From positions 248,001 to 312,000 of the forward strand of contig NZ_JAIRBB010000001.1 in assembly GCF_022008395.1 (NCBI RefSeq): a stretch of 64,000 nucleotides of DNA. Reading direction: 5' to 3'. The translations under genes were made by a program, and so were the position numbers. The notes beneath the pieces were generated by a model, which ran no database searches, was not told where the DNA came from, and was given only the letters and a program-made list of their open reading frames with translations. This document shows positions 1 through 64,000 of the stretch, one piece after another. This DNA comes from Aequorivita xiaoshiensis (lineage in GTDB: Bacteria; Bacteroidota; Bacteroidia; Flavobacteriales; Flavobacteriaceae). Within the stretch, counting starts at the first letter, position 1; each line of letters begins with the position of its first letter.

Positions 1-862
1 CTTCTATAAGGTAATGATCACCTTTAAAATAGCTTTTTTCAACACGTATTTGGAAATTTGTAGGCTGTGAAGATACTCGCAGTTGGTGCGGAAAAACAAC
101 AGTTTTTTCGGAGGATGCACTTTCGTTGAATAAATGTTTAGGAAGTAAATTTGCTTCTCCAAAAAAACCTGCTTGATACGCTGTTTCAACATTATTGTAA
201 ATAAACTCTGGCGTGCCTGTCATTTCAACTTGCCCCTTGTTAAGCATTAAAATTTCAGTAGAAAACGCCAATGCCTCTTCGCTATCGTGAGTAGCTGTAA
301 TACAGCTAATGTTATTGCGTTTTAAATATCCAAAAATCTTTCGCTGCAATTTATTTTTTCTGAAGGTATCAATATTACTAAAAGGCTCATCAAGCAGAAG
401 TATCTCTGGTTTGTTTGCCAATGCTTTTGCCAAGGCTACTCGCTGCTTTTGTCCTCCACTCAGGTTTTTCACTAAAGTGCCTTTAAACGGCTCCATTTCT
501 ACTACTTCAAGAAGCTCATCGATTCTTTCAGCATCTTTTTTTTCATTTAGGCCAGTTAGGTGAGAACCCAAGTTTTCCGAAACAGTTGTAAACGGCATAA
601 TATTGAATTCTTGTGCTACCAATTTCATAAATGGCTCACCAGGAATAAGAGTTTTTGTAGGTCCTAGAAGTTTTTCGTCGTTGTAATAAATGCTTCCATT
701 ATCTAAATGAAGTAAACCATAGATAAGGTGTAAAAGTGTAGATTTACCACATCCACTTTCCCCAATAACACTTAGATGTTCTCCAGGTTTTAAAGTAAAA
801 TAGATATCCTTTAAAATGGTTTTATCTGTGTAGGAAAATGAGTCAATTTCAACGCTAAGCAT
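1..862 (-). CDS. ABC transporter ATP-binding protein (3' end outside window)
   Basis: Nucleotide-binding subunit of an ABC transporter. From the ATG at 862 the frame stays open to the window edge (287 codons), so the C-terminus is missing. Visible motifs are Walker A GESGCGKS (residues 34-41), signature LSGGQKQR (about 132), Walker B ILLLDEP (about 155) and the H-loop THD (about 191). Residues after about 235 look like the start of the extra C-terminal domain found in importers of the iron/polyamine/sulfate type. No permease gene is in view, so the substrate is unknown. It lies 7 bp after the 131-residue gene and is probably co-transcribed with it. Confidence 0.88.
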   Translation of the reverse strand, partial: MLSVEIDSFSYTDKTILKDIYFTLKPGEHLSVIGESGCGKSTLLHLIYGLLHLDNGSIYYNDEKLLGPTKTLIPGEPFMKLVAQEFNIMPFTTVSENLGSHLTGLNEKKDAERIDELLEVVEMEPFKGTLVKNLSGGQKQRVALAKALANKPEILLLDEPFSNIDTFRKNKLQRKIFGYLKRNNISCITATHDSEEALAFSTEILMLNKGQVEMTGTPEFIYNNVETAYQAGFFGEANLLPKHLFNESASSEKTVVFPHQLRVSSQPTNFQIRVEKSYFKGDHYLIE

Positions 863-869
863 CTCGAAA

Positions 870-1265
870 TTAATTAGCTATAATCCCTTTACTTTCCAAA
901 ACAGGAAGAGCTTTTAATTTTTCATCAGATATACTATTCGGGGCAAAAATAAATTTTTGTTCAAAGAGTTTATTTTCAGCAAAAAATGTAACTAGATATT
1001 CGTTAGTAAACCCTAAAACCTCATCAGATATGAATTCTACTTTAACGAATGATTTTGGCGCAACATTTCCTAAATTTCGACGTAAAGTTGTAGTTGTTTT
1101 ATCTTCGGTGTTACCACGTGACATAACTAAAACAGTATCGATTTCTTCTTCTTTGTTATTTACAAAATAAACCGTCCACAGGTTTGCAGCTAACTCTTCG
1201 TCCCATTCTTTTACAGCAACGATATTAATGTTTTTGGCTTGAGGTATTTCAATATCTTTTCGCAT
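870..1265 (-). CDS. conserved hypothetical protein (131 aa)
   Basis: Unrecognised function. A soluble protein of 131 residues without signal peptide or membrane segment. It alternates predicted strands with acidic patches and carries a central stretch LVMSRGNTEDKTTTTLRRNL. It begins 3 bp after the stop of a small membrane protein gene and ends 7 bp before the ABC ATPase, so the three form a tight unit. I have an impression that relatives in this phylum are sometimes named as phenylalanyl-tRNA synthetase alpha subunits, perhaps because pheS lies upstream; nothing in the sequence supports such an activity. The gene is convincing from its codon use and tight packing. Confidence 0.75.
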   Translation of the reverse strand: MRKDIEIPQAKNINIVAVKEWDEELAANLWTVYFVNNKEEEIDTVLVMSRGNTEDKTTTTLRRNLGNVAPKSFVKVEFISDEVLGFTNEYLVTFFAENKLFEQKFIFAPNSISDEKLKALPVLESKGIIAN

Positions 1266-1267
1266 AA

Positions 1268-1432
1268 TTAATCTTCAATTTTCCACATTATCCACACTGC
1301 CAAAAGTGATATGGCAGATACACCTAATAAAATGGCTCCAACAACTATTTTAATATAGGCAATTACAAAAGTTAGATACGCAATAGCGATTGCAATAATG
1401 ACCAACAAGGCAATGACAAGATATTTCTTCAT
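1268..1432 (-). CDS. small membrane protein (54 aa)
   Basis: A tiny hydrophobic protein: a Met-Lys-Lys start followed by two membrane-spanning stretches (roughly residues 4-22 and 25-45) and a short charged tail ending WKIED. The frame extends upstream to 1459, but the methionine at 1432 gives a normal Lys-rich N-terminus and is preferred. It is followed after 3 bp by the 131-residue gene, which suggests co-transcription. Function unknown; it could be an accessory subunit of the ABC system or an unrelated membrane protein. Confidence 0.6.
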   Translation of the reverse strand: MKKYLVIALLVIIAIAIAYLTFVIAYIKIVVGAILLGVSAISLLAVWIMWKIED

Positions 1433-1571
1433 AACACAAGGTTTTAAAATTTTAGGCACTCTTAATAAGCCTTACAAGGTATCTTTTTTATTGTCAATAA
1501 ACTAAACGACGCCTTGAAGTAATTATGTATTAAAAATTACTTGTCACAAAGCACAGTGGTCTTAGTTTATT

Positions 1572-2591
1572 TTAAAGAATACTTTTAAATTGCTCTAAAA
1601 AGCGAACGTCATTTTCGCTAAACATTCTAATATCTGGAATTTGGTGTAATAGCATTGCGATACGATCTACACCTACTCCAAAAGCAAATCCGGAATACTC
1701 TTCGGGATCTACACCACAATTTTTAAGTACGTTTGGATCTACCATTCCACAGCCACCAATTTCTAACCAACCTGTACCTTTTGTAATTCTGTGATCGGCT
1801 TCAGTTTCTAGACCCCAATATACATCAACCTCAGCACTTGGTTCAGTAAATGGGAAATATGATGGGCGAAGACGAATTTTCGACTTTCCGAACATTTCTG
1901 TAGTGAAATATTGCAGCGTTTGTTTCAAATCTGCAAAACTTACGCTTTTATCCACATACAATCCTTCAACCTGATGAAAGAAACAATGTGAGCGAGATGA
2001 AATTGCTTCATTTCTATAAACACGACCCGGAGAAATAGTACGAATTGGCGGTTTATTGTCTTCCATATACCTAACCTGAACAGAGGAAGTGTGCGTGCGC
2101 AACAAAATATCTGGATTGGTTTGGATAAAGAAAGTGTCCTGCATATCACGTGCAGGGTGATATTCTGGTAAATTTAAAGCGGTAAAGTTATGCCAATCGT
2201 CTTCAATTTCTGGTCCTTCAGATACATTGAAACCAATGCGCAAGAAAATATCAATAATCTTATTTTTAACGATAGAAATAGGATGACGTGATCCTAATGG
2301 AATTGGCTCACCTGGTCTAGAAAGATCGCCATAAACACCTTTAGCTTCTGCACTGTCTTCAAGCGCTTGCTTAAGAGAATCTATTTTTTCCTGAGCTGAA
2401 TTTTTAAGAGTATTTATTATTTGGCCATACTCCTTTTTTTGCTCGTTTGGAACATTTTTAAACTCAGCGAAGAACTCATTTAAAAGTCCTTTTTTTCCTA
2501 AATACTTTATTCGAAAGCGCTCTATTTCTTCTTTGTTAGTTGAAGAAAATGCTTGTACTTCGGCAATGTGTTTTTTTACTGTTTCTATCAT
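1572..2591 (-). CDS. pheS: phenylalanine--tRNA ligase alpha subunit
   Basis: Charges tRNA-Phe with phenylalanine in the cytoplasm as part of an alpha2-beta2 class II synthetase. The 339 residues match the family's usual length. An N-terminal coiled coil (about residues 1-95) contacts tRNA. The catalytic core shows the class II motifs: the PGRVYRNE stretch and SHCFFHQVEGLYVD (motif 2), the glycine-rich WLEIGGCGMVDPNVL, and FGVGVDRIAML (motif 3). The beta-subunit gene is not adjacent, as is common in this phylum. It lies 80-odd bp downstream of a small unknown gene, with about 110 bp to the next gene. Confidence 0.97.
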   Translation of the reverse strand: MIETVKKHIAEVQAFSSTNKEEIERFRIKYLGKKGLLNEFFAEFKNVPNEQKKEYGQIINTLKNSAQEKIDSLKQALEDSAEAKGVYGDLSRPGEPIPLGSRHPISIVKNKIIDIFLRIGFNVSEGPEIEDDWHNFTALNLPEYHPARDMQDTFFIQTNPDILLRTHTSSVQVRYMEDNKPPIRTISPGRVYRNEAISSRSHCFFHQVEGLYVDKSVSFADLKQTLQYFTTEMFGKSKIRLRPSYFPFTEPSAEVDVYWGLETEADHRITKGTGWLEIGGCGMVDPNVLKNCGVDPEEYSGFAFGVGVDRIAMLLHQIPDIRMFSENDVRFLEQFKSIL

Positions 2592-2667
2592 TTTCAGATA
2601 ATTTATTTACTGCTAGAATTTATCTTTAAATTGGTGCTTTTAGTGATAATCTTTGTTAAAAAACGAA

Positions 2668-3024
2668 TTATGCAATTACTTCTTTTTCCAGAAAGTACTG
2701 CACAATAGCTTCTTTCATCAAAACGCTTTGCTCACCAGATTTTAGTGGTGGAAGTTGTTCTAAAACGCGATAGTGCGGCCAACCTTGATCATCAAAATAA
2801 TCAAATTCGTAATATCCATAAGGCTCTAAAAGTCGACAAATTGCAATATGCATTAAGTCTAATTTTTCGTCCTTTTTAAATCTTCTATGAATTTGACCTA
2901 ACTCTTGTAATCCAACAAGGTATATTATGGCATCAAGATCCAATACTTCGCCATCTGCAAAGCGATTGCTCAACATGCTCACTACAGCCTCCCATCTTTC
3001 CTTTAATTGTTCGTCGCGTGCCAT
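2668..3024 (-). CDS. conserved hypothetical protein (118 aa)
   Basis: Function not recognised. A small soluble acidic protein with helical N-terminus and a YGYYEFDYFDDQGWPHY segment rich in aromatic residues. It has no signal peptide or transmembrane segment. It is divergent from the CvpA-family gene and lies upstream of pheS on the same strand. A -7 box of the phylum consensus lies at 3047-3054, just upstream of its ATG. I believe homologues next to pheS are frequent in flavobacteria, but this was not checked. Confidence 0.72.
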   Translation of the reverse strand: MARDEQLKERWEAVVSMLSNRFADGEVLDLDAIIYLVGLQELGQIHRRFKKDEKLDLMHIAICRLLEPYGYYEFDYFDDQGWPHYRVLEQLPPLKSGEQSVLMKEAIVQYFLEKEVIA

Positions 3025-3046
3025 TTATTATATATAATTTTAGCTG

Positions 3047-3054
3047 CAAAGATA
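3047..3054 (-). promoter_or_regulatory. putative -7 box of the TAnnTTTG type
   Basis: On the minus strand the octamer reads TATCTTTG, an exact fit to the Bacteroidota sigma-70 -7 consensus. It lies 22 bp before the ATG of the 118-residue gene. No clear TTG -33 element at the usual distance is visible, so this is a tentative promoter. Confidence 0.45.
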
Positions 3055-3127
3055 CATTTTACTATTCTGAAATAGGAATACAGAATTCAGAATTTGGAAA
3101 ACTGTATATTTATCAAAATTTTTATAT

Positions 3128-3676
3128 ATGAATACTATAGATATTGTTGTTGGAATTATTTTAATCATTGCCTTTTTTATGGGTTTCAGAAAGGGAATCT
3201 TAAAAACATTGGCATCGTTAATTGGTTTGGTAGCAAGTGTTTATGGCGCTATGTATTTTTCAGATTACGCTAGAGTTTATGTTGAGCGGTGGTTCGATTG
3301 GAGTAATGATTTAACCAGTCTAGCTTCATTTTTAATCACTTTTATGGTGATAATGGTAGTGTTTAGCCTACTTGGAAGAGTATTGACAAAAGTCGCCAAT
3401 TTTGCAATGATGGGAATTTTTAACAAGCTTTTTGGCGGGGTTTTCAATGCCTTAAAATTTGCTTTCTTAATAAGTGTAATCTTTATGTTTGTAAACGCTT
3501 CTGAAAATTATAGCATACTTTCTCCAAAAGAAAGAGAAGCCTCGGTCCTATACGAACCTGTTGCATCAATAGCTCCGGCTATTCTGCCTACCATTTTGAA
3601 AGAGGTGGATGAATTGGATATAGACATGCCAGAAATCAATTCTCCTTTTGAAGAAAAAGAAGATAGCATTCAATAA
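3128..3676 (+). CDS. CvpA family membrane protein
   Basis: Inner-membrane protein of the CvpA/colicin V production family, whose precise role is unsettled. It is 182 residues long. The N-terminus MNTIDIVVGIILIIAFFMGFRKG is the family hallmark: a first transmembrane helix followed by a Gly-Phe-Arg-Lys-Gly turn. Three further hydrophobic segments follow (about 25-45, 65-85 and 100-125), then an acidic, probably cytoplasmic or periplasmic tail. It is convergent with batE, with 16 bp between stop codons, and no terminator hairpin was seen there. Confidence 0.85.
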   Translation: MNTIDIVVGIILIIAFFMGFRKGILKTLASLIGLVASVYGAMYFSDYARVYVERWFDWSNDLTSLASFLITFMVIMVVFSLLGRVLTKVANFAMMGIFNKLFGGVFNALKFAFLISVIFMFVNASENYSILSPKEREASVLYEPVASIAPAILPTILKEVDELDIDMPEINSPFEEKEDSIQ

Positions 3677-3692
3677 GCAGTAAGTCTAAATT

Positions 3693-4481
3693 TTATAATT
3701 GTTTCAAGTCTGAAGCAGGAATCCAACCATCTTTTCCATCAGCTAAAGTGATTCGATACCAATTACCATCTTTGGCAGAAATTTGAACCTTTGTACCTTC
3801 GTGTAGAACGAAAGCCACATTGCTACCCATTGTTGGTTCTGTTTTTACTTCAATTTCACTTGCAAAAATAATAGCAGGTTGCTTTTTTGTAAAATCGTCA
3901 TAAGTTAAAAAAGCCATTGTTAAAGAGACTAATAAAAATAATCCTGCAAACATTGAACTTGCAAAAAGAAGGCGTTTTTTCTTTTCAGTAAAAGCAAAGT
4001 AGTATAATAGAAACAGTGCTACGAATGATAATGAAGACACCACAGCAAGAATCGCCCACCCATTAAACGTGAAAATTCCTGCTATACTCGAATACCATTT
4101 TGAAAAAAATGTTTCTGGCAGTGGTTCAATAGCATCAATTCGTGCATTTTCAGCAAAAGCGAGATTGTTTTTTATGTCCGGATCGTTTGGTGCAAGCTGT
4201 AAAGCTTTTTCATAATAATACACACTCGGCCCGATGTGGTTTAATTTATATTGTGCATTTCCTAAATTGAAATACAACTCGGCAGAGTGATGTCCACTCT
4301 CTAAAATTTGCATCCATGCATTTATTGCCTGCTGATACTTTCCATTTTTATAAAGTTCTTTTCCTTGGTCAAATAGCGCTGTATTTTGAGCAAATGCAGA
4401 AAACGAAAGAAAGAACATCATTGTTAAAATGAAGAGTTTCTTTTGAAATAAGCTATTTATATTTAAAATATTGGTTTTCAT
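3693..4481 (-). CDS. batE: BatE: TPR and SH3 domain membrane protein
   Basis: Last gene of the bat aerotolerance operon. It has an N-terminal signal peptide ending near SAFAQ and tetratricopeptide repeats (about residues 35-115, including AELYFNLGNAQYKL and PNDPDIKNNLAFAE). Two transmembrane helices follow (about 138-160 and 173-195), and then a bacterial SH3 domain (about 205-262, with GWIPASDLK). The architecture matches BatE of Bacteroides-type operons, where Bat proteins form envelope complexes tied to stress and oxygen tolerance. The role here is inferred from family and operon position. Confidence 0.88.
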   Translation of the reverse strand: MKTNILNINSLFQKKLFILTMMFFLSFSAFAQNTALFDQGKELYKNGKYQQAINAWMQILESGHHSAELYFNLGNAQYKLNHIGPSVYYYEKALQLAPNDPDIKNNLAFAENARIDAIEPLPETFFSKWYSSIAGIFTFNGWAILAVVSSLSFVALFLLYYFAFTEKKKRLLFASSMFAGLFLLVSLTMAFLTYDDFTKKQPAIIFASEIEVKTEPTMGSNVAFVLHEGTKVQISAKDGNWYRITLADGKDGWIPASDLKQL

Positions 4482-4504
4482 AATCCTGAATTCAGCCTGT
4501 CTAA

Positions 4505-6277
4505 TTAAACAATTTGTTTGTCGATATTCGAAATCACTTCTACCGCCTTTGCGTAATCTTGTTGTACTGAAGCCTCAGACGAAGAGGCGTAACGGGCAAA
4601 TTCACAACTTTTCAGTAGTCCAATAAAGTTTTCCACTGTTGGAGCTTCTACCTTTCGTTCTAACATCATATTTGATATTAGACTCTTTTCCATTTCGGAA
4701 GTCTCTATGTTCAACTGAGCTTTGAGATAATTGTGTAAAGCACGTTCTAAAGCTTCGTAAAATGCAGTTGGATTTGAGGTATTTCGTTTTGCTTCCGAAA
4801 GGTATTTTTTAGCAAGTTTATTTGCACGACGCAACTTATTACCTTCAACATCGCTTAAGCGTTCTTTACGTTTTTTACCCGCTAAAATAAATAGTGGAAT
4901 CAATAAAAATGGACCTCCTAACAACGACCAAAACAAAGCTGATTTAAAGAAAGGCTTCTCCGATTTTGACTTTAAATTAGCATCTAATTTGATGTATTTG
5001 AAATTATCTTTTGAAAGAACAACTTGTTTATTTGTGTCGCCACCGCTGGCAACAGGCGCTGTAGCCGAAACGGGGCCGTTTTCTACTTCAATAGTAAATC
5101 CTTTAGAAGTAATAGTCTTATATTTTTCAGTTTTAGGATCAAAATATGAAAAACTTATTGGGTTTATAGGATAACTTCCTTTAAACTGAGGAACAATAGT
5201 ATAAACATTTGAAATAGACCCTTGCATTCCTCCTACTGTAGTTCTTACATTTTCACTGTGTTCAGGCTCATAAACTTCTAAAGTGTTTGGCAGCTTTACT
5301 GATGGAATCGTAAATAATTTTAGATTTCCATTTCCAGAAACTTTTAAATCTAACTCAAGTGATTCGTTTGCATTGAGAGTAGTTTTATTTGTGTTCACCT
5401 CAAAAGAAAAATCACCAACAGCCCCATTAAATCCATCCGGTTTTCCTTCTAAAGGAAGCGGCTTAACATCAATCGTTCTTTTCCCTGCAGAAATTGTTTT
5501 GTTAACGCGCTGCATTATTCTACGTCCAAAAATATCGCGTCTGTTTCCTTGAACATCTACCGGCACGTCTAACGTAAGTGGTTCTATATCTAACTTTCCA
5601 GTTTTTTGTGGATATAAAACAGTAGTTCGCAATATCACATATCGATAATCTTGACCGTTATATTTCCCCTCCCTAACCTTAAAGTTATTTTGGTTATCGA
5701 TATTCTGACTCCAGAAATCGGCATATTTTGGGGTGTCGATTTCACGCCATTGGCTGGTAATACTTACATCGTGTGAAACATAAAGTTTATAAGTAACCGT
5801 AATGGCTTCATTTAAATACGGTGTAGCATTAGAAACTTCAGCTACCAAATGAACATTCTCACTCGCAACATAATCGGCATTGTTTCCATCTTTTGGAGTT
5901 TCCACAGCCGCAGTAACCTCAACTTCTATGGGAAGTGTTTTATAAGTTTCTCCGTCAATTTCAATCGTTGCTTGACCAATGGTTACATTTCCACGTGTTT
6001 GAGGAGATAAGAAATATGAATATGTTTTTGAAAAACTCCTTTTTCCATTAATCCAAGAATTACTAATCGATTGATTTGGACCACCAACAACTCTAAAGTT
6101 TTCAAAATTAGGCGGTTTAAAATTATCGCCATCTTGATTCATCTCAAAATCTACTCGTAAACGTTCATTAATTCCGAGTCTTTTTTTACTAACCTTGGCA
6201 TCAAATTGAACTTGTGCAGATGCAGCAATACTACACAACACAAATCCTATAACAAATAACAAACTCTTCGTCTTCAT
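4505..6277 (-). CDS. batD: BatD: oxygen-tolerance family protein
   Basis: Envelope protein of the BatD (oxygen tolerance) family, 590 residues. A signal peptide (cleavage after SAAS-A) is followed by long beta-rich extracytoplasmic domains up to about residue 440. A transmembrane helix (about 448-467, LFWSLLGGPFLLIPLFILAG), a basic KKRKERL stop-transfer and a helical cytoplasmic tail complete it. The family is thought to act with VWA proteins in periplasmic assemblies. It is 3 bp downstream of batC and 23 bp upstream of batE, so it is part of the operon. Confidence 0.9.
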   Translation of the reverse strand: MKTKSLLFVIGFVLCSIAASAQVQFDAKVSKKRLGINERLRVDFEMNQDGDNFKPPNFENFRVVGGPNQSISNSWINGKRSFSKTYSYFLSPQTRGNVTIGQATIEIDGETYKTLPIEVEVTAAVETPKDGNNADYVASENVHLVAEVSNATPYLNEAITVTYKLYVSHDVSITSQWREIDTPKYADFWSQNIDNQNNFKVREGKYNGQDYRYVILRTTVLYPQKTGKLDIEPLTLDVPVDVQGNRRDIFGRRIMQRVNKTISAGKRTIDVKPLPLEGKPDGFNGAVGDFSFEVNTNKTTLNANESLELDLKVSGNGNLKLFTIPSVKLPNTLEVYEPEHSENVRTTVGGMQGSISNVYTIVPQFKGSYPINPISFSYFDPKTEKYKTITSKGFTIEVENGPVSATAPVASGGDTNKQVVLSKDNFKYIKLDANLKSKSEKPFFKSALFWSLLGGPFLLIPLFILAGKKRKERLSDVEGNKLRRANKLAKKYLSEAKRNTSNPTAFYEALERALHNYLKAQLNIETSEMEKSLISNMMLERKVEAPTVENFIGLLKSCEFARYASSSEASVQQDYAKAVEVISNIDKQIV

Positions 6278-6280
6278 AAT

Positions 6281-7189
6281 CTACCAGTCTTTATCTGATT
6301 TCACTTTGGCGCCTTTTTGCTTTTCAGCATTAATCTTTTCTTGCGTCTTTTTCTCTTCGTTATTCATTGCTTCCAACAAACTTTTTACCTGCTGAGGAGA
6401 AAGTTGACCAGGAACAGGTTGTTGCTGTTGTGGCTTATCTCCTTCTGAATCTTTAGGTTTATCAGACTTTCCTTTATCTTTATCTTTGTCGCCTTCATCC
6501 TTTTTATCTTTCTGATCACCCTTATCCTTATCATCTTTCTGGTCACCTTCATCACTTTTATCGCCGTCTTTATTTTTGTCGTCTTGGTCTTGTTTATCTT
6601 GGTTATCCTGATCTTTATTGTCTTCGTTTTTGTCGTCGTTTTTATCGTTTTGATCTTCTGGTGGTGGCGGGTTTTTATCTAGTAAATCTTTTGCCAATGC
6701 CAAATTATAACGAGTTTCATCGTCGTTAGGATTGTTACGAAGTGCATTCTTATAACTTTCTACGGCTTCTGTATATTTCTTTTCATTCATATACGTATTG
6801 CCTAAATTATGAAAAGCTCTATGCTTATCAGCTTTGGTTGTAGCTGTAACTGCTGCTTGTTTGAAACGAAGCATTGCCTCTGCATTTTTCTCTTTTCCAT
6901 AGTAAGCAGTACCCAAGTTGTATTTGGCAGTCTCATCTTTTGGGTTTAATGAAATTGCTTGCCTATAATTTGCTTCTGCATCTGGAAATTTTTCTTTCTG
7001 AAGCATTTGTTGCGCCTCACTTAAATAATTCTGAGCAGCTTTAAGTTCATTTATTTGCTCTTTTGATTGCTGCGCAAATGAATTCAATGAAATAATAGAG
7101 ATACATAGAATCATTACAATTCTAAATGTATTATTACTCTGAAAAAACGTTCTTTCTTCAAACATCATCTTATTGTTTTTCCTTTTCAT
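6281..7189 (-). CDS. batC: BatC: TPR protein with long Asp/Lys-rich tail
   Basis: Tetratricopeptide protein of the bat operon, 302 residues. The signal peptide (FRIVMILCISIISLNSFAQ) is followed by three or four TPR units (about 45-165). A low-complexity Asp/Lys/Gln segment (about 172-250) and a helical C-terminus come next. TPRs in this family probably scaffold the Bat complex. The upstream-most ATG at 7189 overlaps the end of batB; ATGs at 7168 and 7165, directly behind the batB stop codon, are equally plausible and still give the complete signal peptide. Confidence 0.87.
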   Translation of the reverse strand: MKRKNNKMMFEERTFFQSNNTFRIVMILCISIISLNSFAQQSKEQINELKAAQNYLSEAQQMLQKEKFPDAEANYRQAISLNPKDETAKYNLGTAYYGKEKNAEAMLRFKQAAVTATTKADKHRAFHNLGNTYMNEKKYTEAVESYKNALRNNPNDDETRYNLALAKDLLDKNPPPPEDQNDKNDDKNEDNKDQDNQDKQDQDDKNKDGDKSDEGDQKDDKDKGDQKDKKDEGDKDKDKGKSDKPKDSEGDKPQQQQPVPGQLSPQQVKSLLEAMNNEEKKTQEKINAEKQKGAKVKSDKDW

Positions 7190-8219
7190 TAAACAAATTC
7201 AATTTTTTAAGCCAAGCCGTTTGTCTTTCTAAAAAGAATACATCTAAAACCAGCAAAAATAATGCCCCAGCTAAAAACCATTGAAATTGATCTTTAAAAT
7301 CTGTGAATTGTTTGGCTTCAAATTCCTTTTTATCCATTCCACTTAAAATAGAATTAACCCTTTCTACTACAGCTTTTGTATTGGTTCCATCAATATACTC
7401 ACCATTGGTAGTTTGAGCTATTTGTTTAAGGGTTTCTTCGCCTAATCGACTTATAACTTGTTCGTTATTTCTGTCGCGAAGATAATACTGTAGTACTCCA
7501 TTCTTTTTAATTGGAATTGGTCCCCCTTCAATAGTACCAACACCAATAGGGAAAATTCTTATCCCTTTTTCTGCAGCCTCTTCAGCGATTTTAGCAACAT
7601 TACCCCCGTGATCTTCTCCATCTGAAACCAAGAACATAACTCGGTTGGTTTGGCTCTCATCGTCGTAGAACGTTTGTGCCATTTCAATTGCCTGTGTAAT
7701 GGCAGTACCTTGAGAAGAAACCATACCGGTATTCATTCCGTTAAGAAATAGTTTTGCCGACCCAAAATCGGTTGTAATGGGCACCTGCGGAAATGCGCTA
7801 CCTGCATAACCAATAATTCCCACTCTATCTCCAGCAAGACCATTTATTATCTGAGTGATGAGTTGCTTAGATTTGTCCAACCGATTAGGCGCAATATCTT
7901 CAACAAGCATACTTTTGGAAACATCTAAAGCGAATACAATATCAACACCTTCGCGTTTCATTGTTTCTAATTTAGTCCCAATTTTTGGATTTACCAATGC
8001 CACACTCAATAAAGCAATCGCCAAACACAGTACAAAAATTTTTAACGTCGATTTAAAAATAGAACGATTTGGACTTAATTTCTTTAATAGTTCTTTATCG
8101 ATAAACTTTTTTTGTATCGATTTTTTCCAAACTAAAAGCAATAGAAAACCCATCACTATCACCGGAATGGCAATGAGGATGTAGAAGTAAATTGGTTTTT
8201 CTAATACTAACTGATCCAT
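7170..8219 (-). CDS. batB: BatB: von Willebrand factor A membrane protein
   Basis: VWA-domain membrane protein. The start at 8219 (MDQLVLEKPIYFYILIAIP) is preferred over the upstream ATG at 8264, which lies inside batA. Numbered from this start, transmembrane helices are at about residues 11-30 and 50-72. The VWA domain begins at about 92 with a complete MIDAS-type DVSKSM (FALDVSKSMLVEDI), and has a later VSDGEDHGG. A last helix lies near 312-331. Such proteins bind divalent metal and are thought to act as interaction hubs together with MoxR ATPases. It overlaps batC by up to 20 bp, consistent with translational coupling. Confidence 0.9.
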   Translation of the reverse strand: MDQLVLEKPIYFYILIAIPVIVMGFLLLLVWKKSIQKKFIDKELLKKLSPNRSIFKSTLKIFVLCLAIALLSVALVNPKIGTKLETMKREGVDIVFALDVSKSMLVEDIAPNRLDKSKQLITQIINGLAGDRVGIIGYAGSAFPQVPITTDFGSAKLFLNGMNTGMVSSQGTAITQAIEMAQTFYDDESQTNRVMFLVSDGEDHGGNVAKIAEEAAEKGIRIFPIGVGTIEGGPIPIKKNGVLQYYLRDRNNEQVISRLGEETLKQIAQTTNGEYIDGTNTKAVVERVNSILSGMDKKEFEAKQFTDFKDQFQWFLAGALFLLVLDVFFLERQTAWLKKLNLFNEKEKQ

Positions 8220-8220
8220 T

Positions 8221-9225
8221 TTATAAAAATCCTTTAAATATTGTTGTTCGCAACAAAAACTCAAGCCCTAATAGAATTAAGGCGAAAATTACAAATGGAC
8301 GGAACATTTCGTCATAGTTTGTAAATTTAAATTCTTCAATATCGGTTTTTTCTAGTTTATTAATCTCTTCGTAAATCTGCTCTAACTTGGTGTTATTTGT
8401 GGCACGGAAATATTGTCCGCCTGTTTTCTTGGCTATATCTTTCATTAAAGCTTCATCGATTTCAACCTTAACGTTCCCGTATTGAAACCCACCGTCTGGA
8501 CGAATTGCAATAGGAGACATCGCCATGCCATTACTTCCTAATCCAATGGTATAAACTTTTATACCAAATTCGACTGCCAATTCACTTGCAATTTTTGGAT
8601 CGATAAACCCTGAGTTGTTTACACCATCGGTAAGCAAAATGATTACTTTACTCTTGGCACGACTATCTTTTAGTCTATTTACTGCTGTTGCCAATCCAGA
8701 TCCTATTGCAGTTCCTCCTTCAATAGTAGTGTTATAGGTTACATTTTTTAAAGAAGATAGAACAATAGTTTTATCACTTGTAATTGGCGTTCTTGTAAAA
8801 CTCTCTCCCGCGTATTCCACCAAACCAATTCTATCATTTGGACGACCATTAATAAATCTAGCGGCAACTGTCTTTAATGCTTCCAATCTATTGGGCTTTA
8901 AATCTCTTGCCAACATACTCGCCGAAACGTCTATTGCCATAACAATATCAATTCCACGCGTTGTTTTGGTCTTAGTAGTTTCATCTACTGTTCTTGGGCG
9001 TGCTAAGGCAACAATTATTGCTGAAAGCGCTAAAAGACGTAATACAAATAGCACAGGTTTTAATTTTGCCAACCAGTTTTTTCCTGTTTTAAAACCTTGA
9101 ACAGATGATATTTTTAAAGAGGCTGTTTGTTGTTTTCGCTTCCACAAATACCATAGCACAAGCACTGGTAGTAACAAAAACAACCAGAAAAACTGCGGAT
9201 TTACAAATTCGAAATTACTGCCCAT
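8221..9225 (-). CDS. batA: BatA: von Willebrand factor A membrane protein
   Basis: Paralogue of BatB, 334 residues. It has two N-terminal helices (about 10-27 and 55-77), then a VWA domain with MIDAS residues AIDVSASML near residue 98 and LTDGVNNSG near 200. A C-terminal transmembrane helix covers about 309-327. The basic KRKQQ between the first helices orients the VWA domain outside the cytoplasm. It overlaps the upstream BatD-like gene by 11 bp and is followed by batB after one base, so it is clearly co-transcribed. Confidence 0.92.
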   Translation of the reverse strand: MGSNFEFVNPQFFWLFLLLPVLVLWYLWKRKQQTASLKISSVQGFKTGKNWLAKLKPVLFVLRLLALSAIIVALARPRTVDETTKTKTTRGIDIVMAIDVSASMLARDLKPNRLEALKTVAARFINGRPNDRIGLVEYAGESFTRTPITSDKTIVLSSLKNVTYNTTIEGGTAIGSGLATAVNRLKDSRAKSKVIILLTDGVNNSGFIDPKIASELAVEFGIKVYTIGLGSNGMAMSPIAIRPDGGFQYGNVKVEIDEALMKDIAKKTGGQYFRATNNTKLEQIYEEINKLEKTDIEEFKFTNYDEMFRPFVIFALILLGLEFLLRTTIFKGFL

Positions 9226-10882
9226 CTTTCTCTGAAATTTCTAGCTCAATTGAAGCTATAATTCTTTCTTTAATTTCTTCGGCATATTTGCCATCGTCTT
9301 GATATACCAACAACACTTCTTGCAGGCCATTTTGCTGAGCAAAAAGTAACAGTTCGTAGGTGCTTTTCTCTTTTAAAACTTTCGAATCTGAAACTTGAAC
9401 ATTGAATTCACCATAGGCTCTAACTCCTTTTATTCCTTTATCAGTTTCAAAATCGTCTCGTTTTACGATTAAGTTTTTAGCACCTCGTTGCTCTAAGTCT
9501 TGAAGCACAGCTTCCAAAGCATTTTCTAAAGCAATATCTTGTTTCTGACTAAAACGTGTAGTTGAAACCATAATATGCAATGGAGATTTCATTTCACCAT
9601 AGATGAAATAATCTTTTCCACTTACCATACTATTTTCAGCAATTGCATCTTGTGCTTCTACACGCACAAGCACTTCAGGCGTTTCAATAATTACAGCTGG
9701 AAATCCGTATTCACTTTTTATCCATCTATTCTCAGACAGTTCTCGAAGTTCGTTACCTAATACTTTATCTTTTAGATTGTCAAATCCTGTTATACTTCCA
9801 TAAACAATACCTGCTAAAATGATGGCTACAAGTACTCCTGAAATTCCAAGGATGAGCTTTCTGCGCTTGCGTTTCTTCTCCTGTTTTTCAAGATATTCTT
9901 GAGTTTCTAACAACTCTTCTTCTGTTGGCTCCGGAACAGCCTCATGAGTTTCGTTAATAATCTCTTCTATTGTTTTTCTATCTACAACCGCCTGCCCAGT
10001 TTCTTGGTTCATTTTAGCGAATTTCACCAAATCGGCACGTTTAAAAATTGCATCAAGCTTGCGAATAGTTTCCAAATCGAAGTCGAAACTTCCAGCATCT
10101 CTATGCATCATCAATCGGGTGATAAGCTCATCACTAGTGCTTTCTAGCGCAGCTTCATCAACTTCACGATCTAAATAACGTTTTACAATTTCAGTAAGAT
10201 TACTATAGTATTCTTTACTTTTATTTTCCTTGAGCAACTGAGAATTATCAAGTTGTTTAAGTGCTACAATTGCTTCTTCATATGGAGGTAATTTCTTTTG
10301 TTCAGCATCTTTTTTCTTTTTTCTTCTGAAGAGATAAATTGCAAGACCCACAATAAGAAATATTGGAATTAACCAATACAAAAGCTGAAGCCAATCAAAA
10401 GGTGGGTTTTTTACTTCTACTGCAGGTTTAATGTCGAACATTTTCTGCTTAGTAGTATCAATAATTACATCGTTTACTTCTACTTTAACCGAATCAGTAA
10501 AAAACGGTTTTTCGTTGATAAAGATAATCTGTGGAGGAATGGTGTATTTACCACTATCAAATTGCGTTAAGCCGTATTTTTTAATAAGCTGATATTTAGC
10601 ACCTTCAAAAGTAGTATCTGCCTTATAAGATTCTATCATCTCCAAAGGCATAAAAGTTTGCTCTTCCTGAAACCTAACAATATCAGAAGAATCGGCTTCT
10701 ACATTAATAGTATAAAGAATTTCTTCTCCAATTTTGATTTTTGTAGAATCTACAGAAAAACTTACTTGCGCATTTGAGAGGAAAGAGAATAATACAAAGA
10801 ATAGCAAAAAAAGAAAATGACGGTTGCTCTGAAAGCTTAACTTTCTGTAATTCTGATTGTAATTTTGTCTAAAATCTAACAT
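9215..10882 (-). CDS. BatD-like/DUF4381-like membrane protein of the bat operon
   Basis: Two-part membrane protein of 555 residues, not fully recognised. A signal sequence (about 20-39) leads to an extracytoplasmic beta domain (40-165) resembling the N-terminal part of BatD. A transmembrane helix (about 169-187) and basic stop follow, then a helical cytoplasmic domain with PPYEEAIVALKQL, typical of the DUF4381-like proteins found beside batA. A second transmembrane helix lies near 345-366, followed by about 190 residues of a domain I do not recognise. The position between DUF58 and batA supports a role in the MoxR-Bat assembly. The extra C-terminal domain is the unusual part. Confidence 0.75.
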   Translation of the reverse strand: MLDFRQNYNQNYRKLSFQSNRHFLFLLFFVLFSFLSNAQVSFSVDSTKIKIGEEILYTINVEADSSDIVRFQEEQTFMPLEMIESYKADTTFEGAKYQLIKKYGLTQFDSGKYTIPPQIIFINEKPFFTDSVKVEVNDVIIDTTKQKMFDIKPAVEVKNPPFDWLQLLYWLIPIFLIVGLAIYLFRRKKKKDAEQKKLPPYEEAIVALKQLDNSQLLKENKSKEYYSNLTEIVKRYLDREVDEAALESTSDELITRLMMHRDAGSFDFDLETIRKLDAIFKRADLVKFAKMNQETGQAVVDRKTIEEIINETHEAVPEPTEEELLETQEYLEKQEKKRKRRKLILGISGVLVAIILAGIVYGSITGFDNLKDKVLGNELRELSENRWIKSEYGFPAVIIETPEVLVRVEAQDAIAENSMVSGKDYFIYGEMKSPLHIMVSTTRFSQKQDIALENALEAVLQDLEQRGAKNLIVKRDDFETDKGIKGVRAYGEFNVQVSDSKVLKEKSTYELLLFAQQNGLQEVLLVYQDDGKYAEEIKERIIASIELEISEKDGQ

Positions 10883-10896
10883 CTCAAATATAAAAT

Positions 10897-11760
10897 CTAA
10901 CGTCTTTTAAAATAGCCTAATAATTTCTTTACGTAACTTTCATCGACCCTAGAGCTCAAAGCTCCTGCTCCACTTTTTGTAAAAGATTCGGCAAAGTAAT
11001 TTACACGCTCACGATGATAACTGTAATATTGATTACGGACACTTTTTGAGGCTGTGTTTACTAAAATTAACTCTCCTGTTTCTTGATCTTCCATTTGAAC
11101 CATCCCTAAATTTGGAATGTTTTCTTCGGCTTTATCGTAAATTCTTATTCCAGTAACATCGTGTTTTTTTGCTGCAATTTTCAAGGTGTCTCGATAATTG
11201 TCTGCAATAAAATCGGAAAGCACAAAAACAATAGCTTTCTTTTTCATTACGCTACTTAAAAATTTTAATGCATTAGAAATATCAGTTTTGTTACTCTTGG
11301 GTTTGAATTCAATTAGTTCTCGAATAATTCTCAATACGTGCGACTTTCCTTTTTTGGGTGGGATAAATAATTCAATGTCATCCGAAAAAAGAATTAGCCC
11401 AATTTTATCATTGTTCTGCATTGCTGAAAAAGCCAGCGTCGCGGCAATTTCAGTTATTATTTCATTTTTAAATTGCTCTTGAGTTCCAAAAAACTCAGAA
11501 CCGCTAATGTCTACCATTAGCATAAGGGTAAGCTCTCGTTCTTCTTCAAAAACTTTTACAAAAGGCTCATTGTAACGAGCTGTAACATTCCAATCTATAT
11601 TACGAACATCATCTCCAAATTGGTATTTTCTAACTTCGCTAAACGTCATACCACGACCTTTAAAAGTACTGTGGTACTCGCCACCAAACACATGATCGCT
11701 TAAGCGACGTGTTTTAATCTCGATTTTTCGTACTTTTTTGAGAAGTTCTTTTGTATCCAT
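10897..11760 (-). CDS. DUF58 domain protein
   Basis: Soluble protein of the DUF58 family, partner of MoxR ATPases. The hallmark VRKYQFGDDVRNIDWNVTAR lies at about residues 44-63. A VWA-like fold follows with MLMVDISGSEFFG (about 81) and a later FVLSDFI. At 287 residues it is the usual length for the short, non-membrane form. It lies 85 bp downstream of moxR and 14 bp upstream of the BatD-like gene. Its function in the family is unproven, but it is thought to be a client or adaptor of the MoxR chaperone. Confidence 0.92.
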   Translation of the reverse strand: MDTKELLKKVRKIEIKTRRLSDHVFGGEYHSTFKGRGMTFSEVRKYQFGDDVRNIDWNVTARYNEPFVKVFEEERELTLMLMVDISGSEFFGTQEQFKNEIITEIAATLAFSAMQNNDKIGLILFSDDIELFIPPKKGKSHVLRIIRELIEFKPKSNKTDISNALKFLSSVMKKKAIVFVLSDFIADNYRDTLKIAAKKHDVTGIRIYDKAEENIPNLGMVQMEDQETGELILVNTASKSVRNQYYSYHRERVNYFAESFTKSGAGALSSRVDESYVKKLLGYFKRR

Positions 11761-11763
11761 TGC

Positions 11764-11845
11764 TTTTATTTACGACATACGATTTTAGATTTACGACTGC
11801 TATACAACATTAAAAACGTAAATCGGCATTCTAAATTCGCAAATC
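11764..11845. repeat. degenerate intergenic sequence with inverted arms (TTTAGATTTACG type)
   Basis: Between moxR and the DUF58 gene lies AT-rich sequence containing TTTAGATTTACGAC and, 30 bp on, related ACGTAAATCGGCATTCTAAA on the opposite sense. This looks like the imperfect inverted repeats common between flavobacterial genes. It could act as an mRNA processing or stability element inside the operon. Weak evidence. Confidence 0.3.
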
Positions 11846-12850
11846 TTACGGTACCTCAATTACATTAACAATCTTATTAATAATGTCTTCTGAGGTGATG
11901 TTTTCTGCTTCTGCTTCGTAGGTTATACCAATTCTATGACGAAGTACATCGTGTACAACAGCACGCACATCCTCTGGAATCACATAACCACGACGACGGA
12001 TAAATGCGTAACATTTGGCAGCTATAGCCAGATTGATACTTCCACGCGGAGATGCTCCAAAATTAATAAGTGGTTTCAAATCTGATAAACCATAGTTTTC
12101 TGGAGTTCGTGTAGCAAATATGATGTCTAGAATATATTTTTCAATCTTCTCATCCATATACACTTCACGAACAGAAGCTTGAGCTCTTAAAATTTGTTCT
12201 ACAGAAGCAACAGGATTTACTTGCTCAAATCCACCTTTTAAGTTTTGGCGAATGATTAGTTGTTCTTCAGCGATTTGCGGATATTTTATAACTGTTTTTA
12301 GCATAAAACGATCCACTTGTGCTTCAGGTAAAGGATAAGTACCTTCTTGCTCAACTGGGTTTTGAGTAGCCATTACAAGAAATGGCTTTTCTAGCTTAAA
12401 AGTAGTCTCGCCAATTGTAACTTGTTTTTCCTGCATCGCCTCCAAAAGCGCAGATTGAACTTTAGCCGGAGCTCGGTTAATTTCATCTGCAAGAACAAAA
12501 TTGGCAAATATTGGTCCTTTTTTAATACTAAAGTCATTGACTTTCATATTGTATATCATCGTTCCCACAACATCTGCAGGAAGCAAATCTGGCGTAAACT
12601 GAATTCGGCTAAAGCTGCCGTGCACAGCTTTTGCAAGTGTATTAATTGCAAGCGTTTTTGCTAGACCAGGAACTCCCTCAAGCAGAATATGTCCTTGCCC
12701 TAGCAAACCAATCATAAGGCGTTCTACCATATGCTTTTGGCCCACGATAACCTTGTTCATTTCCATGGTGAGAATGTCCACAAAGGCACTTTCTCTCTCA
12801 ATTTTTTCATTTAACGCTCCTATGTCAAAGGTCGAATTTGTGTTTTCCAT
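11846..12850 (-). CDS. moxR: MoxR family AAA+ ATPase
   Basis: AAA+ ATPase of the MoxR family, 334 residues, probably a chaperone that acts on the VWA proteins encoded downstream. It shows Walker A-like LLEGVPGLAKT (about residues 56-66) and Walker B VLADEINRAPAKVQSALLEAMQE (about 119-141). The sensor-1 stretch ATQNPVEQEGTYPLPEAQVDRF and the C-terminal lid with GASPRGSINL are also present. It is the first gene of the operon; about 150 bp upstream hold only a remnant-free AT-rich spacer where its promoter must lie. Confidence 0.95.
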   Translation of the reverse strand: MENTNSTFDIGALNEKIERESAFVDILTMEMNKVIVGQKHMVERLMIGLLGQGHILLEGVPGLAKTLAINTLAKAVHGSFSRIQFTPDLLPADVVGTMIYNMKVNDFSIKKGPIFANFVLADEINRAPAKVQSALLEAMQEKQVTIGETTFKLEKPFLVMATQNPVEQEGTYPLPEAQVDRFMLKTVIKYPQIAEEQLIIRQNLKGGFEQVNPVASVEQILRAQASVREVYMDEKIEKYILDIIFATRTPENYGLSDLKPLINFGASPRGSINLAIAAKCYAFIRRRGYVIPEDVRAVVHDVLRHRIGITYEAEAENITSEDIINKIVNVIEVP

Positions 12851-13003
12851 ATTGTATTTAGATTCAATGTAGAATGCTTTTTAAAAAGTTGCTGCAAATT
12901 GTGCAATAATTGCTAAAAATGCTGTTAACAATTGGTTAAATTAAAAAAGAGAAAAACTTAAAGTTCCCCCTTTTTGTTAATGCTAAATATCTGTAATTTA
13001 GAA

Positions 13004-13210
13004 TTATAAATTAATTACCCCCATATTGGTTACTTCTCCTTGCTCAACATCTACAAATACAGCTTCGTAATCACCCGGCGCATCGGTTAATCTTAAAACC
13101 AATTTTGCATTGCCTTCATAAATACTAGGATTAGAATCATCATCGATGCTACAAGATGCTAACCCAACAAATAACATTGCTATTAAGCGTAATTTAAATA
13201 GGGATTTCAT
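13004..13210 (-). pseudogene. truncated DUF4382 lipoprotein remnant
   Basis: Only 68 codons remain. A lipoprotein signal peptide with lipobox-like GLASC (Cys near residue 20) is followed by the opening of a DUF4382 domain (NAKLVLRLTDAPGDYEAVFVDVEQGEVT). Then comes a nonsense tail MGVINL and stop. DUF4382 proteins normally run to a few hundred residues. The 150 bp beyond the stop show no continuation in any frame, so the 3' part seems to have been deleted. A very short functional lipoprotein is possible but unlikely. Confidence 0.7.
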
Positions 13211-13331
13211 ATTTATTTTTTTAGAATTAGTTTTACAATTATATAGACATGAATATGGAAGTTTTAACCTTACTTTTAACCATCTTTTACTTTCTATAAA
13301 CTCATAATTATAACCTTAGAAATTCTGAAAA

Positions 13332-14087
13332 ATGCAAAATAAAATAGCCTTTATAACCGGAGCAACGTCTGGCATTGGGATGGCAACAGCTAAATTATTT
13401 GCCAGAAACGGCCTAAAATTAATTATCTGTGGAAGGAGAAAAGACAGATTAGAATCTTTAGCGAAAGAGCTTTCTTTATCGACAGAAGTTCATACATTGA
13501 GCTTTGATGTTCGCAATAAAGAAGAAGTTATTTCAGAAATAAATTCACTTCCGAAGAACTTTTCGAACATTGATATTTTAATCAACAATGCTGGAAATGC
13601 TCACGGATTAGAAAATATAGACGAAGGAAGTATTGACGATTGGGATGCCATGTTAGATATTAATGTGAAGGGATTATTGTACGTTTCAAAATCAATTCTT
13701 CCAAAAATGATTGAGCGTAAATGCGGTCATATTATCAACATTGGCAGCACAGCAGGGAAAGAAGTGTATCCTAAAGGAAACGTTTATTGCGCGAGTAAAC
13801 ACGCTGTAGACGCCATAAACCAAGGAATGCGAATCGATTTAAACGGAAAAGGAATTAAGGTTGGTGCTATAAATCCAGGATTAGTAGAAACCGAATTCAG
13901 CAAAGTCCGATTTAAAGGAGATACCGAAAAAGCTGATCAAGTATACCAAAGATACACCCCTTTAAAACCAAAGGATATTGCAGAAGTAATATGGTTTGCT
14001 GTAACACGCCCACCTCACGTTAATATTGCAGATTTAACGGTAATGTGCTTAGACCAAGCTTCATCTACCATAATCAATAAATTCTAA
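13332..14087 (+). CDS. short-chain dehydrogenase/reductase (YdfG-like)
   Basis: NAD(P)-dependent oxidoreductase of the classical SDR family, 251 residues. It carries the nucleotide-binding TGATSGIGMATA (about residues 9-20) and NNAG (about 86-89). The catalytic Ser is in IGSTAGKEV, and YCASK supplies the active-site Tyr and Lys (about 153-157). The Arg-rich CGRRKDR after strand 2 suggests NADP(H). The overall pattern resembles the 3-hydroxy acid dehydrogenases YdfG; the substrate cannot be read from sequence. It stands alone between a gene remnant and a secreted protein. Confidence 0.92.
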   Translation: MQNKIAFITGATSGIGMATAKLFARNGLKLIICGRRKDRLESLAKELSLSTEVHTLSFDVRNKEEVISEINSLPKNFSNIDILINNAGNAHGLENIDEGSIDDWDAMLDINVKGLLYVSKSILPKMIERKCGHIINIGSTAGKEVYPKGNVYCASKHAVDAINQGMRIDLNGKGIKVGAINPGLVETEFSKVRFKGDTEKADQVYQRYTPLKPKDIAEVIWFAVTRPPHVNIADLTVMCLDQASSTIINKF

Positions 14088-14240
14088 GCCAAAATATGTG
14101 GACTACGTCATGCTTGTGGGGAAAGAATTTTTAATTCTTAAAAAAGATACAAAACTCTGTGTTTAAGAAATTGGATGTTATTTATCAATTCTATACTTTA
14201 GAGGATTATTAAAGTGATGCAAATTCTCTAATCCCTAAGC

Positions 14241-15776
14241 ATGAAAATCTCCTCATTTATTTCAATTATTTGCTTTTTTATATTTGTTACAATTTCAGCA
14301 CAAGAAGGTGCTCGATTTAAAGAAAATAAAAAAATATTTCTGCACGGAAACTCTGTTCTTATCGGAAATAATATTTTAGGCCACCATCCCACCAAACCGT
14401 TAATGAATACTAAAATTTCTAACGATGAGGTAAATATGAAATATATTGATGTGGACAGCGATCCTTCTACGTTTAGCTCAAGTCAGGCAAACATTTCAAA
14501 TCTAAAAAATGGTGCTAGAATTGCACATGCTGAGCTTTATTGGTATGGGCTATATCCTTACAAAACAAGTGCTTTACGTGAATCAAGAAACAAATTAGTT
14601 CACGTAGGTAAAGGTCAAAGAGACACCATTGTAAATTCAATTAAATTTAAAACTCCAAATGGTACTTATGAAGATGTAGTTGGAGAGGTGGTTTTTGATA
14701 GTTATTCATCAAATCTATTTATTGAAAACTCTCCTTATGTATGTTATGCCGACGTTACCGAAACGATTCAAAACCTAGCTTCACGCAATGGAACATATAC
14801 TGCAGCAAACATTAAAGCAACGGAAGGCAAGATTTTAGGAGGTGGTTCTGCTGGATGGCTATTGTATATTGTTTATGAAGATGAAAATGAAAGCCCTAAA
14901 TACTTTACTACATATAACGGACTTGCTGAAGTTAGCAATAATGCAGTAACAATAAGTTTCAAAAATTTTAAAAGTAAGGAAGAAGGCGACTTTAAAACTA
15001 CAATAGCGTTAGCTGCTATGGAAGGCGACAGAAATATAAAGTCGGATCAAGTTTCAATATTGAATAAGAAGAAAAGAAGATTTGAAGCACTAAGTACACC
15101 GATGAGAGATAAAAAAAATTTCTTTAACAGCTCTATTACTTTAGGCAGCGAAAACTCTTCTAAAAGAAATCCTGCTAGTAAAAATACATTAGGATTTGAT
15201 TTATTAAAGATGGAAATCCCCAACCCAAAAAACAATCTCTTAAACAATTCAACTACCGAGGTAAAACTTAAGTTTGAAACAAAAAAAGACCGCTACTACA
15301 TGTTTTTTGCAGCTTTTGAAACTGAAATAAATAAAGAGTATTTAGAAGAAAAAACAAGAGAAGCTCAAGATGATGAATCCACGATCGCATTTACACCTGA
15401 AACACCTAGCGCTAATTCAGAAACAACATCATTAAACGACAAAGCTGAAATAGAGGCACCGAATGAACCCATAGAACTTTCTGAAGAAGAATTATTATTA
15501 AGAACTTTAAACATCGAATCTGTTAATATCCCTGGTTTAGTTTCTGGGTATTATCTCATTACAAATGTATTTGCAGAATTAGACAATGCTAAAAGTTGGT
15601 CAAAATATTTAGCAGAAAAAGGATACACACCTAAAACCTATATTAATCCAGCAAATAATTGGTACTATATATATATCGCTAAAAATAAGTCTATACTACC
15701 GATTTATGACAAATGGCAGAAAACAAAGGATTTAGAGTACTTTAATAAAATTTGGATATTGAAAATTAACTTATAA
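14241..15776 (+). CDS. secreted protein: T9SS-adhesin-like N-terminal domain with C-terminal SPOR-like domain
   Basis: Exported 511-residue protein with a signal peptide (residues 1-20, ending ISAQ). Residues about 25-360 form a beta-rich domain with GNSVLIGNNILG, MKYIDVDSDPSTFSSSQANI and GGGSAGWLLYIVYED. I associate this pattern with the N-terminal regions of large T9SS-exported flavobacterial proteins. A Glu/Thr-rich linker (about 360-425) follows, then a C-terminal segment (GYYLITNVFAELDNAKSW to KIWILKI) that looks like a SPOR peptidoglycan-binding domain. No T9SS sorting domain is seen, and no PorP/SprF-type gene is adjacent. It could link surface or gliding components to the cell wall. 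The function is not established. Confidence 0.75.
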   Translation: MKISSFISIICFFIFVTISAQEGARFKENKKIFLHGNSVLIGNNILGHHPTKPLMNTKISNDEVNMKYIDVDSDPSTFSSSQANISNLKNGARIAHAELYWYGLYPYKTSALRESRNKLVHVGKGQRDTIVNSIKFKTPNGTYEDVVGEVVFDSYSSNLFIENSPYVCYADVTETIQNLASRNGTYTAANIKATEGKILGGGSAGWLLYIVYEDENESPKYFTTYNGLAEVSNNAVTISFKNFKSKEEGDFKTTIALAAMEGDRNIKSDQVSILNKKKRRFEALSTPMRDKKNFFNSSITLGSENSSKRNPASKNTLGFDLLKMEIPNPKNNLLNNSTTEVKLKFETKKDRYYMFFAAFETEINKEYLEEKTREAQDDESTIAFTPETPSANSETTSLNDKAEIEAPNEPIELSEEELLLRTLNIESVNIPGLVSGYYLITNVFAELDNAKSWSKYLAEKGYTPKTYINPANNWYYIYIAKNKSILPIYDKWQKTKDLEYFNKIWILKINL

Positions 15777-15778
15777 AC

Positions 15779-16411
15779 TTATTTACGACCAAAATCTGCT
15801 GGAATTTCTCCCCATGCTTTGGTTTCCCATTTTACTACCGTAGTAGTGTAAGTATTGGTTTTAAGCCAATTTTCTGCTCGTGCAATAAGCTCGAAAAGTT
15901 CTTTATTTTTAGCCGTTTGCTTAAGTTTAGTGTTACATTTTTTCTTTTTCACCCAACCCATAGCAATGCGCGAGTCACTATAAATAATACGGTTGCTATT
16001 GTTTTTCTTTAAAAAAGCTAAACCATGTACAAGCGCTAAAAACTCTCCTATATTATTTGTCCCCTGTTTAAAAGGTCCTTGATGAAATAATTGTTTATTA
16101 GTTTGTGTATCTACACCACGATATTCCATCACTCCAGGATTACCACTGGATGCAGCATCTACTGCTATAGAATATAAATTAGGTTCACCTATTTTCTTTA
16201 GCTGTTCTTTTGAAAGCGTTTTCTTGGTGGTTTTTCCTTTATAATCTGCATACTCCTTATTATATGCTTTCTGAGCCTCTTCAAAGGACTCAAAACTTTT
16301 ATATTGAGCTCCTGCAATACCATCGATTGCGCGTTTGCATTTTGCCCAACTGTCAAAAATACCAGTGGGATTTCCAAACCAAACTACATAATATTTCTTT
16401 TTTTTAGCCAT
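15779..16411 (-). CDS. ribonuclease HI with viroplasmin-like N-terminal domain
   Basis: Cleaves the RNA strand of RNA-DNA hybrids. It has an N-terminal caulimovirus viroplasmin/RNase H1 binding domain (residues about 3-50, KYYVVWFGNPTGIFDSWAKC) that recognises hybrids. A linker and an RNase H fold (about 78-210) follow. Acidic catalytic residues are visible in AVDAASSGNPG (Asp), NIGEFLALVHGL (Glu), IYSDSRIAMGW (Asp) and the final ADFGRK (Asp). It overlaps purN by 8 bp, and its stop lies 2 bp from the convergent stop of the SPOR protein gene. Confidence 0.92.
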   Translation of the reverse strand: MAKKKKYYVVWFGNPTGIFDSWAKCKRAIDGIAGAQYKSFESFEEAQKAYNKEYADYKGKTTKKTLSKEQLKKIGEPNLYSIAVDAASSGNPGVMEYRGVDTQTNKQLFHQGPFKQGTNNIGEFLALVHGLAFLKKNNSNRIIYSDSRIAMGWVKKKKCNTKLKQTAKNKELFELIARAENWLKTNTYTTTVVKWETKAWGEIPADFGRK

Positions 16412-16976
16412 TGAGTAAAATGTCTTCTATTATTTTAGGAAACCATTTATATTCCAATTTGTGAATTTTTTCTGAAATTGTATCTACTGTTTCATTCTCA
16501 GAAAGGGTTACACGGTGCTGTGAAATAATCGTTCCTTCGTCGTAATTTTCGTTAACGTAATGAATAGTAATCCCTGTTTCTTTTTCATTGTTTTCCATTA
16601 CTGCTTTGTGTACAAAACTGCCATACATGCCTTTCCCTCCATATTTCGGAAGTAATGCAGGATGTATATTTATCACTTTTTCTGGAAAGTTTTTTAGAAT
16701 AATTTCAGGAAACTTTAAAAGAAAACCTGCCAAGACTATTAAGTTAGGGTTGGTTTCTTTTAATATATTTAATATTCCATCTTCAGAAAATAACTCTTTT
16801 TTACTAAAGCTCATTGCTTGCACATTCAAGCTTTTGGCCTTATCTAACACTTTGGCATCCTTCTTGTTTGAAAGCACCAGAACGACCTCGGCAGATTGAG
16901 ATCGTTGAAAGTATTTAATTATGTTCTCGGCATTGGTACCATTACCCGACGCAAAAATTACAATTCGTTTCTTCAT
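16404..16976 (-). CDS. purN: phosphoribosylglycinamide formyltransferase
   Basis: Transfers a formyl group from 10-formyltetrahydrofolate to GAR in purine synthesis. It is 190 residues, the normal size. Visible are the phosphate-binding FASGNGTNAENI (about residues 8-19), the signature NIHPALLPKYGGKGMYG with the catalytic Asn and His (about 106-122), and HYVNENYDEGTII carrying the catalytic Asp (about 139-151). It is divergent from acpP and translationally coupled to the RNase H gene. Confidence 0.96.
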   Translation of the reverse strand: MKKRIVIFASGNGTNAENIIKYFQRSQSAEVVLVLSNKKDAKVLDKAKSLNVQAMSFSKKELFSEDGILNILKETNPNLIVLAGFLLKFPEIILKNFPEKVINIHPALLPKYGGKGMYGSFVHKAVMENNEKETGITIHYVNENYDEGTIISQHRVTLSENETVDTISEKIHKLEYKWFPKIIEDILLNG

Positions 16977-17022
16977 TTCGGTTTTCCTAAGTTTTTCAGA
17001 AGTATTATTTACAAATTAATAA

Positions 17023-17030
17023 CAAAAGTA
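17023..17030 (-). promoter_or_regulatory. putative purN promoter -7 box
   Basis: The minus strand reads TACTTTTG, an exact fit to TAnnTTTG, 47 bp before the purN start. A TTGG (17052-17055 on the minus strand) lies upstream, at a longer spacing than usual. Confidence 0.45.
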
Positions 17031-17158
17031 CGGCAATAGGGTTTCACTTCGCCCAAAAATGTTTAAATTGGTTTCCAAATTTTGAACTCGTGTGAAATGA
17101 ATAAAAATTACTAAATTCACATTTTCAACATTAAATGGTGTTTTCAATTAAAATATTT

Positions 17159-17166
17159 TATTTTTG
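17159..17166 (+). promoter_or_regulatory. putative acpP promoter -7 box
   Basis: The octamer TATTTTTG fits TAnnTTTG and lies 32 bp before the acpP start codon. The -33 region shows no clean TTG. It is plausible as the promoter of acpP-fabF-rnc. Confidence 0.45.
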
Positions 17167-17198
17167 CCACTTATAATTAAAATTTAAAATCAAGAATT

Positions 17199-17432
17199 AT
17201 GTCAGACATTGCATCAAGAGTAAAAGCTATTATCGTAGACAAATTAGGTGTAGACGAGAATGAAGTTGTTAACGAAGCTAGCTTCACAAACGACTTAGGA
17301 GCAGACTCACTAGATACGGTTGAGCTTATAATGGAATTTGAAAAAGAATTTGATATCCAGATTCCAGACGACCAAGCAGAAAACATCGCTACAGTAGGTC
17401 AAGCAATTTCCTATATAGAAGCAGCAAAATAA
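17199..17432 (+). CDS. acpP: acyl carrier protein
   Basis: Carries growing acyl chains in fatty acid synthesis. It is 77 residues, acidic and all helical, with the phosphopantetheine attachment motif [10 protein letters not shown] (Ser37). It is followed after 9 bp by fabF, the classical acpP-fabF arrangement. Codon use appears biased, as expected for an abundant protein. Confidence 0.98.
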
Positions 17433-17441
17433 GATTCTTCC

Positions 17442-18695
17442 ATGGAGTTAAAGCGAGTTGTAGTAACAGGATTGGGTGCACTTACCCCTATTGGTAACAA
17501 TATTCAAGAGTATTGGGATGCCCTTGTGGCTGGTAAAAGCGGCTGCGCCCCTATTACATATTTTGACCCCGAAAAGTTCAAAACAAAATTCGCTTGCGAA
17601 CTGAAGAATTTCAACGCATTAGATCATTTTGACAGGAAAGAAGCCCGAAAACTCGATCGTTTTGCCCAATATGCACTTGTATCTTCTGATGAAGCTATAA
17701 ATGACGCTGGATTAAACCTCGATGAGGTTGATAAATTCCGCGTTGGTGTTATTTGGGGAGCAGGAATTGGAGGGTTAGAAACTTTTCAAAATGAAGTGAT
17801 AAACTTTGCAGAAGGGGATGGAACGCCGCGTTTCAACCCCTTCTTTATCCCAAAAATGATTGCGGATATTGCACCAGGAAACATTTCTATAAAACACGGC
17901 TTTATGGGGCCAAATTATACAACTGTTTCGGCATGTGCATCCTCTGCAAATGCATTAATTGATGCTCTAAACTATATTCGTTTAGGTCATTGTGATGTTA
18001 TTGTAACTGGTGGAAGTGAAGCAGCAGTAACAATGGCAGGAATGGGTGGATTTAATGCAATGCACGCATTATCAACCCGTAATGAAAGCCCAGAAACGGC
18101 TTCACGCCCTTTCGATGCTACCCGCGACGGATTTGTTTTAGGAGAAGGTGCAGGAGCACTTATCTTAGAAGAGTACGAACACGCTAAAAAGCGTGGCGCA
18201 AAAATTTACGCCGAAGTTGTAGGTGGTGGTATGAGCAGCGATGCTTATCATATGACCGCTCCACATCCAGACGGTATTGGGGTAGAACGAGTAATGTTAA
18301 ATACGTTACGCGACGCTAATATGAGCACGAATGACGTAGATACAATAAACACTCACGGTACATCTACTCCCCTAGGAGACGTAGCAGAGTTGAAAGCAAT
18401 TGCGAATGTTTTTGGTGAACATGCCAAAGACATCAATATTAATTCAACTAAGTCTATGACCGGACACCTATTAGGTGCTGCCGGAGCCATTGAGGCTATT
18501 GCCTCTATCCTGGCTATGGAACATGGAATTGTTCCACCTACTATAAACCATACTACAGTAGATGAAAATATAGATCCTTCTTTAAATTTGACTTTAAATA
18601 ACGCTCAAAAGCGCGAGATTAACGTGGCTATGAGTAATACTTTTGGTTTTGGGGGGCACAACGCTTGTGTGCTCTTTAAAAAAATCGATGCCTAA
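17442..18695 (+). CDS. fabF: beta-ketoacyl-ACP synthase II
   Basis: Condenses malonyl-ACP with acyl-ACP in fatty acid elongation. It is 417 residues, the family norm. The nucleophile Cys is in TVSACASSANAL (about residues 161-172). The first catalytic His is in NTHGTSTPLGD and the second in SMTGHLLGAAGAIEA; the C-terminal NTFGFGGHNA is typical. It sits between acpP and rnc, and its TAA is directly followed by the rnc ATG. Confidence 0.98.
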   Translation: MELKRVVVTGLGALTPIGNNIQEYWDALVAGKSGCAPITYFDPEKFKTKFACELKNFNALDHFDRKEARKLDRFAQYALVSSDEAINDAGLNLDEVDKFRVGVIWGAGIGGLETFQNEVINFAEGDGTPRFNPFFIPKMIADIAPGNISIKHGFMGPNYTTVSACASSANALIDALNYIRLGHCDVIVTGGSEAAVTMAGMGGFNAMHALSTRNESPETASRPFDATRDGFVLGEGAGALILEEYEHAKKRGAKIYAEVVGGGMSSDAYHMTAPHPDGIGVERVMLNTLRDANMSTNDVDTINTHGTSTPLGDVAELKAIANVFGEHAKDININSTKSMTGHLLGAAGAIEAIASILAMEHGIVPPTINHTTVDENIDPSLNLTLNNAQKREINVAMSNTFGFGGHNACVLFKKIDA

Positions 18696-19439
18696 ATGGC
18701 TTCTTTTAAAAACATATTTTCTTCCCGTTCTGAAAAGAATGGGGAATTTTCTAATTCTCTAAAAAAAATACTTGGTTTTAAGCCAAAGGATATCTCTATT
18801 TATGAAACTGCCTTTACGCATCGTTCTACAAATGAAAAAAACGATGATGGACAACCGCAAAATTATGAACGTCTCGAATTTTTAGGAGATGCTATGCTGG
18901 GTTCAGTTATAGCAGCCCACCTTTTTAAAAAAGTTCCAGATGGCAACGAAGGATATCTTACAAAAATGAGAAGTAAAGTGGTTAGTCGTGAACATCTAAA
19001 CGAACTAGGCCGTGATTTACAACTAATAAAATTCTTAAAAACTACAATTCCAACTCAACAATTTAGCGGAAATATCTACGGAAATGTATTTGAAGCATTA
19101 GTTGGCGCTATCTACTTGGATAGAGGTTTTAAGTATTGTGAGAAATTTATTCAAAAAAGAGTTATCAAACCTTACGTAGATATCAAAAAGCTAGAAGGAA
19201 AGGTAATTAGCTATAAAAGTCTTTTTATTGAATGGTGTCAGAAGAATAAAAAGCAGTTCAATTTTGAAATTTATGAAGACAATGGCAAAGATCAATTAAA
19301 ACATTTTGCCGTCCGATTAAAACTTGATAATGAAGTGATTACAAAAGCTAGAGCCACTTCTAAGAAAAAAGCAGAGGAAGGCGCAGCCAAAAGAGCTTTC
19401 TATAAGCTTAAGATAAAAGTTGACAGCGAAAAGCATTAA
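18696..19439 (+). CDS. rnc: ribonuclease III
   Basis: Endonuclease that cuts double-stranded RNA in rRNA maturation and mRNA decay. It is 247 residues: the nuclease domain has signature ERLEFLGDAMLGSVIAAHLF (about residues 60-79) and a later GNVFEALVGAIYLD carrying the second metal-binding Glu. A C-terminal double-stranded RNA-binding domain (about 170-243) ends in the KKAEEGAAKRAFYKL helix. Its ATG abuts the fabF stop, so it is translationally coupled. Confidence 0.97.
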   Translation: MASFKNIFSSRSEKNGEFSNSLKKILGFKPKDISIYETAFTHRSTNEKNDDGQPQNYERLEFLGDAMLGSVIAAHLFKKVPDGNEGYLTKMRSKVVSREHLNELGRDLQLIKFLKTTIPTQQFSGNIYGNVFEALVGAIYLDRGFKYCEKFIQKRVIKPYVDIKKLEGKVISYKSLFIEWCQKNKKQFNFEIYEDNGKDQLKHFAVRLKLDNEVITKARATSKKKAEEGAAKRAFYKLKIKVDSEKH

Positions 19440-19682
19440 ACTTTTCGACGACTTCCTGTTTAAAATACTTTCTACTACTTATTAGGATCTTCCTATTTAT
19501 ACACTTTTCGAATTTTTCTATAATTTGTTTTTAGACATTAAAAACTAATACATAATTTAATACTTCGCTGTACAAATAATAACATTGTATTTAAATAAAA
19601 CAAGGTGTAACTTGCTTATTTTTGTACTTTAATAATCTATTTCTTTAGCAATACTCACTGCTAAACCAAAAATTCATAAAAA
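19440..19682 (+). other. intergenic spacer before the IPExxxVDY-pyk unit
   Basis: The 243 bp between rnc and the next gene are AT-rich and hold no ORF. The octamer TATTTTTG at 19617-19624 fits the -7 consensus, 59 bp before the next ATG, and probably marks the promoter of the IPExxxVDY-pyk pair. No strong terminator hairpin was seen after rnc. Confidence 0.4.
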
Positions 19683-20174
19683 ATGGCTACACACAAACTT
19701 TTATATGATGATGAAATGGAAGACCCTTTCTCATTAGTGGCCATACATTGCAGTGAAGAAGATTATAAACTAGCCTATTTGCTAAACCAATTTTTAAACA
19801 CTAAGTTTAAAAGAAATAAAAAAGACTTAGATTTTTCATCGGATGGAAAAATAATCTTGTTTCCACTGTATGTTTATGAAGACTTAAAAGATTATAATAC
19901 CTTTTATTTAGTAGCAAATAAGTGCAAAATGATGGAGGCGAGTTTACAAAGTTCTGGAGGCTTATTTTCTGAGTCAGTTTCAGAAAAAGCAACAACTCAT
20001 TACTTATTACCAGAAATGAAAAATGTGGATTATTTTTTAAAAATTCAAACCGATTATGGAAATTTTTCTATTGAGTCTTTGATTTCAGAAATCAATAAAA
20101 TAAAACAAATTATTTCGGCATATTTTGTAGAAACCGAAAAAATAAAATCTAAGAACAATTTAATTTTTGATTAA
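19683..20174 (+). CDS. IPExxxVDY family protein
   Basis: Small soluble protein, 163 residues, of a Bacteroidota family named after its motif, seen here as LPEMKNVDYFLKI (about residues 110-122). It has no signal peptide or membrane segment. Its stop codon is directly followed by the ATG of pyruvate kinase, so the two are translationally coupled. The biochemical role is unknown; the coupling suggests a link to pyruvate kinase or central metabolism. Confidence 0.85.
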   Translation: MATHKLLYDDEMEDPFSLVAIHCSEEDYKLAYLLNQFLNTKFKRNKKDLDFSSDGKIILFPLYVYEDLKDYNTFYLVANKCKMMEASLQSSGGLFSESVSEKATTHYLLPEMKNVDYFLKIQTDYGNFSIESLISEINKIKQIISAYFVETEKIKSKNNLIFD

Positions 20175-21602
20175 ATGTCAAACCAAAAGAGAACTAAAAT
20201 AGTTGCAACACTTGGTCCTGCAACAAATAGTGAAGAGACCATAAAAAGTATGATATTGGAGGGTGTGGATGTTTTTAGAATAAACTTCTCGCACGCAGAT
20301 TACGATACCGTTAAGTCGAATATTGCAACAATTCGTAAACTTTCGGACGAATTAAGTCTCCATGTTGCCATTTTAGGTGACCTTCAAGGCCCTAAACTTC
20401 GTGTAGGTGTAATGAAAGAAGAGGTTGTCCTACAACCAGGAGATGAACTTAGTTTTTGTACTGGTGAAGAATTTGAAGGCACAAAGGAGAAAGTCTATAT
20501 GAATTACGACAATTTTCCTAAGGATGTCCAAGTTGGAGAACGAGTACTACTTGACGATGGAAAACTTATTTTTGAAGTTTTAAAAACTAATAAAAAAAAC
20601 GAAGTAAGGGTAAAGGTAGTGCAAGGTGGTCCCTTACGCTCTAAAAAGGGGGTGAATCTACCAAACACTAAACTCTCACTTCCTGCACTTACACCAAAAG
20701 ACAAAACTGATGCTGTATTTGCAATAGAGCAAGAAGTAGACTGGATTGCCCTTTCTTTTGTACGTAATGCCGATGATTTAAAAGAACTTCAAGCCCTTAT
20801 TGAAGCTCATTGCGATTATAAAATTCCAATTATCGCAAAAATTGAAAAGCCTGAAGCTGTTAAAAATATTGACCGAATTGTGGCTTATTGCGACGGTTTA
20901 ATGGTTGCTCGCGGGGATTTAGGAGTAGAAGTTCCAGCTGAAGAAGTTCCGCTAATTCAAAAAGAATTGGTTTTAACTGCTAAGCGCGCACGAATTCCTG
21001 TTATTATCGCAACCCAAATGATGGAAACAATGATAACATCGTTAACACCCACACGTGCAGAAGTTAACGATGTTGCCAATTCTGTAATGGACGGTGCTGA
21101 TGCGGTAATGCTATCTGGGGAGACTTCGGTAGGTAATTATCCCGTTGCAGTTATTAAAACAATGGCTAAAATTTTAAAGAGCGTAGAAAATTCCGATTTA
21201 ATACGCGTACCACAAAATCCGCCACAAGTAAAAACTAACCGCTACATTACAAAATCTATTTGTTACCACGCAGCATTGATGGCAAACGAAATTGAAGCTA
21301 AAGCAATTTGTACACTTACAAATAGTGGGTACACGGCTTTTCAAATTTCAGCTTGGCGTCCCTCAGCGTTTATCTTAGCCTTTACTAGCAATAAACGTAT
21401 TCTTGCTCGACTAAATCTTTTATGGGGCGTAAAAGCGTTCTATTACGATAAATATGTGAGTACCGATGAAACCGTGGAAGATGTAAACAGAATTGCTTCG
21501 GAAAAAGGATTTGTATCCAAAAAAGACTATTTAATTAACCTTGCGGCAATGCCTATTGTGGATAAAGGAATGGTAAATACATTGCGAATTTCGCAGGTAT
21601 AA
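20175..21602 (+). CDS. pyk: pyruvate kinase
   Basis: Converts phosphoenolpyruvate and ADP to pyruvate and ATP, the last step of glycolysis. It is 475 residues. The N-terminal KRTKIVATLGPATNSEE, the B domain (about 70-170) and the catalytic Lys in IPIIAKIEKPEAVKNID are visible. Metal ligands Glu and Asp lie in GLMVARGDLGVEVP, and ATQMMETMITSLTPTRAE follows. The C-terminal regulatory domain is of normal length. A terminator hairpin follows the stop. Confidence 0.98.
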   Translation: MSNQKRTKIVATLGPATNSEETIKSMILEGVDVFRINFSHADYDTVKSNIATIRKLSDELSLHVAILGDLQGPKLRVGVMKEEVVLQPGDELSFCTGEEFEGTKEKVYMNYDNFPKDVQVGERVLLDDGKLIFEVLKTNKKNEVRVKVVQGGPLRSKKGVNLPNTKLSLPALTPKDKTDAVFAIEQEVDWIALSFVRNADDLKELQALIEAHCDYKIPIIAKIEKPEAVKNIDRIVAYCDGLMVARGDLGVEVPAEEVPLIQKELVLTAKRARIPVIIATQMMETMITSLTPTRAEVNDVANSVMDGADAVMLSGETSVGNYPVAVIKTMAKILKSVENSDLIRVPQNPPQVKTNRYITKSICYHAALMANEIEAKAICTLTNSGYTAFQISAWRPSAFILAFTSNKRILARLNLLWGVKAFYYDKYVSTDETVEDVNRIASEKGFVSKKDYLINLAAMPIVDKGMVNTLRISQV

Positions 21603-21618
21603 GGTTTATGATAACCGA

Positions 21619-21650
21619 CAAAAAATGGTCTTCACGGACCATTTTTTGTT
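21619..21650. terminator. bidirectional terminator after pyk
   Basis: A 13-bp stem (ACAAAAAATGGTC and its complement) with a 6-base loop lies between the convergent pyk and SH3 lipoprotein genes. T-runs inside the stem serve either direction. Confidence 0.75.
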
Positions 21651-21664
21651 TATCTATTCATTTA

Positions 21665-22426
21665 TTAATCGACAACTTCGATCTTTTCAATTTTCATTCC
21701 ATTTGCTTCTTCAGTAATAGTTACCGTATACCCAAAACCAGTAGTTTTGTAGTTATACACTATTTTTTTTAGCTCATTTTCTTCACGCGAAATCACTAAT
21801 TCGCTTATAATATCGGTTTTCTTTCTATTGTTGTTGTGTTGCGTTTCACTATTAGCACCCTTAGGATTTGGAAAGGCAAATACCCTTGGGATATTGAAAA
21901 GTTGCTGTGCATTAAAAAACCCTTCGTGCCACTTATTTGTAGGTAAAAGTACAGTCTCCGTATTTGTGGGCTTGCTTGCCGTTCCACCCGTAGTTTCAGA
22001 ATAAGCCACTTTTGGGAAATCTTTTTTAAGTTCTTCGGCATAATTTTTCGCAACTGCATTTTCTCCAGGAGGATAAAACTTAGACATAAAGCCATTAAAA
22101 GCATATCCTTTTTTGTTGTTAAATTCAACCTCATCCATTGCACCATCTATCCCACCAACACTCATGGTTGTTTTCCCTTCGGCTTTTACAATTTTCACTT
22201 TTGTACCCAAAGGCATAACAGCCAATTTTGAACTTTGCAAATTTGGAAATTCACGCAGCGTCAACCCACTTACAGCAGTAACATACATATAATTTGGAGT
22301 GGTTTTTACCGGAATAGAATCGGTTAGGACAGTTTGGGTTTCTTCGTTGTTTTTGACATCACTTTTACAAGAAAATAATAATGCGAAACCTAAAAATGCG
22401 AAAATAGAGATAGCTACAGTCTTCAT
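21665..22426 (-). CDS. SH3 domain lipoprotein
   Basis: Exported lipoprotein of 253 residues. The signal peptide ends in LLFSC, with Cys20 as the likely acylated residue. A bacterial SH3 domain follows (about residues 46-115, YVTAVSGLTLREFPNLQSSKLAVMPLGTKVKIV). The remaining C-terminal half is beta-rich and not recognised. SH3 domains of this type often bind cell wall peptides. No operon partner: it is convergent with pyk and followed upstream by dinB with about 50 bp between. Confidence 0.8.
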   Translation of the reverse strand: MKTVAISIFAFLGFALLFSCKSDVKNNEETQTVLTDSIPVKTTPNYMYVTAVSGLTLREFPNLQSSKLAVMPLGTKVKIVKAEGKTTMSVGGIDGAMDEVEFNNKKGYAFNGFMSKFYPPGENAVAKNYAEELKKDFPKVAYSETTGGTASKPTNTETVLLPTNKWHEGFFNAQQLFNIPRVFAFPNPKGANSETQHNNNRKKTDIISELVISREENELKKIVYNYKTTGFGYTVTITEEANGMKIEKIEVVD

Positions 22427-22474
22427 AATTTGGAGTTTTTAATTAGTATAAAGGTAAGTAGCTTTTTTACATAC

Positions 22475-23578
22475 TTAAAATTCTAGTTTTAATTGCACAT
22501 CAATCGATTCGTTTGAGACCGACTTTTTAATGGATATCTCATTGTTTAGGTTCGAAATTGAAATTCCCAACAATCGTACCGACTCTTTCATTTTTTCTTG
22601 AAATAACAATTCTTTAACTACTTCTAAAATTAATTCTTTAGACGATATAAACAACAGAACTGTTTTACTGCGAGTTTGTAATGTGAAATCGCTAAACTTA
22701 ATTTTAAGGGTAATTGTTTTCCCAGCAAGTTTGCGTTTTAACATTCGCTCTTCCACCTCAGCTGCAATTTCTTCAAGGCGTTCCATCATAAAAATTTCTG
22801 ATGATATATTTTCTGAAAATGTATGCTCGGCCGCTAATGATTTTTGTTTTCGGGTAGGCTTTACCATGCTGTTGTGTATACCTCGAACAACATTGTAATA
22901 ATGTTTTCCGCTTTTTCCGAAGTGATGATTTAAATACTCCAAAGATTGATTTTTTAAATCCATACCGGTAAAAATCCCTAAACGATACATTTTCTCTTTT
23001 GTCACCTTCCCAACACCATAAAACTTTTTAACATCTAGCGTTTCTAAAAAAGGAATAACCTCTTCTGGACTTATTGTTTTCTGCCCATTTGGTTTGTTGA
23101 TATCACTTGCTATTTTAGCTACAAACTTATTAACTGAGATTCCTGCAGAGGCATTTAACCCGGTCTTATCCTTAATTTTTTGACGAATTTCAGTCGCTAT
23201 CATTGTAGCACTCGGGTTTCCTATTTTGTTTTCAGTAACATCAAGATATGCTTCATCTAAGGAAAGTGGTTCTACCAAATCGGTATACTCAAAAAATATT
23301 TTTCTAATTTGTTTTGAAACTTCTTTATAGCGATCGAAATTAGTGGTTACAAAAATGAGTTCCGGACATAATTTTTTTGCCGCCACACTACTCATTGCAC
23401 TCCTAACTCCAAATTTTCGAGCTTCATAACTTGCTGCACTTACTACTCCTCGTTCCGAACTTCCTCCAACAGCAATTGCCTTGCCTCGCAACTCTGGATT
23501 ATCCAATTGCTCTACAGATGCGTAAAATGCATCCATATCGATGTGAATTATTTTACGAACAATTAAAGACTCTTGCAT
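22475..23578 (-). CDS. dinB: DNA polymerase IV
   Basis: Y-family translesion polymerase. It is 367 residues with catalytic acidic residues in IHIDMDAFYASVEQ (Asp14) and PLSLDEAYLDVT (about 104-105). The helix-hairpin-helix region FYGVGKVTKEKMYRLG and the little-finger domain (about 245-350) follow. The C-terminus VQLKLEF resembles the QLxLF sliding-clamp binding peptide. The gene is divergent from the NAD(P)-binding protein gene, with 57 bp between starts. No LexA-type operator was identified. Confidence 0.95.
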   Translation of the reverse strand: MQESLIVRKIIHIDMDAFYASVEQLDNPELRGKAIAVGGSSERGVVSAASYEARKFGVRSAMSSVAAKKLCPELIFVTTNFDRYKEVSKQIRKIFFEYTDLVEPLSLDEAYLDVTENKIGNPSATMIATEIRQKIKDKTGLNASAGISVNKFVAKIASDINKPNGQKTISPEEVIPFLETLDVKKFYGVGKVTKEKMYRLGIFTGMDLKNQSLEYLNHHFGKSGKHYYNVVRGIHNSMVKPTRKQKSLAAEHTFSENISSEIFMMERLEEIAAEVEERMLKRKLAGKTITLKIKFSDFTLQTRSKTVLLFISSKELILEVVKELLFQEKMKESVRLLGISISNLNNEISIKKSVSNESIDVQLKLEF

Positions 23579-23635
23579 AATGTAAATTTACTACCAACTA
23601 ACAAGGTATTCAAAACTTGTAGGTATATTTATAGA

Positions 23636-24277
23636 ATGAAAAAAACGGCTATTATTTTAGGAGCAACAGGGCTCACTGGAAGTATTTTACTAGAAAAACT
23701 TCTGAGGGACGATACATATGATAAAATTAAATTATTCTCTCGTAGTTCCGTGGGAATAAGTTCACCTAAAATCGAAGAGTATATTATAAATATGTTTCAG
23801 TTAGAAAATCATGCTGAAACCTTTAAAGCCGATGTTGTATTCTGTTGTATTGGAACCACAAAATCTAAAACGCCTAATAAAGATGTTTATAAAAAAATAG
23901 ACTATGGGATTCCTGTTGCTGCTGCAAAACTTGCAAAACAAAACGAGATTAAAACGTTTATTGTTATTTCAGCATTAGGTGCCTCAGAAAGTAGTAGTGT
24001 TTTCTATAATAAGACTAAAGGAGAAATGCAACGTGATGTAATACTTCAGAAAATTGAAAACACATACATTTTACAACCTTCCTTAATTACTGGAAATAGA
24101 AATGAATTTCGGTTTGGAGAAAAGCTAGCAGAGGCTTTTATGAAGGTTTTTGGGTTTTTAATTCCTGCGAAATACAAAATGATAAAAGCCGAAACAATTG
24201 CTGAAGCCATGCGTATTTTATCAAAAGATGGTTATTCTGAAAAAATAATTACTTCTGAAAAAATAAAGAAATTGTAG
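23636..24277 (+). CDS. NAD(P)-binding Rossmann-fold protein (TIP30-like)
   Basis: About 213 residues beginning MKKTAIILGATGLTGSILLEKLL, the glycine-rich NAD(P)-binding turn of atypical SDR proteins. Further hallmarks are VVFCCIGTTKSKTPNKDVYKKIDYG and a YNKTKGEMQRDV segment with the active-site-like Tyr-x-x-x-Lys. It resembles HTATIP2/TIP30-like oxidoreductases of unknown substrate. The frame is open to 23573, but the ATG at 23636 gives a natural Met-Lys-Lys start and is chosen. Confidence 0.85.
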   Translation: MKKTAIILGATGLTGSILLEKLLRDDTYDKIKLFSRSSVGISSPKIEEYIINMFQLENHAETFKADVVFCCIGTTKSKTPNKDVYKKIDYGIPVAAAKLAKQNEIKTFIVISALGASESSSVFYNKTKGEMQRDVILQKIENTYILQPSLITGNRNEFRFGEKLAEAFMKVFGFLIPAKYKMIKAETIAEAMRILSKDGYSEKIITSEKIKKL

Positions 24278-24285
24278 GCTAAAAA

Positions 24286-24345
24286 TGTCTGTTCGGGTGA
24301 AGTTGAGGACTATTAAGAGGTTTCGACTGCGCTCCACCTGACAAC
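24286..24345. repeat. degenerate palindromic intergenic repeat
   Basis: An imperfect inverted repeat between two genes. The right arm contains GGTTTCGACTGCGCTCCACC (24319-24338) and then TGACAAC. The left arm (from 24286, TGTCTGTTCGGGTGAAGTTG) is a decayed complement. Right-arm sequences of this type, with GTTTCGACT..GCTC, are recognisable intergenic repeats of flavobacteria, similar in style to the elements near 35.1-35.6 kb. Confidence 0.55.
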
Positions 24346-24362
24346 GTAATATAGAAATAAAG

Positions 24363-24833
24363 ATGAGAGAAATAGAACGTAAATTCCTAATTACATCCGA
24401 AGCTTTTAAAAAAGAAGCTTATAAGCGCACTCGAATTGCACAAGGGTTTTTAAACACACACCCCGAACGTACTGTACGCATCCGATTAAAGGGAGATAAC
24501 GGGTATATTACTATAAAAGGTAAATCAAATAAATCAGGATTATCTCGCTTTGAATGGGAAAAGCAAATTTCTTTAAATGAAGCTAAAGAATTACTTCTAC
24601 TATGTGAAAGAGGTATAATTGAAAAAACTCGTTACGAAGTTTTAGTAGGGGATCACATTTTTGAAATCGATGAGTTTATGGGAGAAAATAAAGGGTTAAT
24701 TATGGCTGAAGTAGAACTTAATTCAGAAGGTGAAGTTTTTACCAAACCTGAATGGTTAGGACAAGAAGTTACAGGCGATATTCGATATTACAACTCACAA
24801 CTGAGTTTAAATCCTTTCAAAAACTGGAAATAA
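24363..24833 (+). CDS. CYTH domain protein
   Basis: Member of the CYTH/triphosphate tunnel metalloenzyme superfamily, 156 residues. The N-terminal EIERKFLI (residues 3-10) is the superfamily's ExExK signature. Basic residues (RIRLKGDNGYITIKGK) and acidic ones (IFEIDEFMGENKGLIMAEVEL) alternate along the strands of the tunnel. Family members hydrolyse inorganic triphosphate or act on adenylate substrates; this single-domain form is more likely a tripolyphosphatase. It is convergent with the efflux operon across a terminator. Confidence 0.9.
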   Translation: MREIERKFLITSEAFKKEAYKRTRIAQGFLNTHPERTVRIRLKGDNGYITIKGKSNKSGLSRFEWEKQISLNEAKELLLLCERGIIEKTRYEVLVGDHIFEIDEFMGENKGLIMAEVELNSEGEVFTKPEWLGQEVTGDIRYYNSQLSLNPFKNWK

Positions 24834-24836
24834 AAA

Positions 24837-24867
24837 AACTGCCCTAGCAATAAATACTAGGACAGTT
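24837..24867. terminator. bidirectional terminator between CYTH gene and efflux operon
   Basis: An 11-bp stem with one mismatch (AACTGCCCTAG and CTAGGACAGTT) and a 9-base loop. On the minus strand it is followed by a run of seven T, making it a good terminator for the RND operon. Confidence 0.7.
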
Positions 24868-24899
24868 AATCAACTAACCAACCAAATCAAAAAAAACTT

Positions 24900-26291
24900 T
24901 TATCTCCATCCACCACCAAGGGCTTCGTATAAATCTACAATGGCCTGTAAACGATTATTTTTTGCAGCTACTAAATCTAAACTCGAACCTAGTGCACGTT
25001 CTTGAGCGGTTAAAACCTCTAAGTAAGTGCCCATTCCATTATCTAATAATTCTTCTGAGTACTCAGTAGCTAAATTATAGGCTTCATTCTCACGTTCTTT
25101 AATCGAGATTTTTTCTGTTGCAGCCTCGATAGAATACATTGCATCAGAAACTTCCTTTCCAGCTGTAAGGAGTGCGTATTTAAAGTTTAACAAAGCTTGT
25201 TCTTGTCTTGCTTGTGAAACTTCGTATTGCGTCTTTATCTTACGCCCGTTAAAAATTGGCTGCGTTAATCCACCTACTACACTTGCAAATAATGAATTCA
25301 CATTAAAAAGTTTATCGAGATCCAAACTTTGGAAACCACCGTTAGCACTTAATGTAAGTGAAGGATAAAAACTACTTCTTGCAACATTTGTAAGTTCAAA
25401 AGCATTTACCAAACCATATTCCGCAGCTATAACATCTGGTCTATTACTTAGCAATTGTGAAGGAACTCCAGTTTTTAGTGGAATTTCTATACTTTGATTA
25501 TCTAAGGTACCTCTAGTGATTTGCTGAGGAGAACTTCCCAATAAAATAGATAAAGTATTTTCTACTAATCTACTTTGATTTTTGAGGTCTACCAATATAG
25601 CTTGAGCCGTATATAATTGAGCTTCCGTTTGTTTTACTCCTGCTTCATTACCAATACCTGCATCCTTAAGAGCAATAGTAGCTTCAACTCCTTCAGTTCG
25701 AGCACTAATTGTTTCTTCGGTTACTTTAATCTGTTCATCAATAGCTAAAAGTTGATAATATGTAGCTGCAATGTTTGCTACCAATCTGCTCTTTACTGCT
25801 TGGTGAGCCGCTACGGTTTGCAAATAAGTAGCATCAGAAGCACGCTTTGTACTTCTAATTTTTCCCCAAATATCTGCTTCCCATGAAAGTCCGCCAGATA
25901 CCTCAAATTGATCTACCGAAGAACTTTGACCAGGAATTCTACTTGATTCTGAAAGTTCCTGATGTACAACTCTAGCAGTACCATTTAATGTTGGGAAATA
26001 TCCTGCTTTACCTTGTTTTACATAAGCCTCTGCTATTGCAATTTGCTGCAATGCAATACGGATATCCATATTATTATTAAGCCCTTCTTCTATATAATCT
26101 TGAAGTATCGGATCTGTAAAAATCTCTTTCCAAGACACTGTTGCCATAGATAAACTATCCTGAGGCAAATTTTCAGTACGGAAATTATCAGATTCCACCA
26201 CTGTTTCAGGTCTGCTGTATTCTTTCGCTACAAAACAAGATTGAAGCGTTAAGAAAACCATTGCAATTGCAATTCCTTTTAAAAATTTCAT
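24900..26291 (-). CDS. outer membrane efflux lipoprotein (TolC/OprM family)
   Basis: Outer-membrane channel of a tripartite efflux pump. The chosen start MKFLKGIAIAMVFLTLQSC gives a lipoprotein signal with the acylated Cys at residue 19; the frame reaches back to 26333 inside the pump gene. Two outer-membrane efflux repeats with long coiled-coil helices follow (for example IQDYIEEGLNNNMDIRIALQ-type first helix and LLSNRPDVIAAEYGLVNA). The protein ends LYEALGGGW, a typical NodT/OprM C-terminus. It is the last gene of the efflux operon. Confidence 0.94.
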   Translation of the reverse strand: MKFLKGIAIAMVFLTLQSCFVAKEYSRPETVVESDNFRTENLPQDSLSMATVSWKEIFTDPILQDYIEEGLNNNMDIRIALQQIAIAEAYVKQGKAGYFPTLNGTARVVHQELSESSRIPGQSSSVDQFEVSGGLSWEADIWGKIRSTKRASDATYLQTVAAHQAVKSRLVANIAATYYQLLAIDEQIKVTEETISARTEGVEATIALKDAGIGNEAGVKQTEAQLYTAQAILVDLKNQSRLVENTLSILLGSSPQQITRGTLDNQSIEIPLKTGVPSQLLSNRPDVIAAEYGLVNAFELTNVARSSFYPSLTLSANGGFQSLDLDKLFNVNSLFASVVGGLTQPIFNGRKIKTQYEVSQARQEQALLNFKYALLTAGKEVSDAMYSIEAATEKISIKERENEAYNLATEYSEELLDNGMGTYLEVLTAQERALGSSLDLVAAKNNRLQAIVDLYEALGGGWR

Positions 26292-26304
26292 AGTACGATT
26301 TCTT

Positions 26305-29300
26305 TTATTTTTCATCTTGAACTTCAACTTCAAATGTATCTGGGGTTTTATTCATTTTATCTTGTATCCATTGGAAAAAGATATATAGAATAGGAATTAC
26401 AAATACTCCGAAAATAGTTCCAATTAATAATCCACCTACTGCTCCTGTTCCAATTGCATTGTTCCCACGCGCTCCAATACCTGTAGCAAAAACTAACGGT
26501 AAAAGACCAACGATAAAGGCAAACGATGTCATCAAAATAGGTCTAAGTCTAGACTTCGCACCTTCAAATGCAGCAGTCATACGGGAAAGTCCTGTTCTAC
26601 GTCTTTGAAGCGCGAATTCAACAATCAGAATCGCGTTTTTGGCTAATAATCCAATAAGCATTATAAGTGCAATTTGGAAGTAAACGTTGTTCTCCAATCC
26701 TGAAAACTTGGTAACTATATAGGCTCCAAAAACACCCACTGGCACAGAAAATATTACTGAGAATGGAATTAAGAAGCTTTCGTATTGTGCTGCTAGAATG
26801 AAATACACAAATAGTAAAACTAGAATAAAAATAAATGTAGTTTGACTACCTGCTGAAATCTCCTCACGCGTAAGTCCAGAGAAAGCTACAGTATATTCCT
26901 GAGGTAAGTTTTGACTTACTTCTTGAACTGCTTTAATAGCATCTCCGGAAGAGTAACCAGGCGCTGCTGCACCGTTCACACTTGCAGAGTTAAACAGGTT
27001 AAATCTAGTTACCGATTGAGGCCCATATACTCTTTCTAGCGTTATAAACTCCGTAATTGGAGCCATTTCACCTTGTGAGTTACGTACGAATATCTGATTC
27101 AAACTTTCAACAGACGTTCTATCTTCTGGTAATGCTTGTACAAATACGCGATACTGCTTTCCGTATCTAGAGAAATCGGCTGCATAGATACTTCCTATAT
27201 ATCCTTGTAGCGTTGTAAGAATTGAACTTACGCTAATCCCAGCTTCTTTAGCTTTAGAAATATCAACATCAATTTCGTATTGCGGATAATCTGTATTAAA
27301 AGATGACTGCGCATACATAATTTCTGGTCTCTGCATTAATTCTTGCAGATAGTTTTGGGTAGCAACACTTAAGTCGTTAAAACTTCCACCAGTTCTATCC
27401 AAAACTTTCATTTCAAAACCTGAAGAGATACCGAAACCTGGTACACTTGGAGGTTGGAAAAATAGAATATTCGCATCTGGAATAGTTGCAGCAACTCCGA
27501 AAAGTTTCCCAGTAATTGCTTCTACCGATCTATCATCATCTTCTCTTTCAGACCAATTATCTAATTTAATGAAACCAATCCCGTAGTTACTACCTGAACC
27601 ACTAATAATACTAAATCCATTTACTAATGAGATATCTCTAATTCCAGGAATATCTTTAATTTTTTCTTGTAATTCTTTGGTAACTCCAACAGTTCTATCT
27701 AATGAAGCTCCAGCTGGAAGTTCCACGTTTGCGAAAATAAGCCCTCTATCCTCGTCAGGAACGAAACCTGTAGGAGTAGTGTTAGAGGCCCAAACAATAC
27801 CTACTACACAAATAATTAAGAAAACAACACTAATCCATTTATGTCTATATAAAAATCCTAAGGATCTCATATATCTATCAGTTGTAACAGCAAATGCAGT
27901 GTTGAACTTGCTAAAGAAACGCCCTAATAGGTTTTTCTTTTTAACTTCTTCATCGTGAGTTTTAAGAAATATAGCACATAATGCAGGACTTAATGTCAAT
28001 GCGTTTACTGCGGAAATCACAATGGCCACAATAAGGGTAACACCAAACTGTTCATAGAACACCCCAGTAGGTCCTGTAATAAATGTTACTGGAATAAATA
28101 CTGCTGCCATTACTAAGGTAATTGAGATAATAGCCCCAGTAATTTCATTCATTGCTGAGTGAGTTGCCTTTAATGCTGTTTCTGCTCCTTCTTCAAGTTT
28201 AGCATGCACCGCTTCCACAACTACAATAGCATCATCCACTACAATTCCAATTGCTAGTACGAGTGCAAATAATGTTAACAGGTTTATTGAATACCCAAAC
28301 ATATTTAAGAAAAAGAAGGTACCTACAATAGAAACCGGTACAGCAATAGCAGGAATTAAAGTTGAACGGAAATCCTGTAAGAAAATAAACACTACCAAGA
28401 ACACCAATAAAAAGGCTTCAATAAGTGTTGTTATTACTTTACTAATCGAAGCTTCCAAAAACTCGTTAGAGTCGAAGTTAACTATATGCTTAACTCCTTT
28501 TGGGAAGTCTTTCTCCATAACCTCAAACTTCTCATGCACAGTACGGATAATCTCCTGAGCATTAGAACCAGCTGTTTGATAAATAGCCATACTCACCCCT
28601 GGATTACCATTGGTGAATGATATAGAACCGTAGTTTTGAGCGTCTAACTCAACTTCAGCAACATCTTTAAGAGTAAGGAATTTTCCATTTCCTAACGACT
28701 TAATTACAATTTCTTCATATTGAGAAGCTTCTTTATATCTACCGCTATAGGTTAAAACATATTCAAAAGACTCTGCATTGTTTTGTCCTAAAGACCCTGC
28801 TGCAGCTTCTCTACTTTGCTCTCTAATAGCAGCAGTAATATCTGCTGGCTCTAGATTATAAGCAGCTAATTTTTCTGGTTTTAACCAAATACGCATTGCG
28901 TAATCTTTACCACCAAATACGTTTACGCCCCCAACTCCATTAATCCTTTTCAATTCTGGGAGTACATTAATATTTAAATAGTTTTGGATATAGGTACCAT
29001 CATAATCTTCATTTTCAGAATAAACTGTAATAAACATTAAGGCACTGGTTTGTTGTTTCTGCGTAATTACCCCAGATTGAGTTACCTCTGATGGTAATAA
29101 TGAAGTAGCACGTGCCACACGGTTTTGTACGTTTACCGCAGCAATGTCTGGATCTACGTCTTGGTCAAAAAACACGTTTATACTTGCACTACCGTTGTTA
29201 CTCGCAGTTGAAGTGATGTAAGTCATCCCTTCTACCCCGTTAATCTGTTCCTCAATCGGAACAATTACACTCTCAAGTACTGTCGCAGCGTTCGCACCAG

Positions 29301-29448
29301 GATAGTTGGCAGAAACCTGTACCGTAGGTGGAGCAATTTCTGGATACTGAGTGGTAGGTAGCGTTGTAATACCTAAAACCCCCAATATTAATATGATAAT
29401 GGAAACGACACTAGATAGAACAGGTCGTTCAATAAATTTCTTGATCAT
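26305..29448 (-). CDS. RND multidrug efflux transporter, inner membrane pump (AcrB/HAE1 family)
   Basis: Proton-driven exporter of 1047 residues, the usual HAE1 length. The N-terminus MIKKFIERPVLSSVVSIIILI is followed by a first helix and large periplasmic porter domains (about 40-330 and 560-860). Helices in two bundles include LVLAIGIVVDDAIVVVE with the conserved Asp pair of TM4. FILAAQYESFLIPFSVIFSVPVGVFGA and GLLAKNAILIVEFA are conserved in the second half. The ending is charged. It lies between the adaptor and channel genes, so the pump is complete. Confidence 0.97.
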   Translation of the reverse strand: MIKKFIERPVLSSVVSIIILILGVLGITTLPTTQYPEIAPPTVQVSANYPGANAATVLESVIVPIEEQINGVEGMTYITSTASNNGSASINVFFDQDVDPDIAAVNVQNRVARATSLLPSEVTQSGVITQKQQTSALMFITVYSENEDYDGTYIQNYLNINVLPELKRINGVGGVNVFGGKDYAMRIWLKPEKLAAYNLEPADITAAIREQSREAAAGSLGQNNAESFEYVLTYSGRYKEASQYEEIVIKSLGNGKFLTLKDVAEVELDAQNYGSISFTNGNPGVSMAIYQTAGSNAQEIIRTVHEKFEVMEKDFPKGVKHIVNFDSNEFLEASISKVITTLIEAFLLVFLVVFIFLQDFRSTLIPAIAVPVSIVGTFFFLNMFGYSINLLTLFALVLAIGIVVDDAIVVVEAVHAKLEEGAETALKATHSAMNEITGAIISITLVMAAVFIPVTFITGPTGVFYEQFGVTLIVAIVISAVNALTLSPALCAIFLKTHDEEVKKKNLLGRFFSKFNTAFAVTTDRYMRSLGFLYRHKWISVVFLIICVVGIVWASNTTPTGFVPDEDRGLIFANVELPAGASLDRTVGVTKELQEKIKDIPGIRDISLVNGFSIISGSGSNYGIGFIKLDNWSEREDDDRSVEAITGKLFGVAATIPDANILFFQPPSVPGFGISSGFEMKVLDRTGGSFNDLSVATQNYLQELMQRPEIMYAQSSFNTDYPQYEIDVDISKAKEAGISVSSILTTLQGYIGSIYAADFSRYGKQYRVFVQALPEDRTSVESLNQIFVRNSQGEMAPITEFITLERVYGPQSVTRFNLFNSASVNGAAAPGYSSGDAIKAVQEVSQNLPQEYTVAFSGLTREEISAGSQTTFIFILVLLFVYFILAAQYESFLIPFSVIFSVPVGVFGAYIVTKFSGLENNVYFQIALIMLIGLLAKNAILIVEFALQRRRTGLSRMTAAFEGAKSRLRPILMTSFAFIVGLLPLVFATGIGARGNNAIGTGAVGGLLIGTIFGVFVIPILYIFFQWIQDKMNKTPDTFEVEVQDEK

Positions 29449-29457
29449 AGTTTCTTC

Positions 29458-30588
29458 TTATTTGAATACTTTTTCTAATCCTTTTGCAATACTGTCAAAA
29501 TCTGCTGGCTGTGCTATAATTGGCGTTTGGTCTCTAAGCTTTCCAACTCCTTTTGCAACTACCTTATCACCTGGATTTATACCGTCTTTTACAATCACTA
29601 AGTTGTCTACACGATCTAAAATATTAATAGCACTTGTAGTAGCTAAAGTATCTCCTTGTACTTTATAAACGTATGTAATCCCTTGTCTTTCATATGTAGC
29701 AGATGCAGGAACAACTGTTGCATTTTCATATGTATTTGGAAGTTGAATTCTTCCACTGTAACCGCTAGAAAGCAATCTATTTGGATTGTCAAAAACAGCT
29801 CTAAATGAAACTGTACCCGTAGAAGGGTTTACTTGAGAATTAATGGTTTCTACAGTTCCCTCTTGATCATATAAAGTACCGTTAGCCAAAATCAAACGAA
29901 CTTTAGGCAGATTCTTTATTTTATCTTCAAGCGTTTTTCCTTCGTTCTTTTCGATAAAATCTAAATAAGCTTTTTCATTTAATGAAAAGAATGCATATAT
30001 CTTGTCTATATCCGCCACAGTTGTTAATGGCACTTGAGAAGATGGGCTTATTAAAGCACCTTCTCTAAAAGGAATAGAACCTACATAACCATCTACAGGG
30101 CTTTTAATAGTAGCATAACCAATATTTGCTGAGATAGAGTTATAAGCACTTTGTGCTTGCGCTAATTTAGCTTTGGCTGTTTCAAGTTGAACACCGCTTA
30201 TAATGTTCTTCTCAACTAGTGGCTTTAGCTTATTTACTTCAACTTGAGCCGCGTTGACATTGGCTCTTGCTGCAGCCGCATCTTGGCTTAAAGATTGTGT
30301 TTCCAATCTAAAAAGTGTTTGCCCTTTTCTTACTTTTTGTCCTTCATCTACCAAAACATGAGTTATATAACCAGAAGTTTTAGCACGCACTTCACTATTA
30401 ATTATACCTTCTAAACTTGTAGGATACGTAGCGTAAGCTGTAACGGTTTGTGAAGGAACTGTTACTACAGGAAATGGTAGTGCTTGTGGAGCTCTTTGGT
30501 TCTGACTTTGATCATTACCACAACTGGCAAAAAACAAGCAAAGCCCTACTAAACCAGGAAGCACATAAGTAAATTGTATTTTTTTCAT
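29458..30588 (-). CDS. RND efflux periplasmic adaptor (membrane fusion protein)
   Basis: Joins the inner-membrane pump to the outer-membrane channel. The chosen start MKKIQFTYVLPGLVGLCLFFASC gives a lipoprotein signal peptide (Cys23). The lipoyl/barrel-sandwich domain is visible as INSEVRAKTSGYITHVLVDEGQKVRKGQTLF. An alpha-hairpin (about 105-165) and beta-barrel domain (YATIKSPVDGYVGSIPFREGALISP) follow. The frame is open to 30621 but that start would lie within the regulator gene. Ten bases separate it from the regulator stop. Confidence 0.95.
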   Translation of the reverse strand: MKKIQFTYVLPGLVGLCLFFASCGNDQSQNQRAPQALPFPVVTVPSQTVTAYATYPTSLEGIINSEVRAKTSGYITHVLVDEGQKVRKGQTLFRLETQSLSQDAAAARANVNAAQVEVNKLKPLVEKNIISGVQLETAKAKLAQAQSAYNSISANIGYATIKSPVDGYVGSIPFREGALISPSSQVPLTTVADIDKIYAFFSLNEKAYLDFIEKNEGKTLEDKIKNLPKVRLILANGTLYDQEGTVETINSQVNPSTGTVSFRAVFDNPNRLLSSGYSGRIQLPNTYENATVVPASATYERQGITYVYKVQGDTLATTSAINILDRVDNLVIVKDGINPGDKVVAKGVGKLRDQTPIIAQPADFDSIAKGLEKVFK

Positions 30589-30598
30589 TTTTGTATAA

Positions 30599-31087
30599 TT
30601 AGTCGTTTTTATGGTTTTCAATTAGTTTTGTACGTAAGTTTATCATCATGCTAGAAGCCTGATTTAAATAGTTTAAATATTCATAGTGAAAGTTAAGGTC
30701 AAACTTCTCTTCTGAATCTTCTGGAAAACTTTTATTCATATCCGATTTGTAGTCAATGATCTCTAAATGAATATCACGTTCCTCATTCCAACTACTTATC
30801 ATCTCATCCATAGACTGCACCCAAGCGTTTGGACTTAGAATAAAGTACTTTTTGCGATCACCAGTTTTGGTGTAATATGTAATTCGATGAGAAGCTTGCA
30901 AAGTAGTGAGATGAGTAAAAATTGTGCTTTTACTCGCTTTAAGTTCACATACTAAGTTTTCAAAAGTTTCACCTTTCTTACCTTTCAAAATTAGGCTAGC
31001 AAGTATTCGAGCCGCTAGAGGAGCTAATTGCTCCTTATGCTCCAAATGCACACCCATTCTTTCTATCAACTTATCTTTTTTACTCAA
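30599..31087 (-). CDS. GbsR/MarR family transcriptional regulator
   Basis: Winged-helix DNA-binding protein of 162 residues and first gene of the efflux operon. The helix-turn-helix region is GKKGETFENLVCELKASKSTIFTHLTTLQASHRITYYTKTGDRKKYF (about residues 34-81), typical of GbsR-type MarR relatives. The C-terminal helices probably dimerise. A palindrome overlapping its promoter (31122-31139) suggests that it represses its own operon, as local regulators of RND pumps usually do. The inducing ligand is unknown. Confidence 0.88.
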   Translation of the reverse strand: MSKKDKLIERMGVHLEHKEQLAPLAARILASLILKGKKGETFENLVCELKASKSTIFTHLTTLQASHRITYYTKTGDRKKYFILSPNAWVQSMDEMISSWNEERDIHLEIIDYKSDMNKSFPEDSEEKFDLNFHYEYLNYLNQASSMMINLRTKLIENHKND

Positions 31088-31107
31088 AATATTTTCTAAT
31101 AAGGCTG

Positions 31108-31115
31108 CAAAGATA
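31108..31115 (-). promoter_or_regulatory. efflux operon promoter -7 box
   Basis: The minus strand reads TATCTTTG, an exact fit to TAnnTTTG, 20 bp before the regulator's ATG. It lies just downstream, in the transcription direction, of a palindrome. Confidence 0.55.
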
Positions 31116-31121
31116 TGATTG

Positions 31122-31139
31122 GTTCGTAAAATACCGAAC
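31122..31139. promoter_or_regulatory. putative operator palindrome of the efflux operon
   Basis: GTTCG and CGAAC half-sites flank 8 bases of A/T-rich sequence (GTTCGTAAAATACCGAAC). The palindrome sits between the expected -33 and -7 positions of the regulator promoter, an ideal place for a repressor dimer. Confidence 0.5.
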
Positions 31140-31194
31140 TAAACAGAGTTTAAATTTTTGTTAAAGTTATTTTGAGTGAATTAACTACTATTTA

Positions 31195-32603
31195 GCAGTA
31201 ATAAATAGCACAATTAATGTTACTCGAGCTATCGTGGTTCAACCAGATGGAAAAATTATTGTGGTTTGACAAGCTGGGGAACCATCAACTGACGTTGCAA
31301 TGGCTGCGCGTTTTAATATAAACGGAGCAATCCACACTTCTTTTGGAGAGGATGGAAATGTACTTATGCCTATAGGTAGTATGAAATCATTCGCTACAGA
31401 TGTAGCCCTTCAAGTAGATAGAAAAATCGTTATGAGCGGATACACTTGGGTTAATGTTACAGCTGATATTTTTGCACTTCGCCTAAACACCGATGGAACT
31501 TTCGACAACTCTTTTGGATCAAATGGAGTTGCACTTGTTGATAATGGATCTGATGTATCAGAGGCTGTAACGATACAAGATGATGGTAAAATATTGGTAG
31601 GTGGATATTCTAATGACAATTTCACAGTTGCCCGATTTAATACTGATGGCACCTTAGATTCCACATTCGGCTCTAATGGATGGTCCACTACAACTTTTCC
31701 TAATGCCCCAATTTATGTGAAAGATGTAAAAGTTCAAGACGATGGAAAAATTGTACTTGGTGGTTTTTTGATAAACAATTAAAACACTTTTGAATTGGAA
31801 CTTGCTAGATAAACAGTGATGGTAGCATTGATAATAGCTTTGGAACTGATCGAATGGTTTCGTTCAATATTGGGAATGGAAACGATTTTGGTGAAGCGCT
31901 TGCTATACAACACGATGGAAAAATTCTTTTATGAGGACATAAGTGAATCAGTAATTTAGGACTTATACACAATTTAGCAGTTGTTCGTCTAAATGAAGAC
32001 GGAACCTTTGACAATACTTATGGAGATAACGGTGTAACTACGGCTCGTTTAGAAGATGGTTCAGATTATTCAGAGGATATTGTTTTACAAGACGACGGAA
32101 AAGTAATCATTGCTGGATATTCTGTTCGTGAAACTGAATATAATCTTGCAATGGCACGTTTTGACACTAATGGAAAATTAGTCAGTACTTTCGGAGTTGA
32201 TGGTATGGTAAGTACAGATTTCAATCAGCATGAAGATTACGGTACAGCAATCACACTTCAGCCAGACAGTAAAATTATCCTTGCTGGTTACTCTTATGCT
32301 CCAACAGGAGGTTCTGAAGTAATCGTTGTACGTTACGACAATGTAATTTTAGGTACTGAAGATTTTCAAAATGTTAAATTCAAATTATTTCCTAACCCAG
32401 CAAACAGCCAAATTACTGTTCAGTTAAGCGATGCTTCTACAAGCTACAAACTTGAAATCTACGACGTTTCAGGTAAAAAAGTTTACGCTTCAGAAATCCA
32501 AAATACAGCTAACATTAATGTTTCAGATTTTGCTTTTGGAGCATATTTAGTGAAACTAACTTCTAACAACAACTCAAGCGTTGTTAGATTTGTTAAGCAA
32601 TAA
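31195..32603 (+). pseudogene. decayed delta-60 repeat protein with T9SS type A sorting domain
   Basis: Seven delta-60 repeats can be read (each with the pattern Q-D-D-G-K-I...G-G-Y and R-F-N-T-D-G-T-L-D..FG). They are followed by a C-terminal T9SS sorting domain (FKLFPNPANSQITVQL to the end at 32603). The frame is broken by TGA at 31267, TAA at 31780, a -1 shift near 31810-31815, and TGA at 31932 and 31944. No start codon or signal peptide is found; in-frame sequence before 31195 runs to a stop at 31177. Intact relatives are secreted surface proteins. Two open pieces remain (31300-31782 and 32151-32603) and should not be counted as genes. Confidence 0.88.
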
Positions 32604-32615
32604 TATTTAAAAAGG

Positions 32616-32707
32616 ATAGGACTAAAAGACGTAGGACATAAGACAGCGTAGATTTCAAAAAGGTTTTATTAATGTAAATCCATTTTGTCCTACGTCTTAA
32701 GTCCTAT
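32616..32707. repeat. inverted repeat with GTAGGAC arms
   Basis: Arms at 32616-32638 and 32686-32707 are complementary except for a one-base difference (core AGACGTAGGACA). A further copy of CTTAAGTCCT follows at 32711-32720 before a T-run. The structure separates the pseudogene from the convergent pbpC and could terminate both. The sequence type resembles repeated intergenic DNA rather than a simple terminator. Confidence 0.6.
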
Positions 32708-32728
32708 TTTCTTAAGTCCTTTTTTTAT

Positions 32729-35110
32729 TTATTGAAGTGTTTTAATTTGGATCCCCTCTTTCAACTCATTTCCTTCACTATCCACAACTGTTAGAATATA
32801 ATTTCCTGGTTTTGGGGAAATAGCCAACTCGTGAAACGTTTCCGTTTTCCCGATATATTCTGAATCTAAATACCAATAAACTATATTTTCTGATGATCGG
32901 TGCGCAAGCTTAAAAATTACTTCGTTCACATTTTCATCAAAATTCTTCGGAAGCAACACTGTTTCATTTTTCTTTGGATATATAAAAGCCATCAACTTTT
33001 CACCATCCTGTCTACAATTAGGCGCAAAAGGTGGCAAAGGATGATATTCTGGATGAAGAGACGCGTAAAAATGTTCCATAACCGGCGGTAGCACAAACCA
33101 ATTCTTTTGAACCATTTCTGAAAGGGAATAACACGAAGAATTAACCCGATAATTTTTCGAAGCATTTAAAAATACGGTTTGATGGTACGGACAAGTTTCG
33201 GTTCTTGCACCGTTTGTTGGAATCCATTCCGTTATTATTTCGTCGCAAAAAAGTCCAGCGAGATGACCGCTTTTTGCACAAATCTCAACCTCAACTAATT
33301 CATCATACGGAATATTAAACCATCCGCTTTGTGGCAAAACATTCAAAACATCAAACAAAATGGGAGCTGCAGCTTGAATTCCAGTTAAACCCGGTCGTCC
33401 TTCGCCATCGGCATTTCCAACCCAAATGCCTATTGCGTATTTTGGCGTAACCCCAACGGCCCACGCGTCTTTAAAGCCGTAACTGGTTCCTGTTTTCCAC
33501 GCAAGTGGTTGACTGCTTGTAAAAAACTCCCAATTTTCTTCACCGCTCGGACGGTTCACCTTTTGCATTGCACCGAAGGTTTCATAAATTGCTCCCGCAT
33601 TCCAAACCGAAGGATTTTGCTGAATTTTTCCGAAGTCGATTTCCTCGTGATTTTTCACATAAACGGGTTCCACAAATTCATTTTTTCGGTATTCGCTGGA
33701 AGAAGTGTTGAAGAAATTTAAAGTTGAAGCCATCCCCGCATACGCTTTTGTAATATCCCATAAGCTGCTTTCCGCGCCGCCCAAAATCATAGACAAACCA
33801 TAATAATCTGCAGGTTTATCGACTGACTTTTGATTCATTTTTCCAAGAATATTATAGAACCGCTGTAAACCGAAATCGCGTAACATCCGCACCGCTGGAA
33901 TATTTAGCGAACGAGAAAGAGCAACGCTAGCGGGCACGGCGCCGTTAAATTGCTTGTCAAAATTTTCAGGTGTATATCCATTCACTGAAGTAGGAACATC
34001 AGCCACCAAAGTATTCGGAAGAATCTCCCCAGCATCTAGCATTGAAGCAAAAAGAAAAGGCTTTAGAATACTCCCCGTGCTTCGCGGTTTTTCAATAACA
34101 TCTACATAGTTATTGTGTTCTTTCGTTGTAGGTGAATTCCCCACATACCCCAAAACTTCGCGTGTATTTACATCCATCACCAAGACCGAAATATTGTGAA
34201 TTTGATTCTGACTCAACAAAAAATGGTGCTCTTTCACAATATTATTTAGCTTTTGTTGAAGTGAAAAATCAATGGTTGTTTCAATGCGTTTTCCTGGATG
34301 CTCTTTTCGAATTTTTTCAGTTAAATGAGGTGCATATTCCGGCAAAGACAACGGTTTTCCGGGTAGGTTTTCATCCAAAGCCAATTGATACGTGGTTTCA
34401 TCAATCACTCCATTTTTGAAAAGTTTCAATAATAAAGCATCTCTTTTCTTCTTTAAAATTTCTTCGTTTTTCCCGGGAAAAATAAGTGAGGGCGCATTTG
34501 GAAGTACCGCTAAAGCAGCAGATTGCCCCCAACTCAATTCGCTCGCAGGAATCCCGAAATAGCGCCAGGACGCAGTTTCCAATCCAACCACATTTCCGCC
34601 GAAAGGCGCGTACGAAGCATATAAATTCAAAATTGATTTTTTCTTAAAACCTGCTTCCAAACGCGTGGCTTGAAAAATTTCAATTAATTTTTCAAAATAA
34701 GTTCTTTCTGTATTTTGTCGGGAAAGACGGATAACTTGTTGGGTAATTGTACTCCCGCCGCGACGGGAATCGGTAGTAAGATTATTCCAAAGTGCTTTTG
34801 AAATTGAAACCGGATTAAAGCCGGGATGCCAATAAAAATGCTCATCTTCAAAGTAGAGAATACATTTTTCAAACCGTTCCGGCACCGAATCCATTTGTGG
34901 AAATCGCCATTGGCCATCGTCTGCAATTCGTGCGCCCAGCATTTGCCCGCTGCTGCTTTCGGCTACGGTTGCGGTGGGAACCTCAAATAATGGCGAGGGA
35001 AGGCAGAAGAGCCAAACCACGAATAAAACTAGCGCGATACTGAGTTTTATTTTGTGAGTTTTAAAATGCTTTTTTAAAGTTGTTCTTTTCAATTTAACTC
35101 CTAAAATCAA
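32729..35110 (-). CDS. pbpC: penicillin-binding protein 1C
   Basis: Bifunctional peptidoglycan synthase-like protein of 793 residues, anchored by one N-terminal helix (about 22-40). The glycosyltransferase 51 domain (about 60-240) has FEDEHFYWHPGFNPVSISKALW with the catalytic Glu and GGSTITQQVIRL. The transpeptidase domain has SILKP (the SxxK motif, about residue 350) and the KTGTS motif (AWKTGTSYGFKDAW). The C-terminal penicillin-binding domain typical of PBP1C is present (about 690-793). PBP1C usually partners the alpha-2-macroglobulin encoded upstream, a pair proposed to repair or defend a breached envelope. Confidence 0.96.
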   Translation of the reverse strand: MILGVKLKRTTLKKHFKTHKIKLSIALVLFVVWLFCLPSPLFEVPTATVAESSSGQMLGARIADDGQWRFPQMDSVPERFEKCILYFEDEHFYWHPGFNPVSISKALWNNLTTDSRRGGSTITQQVIRLSRQNTERTYFEKLIEIFQATRLEAGFKKKSILNLYASYAPFGGNVVGLETASWRYFGIPASELSWGQSAALAVLPNAPSLIFPGKNEEILKKKRDALLLKLFKNGVIDETTYQLALDENLPGKPLSLPEYAPHLTEKIRKEHPGKRIETTIDFSLQQKLNNIVKEHHFLLSQNQIHNISVLVMDVNTREVLGYVGNSPTTKEHNNYVDVIEKPRSTGSILKPFLFASMLDAGEILPNTLVADVPTSVNGYTPENFDKQFNGAVPASVALSRSLNIPAVRMLRDFGLQRFYNILGKMNQKSVDKPADYYGLSMILGGAESSLWDITKAYAGMASTLNFFNTSSSEYRKNEFVEPVYVKNHEEIDFGKIQQNPSVWNAGAIYETFGAMQKVNRPSGEENWEFFTSSQPLAWKTGTSYGFKDAWAVGVTPKYAIGIWVGNADGEGRPGLTGIQAAAPILFDVLNVLPQSGWFNIPYDELVEVEICAKSGHLAGLFCDEIITEWIPTNGARTETCPYHQTVFLNASKNYRVNSSCYSLSEMVQKNWFVLPPVMEHFYASLHPEYHPLPPFAPNCRQDGEKLMAFIYPKKNETVLLPKNFDENVNEVIFKLAHRSSENIVYWYLDSEYIGKTETFHELAISPKPGNYILTVVDSEGNELKEGIQIKTLQ

Positions 35111-35122
35111 TTATGTAGACTA

Positions 35123-35182
35123 ATGTCAGTCTGAGCTTGTCGAAGACCCGTGTGTTGCGCTTCGACAAGCTCAGCGTGACAT
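35123..35182. repeat. 60-bp palindromic hairpin element (gene-less unit)
   Basis: Arms at 35123-35145 and 35160-35182 are 23 bp long and match at 21 positions as inverted repeats; the loop is 14 bp. The arm core is CTGAGCTTGTCGAAG. The arms share design and both mismatch positions with the terminal repeats of the neighbouring GIY-YIG unit, but differ at one core base (CTTGTCG here, CCTGTCG there). Confidence 0.85.
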
Positions 35183-35212
35183 TTATATTTCAATTTATCA
35201 TAAGGTTTTCGA

Positions 35213-35597
35213 GTGTCAGTCTGAGCCTGTCGAAGACGGGTTTCTCTTATCAGGATGCCCATATTCAGTATAATTTTTTGAAAATTCTATTAAATCTTGC
35301 CAATTCTCTTCAATCAATGCAGTTTTCTTTCTTCGTGACCAACCTTTTATCTGTTTTTCAACCTTTATTGCTTCCGTTGAATTTGTACATTGTAAGTGCC
35401 ATTTTAGCACTACTGGTCTCCTTTTAAAAGTATAGCAATCTTTTTTTATTCCTTCATTATGCTGCACAAGTCTGCGTTCTAAATCATTTGTCATTCCTGT
35501 GTAATAGGAATTATCAGAGCATTGAAGGATATATGTGAAATAGAATTTCATATATTTTAATTAATCATAAAACGCTTCGACAGGCTCAGCATGACAC
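35213..35597. mobile_element. putative GIY-YIG palindromic mobile unit with terminal inverted repeats
   Basis: A 385-bp unit bounded by 23-bp inverted repeats at 35213-35235 and 35575-35597 (core CTGAGCCTGTCGAAG, 21 of 23 positions matching). It encloses one gene, a GIY-YIG nuclease on the minus strand, whose last codons and stop are inside the left repeat. No target-site duplication is obvious. It is placed between alpha-2-macroglobulin and pbpC. Mobility is inferred from structure only. Confidence 0.6.
35216..35551 (-). CDS. GIY-YIG nuclease family protein
   Basis: Small single-domain endonuclease of 111 residues, of the UvrC/UPF0213 type. The GIY-equivalent is TYI (residues 6-8) and the YIG-equivalent is YTG (17-19). 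Catalytic Arg is in DLERRL (26 or 27), His31 is conserved, and the metal-binding Glu is probably Glu65 in VEKQIKGWSRRKK. The active site therefore looks intact. The final residues SSTGSD and the TGA come from the terminal inverted repeat. Its ATG lies 24 bp from the other repeat. Such proteins act as DNA-nicking or cleaving enzymes; the specific role here is unknown. Confidence 0.88.
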   Translation of the reverse strand: MKFYFTYILQCSDNSYYTGMTNDLERRLVQHNEGIKKDCYTFKRRPVVLKWHLQCTNSTEAIKVEKQIKGWSRRKKTALIEENWQDLIEFSKNYTEYGHPDKRNPSSTGSD

Positions 35598-35626
35598 GGT
35601 TATTTTTCATTGGCATTTAGAAAAAA

Positions 35627-38600
35627 TCACAATTCAATCGTCACCCACATCCCTTTGTTCCTCGCATAATAAGAATTGTCATACATAGCCTCAACCTGTG
35701 TTCCCGGCAAATAATACGTTCCTAAATAGGACGCATTTAGCTTCACGGTGAACGTCTTCGTTTGATTGCTATTTAAATCAAAGAAAAAATTCACGCGGTC
35801 GTCGCGAATGTCTGTGTATCGTGCGTTTCCAGTTGCGCCACCGCCCAATTCTGAAAAACTAGTGTTTACAACTTCCCAACCGCTTGGGAAGATTTTCGCC
35901 AAAGCCACATTGTTTATCCAATCTCCCGAAGTATTGGTAACACTTACTTTGGCAATTATTTCGGTTCCTTGTCGCAATTTTGTCACGTCGATTGCTTTTC
36001 CATCACCTCCCAAATATTCAGATTTTATGGAGAGATTACGTCTTTCGGCAAGTTCTTTTCCTAGTGGAAGCTTTCCTCGTTGCGAAAGCGTAACGTAAAC
36101 AATATTCCCTTTTTTATTGGTTACTGAAACTGAATTACTTCCCATCACAAACGACAGATCTCGCTGCGCAATGGCGCGGTCGGTTTTAACCTCAACCGAT
36201 TTTCCGCCATTTGTAAATGTGAGTTCCATCGCTTTACCGCCATTCTTTTCAACCATTTTCGCCATCGTCATCAAGGCATACGAAGTTTCCTGTGTGCTGT
36301 ACCAATTTCTGGATGAGAGATCTTTCGCTACTGAAATTGCCAATTCACGTTGTTTCGGATCGCCTAATAAAACCATAGTTTCCAAAGCCATTACGCGATT
36401 TCTGAACGGAGATCCGTACGTATAATTGTCAGATTTTTGAGGAACAAAATTAATATTTGACGTTTGTGCAATTTGCTCTGCAACGTTTTTCTTTCCAGCC
36501 AAAGCATAAGCTGCAGCCAGTCGCCATTTTGCATCATTGCTCAATTCTTTGCTTTCGCGAAGTCTATTCATTGCTGCCAATTCTGGTTTTCCGGCCAATG
36601 CCAAAGTGTAAAGTCTGTAAGCCTGCGTTAAACTTGAATTGTACACCGCATAACTATTTCGCCATTGGCGCGCCATGTTTTGTTGGTACAGCAACCAATT
36701 GCTCATAAAGCTTATGGGCAAAGCGTAGCCTTTTTGCTTCGCTTCAAGCATAAAATGCCCCGCATAAGTTGTGCTCCACTCATCTGCTTCGCGCTCGCCG
36801 GGCCAATATGAAAGTCCGCCGTTAGAAAGTTGAAATCTACCCAAACGCGCAATAGTTGCTTTTACATTTTTTTCAATTACTTGCTTTTTGTCGAAAGTAA
36901 TATCGAAAACATCTGCTAAATACAGCTGCGGAAATGCAGAAGAAGTACTCTGTTCCAAACATCCGTAGGGATAGTTGATTAAAAACTCCAGACGTTTGCC
37001 GAAATCCATCGGTGGCAATGTTGAAAATTCAAGCGTCGCAGCATTGCTTCCGGGCACGCCGAAAGTTTCAAAATTTATAGTTTGTGAGCCATTTTCAGCT
37101 ATAGTGAATTGCGTAGATTTTTGCGAAATCGGGTTTGGGTTCTCCACATCAATTTCAACTTTGTAGCTCGCTTTTTCACCGTTGCCCGAAGCGGTTACTT
37201 CTATAGTTTGAACCGCATCTGTCATGTTGAGCGAAGTCGAAACATCGAATTCAAAATTCACAATTTGTTCGCCCGGTTCGTTGAAAGTAATAGTTTTTGA
37301 AGCCCCATTTTTCGGTTTCAAAGCATCACCGGTTTTTACTGTAATCGTGGCGGTTTTCACTTTATTTTCCATTGCGAAAACGGTAACTGGCAGCACAACT
37401 GTTTCGCCCGGGGATAATTTCCGCGGAAGCGAAGCCAGCACCATTAAAGGCGTACGGACGGGTGTGGTTTTTTCAGCATTGCCGTAAGCGCTTTTGGTTT
37501 TATCGCCCGCAATTACCATTGTACGCACCGAACCTACATAATTTGGCATCATTATATTGTGCGATGCGGCTTTGCCAGCGGCAAGTTCAAACGGGCCGAG
37601 GTATTTTACAACGGGTTTGAATCTGTCGGCTTTTCTATTTTTTGCACCCAAAGCCGCATCGCCACCACCGATTGCGTAAATATTATCCACACTGCCCGAA
37701 TAGGCGCCAATTACGTAATCGAACATATCAAAAGTTTTCACTCCCAAAGCTTCGCGACTGTAAAAACTTTCGTGAATATTGGGGGTTGCAAATCGTGTTA
37801 AATCCAGCAAACCTTCGTCAACAACAGCCAAAGTATAAGTCATAGATTTGCCTTTTTCTTCTGAAACTTCTACGGTGAAATTTTCTTCAGGTTTCAGCAC
37901 ATTCGGCATCGTGATTTTTGGTTGTAAAACGGTTGAAGGGTCTTCCACCAATAGCGGAATAACACCGTAAAGTCTCATCGGCAAATCATTCTTAGTTTGA
38001 TTGTGTGGCTGCAGCAGCGAAATATTCACATAAATATTCGGCGCCATTTCCTTCGTGATTTTTATCGCGGCTTTGGTTTCGCCCTTTTTGGTTTCAATCC
38101 AATGCGTCGCCAAAACTTCGGTGCCATTTTCCACACTAATTAAGGCGCGACCGTCGCTACCGGAAGGGAAAGTTATAAAAGCTTCTTCACCTACATTATA
38201 CTTATCTTTATCTGCTGAAAAGACTAACATTTTCGCACTTTCGGCATCGCCATCACTTGGGCGTTGTGACCAATTTCTGTAGAAATAAGTGATGCGTCCC
38301 GTTGCGTGGCCAGATTGTTTATCGATTACGCGAATTAAATAACGTCCGCCTTCCTCTTCGGGAATATTTACAGTGAATTTTCCCTTGCCGCTGCCATCAG
38401 TTTTTAGGGTGAAATCTTTTACGGGTCTGTGAACAGTTGAATTTTCATATGTTGAAAGATTGTCTCTTCCACGGTTCCACCACCAACGCCATTCAATTTG
38501 AAAAACTTTTACTTGCAACTCCCGATTAGCCGTAGCTTGTCCTTTAGTATCTACGGAAACCACATCAAAAGTTGTGTTTTCATCTGTAAAATAAGAGCCG

Positions 38601-41230
38601 TAGCGACCGGCTTCGGGAGATTTCAAACCTACAAAATGAGAGAACGGAGCCAAATCTTTAGAAAAAATATCCATTGAAAAATCACCACCGCCTTCGTAGA
38701 CTTTCGTTAAAAATGTAGCTTTCAACATTCCCGGTGCGTTTTTTCCAACTTCCATCTTTTGGCTAAAAGAAATAGCACCTTCCGAAGAAAGTTGCCCATC
38801 CAAAACTGGGATTTCAACCTCATCAAAACTGCGGATTGGGTCCGTAAAATTATATTTAGGAAACTTAGGGAAAGCTGTATTGCTAGCGCGAAGTGTGGCA
38901 GTCATATCAATTTTTAAATTTCGCGCAGGCGAGCCGTGAAGCCACATGGCGCTTGCCATTCCTTTTACGGGTTTTGTTGCATCGAGAATTTCATCGTCAT
39001 AATCGAGTTTGATTTTTAAACGGTTTGGTTTAATGGTTGCAACTTTTAACGTATTACTAAACTGTGCGCCACCAACGGTTATAGTTGCGTTCCAGTTTCC
39101 AGTTGGTGCCGAAGGATCTGTGGCGATTGGGAAATAATAAAAACTCTCCAGCCCCCTAGCCCCCGAAGGGGGGACCCTTGTTGTGGAATTGGATGTGTTT
39201 AATACGCTTCGCTGAACCAATTTACCCCGAGCGTCTGTTACAGAAATTGTTACGGGATGGTTTTTTGGAAGTGGATTTGCGTTGTCGTTCAGCACAAAAG
39301 TTAAGTGAATACTGTCTCCGGGGCGGTACACGCCACGTTCGGTAAACGTGTAACCTTTTAAACCTTTTTGAAGTTCTTTTCCCGAAATATCAAAATTGCT
39401 CATGGAAAGGGCATTTCCATCTTCGAGTTTTACGTAGGCAAAATTGTTTCCTTTTTGTGCGACTGCGAAAGCTGCATTTTTAGTGCCGTCGTAAAGCGTT
39501 ATTCCGTCGGCTTCGGTAGTAAGCGTTTCAATGAGTTGCTGCTGATAGTTGAAAAGTTTAATTTTTACACCACCTTCGGGCTTTGCAGAAATTAGGTTTG
39601 TAGTAATAAAATGATAGGAGCGATTGTTGCCTTTTTTCACAATTAAGCCTAAATCTGAACCCAAAATATTTGCCGTCACTACGCGATCTTCGTTGTAATA
39701 AGCGGCATGACACGGATTGTCCTGCTGTTGCCAATTATAGGTGAAATTTCGCCAGCGGTAAATTTGGTTATCCCAATATCGCTCTTCGCGAATATCTTCA
39801 TCTTCAGAGGGGTCGAATGCATAATATGGATCTTCTTCGTAGTTTTCGTTACTATCTTCTTCACTTGCTGTAGTCTCGGCGCAATCATAAATGATATAAT
39901 CTTTTTTGAAACTGATTTCCACTTGATAAATGGCACCGGGATCTGTCTTAAAATATTCAGAAAGATTAATTGCGTAAGCTTTCCAGCTTCCATTACTTGA
40001 CAAGTCATCATTTTTTAAATCGATGGTTTTTTTGGCAATTCGTCTACCAATTCGTCGAATATCGTACGTATTAATGTCGTTCAAATTATAACTTTGAAGA
40101 AATTGCAGCACGTTGTTTTCGTAAATTTTAATAACTCGAACATCTACTTTTGAAAGGTTTACCGCTTCAAAATAAACGGGCGTAGAAGCAGAATTCGGAA
40201 GAATAACCCCTTTTGAAAGCATTCGCACTGCAGGTTTTAACTGTTCAAAAGAAACCAATTCTGAAAATTCTTTCTTTAAACCGAAGCCTTCCGTGTTTTT
40301 AATTCCCGTGAAAACGGTGACTTTTACGTTGCCCACAACGCGGTTTGGCGGGTAAACGTTCAACACATTTCCGTTTACTTCGTAACGCAGATCTGCTGTG
40401 TTTTCGATAGTAACCAGGCCAGCGAAATCCTGATTTTCCATTAAGGGATCTGAAAAGTTGATGCTCAACAACGCAGCTGGTGCCAATGTGCTACTAATAT
40501 CAACGATTGTAAAGTTATTTTGCCCCGGAATTGCAAACTTGTTTTCACCTTTATTTTCGGCACCGATGGGCTTTCCGTCCCACTTTATTAGGATTTCAGA
40601 ATCGTTCATTTCACGGCTAATACTATCGATTGTAAAACTGAAATAACGAGCTTCTGTTGTTTCTGCCGGCCATTTCAAATTTAGCTTTTTGCCTTCCTGT
40701 GAAGCTGAAACCAATTGCTTGGCTTTTTCTAAAGAAATTACATCTGAGGCTTCCACAGATGCTTCAACGTATTGCCATTGTTTGTCATAACTTTGAAGGT
40801 TGCCGATGTCAACTTTAAAATTTGGCGTGATTGTATGAAAACTGAAGGTATATGTTTTGAAGTCTTTAGCAATGTCTTCGTATAACTTATTCAGCTTTAC
40901 CGTTACAGTGTATTCGGTGTCTGGTTTTAAGTATTCTGAAGGTTGAAATATTAGGGTTTTGCCGTTTTCAACTACCAATTTCCCTTTTGTTTTTGGAGAA
41001 ATACTTAAGTAATCATCAGCAGAAAGTTGCTGTGTCATCTCAAACTGCTCCAATGATTTCGTAAGCTCAACGCGAATATCAGTTGTAACAGATTGATTTC
41101 CGTAAGTGTTATAGGAAATATATTCCTTGAATTTGAAGAGGTTGTCTGTTTCGGCGTATTTGTTCTTGTCTTTACAGGAAAAAACGAGAAGAATCAAAAC
41201 GATGGAAAAAACCTTGAGTGAAATTTTCAT
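35627..41230 (-). CDS. alpha-2-macroglobulin family lipoprotein with thioester motif
   Basis: Large envelope protein of 1867 residues, the bacterial counterpart of the host protease-trapping inhibitor. A lipoprotein signal ends in LLVFSC (Cys19). Several MG-type beta domains follow, including a macroglobulin signature GVYRPGDSIHLTFVLND (about 685-701). The A2M domain and the thioester CLEQ lie near residue 1423 (YPYGCLEQSTSSAFP), followed by the alpha-helical thioester domain and a C-terminal MG domain. The thioester implies covalent trapping of attacking proteases. The DNA holds an in-frame palindromic repeat at 39150-39182 and a repeat-like half arm at 37221-37246. The gene seems richer in G+C than its neighbours by eye. 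Confidence 0.93.
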   Translation of the reverse strand: MKISLKVFSIVLILLVFSCKDKNKYAETDNLFKFKEYISYNTYGNQSVTTDIRVELTKSLEQFEMTQQLSADDYLSISPKTKGKLVVENGKTLIFQPSEYLKPDTEYTVTVKLNKLYEDIAKDFKTYTFSFHTITPNFKVDIGNLQSYDKQWQYVEASVEASDVISLEKAKQLVSASQEGKKLNLKWPAETTEARYFSFTIDSISREMNDSEILIKWDGKPIGAENKGENKFAIPGQNNFTIVDISSTLAPAALLSINFSDPLMENQDFAGLVTIENTADLRYEVNGNVLNVYPPNRVVGNVKVTVFTGIKNTEGFGLKKEFSELVSFEQLKPAVRMLSKGVILPNSASTPVYFEAVNLSKVDVRVIKIYENNVLQFLQSYNLNDINTYDIRRIGRRIAKKTIDLKNDDLSSNGSWKAYAINLSEYFKTDPGAIYQVEISFKKDYIIYDCAETTASEEDSNENYEEDPYYAFDPSEDEDIREERYWDNQIYRWRNFTYNWQQQDNPCHAAYYNEDRVVTANILGSDLGLIVKKGNNRSYHFITTNLISAKPEGGVKIKLFNYQQQLIETLTTEADGITLYDGTKNAAFAVAQKGNNFAYVKLEDGNALSMSNFDISGKELQKGLKGYTFTERGVYRPGDSIHLTFVLNDNANPLPKNHPVTISVTDARGKLVQRSVLNTSNSTTRVPPSGARGLESFYYFPIATDPSAPTGNWNATITVGGAQFSNTLKVATIKPNRLKIKLDYDDEILDATKPVKGMASAMWLHGSPARNLKIDMTATLRASNTAFPKFPKYNFTDPIRSFDEVEIPVLDGQLSSEGAISFSQKMEVGKNAPGMLKATFLTKVYEGGGDFSMDIFSKDLAPFSHFVGLKSPEAGRYGSYFTDENTTFDVVSVDTKGQATANRELQVKVFQIEWRWWWNRGRDNLSTYENSTVHRPVKDFTLKTDGSGKGKFTVNIPEEEGGRYLIRVIDKQSGHATGRITYFYRNWSQRPSDGDAESAKMLVFSADKDKYNVGEEAFITFPSGSDGRALISVENGTEVLATHWIETKKGETKAAIKITKEMAPNIYVNISLLQPHNQTKNDLPMRLYGVIPLLVEDPSTVLQPKITMPNVLKPEENFTVEVSEEKGKSMTYTLAVVDEGLLDLTRFATPNIHESFYSREALGVKTFDMFDYVIGAYSGSVDNIYAIGGGDAALGAKNRKADRFKPVVKYLGPFELAAGKAASHNIMMPNYVGSVRTMVIAGDKTKSAYGNAEKTTPVRTPLMVLASLPRKLSPGETVVLPVTVFAMENKVKTATITVKTGDALKPKNGASKTITFNEPGEQIVNFEFDVSTSLNMTDAVQTIEVTASGNGEKASYKVEIDVENPNPISQKSTQFTIAENGSQTINFETFGVPGSNAATLEFSTLPPMDFGKRLEFLINYPYGCLEQSTSSAFPQLYLADVFDITFDKKQVIEKNVKATIARLGRFQLSNGGLSYWPGEREADEWSTTYAGHFMLEAKQKGYALPISFMSNWLLYQQNMARQWRNSYAVYNSSLTQAYRLYTLALAGKPELAAMNRLRESKELSNDAKWRLAAAYALAGKKNVAEQIAQTSNINFVPQKSDNYTYGSPFRNRVMALETMVLLGDPKQRELAISVAKDLSSRNWYSTQETSYALMTMAKMVEKNGGKAMELTFTNGGKSVEVKTDRAIAQRDLSFVMGSNSVSVTNKKGNIVYVTLSQRGKLPLGKELAERRNLSIKSEYLGGDGKAIDVTKLRQGTEIIAKVSVTNTSGDWINNVALAKIFPSGWEVVNTSFSELGGGATGNARYTDIRDDRVNFFFDLNSNQTKTFTVKLNASYLGTYYLPGTQVEAMYDNSYYARNKGMWVTIEL
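37221..37246. repeat. repeat-like half arm inside the alpha-2-macroglobulin gene
   Basis: The plus strand reads TGTCATGTTGAGCGAAGTCG and then AAACAT, the form of one arm of the GTTTCGACT..GCTC-type intergenic repeats. It is translated in frame as VSTSLNMTD. No second arm is adjacent, so this may be an eroded insertion or coincidence. Confidence 0.4.
39150..39182. repeat. palindromic CCCCCGAAGGGGG repeat inserted in frame in the alpha-2-macroglobulin gene
   Basis: The stretch contains AGCCCCCTAGCCCCCGAAGG followed by GGGG, a repeat type that I recognise from flavobacterial intergenic regions. Read on the minus strand it adds roughly RVPPSGARGLES between RSVLNTSNSTT and FYYFPIATD without breaking the frame. 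Confidence 0.7.
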
Positions 41231-41433
41231 ACGGGACGGTTATAAATTTTTAAAAATAAGTTAAATTGATTGGCTTACAAAGCAAAACCAATTTGTTTTG
41301 ATTCGAAAAAAAATATGAAATATGTTTTTTGGATGGGAGGTTAAATTTGAAACGTAAAACTGATTTGAAATCGTATTTGGGAGTTTAACATTTGGGAGGG
41401 AATTAACAAGAAGTCGCAGGTTAGTTTTCCCAT

Positions 41434-42942
41434 TTATTTTTTAAACAATTTATTGTAGGCTACATATTCAGGAAAATTCCAGGACAAAAAGCTTTTAGAT
41501 TCCCAATCCTGTTTAAATATTCTTTTCTTTGATTCGATTCGTTTATGATATTCTTCGGCATTCATAAAATCTGCATCGTAAGGAAATATTTTAGATTGTA
41601 TGTTTTCAATTTTAGTTAATTCTGAAATAGGTTTGTCTAAATAGGGTAAGGATTTATCAGATAAATCTACCAAATAATCAAAATGTAGAAAAGCTGTATC
41701 GGCGTGAGCAAAATTATATTTGGCAATTAAACCATCCCAATTAACCATACTACTTATCACCAAAAGAATATACAATGCCATGGCATTTGTACGAAAAAGA
41801 TAAAACCCAGATTTTACATTTCTTATTTTAATAAAAACTGAATATAATCCGTACAAAGTTAAAATCAAGAATATTGCTACACCTATTCTTTTATAGGCTA
41901 ATGAGAAATGTTCTATGTACCAATAGTTGCGAACACCTACTGAGATTGCTAAAATGACATTTTGGAACAACCATAAATAGCTTAGATTTTTTAAGACTCT
42001 ATTCTTGGCATAAAAATTCATGTTTCCTCTAAAAAAGTAAAGTATTATCGCAATTGATATTAAAATAGAGAAAATTAGAAGATAAGTTCCCTCGTGTACA
42101 AATTGTTTTAAGGTTTGTCCATCCCACTCAAAATTGAACCAAACCAAATAGACATCAGCAATATTCAATATTAATAAAATCAAGTTGAGGATGAAAAGCA
42201 GGAACAAAGCCGCCTTTAATTCATTTTTTAAACTTAATGTTTTAAAGTTTCTTTGTCCTTTTTGTTTCTTTCTAATTAAAATATCGCTAGCGTTAGTATC
42301 TGCCTTTTTTATTGAAAAGTTTTTCGTTCTGAAATAGAGAATATTGCTAATTAACAAGCCTAACAAAAGTGTTATTATAAATAGAAATTCAATATCCTTA
42401 AAAATAAAGTTGAATACACTTTGAAATTTTACAGCCAGATTAATTGTCAACTCATCAAAAATTGGATTTGAAGCTTTGTAAATTGACACAAAAACAAAAA
42501 TAACCGCTGCAGGTATTATGAAAATTCTAAACTTCCATATTATTTTTCCAATACTCTTCCCTTTTACTTTTGATTTTGTTACACTGTTTAAAAATTCATT
42601 TTGAGCCTGAAATATTGATTTTATAGAAATTAAGGCAACAGTTATAATTGATTTTGCATACGGATAATTTAGAACTCCCACGAAAATAAATGCAGCTATG
42701 AAATGGATTACATATGATAAAACTGAATGCGTAAGCACTGTAAATACAGAAGTTAATAAGAATCCTACGGTAGTAATAACTTGAACTTGATTTGAAAAGT
42801 TAAACTGTTTAGTGAAAATCCAAAAGATAATAAACGAGGTTTCAAAGATTATTAGGTTAAGACCCAAATCTTGGTTGTAGAATAAAATTGAAAAAAGTAT
42901 TGCACTAAGAAAGGTTACTGGAAGTAAGTTTTTTACCCACAT
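41434..42942 (-). CDS. polytopic membrane protein (DUF4153/DUF4173-like)
   Basis: Integral membrane protein of 502 residues with about ten or more hydrophobic helices from residue 5 to about 410. A soluble C-terminal tail of roughly 90 residues carries NYLVDLSDKSLPYLDK-like sequence (seen as FDYLVDLSDKSLPYLD). The pattern fits the DUF4153/DUF4173 group of bacterial membrane proteins of unknown function. It stands alone, 200 bp from the alpha-2-macroglobulin gene, and shares the strongly AT-rich composition of the rest of the window. Confidence 0.7.
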   Translation of the reverse strand: MWVKNLLPVTFLSAILFSILFYNQDLGLNLIIFETSFIIFWIFTKQFNFSNQVQVITTVGFLLTSVFTVLTHSVLSYVIHFIAAFIFVGVLNYPYAKSIITVALISIKSIFQAQNEFLNSVTKSKVKGKSIGKIIWKFRIFIIPAAVIFVFVSIYKASNPIFDELTINLAVKFQSVFNFIFKDIEFLFIITLLLGLLISNILYFRTKNFSIKKADTNASDILIRKKQKGQRNFKTLSLKNELKAALFLLFILNLILLILNIADVYLVWFNFEWDGQTLKQFVHEGTYLLIFSILISIAIILYFFRGNMNFYAKNRVLKNLSYLWLFQNVILAISVGVRNYWYIEHFSLAYKRIGVAIFLILTLYGLYSVFIKIRNVKSGFYLFRTNAMALYILLVISSMVNWDGLIAKYNFAHADTAFLHFDYLVDLSDKSLPYLDKPISELTKIENIQSKIFPYDADFMNAEEYHKRIESKKRIFKQDWESKSFLSWNFPEYVAYNKLFKK

Positions 42943-43061
42943 CTATTTATTATTTTAAGGATTAGATGTAGTTTTATCTATGGTTCGCTTTTTTAGGAAA
43001 TTTAGTAGTAATACTATATAGATAGAGAAAATAAAAAAAGGTTGCGTTAATTGTTAGGCAT

Positions 43062-43302
43062 CTACATTTTATTTTTTAAAAACTCATACTCCCTCTCAAC
43101 TTTACAAATCCTAACTTTACAATATGTAAACCATTTTTCCTTTCCTTTTTTCTGCGCAACCAAATGATCTATGTTTGCTTTCCATGCCCAAAAATCCTGG
43201 TTATTTTTTTGCCAATATATCCATTAATTCGGCCATTTCAGAGTAACTTTTGTTGTTTTCAGTTTGGATTGATGTAAATATTATTATGTAATAGGGCTCC
43301 AT
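43062..43302 (-). pseudogene. decayed antibiotic-biosynthesis-monooxygenase-like gene
   Basis: Starts with an ATG touching the stop of the isoaspartyl peptidase gene. The first 33 codons (MEPYYIIIFTSIQTENNKSY..LAKK) are followed by an in-frame TAA at 43203-43201, then PGFLGMES. Near 43177-43184 the sequence jumps into another frame that reads WKANIDHLVAQKKGKEKWF and KVRICKVEREYEF to a TAG at 43062. Intact relatives of about 95 residues would have some 18 more codons at the junction. The loss plus the stop make this a clear pseudogene of the small ABM-fold family. Family name is from memory. Confidence 0.75.
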
Positions 43303-44367
43303 TTATTCCTCTTTATAAATCCCAATTTCCAATTCTCCTTCAGCATTCATTGATGCCCGGTACATTCCTGCGGTGTTGAACTCCATTGCTACATTTCCGT
43401 CTTTATCAATTGCAACAATGCCACCATCTCCTCCAAGCGCAGGCACTTTTTTATGAATAACCTCTTTTGCAGCATCTTGTAAACTCATTCCTTTATATTC
43501 CATCAAAGCAGAAATATCATAAGCAACTACCGACCGAATAAAGAATTCACCCCATCCAGTTGAAGAAACAGCACATGTTGAATTATTGGCATACGTTCCC
43601 GCTCCAATTATTGGGGCGTCACCAATTCGATTCCAGCGCTTGTTTGTCATTCCTCCCGTAGATGTCCCCGAAGCGAGATTTCCGTGTTTGTCTAGTGCTG
43701 CACAACCAACAGTACCAAATTTTGAATTCTTTATGTAGGGATCTTGAAAGGAAATTTTTTCAGTGTTTATAGTTTTTTCTTTTTCTAAAATCCTTTGTAA
43801 CGATTCGTATCTACTTTTTGTATAGAAATAAGTTGTATCCATCATTTTATAACCTAAAGATTGAGCAAATTCTTCAGCACCTGCGCCATATAGCATAACG
43901 TGTTCGCTTTTTTGCATTACATCTTTCGCTAAATCTATTGGGTTCTTTATGTGTTTTACTCCCGCTACCGCACCTGCCTTTAGAGTTGCACCGTCCATTA
44001 TAGAAGCGTCGAGCTCGTTTGTTGCATCATGAGTAAAAACAGATCCTTTTCCTGCATTGAAAAGTGGGGAGTCTTCCAATACGTTAATAGTTTTTGCAAC
44101 AGCCTCCAAAGAAGTACCCCCATTTTTAAGGATTTCATGTCCGATAGAAATTGCTTCCTTTAGCTTCTCTTTATAAGCCGCTTCTAACGAATCACTCATA
44201 TTCTCTTTAAGAATAGTTCCAGCGCCACCATGAATTACAATCCCAAAAACATCCTCTTTACTACCTGCAATTTCATCAACTTTAAAATCTTCAGCATTGT
44301 GTTTATTAGGGTTTTTACAGCTTAATAATAATAAAAAACACAGGAGAGGTAATAAAACTTTATTCAT
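43303..44367 (-). CDS. isoaspartyl peptidase/L-asparaginase (lipoprotein)
   Basis: Ntn-hydrolase that splits beta-aspartyl peptides and asparagine after self-cleavage. The signal peptide LLCFLLLLSC makes it a lipoprotein (Cys17), whereas many relatives are cytoplasmic. The alpha chain contains GIVIHGGAGTI and NAGKGSVFTHDATNELDASIMDG. The autocleavage site precedes the nucleophilic Thr in SKFGTVGCAALDKHGN, and the substrate-binding GTSTGGMTNKRWNRIGDAPIIGAGTYA follows. It is 354 residues, normal size. A pseudogene begins directly at its stop codon. Confidence 0.95.
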   Translation of the reverse strand: MNKVLLPLLCFLLLLSCKNPNKHNAEDFKVDEIAGSKEDVFGIVIHGGAGTILKENMSDSLEAAYKEKLKEAISIGHEILKNGGTSLEAVAKTINVLEDSPLFNAGKGSVFTHDATNELDASIMDGATLKAGAVAGVKHIKNPIDLAKDVMQKSEHVMLYGAGAEEFAQSLGYKMMDTTYFYTKSRYESLQRILEKEKTINTEKISFQDPYIKNSKFGTVGCAALDKHGNLASGTSTGGMTNKRWNRIGDAPIIGAGTYANNSTCAVSSTGWGEFFIRSVVAYDISALMEYKGMSLQDAAKEVIHKKVPALGGDGGIVAIDKDGNVAMEFNTAGMYRASMNAEGELEIGIYKEE

Positions 44368-44484
44368 GATATGGAGTTTATTATTTCAGACAATATTTAT
44401 GATAATAATACTAATTTATCTTTAATTTAACGACAGTATTCTCATCAAAATTATCATTTTGCAAATTATTTTTCAAAAACACTC

Positions 44485-44513
44485 TTGTAGATTCAAATAT
44501 ATTTTTACTTTTG
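44485..44513 (+). promoter_or_regulatory. promoter of the CAP lipoprotein gene
   Basis: TTG at 44485-44487, an 18-bp spacer and TACTTTTG at 44506-44513 match both elements of the Bacteroidota sigma-70 consensus. The ATG follows 25 bp later. This is the best promoter match in the window. Confidence 0.65.
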
Positions 44514-44538
44514 AACAAAATCTTATATCCCCACAATA

Positions 44539-45045
44539 ATGATTAGAATAAAACAAAGCCTCCTCATGGCATTTCTATGCCTTGTTTTAATTTCCTGCTC
44601 AAAAGACAATTCAATAAATCATCAACAAGTAAAATACGAAATAGACTTAGAACTTGTTAAAATGAATAACAGGGAGTTGTCCTCTCGCATCTTAGAGATT
44701 ATTAACATTCATCGAGACTCTTTAGGATTAAACACACTGCAGCTAGACAATCAATACTCATCTGCCCTGGCTGTAGACCACTCGTTGTACATGATTGATA
44801 TAAACGAATTAAATCACGATAATTTTGGATATCGTTCAGAAGCTATAAAATTTTATCAAAAGGCTCAAACCGTTAATGAAATAGTTGGATATGGCTATGA
44901 TACTGCAGAAGAAGTTGTAAATGCTTGGTTAAATAGTACAAGTCATAAAGTAATAATTGAAGGTGATTTTACTCATACTGGATTTGGAGTATTAAAAAGT
45001 GAGAATGATCGTAATTACTTTACACAAATCTTTTATAAAAAGTAA
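44539..45045 (+). CDS. CAP domain lipoprotein
   Basis: Secreted lipoprotein of 168 residues. The signal peptide ends in LVLISC (Cys20). The CAP/SCP fold (about residues 48-166) shows LEIINIHRDSLGLNTLQLDNQYSSALAVDHSLYM, the NHDNFGYR segment and VVNAWLNSTSHKVIIEGDFTHTGFGV. These match the CAP signature helices and final strands of the bacterial YkwD-like type. The biochemical function of bacterial CAP proteins is mostly unknown. Confidence 0.87.
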   Translation: MIRIKQSLLMAFLCLVLISCSKDNSINHQQVKYEIDLELVKMNNRELSSRILEIINIHRDSLGLNTLQLDNQYSSALAVDHSLYMIDINELNHDNFGYRSEAIKFYQKAQTVNEIVGYGYDTAEEVVNAWLNSTSHKVIIEGDFTHTGFGVLKSENDRNYFTQIFYKK

Positions 45046-45111
45046 TTCTACATCCCTTTTCTATTCCCTCAAATTGCCGTACTTTTACTATTTAACACAA
45101 AAAGTTAGGTT

Positions 45112-45648
45112 ATGGCAATCAAGAAACCGTTTAATTTAAATAAGTGGGTAGAAGAAAATCGAGAGTTGCTAAAACCTCCTGTTGGCAATAAAAATTTATA
45201 CGTAGAGTCGGATGACTATATCGTCATGATTGTTGCTGGACCTAATGCTCGTAAGGATTATCATTACAATGAAACCGAAGAACTATTTTATCAGTTAGAA
45301 GGAAATATTCAGGTTGCAATTCAGGAAGATGGAGAGAAAAAAATAATGGACCTAGGGCCAGGAGACATGTATCTTCATCCTGCAAAAGTGCCTCACTCTC
45401 CCAGTAGAAGCGAAAGGTCAATTGGACTAGTTATTGAAAGAAAACGCGTCGATCTTAAAGGAAAGGATGGTTTGCTGTGGTTCTGTGATAACTGTAACAA
45501 TAAGTTACACGAAGTTTATTTTCCATTGAATAATATCGAAACTGATTTTTTAAAACATTTTAACCTCTTCTACAACGACGAAGATTTACGCACTTGCGAT
45601 AAATGCGGTACTGTAATGGAAGTCGATTCTCGTTTCACACAAGATTAA
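45112..45648 (+). CDS. nbaC: 3-hydroxyanthranilate 3,4-dioxygenase
   Basis: Opens the ring of 3-hydroxyanthranilate, giving 2-amino-3-carboxymuconate semialdehyde in the kynurenine pathway. It is a 178-residue cupin. Iron ligands are His51, Glu57 and His95 (DYHYNETEELFY and VPHSPSRS). A second, rubredoxin-like metal site is formed by Cys125/Cys128 and Cys162/Cys165. These positions fit the characterised bacterial enzymes. An ALDH7-like gene follows after about 100 bp. The product can feed NAD synthesis or tryptophan degradation; other pathway genes are not in the window. Confidence 0.95.
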   Translation: MAIKKPFNLNKWVEENRELLKPPVGNKNLYVESDDYIVMIVAGPNARKDYHYNETEELFYQLEGNIQVAIQEDGEKKIMDLGPGDMYLHPAKVPHSPSRSERSIGLVIERKRVDLKGKDGLLWFCDNCNNKLHEVYFPLNNIETDFLKHFNLFYNDEDLRTCDKCGTVMEVDSRFTQD

Positions 45649-45702
45649 CATCTTATTTATCAATCACATACACTTTCGTTTTACATTCTACGGTGCATTG
45701 TG

Positions 45703-45710
45703 TACCTTTG
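45703..45710 (+). promoter_or_regulatory. putative promoter -7 box for the aldehyde dehydrogenase gene
   Basis: TACCTTTG fits TAnnTTTG 37 bp before the ATG. The -33 position carries TTA rather than TTG. Confidence 0.45.
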
Positions 45711-45746
45711 CACTTCGTAAAATTTTAGATTAAAAATAAAAAATAT

Positions 45747-47300
45747 ATGCAAGCAACAACCACTAGCTTCGGAATTGAAGAAGCATTGGAACAATTAGGA
45801 ATTAAAGACACAAACCTTGGTACCTCTACAGGTAGTAAATGGTTTTCTGAAGGTGAAGAAATCACCTCATACTCACCAGTTGATGGAAAGGTAATTGCAA
45901 AAGTATCCACATCTTCAAAAGGAGACTATGAAAAGGTAATAGAAACTGCTGCTTCAGCTTTTAAAGAATGGAGAGTAAAGCCAGCACCACAAAGAGGAGA
46001 AATTGTACGTCAATTTGGTGAAGAATTAAGAAGATTGAAAGAACCTCTAGGGAAGCTAGTTTCTTATGAAATGGGAAAAAGTTACCAAGAAGGTTTAGGT
46101 GAGGTACAAGAAATGATTGATATCTGTGATTTCGCAGTTGGTTTATCTCGTCAACTTCACGGATTAACAATGCACAGTGAACGTCCAGGACACAGAATGT
46201 ACGAACAATACCACCCACTTGGAGTTGTAGGAATTATTTCTGCATTTAATTTCCCAGTGGCAGTTTGGGCTTGGAATACAGCATTAGCTTGGGTTTGTGG
46301 GGATGTTTGTGTTTGGAAACCATCAGAAAAAACACCTTTAACTGGTGTTGCTTGTCAAAAAATTGCTGCTAAGGTATTTGCAGATAACAATTTGCCAGAA
46401 GGTATTTCTTGTTTAATCAACGGTGATTATAAAGTTGGTGAATTAATGACTAACGATAAGCGTATTCCTTTAATTTCTGCTACAGGTTCTATTAGAATGG
46501 GTAAAATAGTTGCTCAAGCTGTTGCCGCACGTTTAGGAAAATCACTTCTTGAACTTGGTGGAAACAACGCAATTATTGTTACTCCAGATGCAGATATTAA
46601 AATGACTGTAATTGGTGCTGTATTTGGTGCTGTTGGAACTGCTGGACAACGTTGTACTTCAACAAGAAGATTAATTATTCACGAAAGTATTTACGATAAA
46701 GTAAAAGATGCTGTTGTTGCTGCTTATAAGCAACTTCGTATTGGTAACCCACTAGATGAAAAAAATCACGTTGGACCGCTTATCGACAAAGATGCTGTTA
46801 AGAATTACCAACACGCTTTAGAAAAAGTTGTAGAAGAAGGCGGAAAAATTATCGTTGAAGGTGGCGTTCTAGAAGGTGAAGGATACGAAAGTGGATGCTA
46901 TGTAAAACCAGCTATTGCTGAAGCAGAAAACGACTTCGAAATCGTTCAACACGAAACATTCGGACCTGTATTATACATGATGAAGTATAGTGGTGATGTT
47001 GAAAATGCTATCGAACTTCAAAATGGAGTTGTGCAAGGACTTTCATCTGCTATAATGACTAATAACTTACGTGAAGCTGAACGCTTCTTATCTGTTCAAG
47101 GATCAGACTGTGGTATTGCAAACGTAAATATTGGTACGTCAGGTGCTGAGATTGGTGGTGCGTTTGGTGGTGAAAAAGAAACAGGTGGCGGACGCGAAAG
47201 TGGAAGTGACGCTTGGAAAATCTACATGCGCAGACAAACAAATACAATCAACTATACAACTGAGCTTCCATTAGCTCAGGGTATTAAATTTGATTTGTAA
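45747..47300 (+). CDS. ALDH7-like aldehyde dehydrogenase
   Basis: NAD(P)-dependent aldehyde dehydrogenase of 517 residues, closest in pattern to the ALDH7/alpha-aminoadipic semialdehyde dehydrogenase group. It shows SAFNFPVAVWAWNTALAWVCGD, LLELGGNNAIIV with the general-base Glu (about 270), and GTAGQRCTSTRRL with the nucleophilic Cys (about 304). The family's GGAFGGEKETGGGRESGSDAWK is near the C-terminus. The substrate may be a lysine-catabolism semialdehyde. The adjacent 3-hydroxyanthranilate dioxygenase also makes a muconate-semialdehyde pathway conceivable. Its own promoter box suggests separate expression. Confidence 0.92.
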   Translation: MQATTTSFGIEEALEQLGIKDTNLGTSTGSKWFSEGEEITSYSPVDGKVIAKVSTSSKGDYEKVIETAASAFKEWRVKPAPQRGEIVRQFGEELRRLKEPLGKLVSYEMGKSYQEGLGEVQEMIDICDFAVGLSRQLHGLTMHSERPGHRMYEQYHPLGVVGIISAFNFPVAVWAWNTALAWVCGDVCVWKPSEKTPLTGVACQKIAAKVFADNNLPEGISCLINGDYKVGELMTNDKRIPLISATGSIRMGKIVAQAVAARLGKSLLELGGNNAIIVTPDADIKMTVIGAVFGAVGTAGQRCTSTRRLIIHESIYDKVKDAVVAAYKQLRIGNPLDEKNHVGPLIDKDAVKNYQHALEKVVEEGGKIIVEGGVLEGEGYESGCYVKPAIAEAENDFEIVQHETFGPVLYMMKYSGDVENAIELQNGVVQGLSSAIMTNNLREAERFLSVQGSDCGIANVNIGTSGAEIGGAFGGEKETGGGRESGSDAWKIYMRRQTNTINYTTELPLAQGIKFDL

Positions 47301-47350
47301 TATTTAAAATTTGACAAACTGAAGATTCATTTGTCTTATTAAATAAAAGA

Positions 47351-47384
47351 AACCCCAAAGATTAATTAATCTTTGGGGTTTTTT
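47351..47384. terminator. bidirectional terminator between aldehyde dehydrogenase and desaturase genes
   Basis: 47351-47380 is a perfect palindrome whose half is AACCCCAAAGATTAA, followed by T-runs on both strands. It serves the two convergent genes. Confidence 0.9.
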
Positions 47385-47406
47385 AATGCTCTAAAATCAG
47401 TAGTAA

Positions 47407-48396
47407 TTATATAATTCCGTTAGGCTCAACCCATTTGAAACGGTTTGCGTCTTCTGGTATTTTAATTCGATCTGCAATTCGAAGCATTCTTGAAGGTAAT
47501 TTTATAAGGTAATCACGAGCTTTTTCAGCTTCATCTGTAAGTCCTGAAATTTTAGAAATTTCCCAGTGAGAATTTAATCTTTCAAGAATATCGATATAAT
47601 CATAAGTTGTATAAACACCTAATCGCTGTGCAGCATTACTAAAATCATCAAAAGCTGAAGCCATTTTTCCACCACTTTGTCGGAGGTTTTGGGCTGGCAT
47701 TATAATTTTTTTCTGCATCATGTCTGCAAATGCCAACATCATTTCACTAGCATCGTATTCAAAAATAGTTTTTACGAATTGACGATACGCTAAATGATGA
47801 CGCATTTCATCTCCGGCAATGAGAGTACACATTTTTGCTAGTGATTTGTTTCCTTTTTTCTTAGCGATTTTTCCCACTCGGCTGTGCGAAATATTGGTTG
47901 CTAACTCCTGAAAGCTTGTATAAATAAAGTTTCTATAAGGATCTCGACCAGTACCAACTTCAAAACCATCATTAATTAAATGCTGTGTTGTTATCTCCAC
48001 TTCTCTCATATTTACCCTTCCAGATAAATACAAATACTTATTTAATGTATCTCCGTGTCGATTTTCTTCACCGGTCCAGTGACGAATCCATTTACTCCAT
48101 CCATTACGACCGTGCTGATCAACTCCCTCCATATCCATTAACCAACTTTCATAAGTTGGCAATGCTTCTTCTGTTACCATATCACCTACTAATACGATCC
48201 AAAAATCGTATCCGAGTTCTTTTGCTTCTTCACGAATCTGAGTTACTTCATCCATATAATCCTCTTTCTGGAAATCTGGCAAAAGATCGGTTGGTTGCCA
48301 AATTTTTTCAACAGGAATAAGAAATTGATCGATATAATTATCAACTTCTTTTTCTATGGTTTGCATTACTTCGAGACGTATATTTTTGAGTGCCAT
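47407..48396 (-). CDS. acyl-ACP desaturase (soluble di-iron)
   Basis: Introduces a double bond into acyl-ACP using a di-iron centre. It is 329 residues. Iron-binding motifs are EENRH (residues 110-114) and DEMRHH (196-201), with further Glu residues in MVTEEALP and SFQELATN. The protein is helical throughout and lacks membrane segments, unlike the membrane desaturases. Membrane fluidity adjustment is the likely role. It is a single gene with a promoter box 29 bp upstream. Confidence 0.92.
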   Translation of the reverse strand: MALKNIRLEVMQTIEKEVDNYIDQFLIPVEKIWQPTDLLPDFQKEDYMDEVTQIREEAKELGYDFWIVLVGDMVTEEALPTYESWLMDMEGVDQHGRNGWSKWIRHWTGEENRHGDTLNKYLYLSGRVNMREVEITTQHLINDGFEVGTGRDPYRNFIYTSFQELATNISHSRVGKIAKKKGNKSLAKMCTLIAGDEMRHHLAYRQFVKTIFEYDASEMMLAFADMMQKKIIMPAQNLRQSGGKMASAFDDFSNAAQRLGVYTTYDYIDILERLNSHWEISKISGLTDEAEKARDYLIKLPSRMLRIADRIKIPEDANRFKWVEPNGII

Positions 48397-48424
48397 GATA
48401 TTTATTTTGGGGAAACTACTTATA

Positions 48425-48432
48425 CAAATATA
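48425..48432 (-). promoter_or_regulatory. putative desaturase promoter -7 box
   Basis: The minus strand reads TATATTTG, fitting TAnnTTTG, 28 bp before the ATG of the desaturase gene. Confidence 0.5.
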
Positions 48433-48466
48433 AGAACTGTAAAATGTATTTTGTAATAAAGAAGTG

Positions 48467-49192
48467 CTAATTCCTTCCTGATTCTTTAGGATACAGAGAA
48501 TGAACAGCTTGGCTTTGCCAAATTTCCTTAGAATCTATATCAAGCATAGACAACTTTCCTTTAAAAGCAGCTCCAGTATCGATATTCCAAACATTTGCGA
48601 AATTAGCTGGGACATCAAAACCCACTCGAGTTACAGGTGTATGGCCTATATATATTTCTTTAAAGAGTTTTAAACGCTTAGGATATCTATCGTCGTCCAT
48701 TGAAATTCTAGTATCTAACGAACAAGCCATTTCCCATAAAGTTCTATCCCAATACACCAAATGTGGATGATATTCGTGTTGAGGACCGTGTAAATTCATA
48801 AATCCTGCATGGAGAAAAAGGCGGTTTTCTGAATCGATATGATAATTAGTGAGGTTTTCAAGAAAACGAATGTGAATTCCTTTTTCAGTTTTTGATAAAC
48901 CTGAATAGCTTTTTACAGTACTTTCACCACCCTGATTTAGCCACATTGAATTTTTTTCACCTGTTTTCAAGTAGTTATATAGCAGTTCATCGTGGTTTCC
49001 TCTTAAAAGGATACATTTATTTTCTTGAGAAAAATTTATTAAGTACGCAATAGCTTCTGCCGATTCACTCCAACCATCTACATAATCACCCAGAAATATA
49101 TATTGTGTGTCTTTTGGAAGGTTTGCCTTTTCAATCAATTGTTTTAAAGCTTTTAAACCTCCGTGAATATCTCCTATTACAACTGTTCTCAT
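48467..49192 (-). CDS. serine/threonine-type metallophosphatase
   Basis: Calcineurin-like phosphoesterase of the PPP type, 241 residues. The metal-binding signatures GDIHGG (residues 7-12), GDYVDGW (about 36-42) and RGNHDE (about 64-69) are all present. A histidine in FLHAGFM and one in YIGHTPVTRVGF complete the site. It resembles bacterial PrpA/PrpB-like enzymes that dephosphorylate proteins or small molecules. Its ATG overlaps the stop of the zinc-ribbon gene by one base, so these two are co-translated. Confidence 0.93.
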   Translation of the reverse strand: MRTVVIGDIHGGLKALKQLIEKANLPKDTQYIFLGDYVDGWSESAEAIAYLINFSQENKCILLRGNHDELLYNYLKTGEKNSMWLNQGGESTVKSYSGLSKTEKGIHIRFLENLTNYHIDSENRLFLHAGFMNLHGPQHEYHPHLVYWDRTLWEMACSLDTRISMDDDRYPKRLKLFKEIYIGHTPVTRVGFDVPANFANVWNIDTGAAFKGKLSMLDIDSKEIWQSQAVHSLYPKESGRN

Positions 49193-50280
49193 TAGGATGA
49201 AAATAAAATAATAATTGCTATTACAAAAATTAAAAATAATACCAAGAAGAATATTTTCCAGAATGAATATGGGCGGTCTCCAGATATAATTCCACTTTGT
49301 CCGTTTACATAAAAATTATATCGCTTCCCTTTGAATCTATAAGTGCTGATATAAACTGGCAATAAAATATGTTTAAAGGTTTCATCACTTAGCTTTACAT
49401 CAATTGATGAAACTCGCTGAGTATCCCCTCCTATATCTCTTTTCGCCCATGTTAGAGCTATACTTTCAGCAACTTCATTACTCGCTTTATGTCCCTCTAA
49501 CAAAGGAATAGTATATTTTTCAGTTATAAATCCTGATAAGTAACTACTGTCAAAAGGTTTTAAAAGCTGTAAATTCCATCGTGCTATTTTAGCTGGGATC
49601 ACTCCATTCTTTTGATTTGAAGCTTTTATTAATGTGTCATCTACAAAGCCTGAAACGCTTCCAGAAGCAGGATACCATCGCGTTCTTCTTTCTTGAACTT
49701 TACGTTTGTTTTTACCGCTTCCTACAGTTTTACTCACGTAATAATATTCGCCTCTTTGCCCTGAATAATTTGCATAAAGTTGTGCATCGAATGTCCAAAA
49801 TGGAGCATATAAACCTTTAGTATTTTGCGGGTCTATTGTTGCTTTTTTAAGATTATTCGGCGCAAACCAGAGTGAGTTTACCCAGTTTTTAAAAATTTGA
49901 TGCGCTTTTTGTTGATTTATTTGAAATGGCAGAACTGCTCCCGGCAATATCCATTCTTCAGTATAAGCATCTTCTATAATTAAGGGTGAACCACAATATA
50001 CACAGGCAAGAGATTTGTAATTTTCTTCAATGTGTTGATTTGCCCCACAGTTCTTACAATGAAGCATAGAAATTTCTTCACTGTGACTCAAAGAGCCCAT
50101 CTTTTCTAAATAAGATTTAAGCTCTAACTCTTGAATTTCACTTTGTGAAGGTTCGATTTCTTCTGTATAACCGCAGTACTCACATTTAAGCTCTGTTGTA
50201 CCAGGTGCATAAATGAGTTCTGCACCACAATTGACACAGGACTTTTTAAGTTCAGATTTTTTAGGTGAAAATTCTTCCAT
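49192..50280 (-). CDS. double zinc-ribbon membrane protein
   Basis: Protein of 362 residues. Two zinc ribbons are at the N-terminus: CVNCGAEL..CEYCGY (about residues 15-37) and CKNCGANQ..CVYCGSPL (about 75-100). A beta-rich middle follows, with YAPFWTFDAQLYANYSGQRG. One C-terminal transmembrane helix (about 340-360) tethers it, so the zinc ribbons are probably cytoplasmic. It lies downstream of the SPFH-GYF gene, a neighbourhood I have seen in other bacteria. The role is unknown; a membrane-associated scaffold is an inference. Confidence 0.8.
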   Translation of the reverse strand: MEEFSPKKSELKKSCVNCGAELIYAPGTTELKCEYCGYTEEIEPSQSEIQELELKSYLEKMGSLSHSEEISMLHCKNCGANQHIEENYKSLACVYCGSPLIIEDAYTEEWILPGAVLPFQINQQKAHQIFKNWVNSLWFAPNNLKKATIDPQNTKGLYAPFWTFDAQLYANYSGQRGEYYYVSKTVGSGKNKRKVQERRTRWYPASGSVSGFVDDTLIKASNQKNGVIPAKIARWNLQLLKPFDSSYLSGFITEKYTIPLLEGHKASNEVAESIALTWAKRDIGGDTQRVSSIDVKLSDETFKHILLPVYISTYRFKGKRYNFYVNGQSGIISGDRPYSFWKIFFLVLFLIFVIAIIILFSS

Positions 50281-50349
50281 AAATTACGCTGTGGTTCGGA
50301 ACCATTTTTAAAAAGTTATAAAGCAACATTTTTAAAAAATTATCGAAGC

Positions 50350-51483
50350 CTATTGGGGTGGTAAAGGCGGGGGTGTATTTCCACCTAAGAAGGATTTCAG
50401 CTCTTCCACTTCTTGAAGTTTTGTCCATTCAGACAAACCTGCTTTCCAAATTAAAGTGTCTTTATTTATTGTTCTATTAGCAAACAAGCCCTTTAGTTGC
50501 TCTATACTAACAGGGCCAGCCTGTGCACCATTTAAAGCATAGAAATATTGAACCGCTGTAGGCATAGGCGGTGGCATTACTCCACCTTGCTGTTGCTGAA
50601 CTTGCTGTTGTCCCATTTGTGGGTTCATCATTCCACCCATTTGTTGTGCAAGTACAAAGCCCATTCCCATTCCCATACCAGCGCCAGCTGTTCCACCTTC
50701 GTTTGTAGCAGCAGCTTCAATAGCTTTTGCAGTTTTAAATTTGGTTAATTTATCAAGATCTAATTTATCGATACGGCTGTACTCAAAAATTTCCTTTTTC
50801 AAATCTTCCGGCATAGAAACATTCTCGATGTAGAATTTTTCTAAAGCAATACCTACACTATTAAATTCGGGCTTCATAACCTCTTTACAAGTTTCAGATA
50901 GCTCGGTAGTATTTGCAGCGTAAAGTTCAATAGGAAGATTAGCCTTCCCAACAGTATCTGTAAATCTTGTAGCGATTAAGCTTTTAAGGTGCTCGTTAAT
51001 TTCAAAATTGGTGAAATTATTATCTGTTCCCACAATATCAATTATAAATTTCCCAGGATCGTTAATTTTGAAGGCATAAGTTCCGAAAGCGCGAATTTCA
51101 ACCAAACCAAAACGCTCGTCACTTAGTGTAATCGGGTTTTTAGTTCCCCATTTTTCATCGGTAAAAAGATGTGTATTTACGAAGTAAACTTCAGCCTTAA
51201 ACGGACTGTCGAAACCGTATTTCCATCCCTTTAAAGTAGTTAAAATCGGTAGGTTTTGAGTGTTTAAGGTATATGTTCCAGGTTTAAAAACATCTGCAAG
51301 TTGTCCTTCATTGATGAAAACAGCTGTCTGCCCTTCTCGAACGATGAGTTTAGCGTTGTTTTTTATTTCATTTTGGTAGCGTTCAAACCTATGACATATA
51401 GTATCATCTGTATAATCCAACCACTCAATGATGTCAATAAATTCATTGCTTAATTTTTCTTTGATAGTATCGAATATGCCCAT
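50350..51483 (-). CDS. SPFH/virion-core-like protein with C-terminal GYF_2 domain
   Basis: Protein of 377 residues. The N-terminal part (about 1-255) resembles the SPFH/Band 7-like YdjI family (AVFINEGQLADVFKPGTYTL, VEIRAFGTYAFKINDPGKFI). A Gly/Met/Gln-rich linker (about 268-310) follows, then a GYF_2 domain (about 315-368, QYFYALNGAQAGPVSIEQLKGLF) and a proline tail PPPLPPQ. No transmembrane segment is present. GYF domains bind proline-rich peptides, so the tail may contact neighbouring molecules. It precedes the zinc-ribbon and phosphatase genes, probably as one operon. Confidence 0.85.
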   Translation of the reverse strand: MGIFDTIKEKLSNEFIDIIEWLDYTDDTICHRFERYQNEIKNNAKLIVREGQTAVFINEGQLADVFKPGTYTLNTQNLPILTTLKGWKYGFDSPFKAEVYFVNTHLFTDEKWGTKNPITLSDERFGLVEIRAFGTYAFKINDPGKFIIDIVGTDNNFTNFEINEHLKSLIATRFTDTVGKANLPIELYAANTTELSETCKEVMKPEFNSVGIALEKFYIENVSMPEDLKKEIFEYSRIDKLDLDKLTKFKTAKAIEAAATNEGGTAGAGMGMGMGFVLAQQMGGMMNPQMGQQQVQQQQGGVMPPPMPTAVQYFYALNGAQAGPVSIEQLKGLFANRTINKDTLIWKAGLSEWTKLQEVEELKSFLGGNTPPPLPPQ

Positions 51484-51539
51484 AGGATTAAAATTTATTA
51501 ATGTGGTTTAAAGATATAAAAATTAGGCGTAAGATGTTT

Positions 51540-52673
51540 TTAATTATAACTTACCTTCCTTAAAATTCGCAACGATTCTTTAGAAAGCTGATAAGCTTTT
51601 ACATCATAATCTCTTAAAACCTCCTTGGCGTCTTGTAATTTATGTCTGGCATCTTCAAAATTGTTTAAATAGCATATAAGATATGTTGAAGGAAGGAGAG
51701 ACAAATCTTTTTTCTCTGAATTGTTTAGCGGAATATTATGTTTTATTTTTTCCAATACCGCATTGTTTGCATTAAAAATATGATAAAGTGTTTTCTTATT
51801 AAATTGAGGTGGTTCAAAAATTAACTTTGTATCAATATTATACGATCCATTTTCGTAAAAATGAATGGTAACTTCTTCTAAAGGATAATATTTGAACTGT
51901 TCATTCAAACCTAAATGTACATATTCAACAATCTTAAAATAATCCTCAGTAAAGTCGATGCTTATTTCATCTAAGGCAGAATAAAAAAGTCGTACTTGTT
52001 CGTTGATTAATTCAATATCTACTCTAGAATAGTAGGTTTTATCTTTTAGTTTTTTTGGTGTCCCTGCCCAGCAAACTACAAATTGTTCTTTAAATACTTT
52101 GTAGTGACTTTCTAAGTCTTTGTGTCTATTATTAATAAAATCGATAACACCATCTAGCGTTAATTTAATATTATTTTTAGCTGCATTTTCTATAGATTTC
52201 ACGATTTCAGAGTTCACATCTTTAATCTCAATTTCGAAATCTTTTGGCATTGAAATACTGCCATCACGCATAAATATGCTTCCACCCCAATACTTCCATA
52301 TATTTTTTCGCAGCGAAGTGATTTTTCCGTGAGGTCTGATGGTAACCAAGCCAACAACTTTATCGGTTAAACTTGGGAAAGCAACGTTTTCGTAAATAAT
52401 TAATGGAGGGTTGGTGAGATAAGCATTTACAAGATTTTGAATTTTACTATCATCGAAAAAGTCTACACCTCTAATTTCGTTAGTTTCATCCTCTACACCT
52501 ATAACGATAAATGAATTATTTGCAGGATTACTATTGCTTAAAGCACAGATGTGTTTCAAGAATTTTGCTTTTCCTTCTTTACTATTAAGATCAATTTTTC
52601 GTTTCTTATCATAGAAACTACTCTCATCATTATGGGCGAGTAAGTTTTTAATAAGAAGTCGTTTGTTAATCAT
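51540..52673 (-). CDS. AlbA_2/Schlafen-like DNA- or nucleotide-binding protein
   Basis: Soluble protein of 377 residues. The N-terminal domain (about 30-160) matches the AlbA_2 putative DNA-binding fold: GKAKFLKHICALSNSNPANNSFIVIGVEDETNEIRGVDFFDD. The C-terminal half is charged and helical and is not recognised. Proteins of this superfamily include transcription regulators and defence-related Schlafen-like proteins, but a role cannot be assigned here. It stands alone, divergent from the sugar kinase. Confidence 0.75.
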   Translation of the reverse strand: MINKRLLIKNLLAHNDESSFYDKKRKIDLNSKEGKAKFLKHICALSNSNPANNSFIVIGVEDETNEIRGVDFFDDSKIQNLVNAYLTNPPLIIYENVAFPSLTDKVVGLVTIRPHGKITSLRKNIWKYWGGSIFMRDGSISMPKDFEIEIKDVNSEIVKSIENAAKNNIKLTLDGVIDFINNRHKDLESHYKVFKEQFVVCWAGTPKKLKDKTYYSRVDIELINEQVRLFYSALDEISIDFTEDYFKIVEYVHLGLNEQFKYYPLEEVTIHFYENGSYNIDTKLIFEPPQFNKKTLYHIFNANNAVLEKIKHNIPLNNSEKKDLSLLPSTYLICYLNNFEDARHKLQDAKEVLRDYDVKAYQLSKESLRILRKVSYN

Positions 52674-52814
52674 TGTTCAATCTCGTTATCAGTCTACTAG
52701 GAAATTTAAAAATAGCACAACTTTATTATGGGTTATCTCAAAGATATTAAAACCTGAAGTTATCTTGTGAATATGTTTGATTTCAAAAACGTGTATAATA
52801 CAGCATTTTATTAC

Positions 52815-52822
52815 TAAATTTG
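52815..52822 (+). promoter_or_regulatory. putative sugar kinase promoter -7 box
   Basis: TAAATTTG fits TAnnTTTG, 83 bp before the ATG. No good -33 element was found at the usual spacing. Confidence 0.4.
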
Positions 52823-52905
52823 CACCTTCTTAATTTGAAGCCTTCAAGTTATGGTTTTCAGGTTAAGAAATGATTAAATAAACTTAAACTGTTCAGCATA
52901 AAACT

Positions 52906-53829
52906 ATGAGTAAACTTGTAATTGTAGGTACTGTTGCCTTTGACGCCATTGAAACTCCTTTTGGGAAAACCGGAAAAATTCTCGGAGGCGCTGCCACTTA
53001 TATTGGATTAGCAGCTTCGCAGTTTAAAACTGATGGCGCTATCGTTTCTATAGTGGGAGGTGATTTTCCTGAAGAAAACTTAGAAATGCTGAAAGATAAA
53101 GGAATGAACCTTTCTGGACTTGAAATTGTTAAGGAAGGAAAAACGTTCTTTTGGAGTGGAAAATATCACAACGATATGAACACTCGCGATACATTAATTA
53201 CAGATCTTAACGTTTTAGCTGATTTTGAACCTAAAGTTCCGCAAGATTATATAGATGCTGAAGTAGTTATGTTAGGAAATCTTCATCCTCTCGTCCAATT
53301 AGGTGTTATTGAACAAATGAACGACCCTAAATTGATAGTGTTAGACACAATGAACTTCTGGATGGACAGTGCACTAGAAGATTTGATGAAAGTAATTGCT
53401 AAGGTTGATGTAATTACAATTAATGATGAAGAGGCAAGACAGCTTTCAGGAGAATATTCGCTAGTAAAGGCAGCTCACAAGATTATGGAAATGGGGCCTG
53501 ATTACGTAGTAATTAAAAAAGGCGAACACGGCGCATTATTATTTGGTGATGACGATGTTTTCTTTGCACCCGCTATGCCATTGCGAGAAGTATTTGACCC
53601 AACTGGAGCTGGTGATACATTTGCAGGAGGGTTTACAGGATATTTAGCAAAAACAGGTGATTATAGCTATACAAATATGAAAAATGCTATTATTAATGGC
53701 TCAGCATTAGCTTCATTTTGTGTAGAAAAGTTTGGACCAGAAAGATTATTGAATTTATCCAATAAAGAAGTTTACGAACGAATCCAACAATTTAAAAGCC
53801 TAACGCAGTTTGATATAAAACTAACATAA
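52906..53829 (+). CDS. PfkB family carbohydrate kinase
   Basis: Ribokinase-type kinase of 307 residues. The first PfkB motif is GGAATYIGLAASQF (about 27-40) and the second, with the catalytic Asp, is DPTGAGDTFAGGFTGYL (about 229-245). The N-terminal MSKLVIVGTVAFDAIETPFG is typical of nucleoside or sugar kinases. The substrate is not determinable. It precedes the PurF-like gene by about 100 bp with a terminator between. I recall this pair as frequent in flavobacteria, which suggests a nucleoside-related substrate, but this is an inference. Confidence 0.9.
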   Translation: MSKLVIVGTVAFDAIETPFGKTGKILGGAATYIGLAASQFKTDGAIVSIVGGDFPEENLEMLKDKGMNLSGLEIVKEGKTFFWSGKYHNDMNTRDTLITDLNVLADFEPKVPQDYIDAEVVMLGNLHPLVQLGVIEQMNDPKLIVLDTMNFWMDSALEDLMKVIAKVDVITINDEEARQLSGEYSLVKAAHKIMEMGPDYVVIKKGEHGALLFGDDDVFFAPAMPLREVFDPTGAGDTFAGGFTGYLAKTGDYSYTNMKNAIINGSALASFCVEKFGPERLLNLSNKEVYERIQQFKSLTQFDIKLT

Positions 53830-53834
53830 ATACC

Positions 53835-53860
53835 CGCCCTGAAATTTCAGGGCGTTTTTT
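53835..53860 (+). terminator. terminator after the sugar kinase gene
   Basis: CGCCCTGAAATTTCAGGGCG (53835-53854) is a perfect palindrome followed by six T, 6 bp after the stop codon. Confidence 0.92.
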
Positions 53861-53925
53861 ATACTTTAAATATTTAAAATAACACAACTTAAAAACTCTT
53901 AACCTTTAACGAGTATCTTCAAAAA

Positions 53926-55824
53926 ATGAGCGACGCCTTAAAACACGAATGCGGAATAGCAATGGTAAGATTGCTAAAACCTTTAGAATATTACAAGGAA
54001 AAATACGGCACTGCCTTTTACGGGGTAAACAAAATGTATCTTATGATGGAAAAACAGCACAATCGAGGTCAAGATGGTGCTGGTTTTGCAAGTATTAAGT
54101 TAGATGTATCACCAGGAGAACGCTATATTAGCAGAGTGCGTTCTAATCAAGCACAACCTATTCAGGATATTTTTTCGCAAATTAACGAACGAATAAATTT
54201 AGAATTCAAAAATAATCCTGAATTAAAAAATAGTGTTGAAGAACAAAAGAAACACATTCCTTATATAGGCGAATTGTTTTTAGGTCACGTTCGTTATGGA
54301 ACTTTCGGTTTAAATAGTATTGAAAACGTTCACCCTTTTCTTCGTCAGAATAATTGGATGCATCGCAACCTTATTATTGCGGGGAATTTCAATATGACCA
54401 ATACAAACGATCTTTTTGACAATCTTATTAAGTTAGGAATGCATCCAAAAGAAAAAGCTGATACAGTTACTGTTATGGAACGTATTGGACATTTTCTTGA
54501 CAGTGAGGTAAGCAAGCTTTATAAAAAAGCTAAAACAAAAGGTTTTAACAAGCAGCAAGCTTCCCCTTATATTGCAGAAAATTTAAAGGTTGCCAAAATC
54601 CTTCGTAAATCGGCATCCAATTGGGATGGTGGTTATGCAATGGCCGGATTATTAGGCCACGGAGATGCCTTTGTATTAAGAGATCCGGCAGGAATACGAC
54701 CAGCGTATTACTATCAAGATGATGAGGTTATTGTAGTAGCTTCAGAAAGACCAGCTATTCAAACTACTTTCAACGTTCCTTTTGAATCAGTTAAAGAGCT
54801 TGAACCAGGTCACGCTTTAATTATCAAGAAAAACGGGAAGTTAAGTACTCCAGAAATTCTTGCTCCATTAGAAAGAAAATCTTGCTCATTTGAACGTATA
54901 TACTTTTCACGTGGAAGTGATGCAGAAATATACCAAGAGCGCAAAATGCTAGGAAAACTAGTGATGCCCAAGGTGTTAGAAGCCATCAACCACGATACAG
55001 AAAATTCAGTATTTTCATTTATTCCGAACACTGCCGAAACTTCATTCTACGGAATGCTGGATGCGGCACAAGATGAATTAAACAAACAGAAGAACGAAGT
55101 AATTCTTCGTGAAAAAGACAATCTTACCGCAGAAAGACTTCAGCAGATACAAGCACATAAAGTAAGAACTGAAAAAATCGCAATTAAAGATGTTAAACTT
55201 CGAACTTTCATTACTGACGATAGCAGTCGAGATGATTTAGTTGCTCACGTTTACGATGTTACTTATGGAGTTGTGAAACCAGAAGATAATCTAGTGATAA
55301 TCGACGATAGTATTGTACGTGGTACAACCTTGAAAAAAAGTATTTTAACAATGCTTGATAGGCTGCATCCAAAACAAATTGTAGTAGTTTCATCGGCGCC
55401 ACAAATACGTTACCCAGACTGCTACGGAATAGACATGGCGAGACTTGAAGACTTAGTAGCATTCCAAGCAGCTTTAGCGCTACACAAAGAACGCGGCACC
55501 TATTCGGTAGTTGAAGAAGTTTACAGCAAATGTATTGAACAGTCAACGCTAAAAGATGCAGAGGTAGTAAACCAAGTAAAGAAACTATACGAACCATTTA
55601 CCGATGAAGAAATTTCAGATAAAATTGCTGAAATAATTAGTTCAGAAACTATTAAATCTCCGGTTAAATTAATCTTCCAAAGCGTAGACAACTTGCACAA
55701 AGCATGTCCTAAAAACTTAGGAGATTGGTATTTTACTGGTGATTATCCTACAGCAGGAGGAAATAGAGTGGTAAATCGCGCCTACATAAATTTCTATGAA
55801 GGGAATTTAGGTCGTGCTTATTAA
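53926..55824 (+). CDS. PurF-like amidophosphoribosyltransferase (long form)
   Basis: Class II glutamine amidotransferase fused to a phosphoribosyltransferase, 632 residues. The nucleophilic Cys is at position 9 (HECGIAM), followed by KQHNRGQDGAGFAS, GHVRYGTFG and GNFNMTN. The C-terminal PRPP loop is VIIDDSIVRGTTLKKS. Standard PurF proteins are about 470-510 residues, and here extra segments are spread through the sequence. It may be a second PurF-type enzyme or the only one in the genome. The first purine-synthesis step is the likely reaction. The eight residues before Cys9 would have to be removed for Ntn catalysis. Confidence 0.85.
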   Translation: MSDALKHECGIAMVRLLKPLEYYKEKYGTAFYGVNKMYLMMEKQHNRGQDGAGFASIKLDVSPGERYISRVRSNQAQPIQDIFSQINERINLEFKNNPELKNSVEEQKKHIPYIGELFLGHVRYGTFGLNSIENVHPFLRQNNWMHRNLIIAGNFNMTNTNDLFDNLIKLGMHPKEKADTVTVMERIGHFLDSEVSKLYKKAKTKGFNKQQASPYIAENLKVAKILRKSASNWDGGYAMAGLLGHGDAFVLRDPAGIRPAYYYQDDEVIVVASERPAIQTTFNVPFESVKELEPGHALIIKKNGKLSTPEILAPLERKSCSFERIYFSRGSDAEIYQERKMLGKLVMPKVLEAINHDTENSVFSFIPNTAETSFYGMLDAAQDELNKQKNEVILREKDNLTAERLQQIQAHKVRTEKIAIKDVKLRTFITDDSSRDDLVAHVYDVTYGVVKPEDNLVIIDDSIVRGTTLKKSILTMLDRLHPKQIVVVSSAPQIRYPDCYGIDMARLEDLVAFQAALALHKERGTYSVVEEVYSKCIEQSTLKDAEVVNQVKKLYEPFTDEEISDKIAEIISSETIKSPVKLIFQSVDNLHKACPKNLGDWYFTGDYPTAGGNRVVNRAYINFYEGNLGRAY

Positions 55825-55865
55825 TTACGAACCCATTTAAGATTTTAAAACTTAGCACCATAAAA

Positions 55866-55894
55866 AAATCCGCAATCAAATTGATTGCGGATTT
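55866..55894. terminator. bidirectional terminator between PurF-like and superoxide dismutase genes
   Basis: AAATCCGCAATC and its complement flank a 5-base loop. A/T runs on both sides allow termination of the two convergent genes. Confidence 0.88.
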
Positions 55895-55926
55895 CTTATT
55901 TATAGTCGTTTTTTAAAAACTTGCTA

Positions 55927-56535
55927 TTATTTGTTATTTGAATAATTAGCTGAAACTTCGTCCCAGTTTACTACGTTCCAAAATGCTCCTACATAATCAG
56001 GACGCTTGTTTTGGTACTTTAAATAATAAGCGTGCTCCCAAACATCTAATCCTAAGATTGGAGTTCCACCACATCCAGTATTTGGCATTAATGGATTATC
56101 TTGGTTTGGAGTTGAGCAAACTTCTACTTTTCCACCTTTATGTACACATAGCCAAGCCCATCCAGAACCGAATTGAGTTTTAGCTGCATCAGAAAACTTC
56201 TCTTTAAAAGCATCAAAACTTCCAAAAGCATCATCAATAGCTTTAGCCAAGTCACCTGAAGGCTTACCACCTCCATTTGGAGACATTACTTTCCAGAAAA
56301 GACTATGGTTGTAAAACCCACCGCCGTTGTTACGAACAGCTTTGTTGTTCATATCTAAATTCTTTAAGATATCTTCAATAGACTTTCCTTCCATATCTGT
56401 ACCTTCAATCGCAGCATTTAGATTGTTGGTGTAACCTTGATGGTGTTTTCCGTGGTGTATTTCCATAGTTTGAGCGTCAATATTAGGCTCTAATGCATCG
56501 TGTGCATACGGTAATTTTGGTAATTCAAAAGACAT
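55927..56535 (-). CDS. superoxide dismutase (Fe/Mn family)
   Basis: Converts superoxide to oxygen and hydrogen peroxide. It is 202 residues with metal ligands His27, His77, Asp164 and His168, the last two in the signature [15 protein letters not shown] and NVVNWDEV are also typical. Iron and manganese forms cannot be separated safely from sequence, so no symbol is given. There is no signal peptide, so it is cytoplasmic. A -7 box lies 40 bp upstream. Confidence 0.97.
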
Positions 56536-56574
56536 AATTATATCGTTTTTTTATTGGTTATTACTAAATTGACT

Positions 56575-56582
56575 CAAATTTA
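56575..56582 (-). promoter_or_regulatory. putative superoxide dismutase promoter -7 box
   Basis: The minus strand reads TAAATTTG, fitting TAnnTTTG, 40 bp before the ATG. A TTG lies 14 bp further upstream, shorter than the usual spacer. Confidence 0.45.
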
Positions 56583-56676
56583 ATCATTATCTCTATCAAA
56601 AAGTGTTATAGGTTTTATAAGATTTCTATACTGCCATAGATTAATTTGATTCAGAAGAGATAAAAACAGTAATTTA

Positions 56677-59600
56677 GTGCAAAATGTGAAAATCTTGACA
56701 AAACAAACCTCCTTTTCTATATATGACGCCGCTGCAGGAAGCGGAAAAACTTTTACGCTTGTAAAAGAGTACTTAAAGCAAATTCTTTCTGCAACAAAAG
56801 ATGATTACTTCAAACATCTATTAGCAATAACTTTCACAAATAAAGCGGTGGCCGAAATGAAGCAACGCATTGTAGAAACTCTTGTTGCTTTCAGTGATGA
56901 AAAATGCCTTTCAAGCCCCTTACCTATGCAAGTTATTATTGCAGAGGAAACTGGAATGTCTATTGAAGAAATTCAAAAACGCTCGAAACGAATTCTAAAA
57001 AATTTACTTCATAATTATGCCGCATTTAGTGTTGAAACAATTGATAGTTTTAACCACAGACTTATTCGAACTTTTGCAAGAGATTTAAAGCTTGCTAATA
57101 ATTTTGAAGTTTCTCTAGATACTCCCGAGCTTTTAGCTGAAGCTGTAGATTTGTTGTTAAGCAAAGCAGGAGAAAACAAGGAAATCACTAAAGTTTTACT
57201 CGAATTCGCACTAGAAAAAACCGACGACGATAAATCTTGGGATATATCACGTGATATAGCGAATGCTGCAAAATTACTTTTTAATGAAAATGATGCCGAT
57301 CAGGTTTCGGTGTTAAAACAAAAATCACTTGAAGATTTTCTTGAATTTAAGAAGCAACTAATTCTAAAAAGAAAACACCTTTCCGAAGAAATTGAAAAAA
57401 TTGCCAGCGAGACGCTTCAACTTATAGATGAAAGTGGTTTAGAACACTCCGATTTCACCAGAGCTACATTACCAAATCATTTTTTAAAACTGAAATCTGG
57501 AGAATATAATGTGTACGCCAACAAACTTCAGGAAAATTTAGAAACAGGAAAAAGTCTTTATAAAGTTACAGAAGATCCTTCGATAACCTCTATTATCGAT
57601 AGTTTAACTCCAACCTTTCTTTCAAATTACTTGAAAATAAAGGAAATGGTAAATAAGTTTAATTTATACGATTCAATTTTAAAAAATATCACTCCTCTTT
57701 CTGTGATAAATCTTGTCAACCAAGAAATTGAAAAGATTAAGGAAGAAAAAACTATACTTCCTATTTCAGAATTTAACTCGATTATAAATAAAGAAATTAA
57801 AAATCAACCCGCCCCTTTCATATATGAACGTATGGGCGAAAAGTATCGACACTTTTTTATTGATGAGTTTCAGGACACCTCAAAATTGCAGTGGGACAAT
57901 TTAATTCCTTTAATAGATAATGCGCTTTCGCAAGAGATAGACCCGAATTCGGGAAGCCTTTTATTGGTAGGTGATGCTAAACAATCTATCTATCGCTGGC
58001 GTGGTGGACTTCCCGAGCAATTTATGGGTCTGTATGGCAACAACAATCCTTTTCAACGTGAAAAAGAAGTGCTTTCACTCGACACAAATTATAGAAGTAG
58101 TGCCGAAATTATAGACTTCAACAATCAGTTTTTTACTTTTGCCGCTTCATATTTTTCTAACGAAACCCACGCAAAACTTTATGAATTAGGCAACAAGCAA
58201 AAGTTAAACAACAAGAAAGAAGGTTATATAAAATTTGAATTTATTGAGAAACAGAAAAAGGAAGAGAAACAAAAAGATTACGGTGAGCTTGTATATAATA
58301 CTATACTTGATTTAAAAGAAAAGGGCTTTTCAGAAAGTGACATATGCATACTAACTCGCAGAAAAGCAGATGGAATTGCTTTAAGTACTTTTTTAATGGA
58401 AAAAGAAGTATCTGTTATATCATCTGAAACACTTTTACTTCAGTCTTCTTCATTAGTGCAAACTTTAGTTTTCACATTGCAACTTTGTTTGTATCCTAAG
58501 AATGACGAAGCAAAAGTTAATCTGTTAGACTTGTTACAAGACCATTTAAACCTTAAAGAGGAGAAGCACAGTTTTTTTACGAAATTCCTAAATATTTCAG
58601 AAGCAAAATTCTCGGAAAACCTATCGGAATACGGCATAGAATTTAAATTTAAAGAAATGCGATCTGTTTCTTTATACGAGGCATTCGAGTACTGTATCGA
58701 TAAATTCAAAATGCAACAAGTTGCCGATGCGTATTTATTCGGGTTTATGGATTTAGTTTATGAGTTTGAACAACAACCTCAAGCCGATAAAATTTCATTT
58801 TTAGACTATTGGGAAACCAAGAAAGACAATGCTTCAATCCCTTCTAGCGAAGGAGCAAATGCAGTACAATTAATGACCATTCATAAATCTAAAGGTTTAG
58901 AGTTTCCAGTGGTAATTTTTCCGTTTGCAGACATTCAACTTTACGATGCCAAATACGATAAACTTTGGTACCCCTTAAATGATGAATTCAGTTTTAATCA
59001 AGCACAAATTAATTTTAAGTCGGAAATTGAAAATTATGGAGAAATCGGGAAAGAAATGTACAATGAACATAGAAGTCAATTAGAATTAGACAACCTAAAC
59101 CTGCTTTATGTTACTTTAACCCGTGCAGTTGAAAAACTTTATGTTTATGCTGAAACGCCAACCGAGACTAAAGATGGAACACCAAATAGTTACAACCAAC
59201 TTTTTATGGAGTTCCTAAAAAATAAAGGAATGTGGAATTCCGATCAAATGATTTATGAATTTGGAAAAAACTTACCTAAGCTTTCAAAAGATAAAGAAAT
59301 AGTTTCGCAGCAGTTACCTATATATCTATCTAGTAGTCCTAAAAAACACGGATTAAATATAGTTTCATCAGAAAATTTAATTCAGGATGAAGAAATACAA
59401 GCTGCAATTACTGCCGGGAATCTTTTACACGAAACAATGGCAAAGATTTATACGAAACAAGATGCCGAAGTAGTACTAACCAATTTAAAAGAACGTGCAA
59501 TTATCCCTAAAGAAGAATTTGCAGTATTGAGTAATATTGTAAATCAAATTATAAATCATGCGGCCTTAAAAAATTTATTCGAAGGTAATGACAAAGTTTA

Positions 59601-59832
59601 CAATGAGCGCAGTGTAATTACAAAAACGGGATTAGTATTTCGTCCGGATAGAATCAATATCAGCTCAGACAACACTGCTGTAATAATAGATTACAAAACA
59701 GGTTCTCAAAATATTTGGCATGCCGATCAGTTAACAGAATATGCTAATGCGTTACAGCAAATGGATATTGAGGTTTTACAAAAAATACTTATCTATAGCA
59801 ACGAAGGTGAAATAGTAATAAATAAAGTTTAA
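56677..59832 (+). CDS. RecB/AddA-like helicase-nuclease (UvrD family)
   Basis: Superfamily 1 helicase with C-terminal nuclease, 1051 residues, for double-strand break processing. The start is GTG; no ATG is near. Motif I AAAGSGKTFTLVKEYL (about 19-34), motif II FIDEFQDTSKLQWDN, motif III GDAKQSIYRWRGG and motif VI LNLLYVTLTRAVEKLYV are clear. MTIHKSKGLEFPVVIFPF is motif V. The C-terminal RPDRINI..AVIIDYKTG carries the PD-(D/E)XK nuclease core. An AddB-like gene at 62734 is the likely partner, with kbl and an OmpA-like gene between. Confidence 0.93.
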   Translation: MQNVKILTKQTSFSIYDAAAGSGKTFTLVKEYLKQILSATKDDYFKHLLAITFTNKAVAEMKQRIVETLVAFSDEKCLSSPLPMQVIIAEETGMSIEEIQKRSKRILKNLLHNYAAFSVETIDSFNHRLIRTFARDLKLANNFEVSLDTPELLAEAVDLLLSKAGENKEITKVLLEFALEKTDDDKSWDISRDIANAAKLLFNENDADQVSVLKQKSLEDFLEFKKQLILKRKHLSEEIEKIASETLQLIDESGLEHSDFTRATLPNHFLKLKSGEYNVYANKLQENLETGKSLYKVTEDPSITSIIDSLTPTFLSNYLKIKEMVNKFNLYDSILKNITPLSVINLVNQEIEKIKEEKTILPISEFNSIINKEIKNQPAPFIYERMGEKYRHFFIDEFQDTSKLQWDNLIPLIDNALSQEIDPNSGSLLLVGDAKQSIYRWRGGLPEQFMGLYGNNNPFQREKEVLSLDTNYRSSAEIIDFNNQFFTFAASYFSNETHAKLYELGNKQKLNNKKEGYIKFEFIEKQKKEEKQKDYGELVYNTILDLKEKGFSESDICILTRRKADGIALSTFLMEKEVSVISSETLLLQSSSLVQTLVFTLQLCLYPKNDEAKVNLLDLLQDHLNLKEEKHSFFTKFLNISEAKFSENLSEYGIEFKFKEMRSVSLYEAFEYCIDKFKMQQVADAYLFGFMDLVYEFEQQPQADKISFLDYWETKKDNASIPSSEGANAVQLMTIHKSKGLEFPVVIFPFADIQLYDAKYDKLWYPLNDEFSFNQAQINFKSEIENYGEIGKEMYNEHRSQLELDNLNLLYVTLTRAVEKLYVYAETPTETKDGTPNSYNQLFMEFLKNKGMWNSDQMIYEFGKNLPKLSKDKEIVSQQLPIYLSSSPKKHGLNIVSSENLIQDEEIQAAITAGNLLHETMAKIYTKQDAEVVLTNLKERAIIPKEEFAVLSNIVNQIINHAALKNLFEGNDKVYNERSVITKTGLVFRPDRINISSDNTAVIIDYKTGSQNIWHADQLTEYANALQQMDIEVLQKILIYSNEGEIVINKV

Positions 59833-59944
59833 TTTTGAAAGTTCTAAAAGCTGGTTAAGCATTTTGACCTTGCTTTAATAAACCCTTTAAACTTTTTAGG
59901 GTTAAATTTCAGAATGCACAAACGTCTTAAAAACTATAAATAAT

Positions 59945-61144
59945 ATGTACGGAAAAATAAAAGAACACTTACAGAAAGAATTAGAAGAAATCAAAGAAAA
60001 CGGTTTATATAAAAGGGAGAGAATTATCACTTCTCCTCAAGATGCCGAAATCACAGTTTCTACTGGAGAAACAGTTTTAAATTTTTGTGCAAACAACTAT
60101 TTAGGTCTTTCTGCTAATAAAGAGGTAATCCAAGCTGCTAAAGACACAATGGATACACACGGCTTTGGAATGTCATCAGTTCGTTTTATATGTGGTACTC
60201 AAGATATACATAAACAACTAGAGCAAACAATTGCCGATTTCTACGGAACTGAAGACACTATTCTATACGCTGCATGTTTCGATGCAAATGGAGGAGTTTT
60301 TGAACCTTTATTAGGTAAAGAGGATGCTATTATTTCAGACTCATTAAACCACGCTTCTATTATAGATGGTGTTCGACTTTGTAAGGCTGCTCGATACAGA
60401 TATCAAAACAATGATATGGAGGATCTTGAAAAGCAATTGATTGCCGCAAATGAAAATGGAGCAAGGTTTAAATTAATTGTTACCGATGGAGTATTTTCAA
60501 TGGATGGTTTATTAGCGCCACTTGATAAAATTTGTGATTTAGCCGATAAGTACGATGCTTTGGTTATGATCGATGAGTGCCACGCAACAGGTTTCATTGG
60601 AGAACAAGGAATAGGTACTTTAGAAGAGAAAGGAGTAATGGGCCGTATAGATATTATTACAGGAACATTAGGGAAAGCTTTAGGTGGTGCTATGGGTGGT
60701 TACACTACTGGTAAAAAAGAAATTATAGATATGTTGAGACAACGTTCTCGTCCATATTTATTCTCCAATTCTTTGGCTCCTGCTATTGTAGGTGCATCGC
60801 TTAAAGTATTTGAAATGCTTTCCAGAGATACATCTTTACGTGATAAGCTTGCTGAAAATACTTTGTATTTCAAAAATGGAATGAAAGAAGCAGGTTTTGA
60901 TATTATCGATGGAGACTCTGCAATTGTACCAGTAATGTTGTACGACGCGAAATTATCGCAAAAAATGGCAGACAGACTCTTAGAAGAGGGTATTTATGTA
61001 ATTGGATTCTTTTTCCCTGTTGTACCTAAAGGCAAGGCTCGTATACGCGTTCAGCTATCAGCAGCACACACAAAGGAGCACTTAGATAAAGCTATAAATG
61101 CCTTTATTAAGATTGGAAAAGAATTAGAGGTGATCCCATCTTAA
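59945..61144 (+). CDS. kbl: glycine C-acetyltransferase
   Basis: PLP-dependent enzyme that makes or cleaves 2-amino-3-ketobutyrate from glycine and acetyl-CoA in threonine breakdown. It is 399 residues, the usual length. The N-terminal [18 protein letters not shown] is family-typical. [16 protein letters not shown] carries the PLP-binding Asp and His, and [18 protein letters not shown] holds the Schiff-base Lys. Close paralogues (8-amino-7-oxononanoate and serine palmitoyl transferases) share the fold; overall pattern and length favour Kbl. A threonine dehydrogenase gene is not adjacent. Confidence 0.94.
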
Positions 61145-61190
61145 AAGCCCGCTTTCTTCTTTAATAGCAAGCATTTTAGGAAAATTTTAT

Positions 61191-61198
61191 TAGATTTG
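61191..61198 (+). promoter_or_regulatory. putative promoter -7 box of the OmpA-like gene
   Basis: TAGATTTG fits TAnnTTTG, 68 bp before the ATG. The long untranslated leader and biased codon use point to strong expression. Confidence 0.5.
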
Positions 61199-61266
61199 CT
61201 TTTGTTTATAATATTTAACAACTTACTTTTGCTCTTAATTAACACTTAAAAATTAAACAATCGAAT

Positions 61267-62658
61267 ATGAAACATCTTAACAGATTTTTAGTTGCTGCTA
61301 TTCTTTTCTTAGGAATTGGAGTAGCAAATGCACAAGACGAGAACAATCCTTGGGCTGTTGAAGTTGGTGTAAACGCTGTTGACGTTTACCCTGCTGGTCA
61401 AAATGAGGATCAATTACGTTTACAAGCTCCTGGAATGAGAGGGGAGATCTTTGACGAGTATTTTAATGCAAACGACCACTGGAACATTTTACCATCTGTT
61501 TCTAGACTTGCTATCAGTAGATATGTAGGTAGTGGTTTTGTATTTACTGCTGCTGGTTCTATTAACAGAATTGACAGACTAGGTGACGTAGCTGCAAATG
61601 ACCTTAGCTACTACGGTGCTGATGGTGCTATTAAGTACAGCTTCAGAAATGCTATCGCTCCAGGTGGTTGGTTTGACCCATCTCTTGGTATTGGTGGTGG
61701 TTATACTTGGGTTGACGACATCGGTTTTGGAACTGCTAACGCAACAGCTGGTATTAAAGTATGGTTTACTGAAAACTTAGGTCTTAACCTACAGTCTACT
61801 TATAAGCATGCTTTCGAAGAAGCTTACGGTATCTCTCACTTCCAGCACTCTGCTGGTGTTGTTTTCCAATTTGGTGGAAAAGATACAGACGGTGACGGAA
61901 TCTACGATAAAGATGATGAGTGTCCAGAAACTCCAGGTTTACCTGAGTTTAACGGATGTCCTGATACTGACGGTGACGGTATTGAAGATAGACTTGATGA
62001 GTGCCCAGAAACTCCAGGTTTACCTGAATTCAACGGTTGTCCTGATACTGACGGTGACGGTGTGCCAGATCATAAAGATGAGTGCCCAACTGTAGCTGGT
62101 CTTAAGGAACTTAACGGTTGTCCAGACGCTGACGGTGACGGTATCGCTGATAAAGACGACGCTTGTCCAAACGAAGCTGGTCCTAAAGAAAACAACGGAT
62201 GCCCTTGGCCAGATAGAGATGGTGACGGTGTTCTTGACAAAGACGATCAGTGCCCAGATGTTGCTGGTACTGTAGCTAACAAAGGTTGTCCAGAAGTTTC
62301 TGTAGAAATCATCAAGCAATTGAACGATTACTCTAAAACTATCTTATTCGATCTTGGAAAAGCATCTATCCGTAAAGAATCTTATGCTGTTCTTCAGAAC
62401 ATCGCTGATATCATGAAAGAATATCCAAACGCGAAGTTCGAGATTGAAGGTCACACTGATAGTACTGGTAGTTTAAAATTGAACGAAAGACTTTCTAAAG
62501 AAAGAGCTGCTTCAGTTAAAGATTACTTAACTACAATTGGTATGGACGCTAGCAGATTAACTTCTGAAGGATACGGTCCATCTAGACCAATCGCTACTAA
62601 TAAAACTAAAGCTGGAAGACAGCAAAACCGTCGTGTTGAAATTTCTTTAAAGAAATAA
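61267..62658 (+). CDS. OmpA family outer membrane protein with thrombospondin type 3 repeats
   Basis: Outer-membrane protein of 463 residues. A signal peptide (1-22, ending GVANAQ) leads to a beta-barrel-like domain (about 25-205). Five calcium-binding TSP3 repeats follow (about 206-335), with patterns such as [19 protein letters not shown]. The C-terminal OmpA peptidoglycan-binding domain (about 345-463) contains [20 protein letters not shown] and ends [11 protein letters not shown]. It probably tethers the outer membrane to the wall and is abundant, as the biased codon usage suggests. Confidence 0.95.
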
Positions 62659-62691
62659 TTATCAGCCGATAAGTTTTAAATAAATATTTTT

Positions 62692-62728
62692 GAAACGCCT
62701 CCGAATCTCGGGGGCGTTTCTTATTTTT
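62692..62728 (+). terminator. terminator after the OmpA-like gene
   Basis: A 13-bp stem (GAAACGCCTCCGA paired with TCGGGGGCGTTTC, one G-T pair) with a 3-base loop at 62692-62720, then a T-rich tail. Confidence 0.92.
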
Positions 62729-62733
62729 AGGCT

Positions 62734-64000
62734 ATGGTAACATTCATTCAAGAAACCCTAACAGAAATAAAAAATACTTACTCGGATATTTCCGAAGTAA
62801 CCATTATTCTACCAAGTAAGAGAGCTGGTGGCTTTCTTTTGAACGAATTGAAGAAACAAGCTTCACACACACAATTTGCTCCTAAAATATTAAGTATAGA
62901 AGAGTTTATAGAACAATTATCCAACCTTTCTATAATAGATAATACAGAATTACTTTTTAAAAGTTATCAGGCATACCAAAATACAGCTGAGATAAAACAA
63001 AAAGATGATTTTGAAACCTACGCTACCTGGGCGACTACACTGTTAAACGACTTCAATGAGATTGACCGTTATTTAGTTGAAACAATTCCTTTTTTCGGGT
63101 ATTTGGCAAGTATTAAAACCTTAGAACGATGGGGAGTTTCAGATGAAAAAACTGAATTAATTGAAAACTATATAAAGTTCTGGGAAAGCCTACCCTTGTT
63201 GTATAATAATATCCAAGAATCACTACTAAAAGAAAATATCGGCTACCAAGGAATGGTATATAGGGAAGCCGCTGCAAATATTGAGCACTATATAAACAGT
63301 AATGGAAATAAAACACATCTATTTGTAGGGTTTAACGCGTTAAATACTGCTGAACAATACATCTTTCAAGAACTACTAGAAACTGGTAACAGTAAAATTT
63401 ATTGGGATACAGATCTATCATTTTATGAAGATCCAAAACACAGCGCTTCATATTTTATCAGAAAGTACATCAAGGAATGGAAGTATTTTCAGGACAATCC
63501 ACCAAGTATACATTCTGATAATTTTAAACAACATAAACACATTCAATTAGTAGAAGTACAAAAAAATATTGGGCAAGCTAAATATGTAGGAGAATTACTT
63601 TCGAAACTTTCAGATGAAGAGATTAATAAAACTGCGATAGTTTTAGGCGATGAAAACTTACTCGTCCCCCTTCTATACTCCCTACCGGAAAATGTAAAAA
63701 ACATTAATGTAACGATGGGGGTTGCATTGAAAAATTTTCCCGCAGTAGTATTTTTTGAATTGCTATTTTCTATTCATCTTCGAGATACAGATAATCTGTA
63801 TTACAAAGACATTCTTTCCATATTAAATCATCCATTAGCATCTAAGTTTTTACCGAATGCACAACGTATTTCTGAAAAACTAGTAAAAGAAAATATTACA
63901 CATCTTTCAAGTGAAACAATATTAAGTTTATCAGAAGATAAAGGCAAAGACCTATTAAAAGTTCTATTTGAAAATTGGAGTGATGATGTTTCAAAAGCTG
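62734..64000 (+). CDS. AddB-like PD-(D/E)XK nuclease (3' end outside window)
   Basis: Begins at ATG 62734, 75 bp after the OmpA-like gene, and stays open for 422 codons to the window edge. The N-terminus MVTFIQETLTEI..VTIILPSKRAGGFLLNELKK (with PSKRA) and HLFVGFNALNTAEQYIFQELL resemble the inactivated helicase domain of AddB-type proteins in Bacteroidota. The expected C-terminal nuclease lies beyond the window. It should act with the helicase-nuclease at 56677. Confidence 0.8.
   Translation, partial: MVTFIQETLTEIKNTYSDISEVTIILPSKRAGGFLLNELKKQASHTQFAPKILSIEEFIEQLSNLSIIDNTELLFKSYQAYQNTAEIKQKDDFETYATWATTLLNDFNEIDRYLVETIPFFGYLASIKTLERWGVSDEKTELIENYIKFWESLPLLYNNIQESLLKENIGYQGMVYREAAANIEHYINSNGNKTHLFVGFNALNTAEQYIFQELLETGNSKIYWDTDLSFYEDPKHSASYFIRKYIKEWKYFQDNPPSIHSDNFKQHKHIQLVEVQKNIGQAKYVGELLSKLSDEEINKTAIVLGDENLLVPLLYSLPENVKNINVTMGVALKNFPAVVFFELLFSIHLRDTDNLYYKDILSILNHPLASKFLPNAQRISEKLVKENITHLSSETILSLSEDKGKDLLKVLFENWSDDVSKA

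Follow-up and report, generated by a model that had tools for sequence, protein, structure and literature searches.

Among the described systems closest to the locus analysed here, freestanding GIY-YIG homing endonucleases are represented by the Seg type of phages. REP palindromes with a CGTC, TGTC or CCTC tag, arranged in head-to-head pairs, are described from Alphaproteobacteria, Bacteroidetes and Neisseriae and were assigned to five phyla, apparently without a dedicated transposase, by Di Nocera et al. 2013 (PMC3733652). The role of the small COG2827 nucleases in Caulobacter is called unknown in PMC1839093. A link between GIY-YIG nucleases and REPs was not found in the literature searched (one open-access library); the papers checked that contain both sets of terms use them in separate, unrelated contexts.

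The window, by which we mean the whole 64-kb stretch of DNA analysed, joins the two in an interval of 516 bp (positions 35111 to 35626). The interval is bounded by two ORFs on the minus strand, one at 32729 to 35110 that is presumably a penicillin-binding-protein-1C-like gene (pbpC) and one at 35627 to 41230 that we take to encode an alpha-2-macroglobulin/MG2-like lipoprotein (MG2). Within it, a GIY-YIG nuclease gene of 111 amino acids (35216 to 35551, minus strand; ORF and Pfam match) is enclosed by inverted REPs of 23 nt that are complementary at 21 of 23 positions (91%), namely TGTCAGTCTGAGCCTGTCGAAG downstream (35213 to 35235, plus strand) and TGTCATGCTGAGCCTGTCGAAG, as read on the minus strand, upstream (35575 to 35597, minus strand). 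The TGTC tag of each REP is directed outward, away from the gene. A preliminary description of 23-bp inverted repeats bounding one GIY-YIG ORF was confirmed by repeat search and Pfam, as was its remark that the downstream repeat encodes the residues SSTGSD and the TGA stop, the last codons of the gene falling within 35213 to 35235. At a distance of 29 bp from the gene-bearing pair, the same repeat forms a further pair without a gene (REPIN-like; repeat search), which was absent from the preliminary description; its arms at 35122 to 35145 (plus strand) and 35160 to 35183 (minus strand) are 92% complementary and separated by a 14-nt loop. The locus thus comprises two REP pairs in a small array, and the gene occupies the loop of one of them. 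The repeat core CTGAGCNTGTCGAAG occurs four times in the 64 kb when up to two mismatches are allowed (0.18 occurrences expected), and all four copies are exact and lie at the GIY-YIG locus. The 3.06-Mb genome from which the window comes has five exact copies, four of them at this locus, and no copy of a reversed control pattern; the clustering of the core is not due to chance. Assignment of the locus to a known RNA family was rejected, since the only two Rfam matches, both to AaHKsRNA41, scored 32 and 25 bits and thus fell below the cut-off of 97. The same genome carries three small GIY-YIG genes, one truncated by a contig end, and the third copy has a different flanking pair, CCTCGGCTCCGCTCGG.

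The window protein matches Pfam PF01541 (E = 5e-18, profile positions 2 to 76 of 78), which is the sole Pfam domain detected in its 111 residues; neither a separate DNA-binding module nor the Y1 transposase domain PF01797 was matched in the Pfam search, and NCBIfam gave no match. Its nearest solved structures by sequence are PDB 1zg2 (E = 4e-11) and 1ywl. Residues Y7, Y17, R27, H31 and E65, which we take to be the putative catalytic residues of a GIY-YIG nuclease, are invariant in a 44-row alignment, and the protein is therefore expected, judging from its sequence, to be an active nuclease.

The repeats of the window are TGTC-tagged REP palindromes. The common Bacteroidota REP combines a TGTC tag with a stem of four bases, variable in sequence, and a GAGC-nn(n)-GTCGA core, and a tag of the CGTC superfamily (CGTC, TGTC or CCTC) stands at one end of the stem-loop in these REPs. 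Across 147 distinct REPs, 497 of 588 stem cells were Watson-Crick, far above the mean of 255 and the maximum of 287 obtained in 1,000 partner shuffles, which shows that the stems covary although their sequence is free. Under a DNA energy model, single Bacteroidota REPs form weak ssDNA hairpins, four of the five tested giving no improvement over shuffled sequences (z between -0.18 and 0.90), which was counted against a partnership of nuclease and REP. The 62-nt gene-less pair of the window locus folds as ssDNA at -22.9 kcal/mol (z = -7.95), and each of the two proteobacterial CGTC REP forms tested is a strong hairpin alone. Many proteobacterial copies have complementary A,T in stem positions 1 and 2 and a CCA tail, which most Bacteroidota copies lack. 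Tag direction around 141 homologous loci, arrays included, was outward in 106 + 109 cases and inward in 68 + 48.

The 141 loci comprise the top scorers of family and genus surveys (best 30 at most per search) and of a scan of named genomes (best 80 of at least 554 relatives). The top match in that scan was an Aequorivita MAG, after which the genus is named here; the last six residues of the query, being REP-encoded, may slightly favour REP-bearing loci in its ranking. Flanking pairs were scored as the best ungapped inverted repeat across the gene, with windows shifted within the same loci as controls, in the 135 loci that had a usable ORF and flanks (L174, L197, L210, L023, L157 and L003, with a short ORF or a missing flank, were left out). 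A score of at least 13 was reached at 90 of 135 best-scoring homologue loci and in 2 of 290 control windows, and a score of at least 15 at 65 of 135 and in 0 of 290; the outcome that the preliminary description had named as speaking for an accident, homologues without repeats being as common as those with them, is thus not what the counts give. The remaining 45 of the 135 best-scoring loci have no strong flanking pair and were counted against a partnership. Some proteins are identical between two collections (L013/L162, L014/L166, L136/L159), and clustered counts are given separately: a flanking pair was present in 55 of 87 clusters at 80% protein identity (controls, 2 of 205) and in 29 of 49 at 70% (controls, 2 of 126). 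By motif search, a TGTC-tagged REP lay within 300 bp of the gene at 103 of 141 best-scoring loci and in 4 of 300 control windows, and among arms found without any pattern (n = 90) TGTC or its complement occurred in 75 and GTAG or its complement in 1. A downstream REP was located within 300 bp at 75 of the 135 best-scoring loci; a search for nuclease stop codons inside the downstream REP, suggested earlier from the window alone, found them at 17 of the 135. The link between GIY-YIG gene and palindrome is strongly supported as real, general and wider than was first guessed.

Several of these loci stood apart. Homologues at L182, L188, L189, L207, L218 and L230 come from MAGs labelled Spirochaetales, Nitrospirae, Nitrospinaceae or Nitrospinota, and Anaerolineae, and L188, L189, L207 and L218 carry REPs of A type (one of the core types A to E used below), which may reflect inter-phylum transfer or misbinned contigs. 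At L151 and L152, a divergent GIY-YIG type adjoins TGTCATTCCGACGCAGGAGGAA palindromes, which may represent another REP class. Of the gene-bearing genus loci read, L159 (2249-2985) has the most expanded array, with about 13 REPs, many at 26-bp steps, surrounding the GIY-YIG gene.

From plasmid and phage collections, 27 of 108 listed matches were fetched, chosen by organism before their flanks were inspected. By the author's reading of the sequences, the 27 loci divide into 21 of REP type (19 proteobacterial, one Planktothrix and one Spirosoma) and six of YhbQ/YazA type, some of the loci being closely related (e.g., the Shinella and Sinorhizobium copies). Inverted pairs (score of at least 13) were present at 15 of 21 REP-type loci, all of them proteobacterial (15 of 19) and one a Neisseria locus, and at none of the six YhbQ/YazA-type loci fetched; controls of the first 24 plasmid and phage loci reached this score in 4 of 79 cases, three of which came from a REP array in L258. 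The REP-type loci without a pair (L244, L245, L252, L257, L258 and L260) include some with one-sided tagged stem-loops. Among the 15 paired loci, stem-loops tagged with CGTC, TGTC or CCTC were found by pattern in 10 and by eye in two more (L261 and L370), the remaining three (L239, L240 and L241) having other repeat forms. CGTC-tagged REPs, for example CGTCATCCTCGGGCTTGACCCGAGGATCCA, flank the GIY-YIG homologues of alphaproteobacterial replicons and have the format given by Di Nocera et al. In L370, a Neisseria gonorrhoeae record, the GIY-YIG gene sits amid CGTCATTCCCGCGCAGGCGGGAATC repeats, which we presume to resemble the dRS3 repeats of Neisseria. A phage homing gene was rejected as an identity for the nuclease, there being no PHROG match and the two phage loci read out of 24 matching records (L371 and L372) being YhbQ-like and unflanked.

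REP class follows nuclease clade, also among paralogues of one genome. A nuclease tree was built from the first 100 residues, excluding the REP-encoded ends, and loci were labelled by core type A to E with one mismatch allowed and the commonest core taken; 98 of the 141 loci enter the tree, 35 having no class or a tie and others being short or identical. On the 98-nuclease tree, REP class changes 11 times, compared with a mean of 45 for shuffled labels and 0 of 200 shuffles as low, a comparison that asks only whether labels cluster and in which some labels are debatable (L155 is labelled B, yet its flanking pair is C-type; L002 is labelled C, yet its pair reads CCTCGGCTCCGCTCGG). Counted per class, there were 6 changes for A, 6 for B, 4 for C and 3 for E, with D making up one side of a branch. 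Seven genomes of the genus have GIY-YIG copies of differing sequence type that adjoin differing REP cores: A and C in G000 (the C copy truncated by the contig end) and G167 (the C copy broken), A and D in G150 and G168, A and B in G169, and B and C in G163 and G170 (the latter labelled B on the tree). Given such paralogues within one genome, host relatedness alone is insufficient to explain the class matching.

The architecture, the class matching, the stem covariation and the alleles found at individual sites (below) are best explained by a dedicated nuclease-palindrome partnership. That nuclease and REP are functional partners appears very probable, and the DNA palindrome is likely to be the substrate of the nuclease. 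We favour, with somewhat less assurance, the view that the REP-associated GIY-YIG nuclease acts on its cognate palindromes, with its gene in the loop of a REP pair, and we lean only slightly towards the nuclease driving the spread or maintenance of the REPs. In such a partnership, a small single-domain enzyme would have as its dedicated substrate the class of (T/C)GTC-tagged palindromes that flanks its gene; the gene and two outward-tagged REPs would form one unit, and gene-less pairs would be its non-autonomous relatives. We infer hairpin recognition, nicking and movement by the nuclease along the following lines: the palindrome would be extruded as a hairpin or cruciform in replicating or transcribed DNA, the nuclease would recognise the cognate stem-loop and tag and nick at the foot, and the REP pair, alone or together with the gene, would then be copied by host repair or recombination, either to another REP or to a new site. 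GIY-YIG enzymes are known as hydrolytic nucleases and not as transposases, which was counted against mobilisation.

Individual sites were compared among congeners. A pbpC match was obtained in 25 genomes of the genus and the pbpC/MG2 junction was readable in 23, of which seven have the gene with REPs, seven have a gap of 6 to 7 bp (stop to first aligned codon), eight have 146 to 822 bp without the gene or a match to the A, B or C core, and one (G173) has two REP pairs and no gene, a 13-nt loop lying between two REPs where others hold the gene. The second outcome that had been named as pointing to an accidental link, a lack of empty sites, is likewise contradicted by the seven short gaps and the gene-less G173. 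Gene and REPs also occupy this junction in G039, which belongs to another genus. The junction is empty in G167, whose A-clade gene is located at another place and accompanied by an array of 13 REPs. The genus has the A clade at two loci, one being the pbpC junction and the other a locus of G167 whose genes we take to be S46-peptidase and KAP. No target-site duplication was apparent at the junctions read by eye, where the flanks have diverged. At a second junction, presumably between thioredoxin and clpP (trx-clpP), a C-class REP pair was followed through 27 genomes; two recognisable REPs were present in 7, one in 7 and none in 13, and the junction is shortest in G161 (152 bp vs 220). At the same trx-clpP junction (L343, L349, L352, L357 and others) a B-class REP is apparently nested in a C-class REP, which looks as if one palindrome had been inserted in the loop or stem of another.

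Site alleles of this kind also bear on intergenic homing, in which the nuclease would cut a gene-less REP pair and recombination with a gene-bearing copy would put the gene in the loop, the REPs being spread by something else or being older than the gene insertion. Homing is favoured by the alleles of G000 and G173 at one site, which differ in whether the loop of a REP pair contains the gene; the occurrence of the A clade at both the pbpC junction and the S46-peptidase/KAP locus is in keeping with it, and GIY-YIG is a homing-endonuclease fold. By itself, however, homing leaves the clade-specific, dispersed REP classes unexplained, and no separate DNA-binding domain was detected by Pfam in the window protein; we regard it as possible but doubtful.

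Movement under the partnership reading was assessed in a 400-kb comparison of two close species, G000 and G157, which are 95% identical over the approximately 378 kb aligned and have 8 and 6 REP-like matches, respectively. No REP-pair difference was found at comparable sites; one lone REP-like match in G000 has flanks that were not located in G157, and another has no REP match in G157 at equal length. There is thus no sign of recent movement between these genomes, and of the initial proposal of a palindrome-mobilising unit in which a GIY-YIG enzyme takes the place of RAYT, the architecture and the cognate pairing stand, while movement drew no support from this comparison. In the family survey, a GIY-YIG match (E of 1e-10 or better) was present in 35 of 53 genomes with an A core and in 23 of 96 without one (P = 5e-7), and 18 of the 53 genomes, counted against a partnership, have an A core without any GIY-YIG match. 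Within the genus, the A core is present in 27 of 28 genomes and the C core in all 28, and typing placed an A-clade gene in 8 genomes and a gene of C type in 7. With the copies at the gene's own locus set aside, A cores are in modest excess where the A-clade gene is present (median of 11 in 8 genomes vs 4.5 in the 20 without; P = 0.037), and C cores, locus copies included, have a median of 13 in the 7 genomes with a C-type gene and of 9 in the 21 without (P = 0.049). A counter-example for class C is G152, which has 69 exact C cores, many in tandem at steps of about 27 to 117 bp, and no evident C-type among its three GIY-YIG matches, one of them typed.

The small number of REP copies and the lack of recent insertions in G000 and G157 would also suit a host function without any mobile element. 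In that reading, REP cruciforms would be trimmed or resolved, or REP RNA processed, by a structure-selective nuclease of the chromosome that is Slx1/YhbQ-like, and the REPs on either side would regulate its gene or be an ancient substrate. YhbQ and YazA are grouped with Slx1 in PMC7017083, and of the three small COG2827 genes that Caulobacter has according to PMC1839093, one carries an SOS box. A host role is nevertheless unlikely, considering that the gene is present or absent among congeners at the same site, that its distribution is patchy (a match in 58 of 149 family genomes), that in Azospirillum lipoferum it is located between sufB and sufC, and that the YhbQ/YazA-type loci read have no REPs.

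The Y1_Tnp domain was matched in six of the 12 genomes tested, namely the window's own genome (2 matches) and five others; it had no match in the other six, five of which have between 11 and 30 exact A cores (one of the five being only 81% complete). No TGTC-type REP lay within 300 bp of any of the 14 Y1_Tnp loci fetched. Likewise, no REP was found within 3.2 kb of the three long-frame GIY-YIG loci of the window's own genome, which by their length we take to be UvrC- or Cho-like. RAYT was rejected as the carrier of the REPs on these counts (0 of 14 loci, 6 of 12 genomes), and although Y1_Tnp does occur in the window's genome and PMC6006769 describes Bacteroidetes RAYT subclass 2.6 with atypical REPs, the reading in which REPs are moved by RAYT (Y1) or act as hot spots of insertion, with the GIY-YIG gene as a chance passenger, is disfavoured and highly improbable, REP class matching the nuclease tree.

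The flanking repeats, whose type tends to match the nuclease, point to an enzyme partner that a widespread class of bacterial repeats has so far lacked. They make the GIY-YIG nuclease a candidate enzyme for the CGTC REPs, so that the open question of their enzyme becomes testable, and suggest a possible role for the common small nuclease family COG2827. Opinion is evenly balanced on the broadest reading, a second, independently evolved palindrome-mobilising class in which a hydrolytic GIY-YIG nuclease spreads TGTC/CGTC REP pairs in Bacteroidota, Alphaproteobacteria, Neisseria and others. If true, the enzyme that the CGTC REPs have lacked would be GIY-YIG, the palindromes of Neisseria, rhizobia and Bacteroidota would be one selfish-element family, and selfish systems of REP plus nuclease would have arisen at least twice with unrelated chemistry.

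Compared with known systems, the locus shares several features with the REP/RAYT arrangement (REPtron, REPIN): the palindromes are short, tagged and often in inverted pairs, other parts of the genome have pairs without a gene, inverted REPs flank a small dedicated nuclease gene, and there is cognate class matching. The enzyme there is an HUH/Y1 tyrosine nuclease and the tag is GTAG, whereas here the enzyme is a GIY-YIG protein of predicted cleavage activity and the tag is TGTC or CGTC; since both enzyme and tag depart from what defines RAYT, the locus has a REP/RAYT-like layout and is not a member. Freestanding GIY-YIG homing endonucleases resemble it in being nuclease genes inserted between other genes, but here there are palindromic flanks, several cognate repeat classes and no extra DNA-binding domain detected. 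With UPF0213/COG2827 (YhbQ, YazA; PDB 1zg2, 1ywl) the nuclease has in common a single GIY-YIG domain of about 100 amino acids and the putative catalytic residues, whereas the YhbQ/YazA-type loci examined are not flanked by inverted REPs (0 of 6). The CGTC REPs have the same tag and likewise occur in Alphaproteobacteria, Bacteroidetes and Neisseriae, and the repeats next to rhizobial genes, CGTCATCC...GGATCCA, agree with the format set out in PMC3733652; most Bacteroidota forms here differ in having a short outer stem and a GAGC..GTCGA core, and whereas that paper reports no dedicated enzyme, the repeats described here are tied to a GIY-YIG gene.
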